This document shows, one piece after another, positions 1 to 12,672 of a DNA stretch of 12,672 bases. The notes beneath the pieces were generated by a model. It was not told where the DNA came from. It saw nothing but the letters and a program-made list of their open reading frames with translations, and ran no database searches. Numbering within the stretch: position 1 is the first letter of the stretch; each line of letters starts with the position of its first letter. The position numbers and the translations under genes were made by a program. Origin of the DNA: Actinomycetes bacterium (GTDB taxonomy: Bacteria; Actinomycetota; Actinomycetes; Mycobacteriales; Mycobacteriaceae); NCBI GenBank assembly GCA_022600695.1, contig JAHZJY010000073.1:1-12672 (forward strand), written 5' to 3'.

Positions 1-546
1 CAGCTGTACGGCGGTGCGCTGCGGATGACCCGAAACCCCACCGACGCCGAGGACCTGCTGCAGGAAACCATGGTCAAGGCCTACGCCGGATTCCGGTCCT
101 TCCGGGAGGGCACCAACCTCAAGGCCTGGCTGTACCGGATTCTGACCAACAGCTACATCAACGCCTACCGCAAGAAGCAGCGTCAGCCCGCCGAGTACCC
201 CACCGAGGAGATCACCGACTGGCAGTTGGCGGCCAGCGCCGAGCATACGTCCACCGGATTGCGCTCGGCGGAGGTCGAGGCGCTGGAAAATATGCCGGAC
301 AGCGAAATCAAAGAGGCGCTCCAGGCGTTACCAGAAGAGTTCCGGCTCGCGGTGTATCTAGCCGACGTCGAGGGCCTGCCGTACAAGGAGATCGCTGAGA
401 TCATGGAAACACCGATCGGGACCGTGATGTCCCGTCTGCACCGGGGTAGGCGTCAGTTGCGGACGCTGCTCACCGATGTCGCCCGTGACCGCGGGTTTAT
501 GCGGGGTCAGGATGAGGGCCACGAGGCTCAGGAGGCGACCTCGTGA
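1..546 (+). CDS. sigH: ECF sigma factor SigH, 5'-truncated by the window edge
   Basis: This is an extracytoplasmic-function sigma factor that directs RNA polymerase to oxidative- and heat-stress promoters (thioredoxin system, sigE, chaperones). The reading frame is open from base 1, so 182 residues are visible; family members are about 210-220 aa, so roughly 30-40 N-terminal residues lie upstream. Region 2 is seen at visible residues 1-60, with the [17 protein letters not shown] core-binding segment and a following [16 protein letters not shown] promoter-melting segment. Region 4 is near residues 105-160, with [16 protein letters not shown] and the helix-turn-helix [19 protein letters not shown] followed by HRGRRQLR. 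The ATG at 25 is internal to region 2 and is not the true start. The stop overlaps the rshA start by 4 bp, as expected for a sigma/anti-sigma pair. The symbol rests on the adjacent ZAS anti-sigma gene and the downstream gene order. Confidence 0.95.
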
Positions 547-827
547 GCATTGATGATCCCCAGCTCGACCCCGATCCCGGCCACGCCGACTGCGCGCTGG
601 TCATTCGCCAGGTCTGGGCGCTGCTCGACGGTGAGGTCACCGACGGCAGCCGTGCGGAGTTGCGCCGGCATCTCGAGGACTGCCCGGCCTGCCTGCGCCA
701 CTACGGGGTGGAGGAACGCATCAAGAAGCTCATCGCCACCAAGTGCAGCGGGGAGAAGGCCCCCGCCTACCTGGTCGAACGGGTGCGGATGGAAATCAGC
801 CGCACCACCATCATCCGCCGGGGCTGA
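543..827 (+). CDS. rshA: Zinc-binding anti-sigma factor RshA
   Basis: This 94-aa cytoplasmic anti-sigma factor is expected to bind SigH and release it on disulfide stress. The ZAS signature is present as H43-x3-C47-x2-C50 ([14 protein letters not shown]). C17 sits where the fourth metal ligand is found in the Streptomyces homologue RsrA, and a further C68 follows the motif. The GTG start overlaps the sigH stop (GTGA), which implies translational coupling and equal expression of sigma and anti-sigma. The gene ends in a dyad shared with the convergent bL37 gene. A second long + frame over the same bases (from 550) has a random arginine/serine/proline-rich composition and is rejected. That the protein is zinc-bound and redox-active is inferred from the family. 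Confidence 0.94.
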
Positions 828-853
828 TCACCGGGATCAAGCCGGGAGATCAG
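824..853. terminator. Possible bidirectional terminator between rshA and bL37
   Basis: The outer arms CTGATC (824-829) and GATCAG (848-853) are perfectly complementary. Inside them CCGG at 831-834 can pair with CCGG at 842-845. The rshA stop codon (825-827, + strand) and the bL37 stop codon (850-852, - strand) lie in opposite arms, so both convergent messages end in the same hairpin. Neither side has a clear U-run, so termination is only a suggestion. Confidence 0.35.
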
Positions 854-924
854 GAATTGGGTCGCTTGCCGTGGTTGGCCTTGCTGTGCTTGCGGTCGCG
901 CTTCTTCCGGCCACGTTTGGCCAT
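850..924 (-). CDS. 50S ribosomal protein bL37 (24 aa)
   Basis: This 24-codon gene lies antisense in the gap between rshA and the biotinyl protein. It starts MAKRGRKKRDRKHSK and ends NHGKRPNS, so about half the residues are lysine, arginine or histidine. I recognise it as bL37, the tiny mycobacterial large-subunit protein found in cryo-EM ribosome structures, where it is buried against 23S rRNA. A strong Shine-Dalgarno GGAGG (932-936 on the reverse strand) lies seven bases before the ATG at 924-922, which supports real translation and fixes the start. The neighbours run the other way, so it needs its own promoter in 937-1042; a GACAAT-type -10 is possible there but I do not call it. At this length it is easily missed by gene finders. 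The identification is from memory of the sequence and was not searched. Confidence 0.92.
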   Translation of the reverse strand: MAKRGRKKRDRKHSKANHGKRPNS

Positions 925-931
925 GGTTCTA

Positions 932-936
932 CCTCC
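932..936 (-). promoter_or_regulatory. Ribosome binding site of bL37
   Basis: GGAGG on the reverse strand, seven bases upstream of the bL37 ATG. It is one of the best Shine-Dalgarno matches in the window and is the main translational evidence for a 24-codon gene. Confidence 0.85.
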
Positions 937-1042
937 GAATGATCAGGATTTACCTCTATTGTCGCACGGCGCCGGAACCGCTCGGTGCGGCGGTGTTGTG
1001 GTTCGATAGAGCCTCAGGGCAGAGCTTTGGAGTGAGGGTGAC

Positions 1043-1261
1043 ATGGCCGAGGATGTGCGCGCCGAGATCGTGGCCAGTGTGTTGGAGGTCGTGGTCAGCA
1101 AGGGCGACCAGATCGGCCCCGGGGAAATCCTTGTCCTGCTCGAGTCGATGAAGATGGAGATTCCGGTGCTGGCCGAGGTCGCGGGGACCATCGCCGAGGT
1201 CAACGTGGCGGTCGGCGACGTCATCCAGGCCGGTCACCTCATCGCTGTCATCGACGACTAG
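1043..1261 (+). CDS. Small biotinylated carrier protein (TB7.3-type biotin/lipoyl-binding protein)
   Basis: This 72-aa stand-alone biotinyl domain has the canonical attachment motif ESMKMEIPV at residues 34-42, with K37 as the lysine expected to carry biotin. The two halves of the flattened barrel flank it: the first strands at residues 3-32 and the repeat-like GTIAEVNVAVGDVIQAGHLI at 48-67. It corresponds to the mycobacterial TB7.3 protein (Rv3221c in M. tuberculosis, from memory). Its role is uncertain: it may be a free carboxyl-carrier subunit used by an acyl-CoA carboxylase encoded elsewhere, since no carboxylase gene is adjacent. The ATG at 1043 follows a weak GTGAGGGTG purine stretch, and pdtaS follows after 9 bp, so the two are probably co-transcribed. 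Lipoylation is less likely than biotinylation because of the exact MKM core. Confidence 0.93.
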   Translation: MAEDVRAEIVASVLEVVVSKGDQIGPGEILVLLESMKMEIPVLAEVAGTIAEVNVAVGDVIQAGHLIAVIDD

Positions 1262-1270
1262 CGGCGGCGG

Positions 1271-2704
1271 ATGTCGACCCTCGGTGAGCTGCTCGCCGAG
1301 CACACCGATTTGCCCGGCAGCGTGGTGGATCACCTGCACGCCGTGGTGGGCGAGTGGCAACTGCTCGCCGATATGTCCTTCGGCGACCTGTTGATGTGGG
1401 TCCGCCGCGGGGATGGGGTGGACAACGCCGTGGTGTGCGTGGCGCAGTGCCGCCCCAATACCGCCCCGACCATGCTGATCACCGATGCGGTGAGCACCGT
1501 CGCGGCGGAGGAGGCCCTGGTGGGGACGGTTCCGGTGCGCTACCGCGGAGATGTGGTGGCGCTGCTGACCCGGCAGACCGCGGGGGACGGCCGCCGTACG
1601 TCCTCGCGGCTGGAGACCGCCTACCTGGACTGTGCCGCGACCCTGCTGGACATGGTGTCGGAGGGAACCTTTCCGAACGTCGGCCAGTCGGCGGTCTCGC
1701 GGTCCAGTCCCCGGGTGGGTGACGGCTTCATCCGCCTGGACGTCGAGGGTGTGGTCAGCTACGCCAGCCCCAATGCGCTCTCGGCCTGCCATCGCATGGG
1801 CCTGACCGCCGAACTCGAGGGGCACGCCCTCCTCGCGGTGACCCGCCCGCTGATATCCGACCCGTTCGAGGCGACGGAGTTGGCCAACCACATCGCAGAG
1901 TCGCTGACCGGGGGTGCCGGGATGCGACTGGAGGTCGACGCCGGCGGGGCGACCGTGCTGTTCCGCACGCTGCCGTTGGTGGTCGGCGGTCGGTCCGTCG
2001 GGGCCGCGGTACTGGTTCGTGATGTCACGGAGGTCAAGCGGCGCGACCGGGCGCTGCTGTCCAAGGACGCGACCATCCGGGAGATCCACCATCGGGTCAA
2101 GAACAACCTGCAGACCGTGGCGGCACTGCTGCGGCTTCAGGCCCGGCGCACCGCCAACGTGGAGGGCCGCCACGCGCTGCTGGAGTCGGTGCGCCGGGTC
2201 GCGGCCATTGCGGAGGTCCACGAGGCGCTGTCGATGTCGGTGGACGAGGAGGTCAATCTCGACGCGGTGATCGACCGCATCCTGCCGGTCATGAACGACG
2301 TGGTCCGCCTTGGCAGCCCGATCCGGATCAACCGGGAGGGCACGCTGGGGGTGCTCGACGCCGAGCGGGCCACCGCGCTGGTCATGGTGGTCACCGAACT
2401 GGTCCAAAACGCCGTCCAGCACGGGTTCGAGCACGCCCCCGATCCCGGGGCCGAGCGGGGGCGGGTGGTGATCCGGGCCGACCGTTCGGCGCGGTCGCTG
2501 AACATCGTGGTCCACGACGATGGGTGTGGTCTGCCGGCCGGGTTCAGCCTGGAGAGCTCCGAGCGGCTGGGCCTGCAGATCGTCCGGACCCTGGTGTCGG
2601 CCGAGTTGGACGGCACGCTGGAGATGCGCGCGGTCGCCGCTGGCGGCACGGATGCGGTGCTGCGGGTGCCGATCGGCCGCAAAAGAATCGCGGCCCCGGG
2701 CTGA
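1271..2704 (+). CDS. pdtaS: Cytosolic sensor histidine kinase PdtaS
   Basis: This 477-aa kinase autophosphorylates and passes phosphate to the RNA-binding ANTAR response regulator PdtaR, which is encoded elsewhere in mycobacteria. There is no transmembrane segment. An N-terminal GAF-like domain covers about residues 1-130 and a PAS-like domain about 150-255 (GDGFIRLDVEGVVSYASPNA). The HisKA_2-type dimerisation helix EIHHRVKNNLQTVAALLRLQ spans 271-290, with the phospho-acceptor at H273 or H274. The HATPase domain has the N-box ELVQNAVQH (376-384), DDGCGLP (416-422) and GLQIV (434-438). Family members are near 500 aa; from memory the M. tuberculosis protein carries a longer loop in the GAF domain near residues 75-90, which would account for most of the difference. 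The start has no clear Shine-Dalgarno and lies 9 bp after the biotin-protein stop, which suggests coupling. The stop codon sits in the loop of the whiB1 terminator hairpin. Confidence 0.95.
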   Translation: MSTLGELLAEHTDLPGSVVDHLHAVVGEWQLLADMSFGDLLMWVRRGDGVDNAVVCVAQCRPNTAPTMLITDAVSTVAAEEALVGTVPVRYRGDVVALLTRQTAGDGRRTSSRLETAYLDCAATLLDMVSEGTFPNVGQSAVSRSSPRVGDGFIRLDVEGVVSYASPNALSACHRMGLTAELEGHALLAVTRPLISDPFEATELANHIAESLTGGAGMRLEVDAGGATVLFRTLPLVVGGRSVGAAVLVRDVTEVKRRDRALLSKDATIREIHHRVKNNLQTVAALLRLQARRTANVEGRHALLESVRRVAAIAEVHEALSMSVDEEVNLDAVIDRILPVMNDVVRLGSPIRINREGTLGVLDAERATALVMVVTELVQNAVQHGFEHAPDPGAERGRVVIRADRSARSLNIVVHDDGCGLPAGFSLESSERLGLQIVRTLVSAELDGTLEMRAVAAGGTDAVLRVPIGRKRIAAPG

Positions 2705-2719
2705 TGCCGGGGCCGCGAT
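2687..2719 (-). terminator. Intrinsic terminator of whiB1, embedded in the end of pdtaS
   Basis: The arms ATCGCGGCCCCGG (2687-2699) and CCGGGGCCGCGAT (2707-2719) form a perfect 13-bp stem with a 7-nt loop. Read on the - strand, the direction of whiB1, the hairpin is followed at once by TCTTTTGC, a short U-tract, so it is a good Rho-independent terminator for whiB1, 15 bases past its stop. On the + strand no U-run follows, but the stem could still act on pdtaS RNA, whose TGA (2702-2704) is in the loop. Confidence 0.8.
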
Positions 2720-2734
2720 CAGGTCGGGATCGAA

Positions 2735-2989
2735 CTAGACGCCGGTGCGGGCCCGGGTGCGGGCGTTCCGGCGCTTGAGGGCGCGACGTTCGTCCTCGCT
2801 CATACCGCCCCAGACGCCGGCGTCCTGCCCGGACTCCAGTGCCCAGGCCAGGCAGTCGGTGACCACCGGGCAGCGGTTGCAGACAAGCTTCGCGTCGGCG
2901 ATCTGAGCAAGGGCAGGACCGCTGTTGCCGACGGGGAAGAACAGTTCCGGATCTTCGTCCCGGCAGACCGCCTTGTGGCGCCAATCCAT
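2735..2989 (-). CDS. whiB1: Iron-sulfur transcription factor WhiB1
   Basis: This 84-aa Wbl protein binds a nitric-oxide-sensitive [4Fe-4S] cluster and partners the primary sigma factor SigA region 4; WhiB1 is essential in M. tuberculosis. The four cluster cysteines are C9, C37, C40 and C46 (CxxC plus Cx5C), followed by the GVWGG turn at residues 58-62 and a basic C-terminal DNA-binding tail (RRALKRRNARTRAR). Length and sequence fit WhiB1 better than other Wbl proteins. The start is supported by AAGGAG (2999-3004, reverse strand) nine bases upstream. The gene converges on pdtaS, has its own terminator, and is preceded by a long leader with a CRP-type operator. The PdtaS neighbour is a sensor that others have linked to nitric oxide and copper, so proximity to WhiB1 is suggestive only. 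Confidence 0.97.
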   Translation of the reverse strand: MDWRHKAVCRDEDPELFFPVGNSGPALAQIADAKLVCNRCPVVTDCLAWALESGQDAGVWGGMSEDERRALKRRNARTRARTGV

Positions 2990-2998
2990 CTGTCGCTA

Positions 2999-3004
2999 CT
3001 CCTT
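2999..3004 (-). promoter_or_regulatory. Ribosome binding site of whiB1
   Basis: AAGGAG on the reverse strand, nine bases before the whiB1 ATG. It is directly followed by an in-frame TAG that would end the possible leader peptide beginning at 3073, so the binding site doubles as the last two sense codons of that frame. Confidence 0.8.
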
Positions 3005-3023
3005 ATTCTCCGTGTGCGCACCA

Positions 3024-3050
3024 AAATTCGGGGGCAAGCCCCCTGAACTT
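3024..3050 (-). promoter_or_regulatory. Attenuator-like hairpin in the whiB1 leader
   Basis: On the - strand the leader reads AAGTTC, a bulged A, GGGGGC, TT, GCCCCC, GAATTT, then T. This folds into a 12-bp stem with one bulge and one G-U pair; the lower right arm is U-rich and ends in TTTT. The shape is that of an intrinsic terminator, 34 bases before the whiB1 start codon. It could stop transcription before the gene or present the ribosome binding site conditionally. Function is inferred; only the inverted repeat is seen. Confidence 0.5.
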
Positions 3051-3097
3051 CGGTTGTTAACCCGTGCACACACAAACGTTGTTGCACTGTTACACCG

Positions 3098-3125
3098 ATG
3101 TTGTCACAGGCCCGGCGGAAGTCAA
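3098..3125 (-). promoter_or_regulatory. Predicted whiB1 promoter (-35 and -10)
   Basis: A -35 element TTGACT lies at 3120-3125 and a -10-like CAACAT at 3098-3103, with a 16-base spacer. Transcription would begin at about the A at 3091, giving a leader of about 102 bases. The -10 matches the mycobacterial TANNNT only at the A and the final T, so it is imperfect. The predicted start places the upstream CRP site centre at about -58, the distance I recall for the M. tuberculosis whiB1 promoter. Confidence 0.5.
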
Positions 3126-3141
3126 TGGGACTTGAACGAAC

Positions 3142-3157
3142 CGTGGGCAATGTCACT
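3142..3157 (-). promoter_or_regulatory. CRP-type operator upstream of whiB1
   Basis: The reverse strand reads AGTGACATTGCCCACG, which fits the CRP half-site layout TGTGA-N6-TCACA as AGTGA-N6-CCACG. It closely resembles the cAMP-CRP (Rv3676) site I remember in front of M. tuberculosis whiB1. Its position upstream of the predicted -35 suits activation. Confidence 0.6.
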
Positions 3158-3227
3158 TCCCGGGCCGGTGTGATGGCCCGTCCTGCAGTGTACTAAAGTC
3201 TGTTGCAGATGCGCCTGAAAGCGCTGA

Positions 3228-4193
3228 TCAGTCTGGTTGCGCCGGCGGCGCGACCACGTTCAGCGCCTCCGGAACCGCGGTGAAGGTCATCTCGGTGCGC
3301 ATTCCGAGAAAATCTCCGTCCACCTGGCAGGCGATCGGTTCGGCTGAGGTCAGCCGGACCCAGGGCAGGTCATCGTGACGGATGAGATCCCGGCCCTTGA
3401 TCTCGGCTTTACGGGCCAGCATCCGGCGCACCACCAGCAGGTTCGTGATGACGTTCATGCCGGTCACGGCGAACACCCCCAGGCCGCCCTCGAAGGTGGT
3501 GCCCGGATTGGTCCACACCGGCCGGCTGTTGGCGTAGGTCCAGGGGCTGGAGTTGGAGACGAATGCGAAATGCACCCCGGCTTGCGGCTCCCGGCCCGGC
3601 AACTCCAGGGTCAGCAGCGGTTGCGCCCGGGCGCTGCCGAGCATTTCGCGGACCGCGATGCGGATATAGCGGGCCGCGGTCACTTTTCGGCCCTTAGCCC
3701 GCTGGGCCTCCACCGCGGCCACCACATCCCCGTCCACACCGAGCCCCGCGGTGAACACCGACCAGCGCTCGGTGCAGTCCATCAGGCCGATACGCCGCCA
3801 CGGATCGGCTGGGCGGTGCTCGCCGAGCAGGTCGATCAGCTGGTTGGTGGCTTCGGTGGGATCCGGGCTGATACCCAGGGCGCGAGCGAAGACGTTGGCC
3901 GATCCGCCGGGCACCACGGCGACGGCGGGCAGCGTGTCGGCCGCGGGCCGGTCCGGGCCGGGTGCCCCGAGCAGTCCGTTGACCACTTCGTTCACCGTGC
4001 CGTCCCCGCCGTGCACGATGATCACGTCCATCCCGTCCCGACGGGCGGCCTCGGCGATCTCGACGGCGTGCCCGCGGTGATCGGTGTGCGCCACCGAAAG
4101 GTTCAGCCGGCTCTCCAGCGCATGTGCCAGCAGATCGCGGCCGGCCGGCGTTGTGGAGGTGGCGTTGGGGTTGACGATCAGCACGGCGCGCAC
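3228..4193 (-). CDS. Diacylglycerol kinase-like lipid kinase (DAGK catalytic domain)
   Basis: This 321-aa protein belongs to the DAGK/YegS/LcbK family, which phosphorylates lipid hydroxyls with ATP. The N-terminal strand VLIVNPNAT is followed by the nucleotide-binding motif HGGDGTVNEVVNG (about residues 61-73 from the GTG) and PGGSANVFARALG near 95-107, both hallmarks of the family. The C-terminal half is the beta-sandwich domain with the typical QVDGD near residue 292. The substrate cannot be read from sequence. I place the start at the GTG at 4193-4191, because a TAGGCT -10 (4202-4207) lies 8 bases upstream and fits a leaderless message; a TTG at 4217 would add 8 residues and has no ribosome binding site. 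The gene corresponds to Rv3218 in M. tuberculosis, from memory. It ends 103 bases upstream of the - strand whiB1 promoter, so read-through into whiB1 is possible. Confidence 0.88.
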   Translation of the reverse strand: MRAVLIVNPNATSTTPAGRDLLAHALESRLNLSVAHTDHRGHAVEIAEAARRDGMDVIIVHGGDGTVNEVVNGLLGAPGPDRPAADTLPAVAVVPGGSANVFARALGISPDPTEATNQLIDLLGEHRPADPWRRIGLMDCTERWSVFTAGLGVDGDVVAAVEAQRAKGRKVTAARYIRIAVREMLGSARAQPLLTLELPGREPQAGVHFAFVSNSSPWTYANSRPVWTNPGTTFEGGLGVFAVTGMNVITNLLVVRRMLARKAEIKGRDLIRHDDLPWVRLTSAEPIACQVDGDFLGMRTEMTFTAVPEALNVVAPPAQPD

Positions 4194-4201
4194 GAGAGAT
4201 G

Positions 4202-4207
4202 AGCCTA
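4202..4207 (-). promoter_or_regulatory. -10 element for the DAGK-like gene (leaderless)
   Basis: TAGGCT on the reverse strand is a perfect TANNNT and lies 8 bases before the GTG start at 4193. It overlaps the region that would hold the -35 of the divergent gene at 4253, so the two promoters probably exclude each other. Confidence 0.45.
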
Positions 4208-4218
4208 TCGGGGGCAAC

Positions 4219-4224
4219 TACACT
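4219..4224 (+). promoter_or_regulatory. -10 element for the sensor-domain lipoprotein gene
   Basis: TACACT is a perfect TANNNT. Transcription would start near 4231, leaving a leader of about 22 bases that carries the strong GGAGGGAGG at 4237-4245. No good -35 is seen. Confidence 0.45.
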
Positions 4225-4236
4225 CGGAGCCGCCCC

Positions 4237-4245
4237 GGAGGGAGG
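4237..4245 (+). promoter_or_regulatory. Ribosome binding site that fixes the start at 4253
   Basis: GGAGGGAGG ends seven bases before the GTG at 4253-4255. This decides for that start over the ATG at 4199, which would put the promoter and ribosome binding site inside the coding region and place a non-secretory extension before the signal peptide. Confidence 0.8.
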
Positions 4246-4252
4246 TGGCACG

Positions 4253-4870
4253 GTGACCGGGAAAAACCCAGCGAGCCGCATTCGGGCCCTGATCACGGCG
4301 GCGGTCCTGACGGCCTGCCTGCATCTCGGTGCGGCGCCGACCGCCGGTGCCGACCCCGGAGTCGCGGCGGACCCGCTACTGCTCAGTGTCGAGGAGGTGC
4401 GCGCCATCGCCGGTAACGCCGACTTGGCCCCGGCGGCGCCGGTCGACCGGCCGGGCGGCCAGCATCAGTACGACGCGCAGTACCCGAGCCAGTGCCACGG
4501 TGTCTTCAACCAGGACGTCGCCTTCGCCGGCGGGTACAGCCAGTTCCGGTCGGTCTCGTATCCGGGGCCGGCCAACCGGACCGTCACCCAGGCCGTCGCG
4601 GTGTATCCGAACTCCTCGGCCGCGCGGGCCGCGCTGACGCGGCTCGGGAAGGCGCTGAACGCCTGTTCGGAATTGGGGGTGCCCGGGATGGCGATCACCG
4701 CGCAGATCCTCGACCGCGCGACGTTCGCGGTGTGCGAGGAGCAGTGCGCCACCCTTTACCGGGCGGCCGGGCCGGTGCTGATCGGGGTCGACGCCGTCCA
4801 ATTCGGCGATTCGGACCGGATCGCCACCGCGGTGCTGCAGCAGATCAGCGGTCGGGTCGCGGCGGCTTAA
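4253..4870 (+). CDS. Secreted PknH-sensor-like domain protein, probable lipoprotein
   Basis: This 205-aa exported protein has a basic N-terminus (KNPASRIR), a hydrophobic stretch LITAAVLTACLHLG at residues 13-26, and a lipobox LTAC with C22 as the lipidated residue. A classical signal-peptidase site after AGA (31-33) is an alternative. The mature part starts SVEEVRAIAG and resembles the PknH-like extracellular sensor family: it has the QYPSQCHGVFNQ segment, an A-V-x-Y-P-x-S-x-x-A-x-x-x-L region near 114-128 (QAVAVYPNSSAARAAL), and four cysteines (C81, C138, C161, C165) that could form the two disulfides seen in that fold. Many mycobacteria carry several such Lpq-type proteins, and their ligands are unknown. 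The next gene follows after 9 bp. I do not recall a counterpart at this place in M. tuberculosis, where Rv3218 and Rv3217c are adjacent, so it may be a lineage-specific gain or a loss in the pathogen. Confidence 0.82.
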   Translation: MTGKNPASRIRALITAAVLTACLHLGAAPTAGADPGVAADPLLLSVEEVRAIAGNADLAPAAPVDRPGGQHQYDAQYPSQCHGVFNQDVAFAGGYSQFRSVSYPGPANRTVTQAVAVYPNSSAARAALTRLGKALNACSELGVPGMAITAQILDRATFAVCEEQCATLYRAAGPVLIGVDAVQFGDSDRIATAVLQQISGRVAAA

Positions 4871-4873
4871 GCT
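4868..4873 (+). promoter_or_regulatory. -10 element for the membrane-protein gene at 4880 (leaderless)
   Basis: TAAGCT (TANNNT) lies exactly six bases before the ATG, so transcription would start on the A of the start codon. Its first three bases are the stop codon of the upstream lipoprotein gene. No Shine-Dalgarno precedes the ATG, which fits a leaderless message. Confidence 0.5.
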
Positions 4874-4879
4874 CAACGT

Positions 4880-5299
4880 ATGAGCTCTTCGCCCCCGACG
4901 ACGGTGCGGGCCGCGGCCGCCCTGGTCGGCCTCGAGGGTACCGCGGGCATGGCCGGTGCGGTGGTGTTCCTGATTCGCGGGCTGACCGGCGCCGACCGCC
5001 ATATCGTCAACGGATTCGGCAATGCGGCCTGGTTCGCGGTGATCGGCGCGGCGCTGCTGACGTCGGCCTGGGCGCTGTGGACCGGTCGGCGCTGGGGGCG
5101 CGGTATCGCGGTGTTCGCCCAACTGCTGCTGCTTCCGGTGACCTGGTACGTCGCGGTCGGCTCGCACCGCTGGTTCTACGGGATCCCGGTCGCCGTGATC
5201 GCGGCGGCGGCGCTGGTGCTGTTGTTCGCGCCCGCCACCCTGCGCTGGTTGGCCTACGACCCGGCCAGTTCCGACAGCTCCGGGCCGGACACCCGGTAG
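4880..5299 (+). CDS. Four-helix membrane protein (Rv3217c-like), function unknown
   Basis: This 139-aa integral membrane protein has four predicted helices at about residues 11-33, 47-68, 74-94 and 98-118, separated by short polar loops; a basic TGRRWGRG loop (68-75) between helices 2 and 3 suggests a cytoplasmic side by the positive-inside rule. The tail DPASSDSSGPDTR is hydrophilic. It matches in size and place the conserved membrane protein Rv3217c of M. tuberculosis, from memory. No catalytic motif is visible, so no function is proposed. The last 46 bases overlap the 3' end of the convergent acetyltransferase gene. Confidence 0.85.
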   Translation: MSSSPPTTVRAAAALVGLEGTAGMAGAVVFLIRGLTGADRHIVNGFGNAAWFAVIGAALLTSAWALWTGRRWGRGIAVFAQLLLLPVTWYVAVGSHRWFYGIPVAVIAAAALVLLFAPATLRWLAYDPASSDSSGPDTR

Positions 5300-5751
5300 C
5301 CGATCCACTCCGACATCTGCCGACCCCCCACCGACTCGTACAGCGCGATCGCATCGGTGTTCCAGTCCAGCACCGCCCAGCTCAATCGGCTGTAGCCGCG
5401 CCGGAGGCATTCGCGGGCCAGCGTGGACAGCAGCGCGCGGGCCAGGCCCCGGCGGCGGAACTCCTCCCGCACGAACAGGTCCTCGAGGTGCAGGCCCGGC
5501 ACACCGTCCCAGGTGGAGAAGTTCCGGAACCACAGCGCCATCGCCGCCGTCTCACCACCGACCTCGCCGATATGACAGCCGGCCACCGGGTCCCCGCCGA
5601 AAAGGGCGGCGGTGATCTGGTCCTCGGTCACCGTGCAGGCGTCGGGTGCCCGCTCGAATCCGGCCAACTCGTGGATCATCGCGACGATATCGGCCTCGTC
5701 GCCGGGACGGGCCGGTCGTATCCGGGCGGCACTCTCAGGACCCACGGTCAT
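5254..5751 (-). CDS. GNAT acetyltransferase of the diamine/thialysine (SSAT-like) type
   Basis: This 165-aa single-domain GNAT enzyme transfers acetyl from acetyl-CoA to a primary amine. The pyrophosphate-binding motif A is LEDLFVREEFRRRGLARALL (89-108) with the RRRGLA turn. Motif B, WAVLDWNTDAIALYESVG (125-142), carries the LDWN and Y138 expected for the SSAT-like branch (spermidine/spermine, diamine or thialysine acetyltransferases), as does STWDG (79-83). The N-terminus IRPARPGDEADIVAMIHELA is also typical. The polyamine or lysine-analogue substrate is inferred from family only. The start overlaps the entC stop as ATGA, so it is the last gene of the gpm2-entC-GNAT set and probably translationally coupled. 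Its 3' end overlaps the convergent membrane-protein gene. Confidence 0.9.
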   Translation of the reverse strand: MTVGPESAARIRPARPGDEADIVAMIHELAGFERAPDACTVTEDQITAALFGGDPVAGCHIGEVGGETAAMALWFRNFSTWDGVPGLHLEDLFVREEFRRRGLARALLSTLARECLRRGYSRLSWAVLDWNTDAIALYESVGGRQMSEWIGYRVSGPELSELAGS

Positions 5752-6848
5752 ACCCCCAGGGCGGTCAGGATGGTGCGGAACTTCGTGGTGGTCTCGGCGA
5801 CTTCGTCATCCGGGTCGGACTCGGCCACGATCCCGCCACCGGCCAGGGCCTGGGCGGCGAGCCGGTCGGCCGACAGTTCGGCACCGCGGATCGCCACCAC
5901 CCAGCGGCCGTCGCCGCGGGCATCGCACCAGCCGACCGCACCGGCGTAGAAGCCGCGGCCGTCCTCCACCTCGGCGATCGCGTCGACGGCGGCGGCGGTC
6001 GGTACCCCGCCGACGGCGGGGGTGGGGTGCAGGGCCAATGCCAGATCCAGTGCGGTGGTGCCGGTGTGGCGAAGCGTGCCACGGATCGGGGTGTTCAGGT
6101 GCCAGAGCGCGGCGGTGCTGCTGAGCCGGGGTTCGGCGGCCACCTGCAGGTCGGCGCACAGTGGTTCCAGGCAGGCCCGCATGGTGTCGACGACCAACTG
6201 GTGCTCGTGGCGGTCCTTGCCGGATGCGGCCAGGGCGGCTCCGTTGGCCGCGTCGGCTTCGGGGTCCGCGGACCGTGCGGCGGATCCGGCGAACGGCTGG
6301 CAGAGGACCTGATCGCCGGTGCGGGCCACCAGTAGTTCGGGGCTGGCCCCCACCAGCACGGTGCCGAGATGCCCACCGCCGGCGGGGGAGAGGTCGGTCA
6401 GGTACCCGGTGGCCTCCGGGTCGGCCTCGATCAGCCGGTGCAGGATGGTCAACGGGTCCATCGGGCCGTCGGCGACCAGTCGCAGCGCCCGGGCCAGGAC
6501 CAGCTTCTGCAGGGGGTTGCCGGGATCGCGGAGGTCCGCCAGCGCCCGTTCGACCCGGGACCGGTGTACCGCGGGATCGGGCCGGGTCGCGGCGATCCGC
6601 ACCGGCGGCATCGGTGCGCCGCCGCGCCGGGGTAGCGTCTCGCTGACGCTGAGCGGCGTCAGCAGTGCCGCCGGAGTCCGCACATCGAACGGCAGCGCGC
6701 CCACGACCAGTTCGGCGGACCCGCTCCGCAGGGCGGCGGCTGCCGCGCCGATATCAGCGTATCCACGGCGGATACCCGCTGCGACAAGGGTTTTACCGGG
6801 TCCCGCGCCGGCCGGACCGGTCAGTACGAAGGATGGTGGGTGGCTCAC
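5748..6848 (-). CDS. entC: Isochorismate synthase EntC/MenF type
   Basis: This 366-aa chorismate-binding enzyme converts chorismate to isochorismate. In mycobacteria salicylate for mycobactin is made by MbtI, so the likely use here is menaquinone synthesis, although a siderophore role is not excluded by sequence. Visible motifs are the conserved lysine in NPLQKLVLARAL (K115), GASPELLV (167-174), QPFAGSAARS (184-193), KDRHEH (211-216), HPTPAVGG (274-281), YAGAVGW (301-307) and the C-terminal AGGGIVAESDPDDEVAET (336-352 region), all usual for the family. The GTG start at 6848 is chosen because it is two bases after the gpm2 stop and gives the usual length; the frame runs open further upstream only as antisense shadow over gpm2. 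No Shine-Dalgarno is seen, which fits coupling. Confidence 0.93.
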   Translation of the reverse strand: MSHPPSFVLTGPAGAGPGKTLVAAGIRRGYADIGAAAAALRSGSAELVVGALPFDVRTPAALLTPLSVSETLPRRGGAPMPPVRIAATRPDPAVHRSRVERALADLRDPGNPLQKLVLARALRLVADGPMDPLTILHRLIEADPEATGYLTDLSPAGGGHLGTVLVGASPELLVARTGDQVLCQPFAGSAARSADPEADAANGAALAASGKDRHEHQLVVDTMRACLEPLCADLQVAAEPRLSSTAALWHLNTPIRGTLRHTGTTALDLALALHPTPAVGGVPTAAAVDAIAEVEDGRGFYAGAVGWCDARGDGRWVVAIRGAELSADRLAAQALAGGGIVAESDPDDEVAETTTKFRTILTALGV

Positions 6849-6850
6849 GT

Positions 6851-7456
6851 TCAGGTAACCGGGTGGCTGGTCAGACCCAGGGCCGAGAGTTGACGCAGGC
6901 CGTATTCGAAGCCGCACACCGCCACCGCCGCGGTGCCGAATCCATAGCGCGCGCCCTCCCGCAGTGGCTGTTCCACCCAGCGGGTGACAATCGAACGAGA
7001 GAAGTGGCCGTGGCTGACGAACACCACGTCCCGGTCTGGCAGCTGGTCCAGGGCGTGGGCCACGGCCTGGTCGGCCCGCATGCTCACCTGGTCGACGCTC
7101 TCCCCGCCCGGGCAGCCGTAGGTCCACAGCAGCCAGCCCGGGGTCTCGGTCCGGATCTCATGGGTGGTCAGGCCCTCGTAGTCGCCGTAGTCCCACTCGA
7201 CCAGCAGCGGTGAAACCTCGTCGATTCGCAGGCCGGCGAGCTCGGCGGTGGCCACCGCGCGCCGGCGTGGGCTACTGATGACCATCGGGTTGTCCAGGGC
7301 CAGGCGCTCAAGGGTCAGCCCGGCCAGTTTCGCCTGCTGGCGGCCGTTTTCGGTGAGCTCGATATCGGTGCGACCGGTGTGCTGACCGCTGACCGACCAC
7401 TCTGTTTCGCCGTGCCGGAGAAGGATCAGACGATGGTTGCCGACGCTCACGCTCAC
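6851..7456 (-). CDS. gpm2: Histidine phosphatase superfamily acid phosphatase (Gpm2)
   Basis: This 201-aa histidine-phosphatase-fold enzyme has the phospho-histidine motif LLRHGETEW (12-20, R14 and H15), TDIELTENGRQQA (30-42), SSPRRRA (61-67), the acid E87 in VEWDYGDYEG, and the second catalytic histidine in SHGH (H149). It is annotated as a phosphoglycerate mutase in many mycobacteria, but the M. tuberculosis counterpart (Rv3214) was shown to act as an acid phosphatase, so phosphatase is the better call. The physiological substrate is unknown. The start is GTG at 7456 or a second GTG at 7450; neither has a Shine-Dalgarno. It is the first gene of the set with entC and the GNAT gene, and diverges from the parA-like gene across about 30 bases. 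Confidence 0.92.
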   Translation of the reverse strand: MSVSVGNHRLILLRHGETEWSVSGQHTGRTDIELTENGRQQAKLAGLTLERLALDNPMVISSPRRRAVATAELAGLRIDEVSPLLVEWDYGDYEGLTTHEIRTETPGWLLWTYGCPGGESVDQVSMRADQAVAHALDQLPDRDVVFVSHGHFSRSIVTRWVEQPLREGARYGFGTAAVAVCGFEYGLRQLSALGLTSHPVT

Positions 7457-7488
7457 CGATTCTGCCCGAACCTGTCAGGATGGTCGGC

Positions 7489-8295
7489 GTGACGCGAGTA
7501 CTGGCAGTGGCCAACCAGAAGGGTGGGGTGGCCAAGACGACCACGGTTGCTTCGCTGGGGGCGGCGTTCGTCAGCGAGGGTAAACGGGTGCTGTTGGTGG
7601 ATCTCGATCCGCAGGGGTGCCTGACGTTCTCGTTGGGAACCGATCCGGACAAGCTGCCGGTATCGGTGCACGAGGTGTTGCTCGGCGAGGTCGAGCCGGG
7701 TGCGGCGGTGGTGGAGACGCCGGAGGGGATGAGCCTGCTGCCGGCCAACATCGATCTGGCCGGTGCCGAGGCGATGCTGCTGATGCGGGCCGGGCGCGAA
7801 TACGCGCTGAAGCGTGCGCTGGCGAAACTGGCGGAGGCGGCCGAAGACGGACATGAGTTCGACGTCGTGATCATTGACTGCCCGCCGTCGCTGGGGGTGC
7901 TCACCCTCAACGGACTGACCGCTGCCGACGAGGTGATAGTGCCGCTGCAGTGCGAGACCCTCGCCCACCGCGGGGTCGGGCAGTTCCTGCGCACCGTCGC
8001 CGATGTGCAGCAGATCACCAACCCGAACCTGACGCTGCTCGGTGCGCTGCCCACGCTCTACGATTCGCGCACCACCCACAGCCGCGACGTGCTGTTCGAC
8101 GTCGCCGACCGCTACGACCTGCCGGTGCTGTCGCCGCCGATCCCGCGAACGGTGCGCTTCGCCGAGGCCAGCGCGTCAGGGTCGTCGGTGCTGGCCGGCC
8201 GCAAGAACAAGGGTGCGATCGCCTACCGCGAGCTGGCCGATTCCCTGCTCCGGCACTGGCGTTCCGGCAAGGCGTTACCGACCTACGGCGGCTAG
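7489..8295 (+). CDS. Orphan ParA/Soj-family ATPase
   Basis: This 268-aa cytoplasmic ATPase of the ParA/MinD group has the deviant Walker A KGGVAKTT at residues 11-18, with signature lysine K11 and K16, switch I VDLDPQG (37-43) and Walker B DVVIIDCPPS (125-134). The C-terminus has the PIPRTVRFAEASASG segment usual for Soj-type proteins. There is no parB gene or parS-like 16-mer near it, and mycobacteria keep the chromosomal parAB by the origin, so this is an orphan that may position some other cargo. I start at GTG 7489 (MTRVLAVANQ), which matches the length of the M. tuberculosis Rv3213c protein; ATG 7480 would add three residues. It converges on the propeller gene with a 16-bp gap. Confidence 0.9.
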   Translation: MTRVLAVANQKGGVAKTTTVASLGAAFVSEGKRVLLVDLDPQGCLTFSLGTDPDKLPVSVHEVLLGEVEPGAAVVETPEGMSLLPANIDLAGAEAMLLMRAGREYALKRALAKLAEAAEDGHEFDVVIIDCPPSLGVLTLNGLTAADEVIVPLQCETLAHRGVGQFLRTVADVQQITNPNLTLLGALPTLYDSRTTHSRDVLFDVADRYDLPVLSPPIPRTVRFAEASASGSSVLAGRKNKGAIAYRELADSLLRHWRSGKALPTYGG

Positions 8296-8311
8296 AGCTG
8301 AGCGATGCCGG

Positions 8312-9538
8312 TCAGGCCGGCCCGTAACCGGCCAGCACCCCACCGCGCTGCTCGATCACCATCGATCCGCTGACCGCGGGCAGCACCGCCCCGGTGCCGG
8401 GTGGGTGGGCCAGCGGGATCACCCGCTCCTCGGCGCCGTCGGTCGGATCGTAGACGGCCAGGCCCGCGGCCACCGGCACCAGCAGCCGCCCGGCCATCAT
8501 CGTGGCCGGTCCGAGCGGAGCCGACGGCCCGGTGGCGTCCAGGGTGTAGCGGTAGTCCAGCGTGTTGTCGAACACCATGACCGTGCTGCCGGTCCACCAG
8601 GTGATCAGGTTCCCGGCCCGGGTGACGGCCGGAACAGCGCCGGACAACTCCGGCGGGGTGCGCAACTCGGTTCCGGACACCTTGGTGCCGGTCTCGTCGT
8701 AGACCACGACCTCCGAGCGGGGGGTCGGCAGGTACACCGCGGCCGTGGTGCCGGCCATGGCCAGCACGCGGGCCTCGGCGTCGATGGCCACTCCGGGCAG
8801 CGGTACGTGCTTGACCTCCGGCTCGTCCTCCTCCTTCGCCGGTTTGAGCAGGGTCAGCCGCAGATCGTCCTCGCCGCGGCAGGCCTCCAGGACGCCGACG
8901 GCGCTCTCACCGCCGGCTGCTGACATCAGCGCGCACCCGCTGCCCAGCCCGGTGTTGACCGGTTTGACCGGGGCGTCGATCTCGCCGTAGGACAGCATCC
9001 GGATCAGGTCCGAACGCCACAGTTCCAGCCGGGTCGGGCCGGCCGAGAGCACCGCGTTGCCGTCGGAGGTGACCACCACGACCCGGTCGGCGTAGCTGGT
9101 GCGGGTCGGGCCACGCTGGCCGGTGGCCGCCTTCAGGCCACTGACCTGACCGCAGCCCCGGCGATCGGGATAGACCGCGACGACGAGGCTGTAGACGTAG
9201 GACACCCCGCAGAGGTCGGTGTCGCGGGCGTAGCTCCAGCGCTGCGCGCCGGTCTGCGGGTCCAGTCCCGCGACGGTGCGGCCGTCACCGGTGACCACCA
9301 CACCGCCGAGCACCACCGGGTTCAAGGTGCGGCCGCTGGTTGCGCTCCACCGCTGCTGCAGTGCCGCCGGCACCGCCTCGGCTTTCGCGGCTGCCGCTGC
9401 CGCCTCGGCGGCCGGGCGGCTGATCGTGGCCCGCGCCGAACTGCGCCACCAGAAGAAACCGACGATCAGAGCGACCACAGCGGCGATCGCCGCCGCCGCG
9501 ATCAGATCATCCCTGGTGCGGCGCTCCGGTCGGATCAT
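8312..9538 (-). CDS. Membrane-anchored PQQ-like beta-propeller protein (Rv3212-like)
   Basis: This 408-aa protein has a short cytoplasmic basic N-terminus (MIRPERRTRDD), one transmembrane helix at about 12-31 and a large exported part. An alanine-rich linker (43-56) is followed by repeated blades with the motifs VVVTGDGRTVAGLDPQTGAQRW, RVVVVTSDGNAVL and VVVYDETG, which suggest a PQQ-like/WD-type propeller. Four cysteines (C110, C129, C202, C220) are well placed for two disulfides, in line with an extracytoplasmic location. No enzyme residues are recognised, and a scaffold role in the envelope is a guess. The ATG at 9538 is four bases after the rhlE stop, so the gene is the second of an rhlE operon. 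A longer frame upstream to 9856 only shadows the rhlE tail. It matches Rv3212 in M. tuberculosis. Confidence 0.87.
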   Translation of the reverse strand: MIRPERRTRDDLIAAAAIAAVVALIVGFFWWRSSARATISRPAAEAAAAAAKAEAVPAALQQRWSATSGRTLNPVVLGGVVVTGDGRTVAGLDPQTGAQRWSYARDTDLCGVSYVYSLVVAVYPDRRGCGQVSGLKAATGQRGPTRTSYADRVVVVTSDGNAVLSAGPTRLELWRSDLIRMLSYGEIDAPVKPVNTGLGSGCALMSAAGGESAVGVLEACRGEDDLRLTLLKPAKEEDEPEVKHVPLPGVAIDAEARVLAMAGTTAAVYLPTPRSEVVVYDETGTKVSGTELRTPPELSGAVPAVTRAGNLITWWTGSTVMVFDNTLDYRYTLDATGPSAPLGPATMMAGRLLVPVAAGLAVYDPTDGAEERVIPLAHPPGTGAVLPAVSGSMVIEQRGGVLAGYGPA

Positions 9539-9542
9539 CGGC

Positions 9543-11084
<1,542 letters not shown>

Positions 11085-11109
11085 AGATTTTTCTTTCCGG
11101 TGTCGTTTC

Positions 11110-11136
11110 CTCGTGTGTGCTTCACGCGCGCACGAG
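11110..11136 (-). repeat. Inverted repeat in the rhlE leader
   Basis: CTCGTGTGTGC (11110-11120) and GCGCGCACGAG (11126-11136) surround a 5-base loop. In rhlE RNA the stem has 11 positions with two A-C mismatches; in + strand RNA those become G-U pairs, so the antisense fold is the stronger one. It sits 26 bases upstream of the rhlE GTG. Confidence 0.5.
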
Positions 11137-11249
11137 TTGTCGACTGTGGAAATGGGGCCCGGCGCCGAGGGGGGCGGGCCACTGCGTGCACGCACATTAC
11201 CGACTGCCAGCATACCTGCTCAGCCATTTTCGACCGGCGGGCGTCCGAC

Positions 11250-11255
11250 TACAGT
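11250..11255 (+). promoter_or_regulatory. -10 element for the ferritin-like gene (leaderless)
   Basis: TACAGT (TANNNT) is followed by six bases and then the ATG at 11262, so transcription would begin on the start codon. There is no Shine-Dalgarno. The geometry is the same as at 4868-4880. Confidence 0.6.
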
Positions 11256-11261
11256 GGCCGC

Positions 11262-11936
11262 ATGGAAGCGACGCAGCCGGTTTCGTCCACGACGGTCGCC
11301 GCCGATCACCCCGGGATCAACGAGCTGTTCTCGTTGCTGGCCTACGGCGAGGTGGCGGCCTTCTACCGCCTCACCGACGAGGCGCGGATGGCACCGGATA
11401 TGCGAGGCCGCATCAATATGGCCCGGATGGCCGCAGCGGAGATGGGCCACTACGAGGTGCTGCGCAGCACCCTCGAGACGCGCGGGGTCGATGTGCTGGC
11501 GGCCATGACCCGCTACGCGCCGGCGCTGGAGCAGTACCACCGGTTGACCACGCCGAGCACCTGGCTGGAGGCCCTGGTGAAGACTTATGTCGGCGATGCG
11601 ATGGCGGCCGACCTGTACCTGGCGATCGCGGGCTCGCTGCCGGATGAGGTTGCCGACGTGGTGCGATCGGTGCTCGCCGAAACCGGCCACTCCCAGTTCG
11701 TGGTGGCCGAGGTGTGTTCCGCGGTGAACTCCAGCGGACGCCAGCGCAGCCGGCTGGCGCTGTGGTCGCGGCGGCTGCTCGGGGAGGCCATCACCCAGGC
11801 GCAGTACGTGCTGGCCGACCGGGATGAACTGGTCGACCTGGTGCTCGCCGGGGGCGGTCTGGGCCAGGTGACGGATTTGTTCGACCGGCTGCAGCGCACC
11901 CACAACGACCGGATGCAACAGCTCGGGCTGGCCTAG
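11262..11936 (+). CDS. Ferritin-like fold protein, MiaE-like (Rv3210c-like)
   Basis: This 224-aa all-helical protein fits the ferritin-like/MiaE_2 family, related to the tRNA hydroxylase MiaE. Two E-x-x-H motifs typical of di-iron four-helix bundles are present, AEMGHYE (E60, H63) and AETGHSQF (E140, H143). E30 (LAYGE) and D112 (YVGDAMAAD) are in the right helices to complete the site; aspartate instead of glutamate at the latter would be a variation. Whether it binds iron or modifies RNA is not established by sequence. The helix RSRLALWSRRLLGEAITQAQYVLADRDEL and the tail complete the bundle. The ATG at 11262 has no ribosome binding site but a -10 six bases upstream. It is divergent from the RNA helicase gene rhlE, an RNA-related neighbour that fits weakly with a tRNA role. 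Confidence 0.82.
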   Translation: MEATQPVSSTTVAADHPGINELFSLLAYGEVAAFYRLTDEARMAPDMRGRINMARMAAAEMGHYEVLRSTLETRGVDVLAAMTRYAPALEQYHRLTTPSTWLEALVKTYVGDAMAADLYLAIAGSLPDEVADVVRSVLAETGHSQFVVAEVCSAVNSSGRQRSRLALWSRRLLGEAITQAQYVLADRDELVDLVLAGGGLGQVTDLFDRLQRTHNDRMQQLGLA

Positions 11937-11938
11937 CA

Positions 11939-11972
11939 CGGGCCCCTTGGCGGGGGACGGTGAGCGGGCCCG
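11939..11972. terminator. Possible bidirectional terminator between convergent genes
   Basis: CGGGCCC (11939-11945) can pair with GGGCCCG (11966-11972) across a 20-base loop, in the 60-bp gap between the convergent ferritin-like and MmpS-like genes. No U-run follows on either strand and the region is very GC-rich, so the call is weak. Confidence 0.3.
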
Positions 11973-11996
11973 GCGTCCGCGCGCGGCGGAGCGGTC

Positions 11997-12548
11997 TCAG
12001 CGGTTGCAGGTGGTGCTGGGGCCGTAGTCGGTCTGCCGGGCCACCGTCGCACCGCTGGCATCGGTGATCCAGCAGTTCAGCTGGCTGCCGGCGCTGTTGG
12101 CGGTCACGTAGTTGACCGGCAGATTGGGGATCACCGCCAGGCTCCAGGGCAGGGTGACGTCCTGCAGGGTCTGCAGTGTCCCGGTCTCGTCGGCGTAGAC
12201 GACGGTGACCCGATCATCGGGTCGCTGGTTACCGGCGACGGTGTAGACGATCTCCCGCAGATCCTGCGGCTGGGCGCCGGCGACGTCGCGGCCCTGGATG
12301 CGGACCGGCACCTCGGCGGCCCCCGACCGTCCGCCGGCCGCCGGCAGGGCGCCCGGGCTGTTCGCGGCGGCGGTGGCGATGACAGTCCGCGGTGCACCGT
12401 CGGCCATGTCCCCGGTGAGTTCGGAGGTGATGGCCGTACCGCCGGCCTTGATCACGCACATGGTGGCCGCGACGGCCGATGCCAGGCCCAGAACGGCCAT
12501 GGCAATCCGGGGCCAGCGGGGGGCCCGCCGGTGCGTGTCCTCGATCAC
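11997..12548 (-). CDS. MmpS-like membrane-anchored protein (Rv3209-like)
   Basis: This 183-aa protein has a basic cytoplasmic start, one transmembrane helix at about residues 14-33 and an exported domain. An alanine/glycine/proline-rich linker (50-80) leads to a domain at about 97-183 (LREIVYTVAGNQ, RVTVVYADETGTLQ, VTLPWSLAV, CWITDASGATVA) that resembles the MmpS beta-sandwich, with C159 and C181 likely forming a disulfide. MmpS proteins help MmpL transporters export lipids or siderophores, but no mmpL gene is adjacent here, so the partner is unknown. I choose GTG 12548, which has CAGACT six bases upstream and leaves a short cytoplasmic tail; GTG 12593 would add 15 residues and is possible. 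It corresponds to Rv3209 in M. tuberculosis, from memory. Confidence 0.78.
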   Translation of the reverse strand: MIEDTHRRAPRWPRIAMAVLGLASAVAATMCVIKAGGTAITSELTGDMADGAPRTVIATAAANSPGALPAAGGRSGAAEVPVRIQGRDVAGAQPQDLREIVYTVAGNQRPDDRVTVVYADETGTLQTLQDVTLPWSLAVIPNLPVNYVTANSAGSQLNCWITDASGATVARQTDYGPSTTCNR

Positions 12549-12643
12549 CCGGCCAGTCTGCGGCGCCCGCGGGCCGGACCGGGCCCGGCGCACGCAGGCG
12601 TTGCGATGCTGTTACCGCAGCTTGACCCACTTGTTTGGCCGAC

Positions 12644-12659
12644 CGGCGCGGCCGCGCCG
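12644..12659. repeat. 16-bp perfect palindrome
   Basis: CGGCGCGGCCGCGCCG is its own reverse complement. It lies about 95 bases upstream of the MmpS-like start, in the otherwise featureless tail 12594-12672, where I see no supportable gene. It may be an operator or chance in GC-rich DNA. Confidence 0.35.
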
Positions 12660-12672
12660 AACCGGCGTCCAC

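Follow-up and report, generated by a model that had tools for sequence, protein, structure and literature searches.

The gene at 850-924 and its neighbourhood

The window, i.e. the whole stretch of 12,672 nucleotides of Mycobacteriaceae DNA that was analysed, begins inside sigH, and a very short minus-strand gene lies between rshA and a carrier protein gene (Table 1). Its reading frame runs from an ATG at 924 to a stop codon at 852-850 and encodes MAKRGRKKRDRKHSKANHGKRPNS, with K, R or H at 13 of the 24 positions. The first-pass annotation, which had read a 24-codon gene with GGAGG, ATG and stop and a product about half basic, was thus confirmed. It had also placed the gene antisense beside the sigH-rshA pair. 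The opposite strand is correct, but the wording is loose because there is no overlap with either neighbour; the gene converges with rshA and diverges from the carrier protein gene.

Table 1 Features in the first part of the window
Feature	Position	Strand	Basis
sigH, cut by the contig edge	1..546	+	TIGR02947 matches 25-543 with 296.5 bits (cut-off 251.55); reading frame already open at base 1, which is also the first base of the contig
rshA, RsrA-type anti-sigma factor	543..827	+	TIGR03988, 92.7 bits (cut-off 62.5)
rshA/bL37 gap, 22 nt between convergent stops	828..849		Best hairpin -13.0 kcal/mol, not strong
bL37 gene, 24 codons and stop	850..924	-	Open reading frame; PDB and NCBIfam matches
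GGAGG Shine-Dalgarno sequence	932..936	-	7 nt from the ATG; GGAGG-like sequence also 5' of the genus copies
Extended -10-like element TG-C-GACAAT	958..966	-	Aligned upstream regions; predicted transcription start near 951
Biotin/lipoyl carrier protein gene, divergent from bL37	1043..1261	+	NF004547, 115.8 bits (cut-off 75)
pdtaS-like histidine kinase	1271..2704	+	Pfam GAF_PdtaS, E 2.9e-33

The protein matched three PDB chains over its full length (residues 1-24), namely 5o60_3 (E 8.2e-11), 7kgb_v (E 1.3e-10) and 8crx_V (E 3.2e-4). The two best 50S chains, 5o60 chain 3 and 7kgb chain v, which represent bL37 of mycobacterial ribosomes, have the same length of 24 residues and are each identical to the window protein at 23 of them; 5o60 differs in the last residue (S in the window, A in 5o60) and 7kgb at position 13 (H in the window, Y in 7kgb). 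Chain V of 8crx, the bL37 of a ribosome presumably from Cutibacterium acnes, also has the same length but is more distant. With the NCBIfam bL37 model NF047428 the score was 51.5 bits against a cut-off of 30 (E 8.2e-14), which places the protein in this family, whereas the planctomycete bL37 model NF047429 matched only residues 8-24 and, with 18.4 bits, fell short of its cut-off of 40. Judged from its sequence, the gene on the minus strand at 850-924 is bL37, as the first-pass annotation had recognised, and the full-length matches to 5o60_3 and 7kgb_v bear out the comparison with ribosome structures that it had proposed. A single bL37 match was found in the window's own assembly, which is 85.8% complete. 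Searches of the phage and plasmid collections gave no match at E≤1 in either, and an origin from such elements was accordingly rejected.

The gene itself is already known and not new, since the protein was named bL37 in 2017, at which time UniProt already listed its M. smegmatis form (PMC5876184, in the passages on this protein). The same passages describe its site as an RNA pocket of the 50S subunit, where it contacts H89 near the peptidyl transferase centre. In C. acnes, where the product was listed as a hypothetical protein, bL37 occupies a site of the same kind (PMC10085706, section on this protein). The suggestion that the gene may be missing from annotations therefore holds in part: a curated NCBI model, the M. 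smegmatis UniProt entry and the C. acnes hypothetical-protein annotation exist, and a Pfam search with the protein gave no match at E≤0.1. In Borrelia the pocket is filled by the N-terminal helix of uL30, an extension that belongs to a larger protein and has no gene of its own (PMC10618245, as far as its text on this pocket goes).

Distribution, constraint and loss of bL37

Of the 396 genomes of the genus, 386 have bL37 at E≤1e-5; among the 361 good genomes the count is 358. The family model at E≤0.01 detected it in 167 of 200 order-level genomes and in 201 of 296 class-level genomes, 190 of the latter over the cut-off. C. glutamicum alone matched among 14 control genomes. In 52 genus loci, among which one genome (G002) is represented twice, 50 distinct DNA sequences encode 9 proteins, and the crude pN/pS is 0.12; of the 24 codon columns, 15 show synonymous variation only, 7 differ in the encoded residue and 2 are invariant. 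When 96 distinct bL37 proteins from 207 loci were compared, leaving out the decayed or second copies at L062, L189 and L060, residues R11, N17, G19 and P22 never varied, and all four are present in the window protein. The very short length of the gene would fit an open reading frame that is there by chance, but this reading can practically be dismissed: the ribosome-chain matches refute it, and the NCBIfam match, the presence in nearly all genomes of the genus and the codon constraint speak against it as well.

Three good genomes of the genus, G075, G565 and G794, were without bL37 at E≤1e-5. G075 carries a decayed bL37 copy (locus L062) beside decayed sigH and rshA, and one count of bL37 presence, 98 of 98, includes this decayed copy. 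In G565 bL37 is absent, there is no close sigH (best 38% identity) and no pdtaS was found at E≤1e-30. Both genomes are single contigs of approximately 3.3 Mb, presumably the size of leprosy bacilli. The absence of an intact bL37 and of an intact sigH in two genomes of this size suggests that bL37 can be lost together with sigH. An earlier candidate, that reduced genomes such as G075 keep bL37 though they lack sigH, was rejected, the bL37 copy of this genome being decayed too. G794 has no close sigH (best 46%) and only a partial pdtaS match, so an assembly gap is possible in this case.

Two variations on the gene were seen. From position 3086 of locus L060 onward, genome G058 has a second bL37-like frame of 38 residues, 67% identical over 24 residues, which has neither a GGAGG nor an adjoining sigH; by eye it lies 3' of a gene for a short-chain dehydrogenase, and a two-component pair and a gene we take to be kdpA-like are nearby. 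Some genus copies also carry a C-terminal tail (e.g. NAGSKSVR, NCGSKSVR) and are 28 to 31 residues long compared to the usual 24 (L002, L004, L006, L014, L015, L020, L021, L022, L025, L027, L064, L128, L129, L131, L134, L136 and L141).

Adjacency to sigH-rshA, orientation and hairpins

In the genus and order set, in which some genomes occur twice, sigH lay on the strand opposite to bL37 in 112 of 119 loci, on the same strand in 1, and was not within the stretch in 6. Beyond the order, 32 bL37-bearing actinomycete families were sampled, f22 and f26, which also bear the gene, having been left out; in 30 of the 32, one or more loci place bL37 no further than about 3 kb from sigH or rshA. Among the 79 class-level genomes with matches listed for both genes, out of about 117 class-level bL37 places, the two genes were within 3.5 kb of each other in 62, on opposite strands in 53 and on the same strand in 9. 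The exceptions at family level are f29 and f31, in which bL37 stands apart from sigH-rshA (L173, L174 and L177-L181); we take f31 to be Streptomyces-like.

When the search was centred on sigH, with no presupposition of bL37, the latter was found in 69 of 80 loci. The set consists of the best-scoring matches to a single Nocardioides SigH and is weighted towards its family; the loci without bL37 belong mainly to Actinomadura and relatives, and one is truncated. The neighbours in the same 80 loci were rshA (79), SRAP (58), an alpha/beta hydrolase (49), aroA (23), the carrier gene (8) and pdtaS (2), so that bL37 is the most durable sigH neighbour after rshA among those tested. In the bL37-centred stretches of the 30 families, SRAP was present in 14, the carrier gene in 8 and pdtaS in 2. 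The entire block rearranges slowly, SRAP and the hydrolase often being kept too, which weakens any functional inference from adjacency. A linkage this durable may nevertheless have a functional reason, and we count this against the interpretation preferred below.

A limited literature search found no paper on the linkage of bL37 and sigH-rshA, and the relevant parts of two papers found in a search for a SigH-linked transcript over this place held nothing bearing on bL37. Smoke condensate raises Rv3222c and sigH (PMC8554204) and Rv3222c appears in a CRISPRi table (PMC12687858); as far as these sections go, neither has a bearing on bL37.

The orientation of bL37 has changed repeatedly. In Nocardioides (loci among L224-L267) a short block holding the gene has been inverted in place again and again, so that it stands in either orientation beside rshA, and by eye the -10-like element precedes bL37 and a hairpin follows it in both. 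Mapped onto a sigH tree with 69 loci, the orientation requires 12 parsimony changes, at least 3 of which are forced by well-supported branches; support is modest, with 10 of 66 inner branches starred in this tree and 11 of 47 in the tree used for hairpins. Six pairs of opposite orientation were compared. Three show an inverted match of about 200-320 bp that includes the upstream region, while in the other three it is 91-96 bp and reaches barely beyond the gene, the next ~370 bp being inverted as well in two of them. In families f44 and f48 and in 23 of the 69 linked sigH-centred loci, bL37 directly follows rshA on the same strand. Given the repeated inversions in place, it is adjacency that is preserved and not orientation.

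The mycobacterial gaps between rshA and bL37 fall into two kinds. All 18 gaps of at least 40 nt, from 17 genomes as G002 is represented twice (L064, L187), contain a hairpin of -25.0 kcal/mol or lower, compared to 1 of 33 shorter gaps with a hairpin below -20. Many of the genus loci are best-scoring matches, and the split is therefore not an unbiased census; it is also partly one of length, short gaps offering little room for a hairpin. When the 17 long gaps were shuffled ten times each, -20 was reached in 58 of 170 cases, -25 in 10 and the gap's own value in 1, so that -20 alone is a loose mark and the observed hairpins lie well beyond it. Strong hairpins also follow bL37 in several lineages outside Mycobacterium. 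The medians are -31.1 to -41.5 kcal/mol for the loci sampled from f14, f15, f16, f31, the remaining f1 genera, opposite-strand f37 and further class-level families; same-strand f37 has -27.5. Mononucleotide shuffles of these lineages gave -19.5 to -24.4. The genus reaches only -22.9 (shuffled -19.2) in the median, as it mixes gaps with and without a hairpin. On a second sigH tree the hairpin state requires 10 changes, at least 3 of them forced. The window and its closest relative on this tree (L188) are both of the short-gap kind, and the strong hairpin expected of a shared bidirectional terminator was not found in the window. With a short gap of this kind, overlapping convergent transcripts are plausible in the short-gap species, the window included, and interference by read-through would be likeliest there.

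Promoter-like elements and the relation to SigH

The extended -10-like element TGNGANANT was present in 45 of 51 genus bL37 upstream regions (G002 counted once), compared to 0.6 expected from first-order resampling. Its exact form was found in only 12 of 74 order-level regions (1.0 expected) and 19 of 61 class-level regions (1.1 expected), which we count against the preferred interpretation, as we do the strict TTGACA/TATAAT sigma-70 scan of 500-1300, which was empty. Five unlinked f31 copies have TAGACT, TAAACT or TAGGCT upstream. In the seven same-strand f37 loci a -10-like element stands between rshA and bL37, in the exact form in 4 of the 7. A SigH-type motif (GGAA[CT]-N16-21-GTT) directed toward bL37 was found in 0 of 43 genus loci (0.7 expected), while the control, the same motif 5' of sigH, was found in 24 of 49 (2.1 expected); G002 is again represented twice in these motif counts. 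From the conservation of the element we infer that it is probably used as the bL37 promoter, and bL37 would be independent of SigH. Control of bL37 by SigH was rejected as the main reading on the 0 of 43 result. Of the link to SigH/RshA raised by the first-pass annotation, the adjacency is thus real and very old, while control by SigH is not supported, in view of the missing motif, the gene's own -10-like element and the changes of orientation in place.

We consider it very probable that bL37 is an independent gene that carries a promoter-like element and a Shine-Dalgarno sequence of its own, stands beside sigH-rshA by kept gene order and is not transcribed by SigH. The -10-like element and the GGAGG would drive its expression, and the 24-residue product would fill the 50S RNA pocket beside H89 near the peptidyl transferase centre, as in solved mycobacterial ribosomes. 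Its position would then reflect an old gene order that has been retained rather than transcription by SigH. This interpretation builds on the identity, constraint, neighbourhood and motif conservation observed here and takes the binding site from the published structures.

The alternatives give the neighbourhood an effect on transcription. SigH-driven transcription of sigH-rshA could enter bL37 from the opposite side and lower it under thiol or heat stress, giving bL37-poor ribosomes. The stops 22 nt apart in the window and the 32 of 33 short mycobacterial gaps without a strong hairpin would allow this; sigH depends on its own product in M. tuberculosis, and the other genes under SigH control include rpmE, which encodes a ribosomal protein (PMC4803200, in the part on SigH targets). 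We find it unlikely, however, as strong hairpins stand in all the longer mycobacterial gaps and after bL37 in several other lineages, the sigH-rshA message of C. glutamicum is about 1 kb and a terminator is shown (PMC3489674, in the part on this transcript), and the flips in place mean that the convergent layout is not kept everywhere. Conversely, bL37 transcription, strong in fast growth, could run antisense into rshA and lower RshA, tying SigH control to growth rate. The conserved -10-like element does point at rshA, across a gap that mostly lacks a hairpin when short, yet the hairpins of the longer gaps and the loss of any antisense layout in the flipped loci make this very improbable. The same low probability attaches to a functional adjacency in which SigH would control bL37 by sense read-through as an ancestral or recurrent state. 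The same-strand copies just 3' of rshA are what this would predict, but those of f37 keep the -10-like element between the two genes, and the opposite orientation is commoner (53 of 62 among the matches listed).

A narrower form, which we regard as quite unlikely, concerns the hairpin-less mycobacteria: there the convergent units would overlap, activation of SigH would lower bL37, and the ribosomes built by stressed cells would be without a protein beside the peptidyl transferase centre. If so, hairpin-keeping species would not show the drop in bL37, which provides a ready-made comparison. Translation inhibitors induce SigR (PMC4921905) and, taking this together with the control of rpmE in the part of PMC4803200 cited above, SigH touches translation elsewhere, so that a hypothetical link between SigH and bL37 is not absurd. 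The part of these results that may be useful is the neighbourhood: bL37 kept beside sigH, the flips in Nocardioides and the split of the sampled mycobacteria by the hairpin. With these, an effect of a redox sigma factor on ribosome make-up becomes directly testable.

A SigH-type motif, GGAAC-N16-GTT, was also observed at 974-997 of the window on the plus strand. It is directed at the carrier gene and overlaps a weak terminator-like site at 977-994; within the genus, only 2 of 43 loci, one of them the window, have such a motif toward this gene (0.9 expected).
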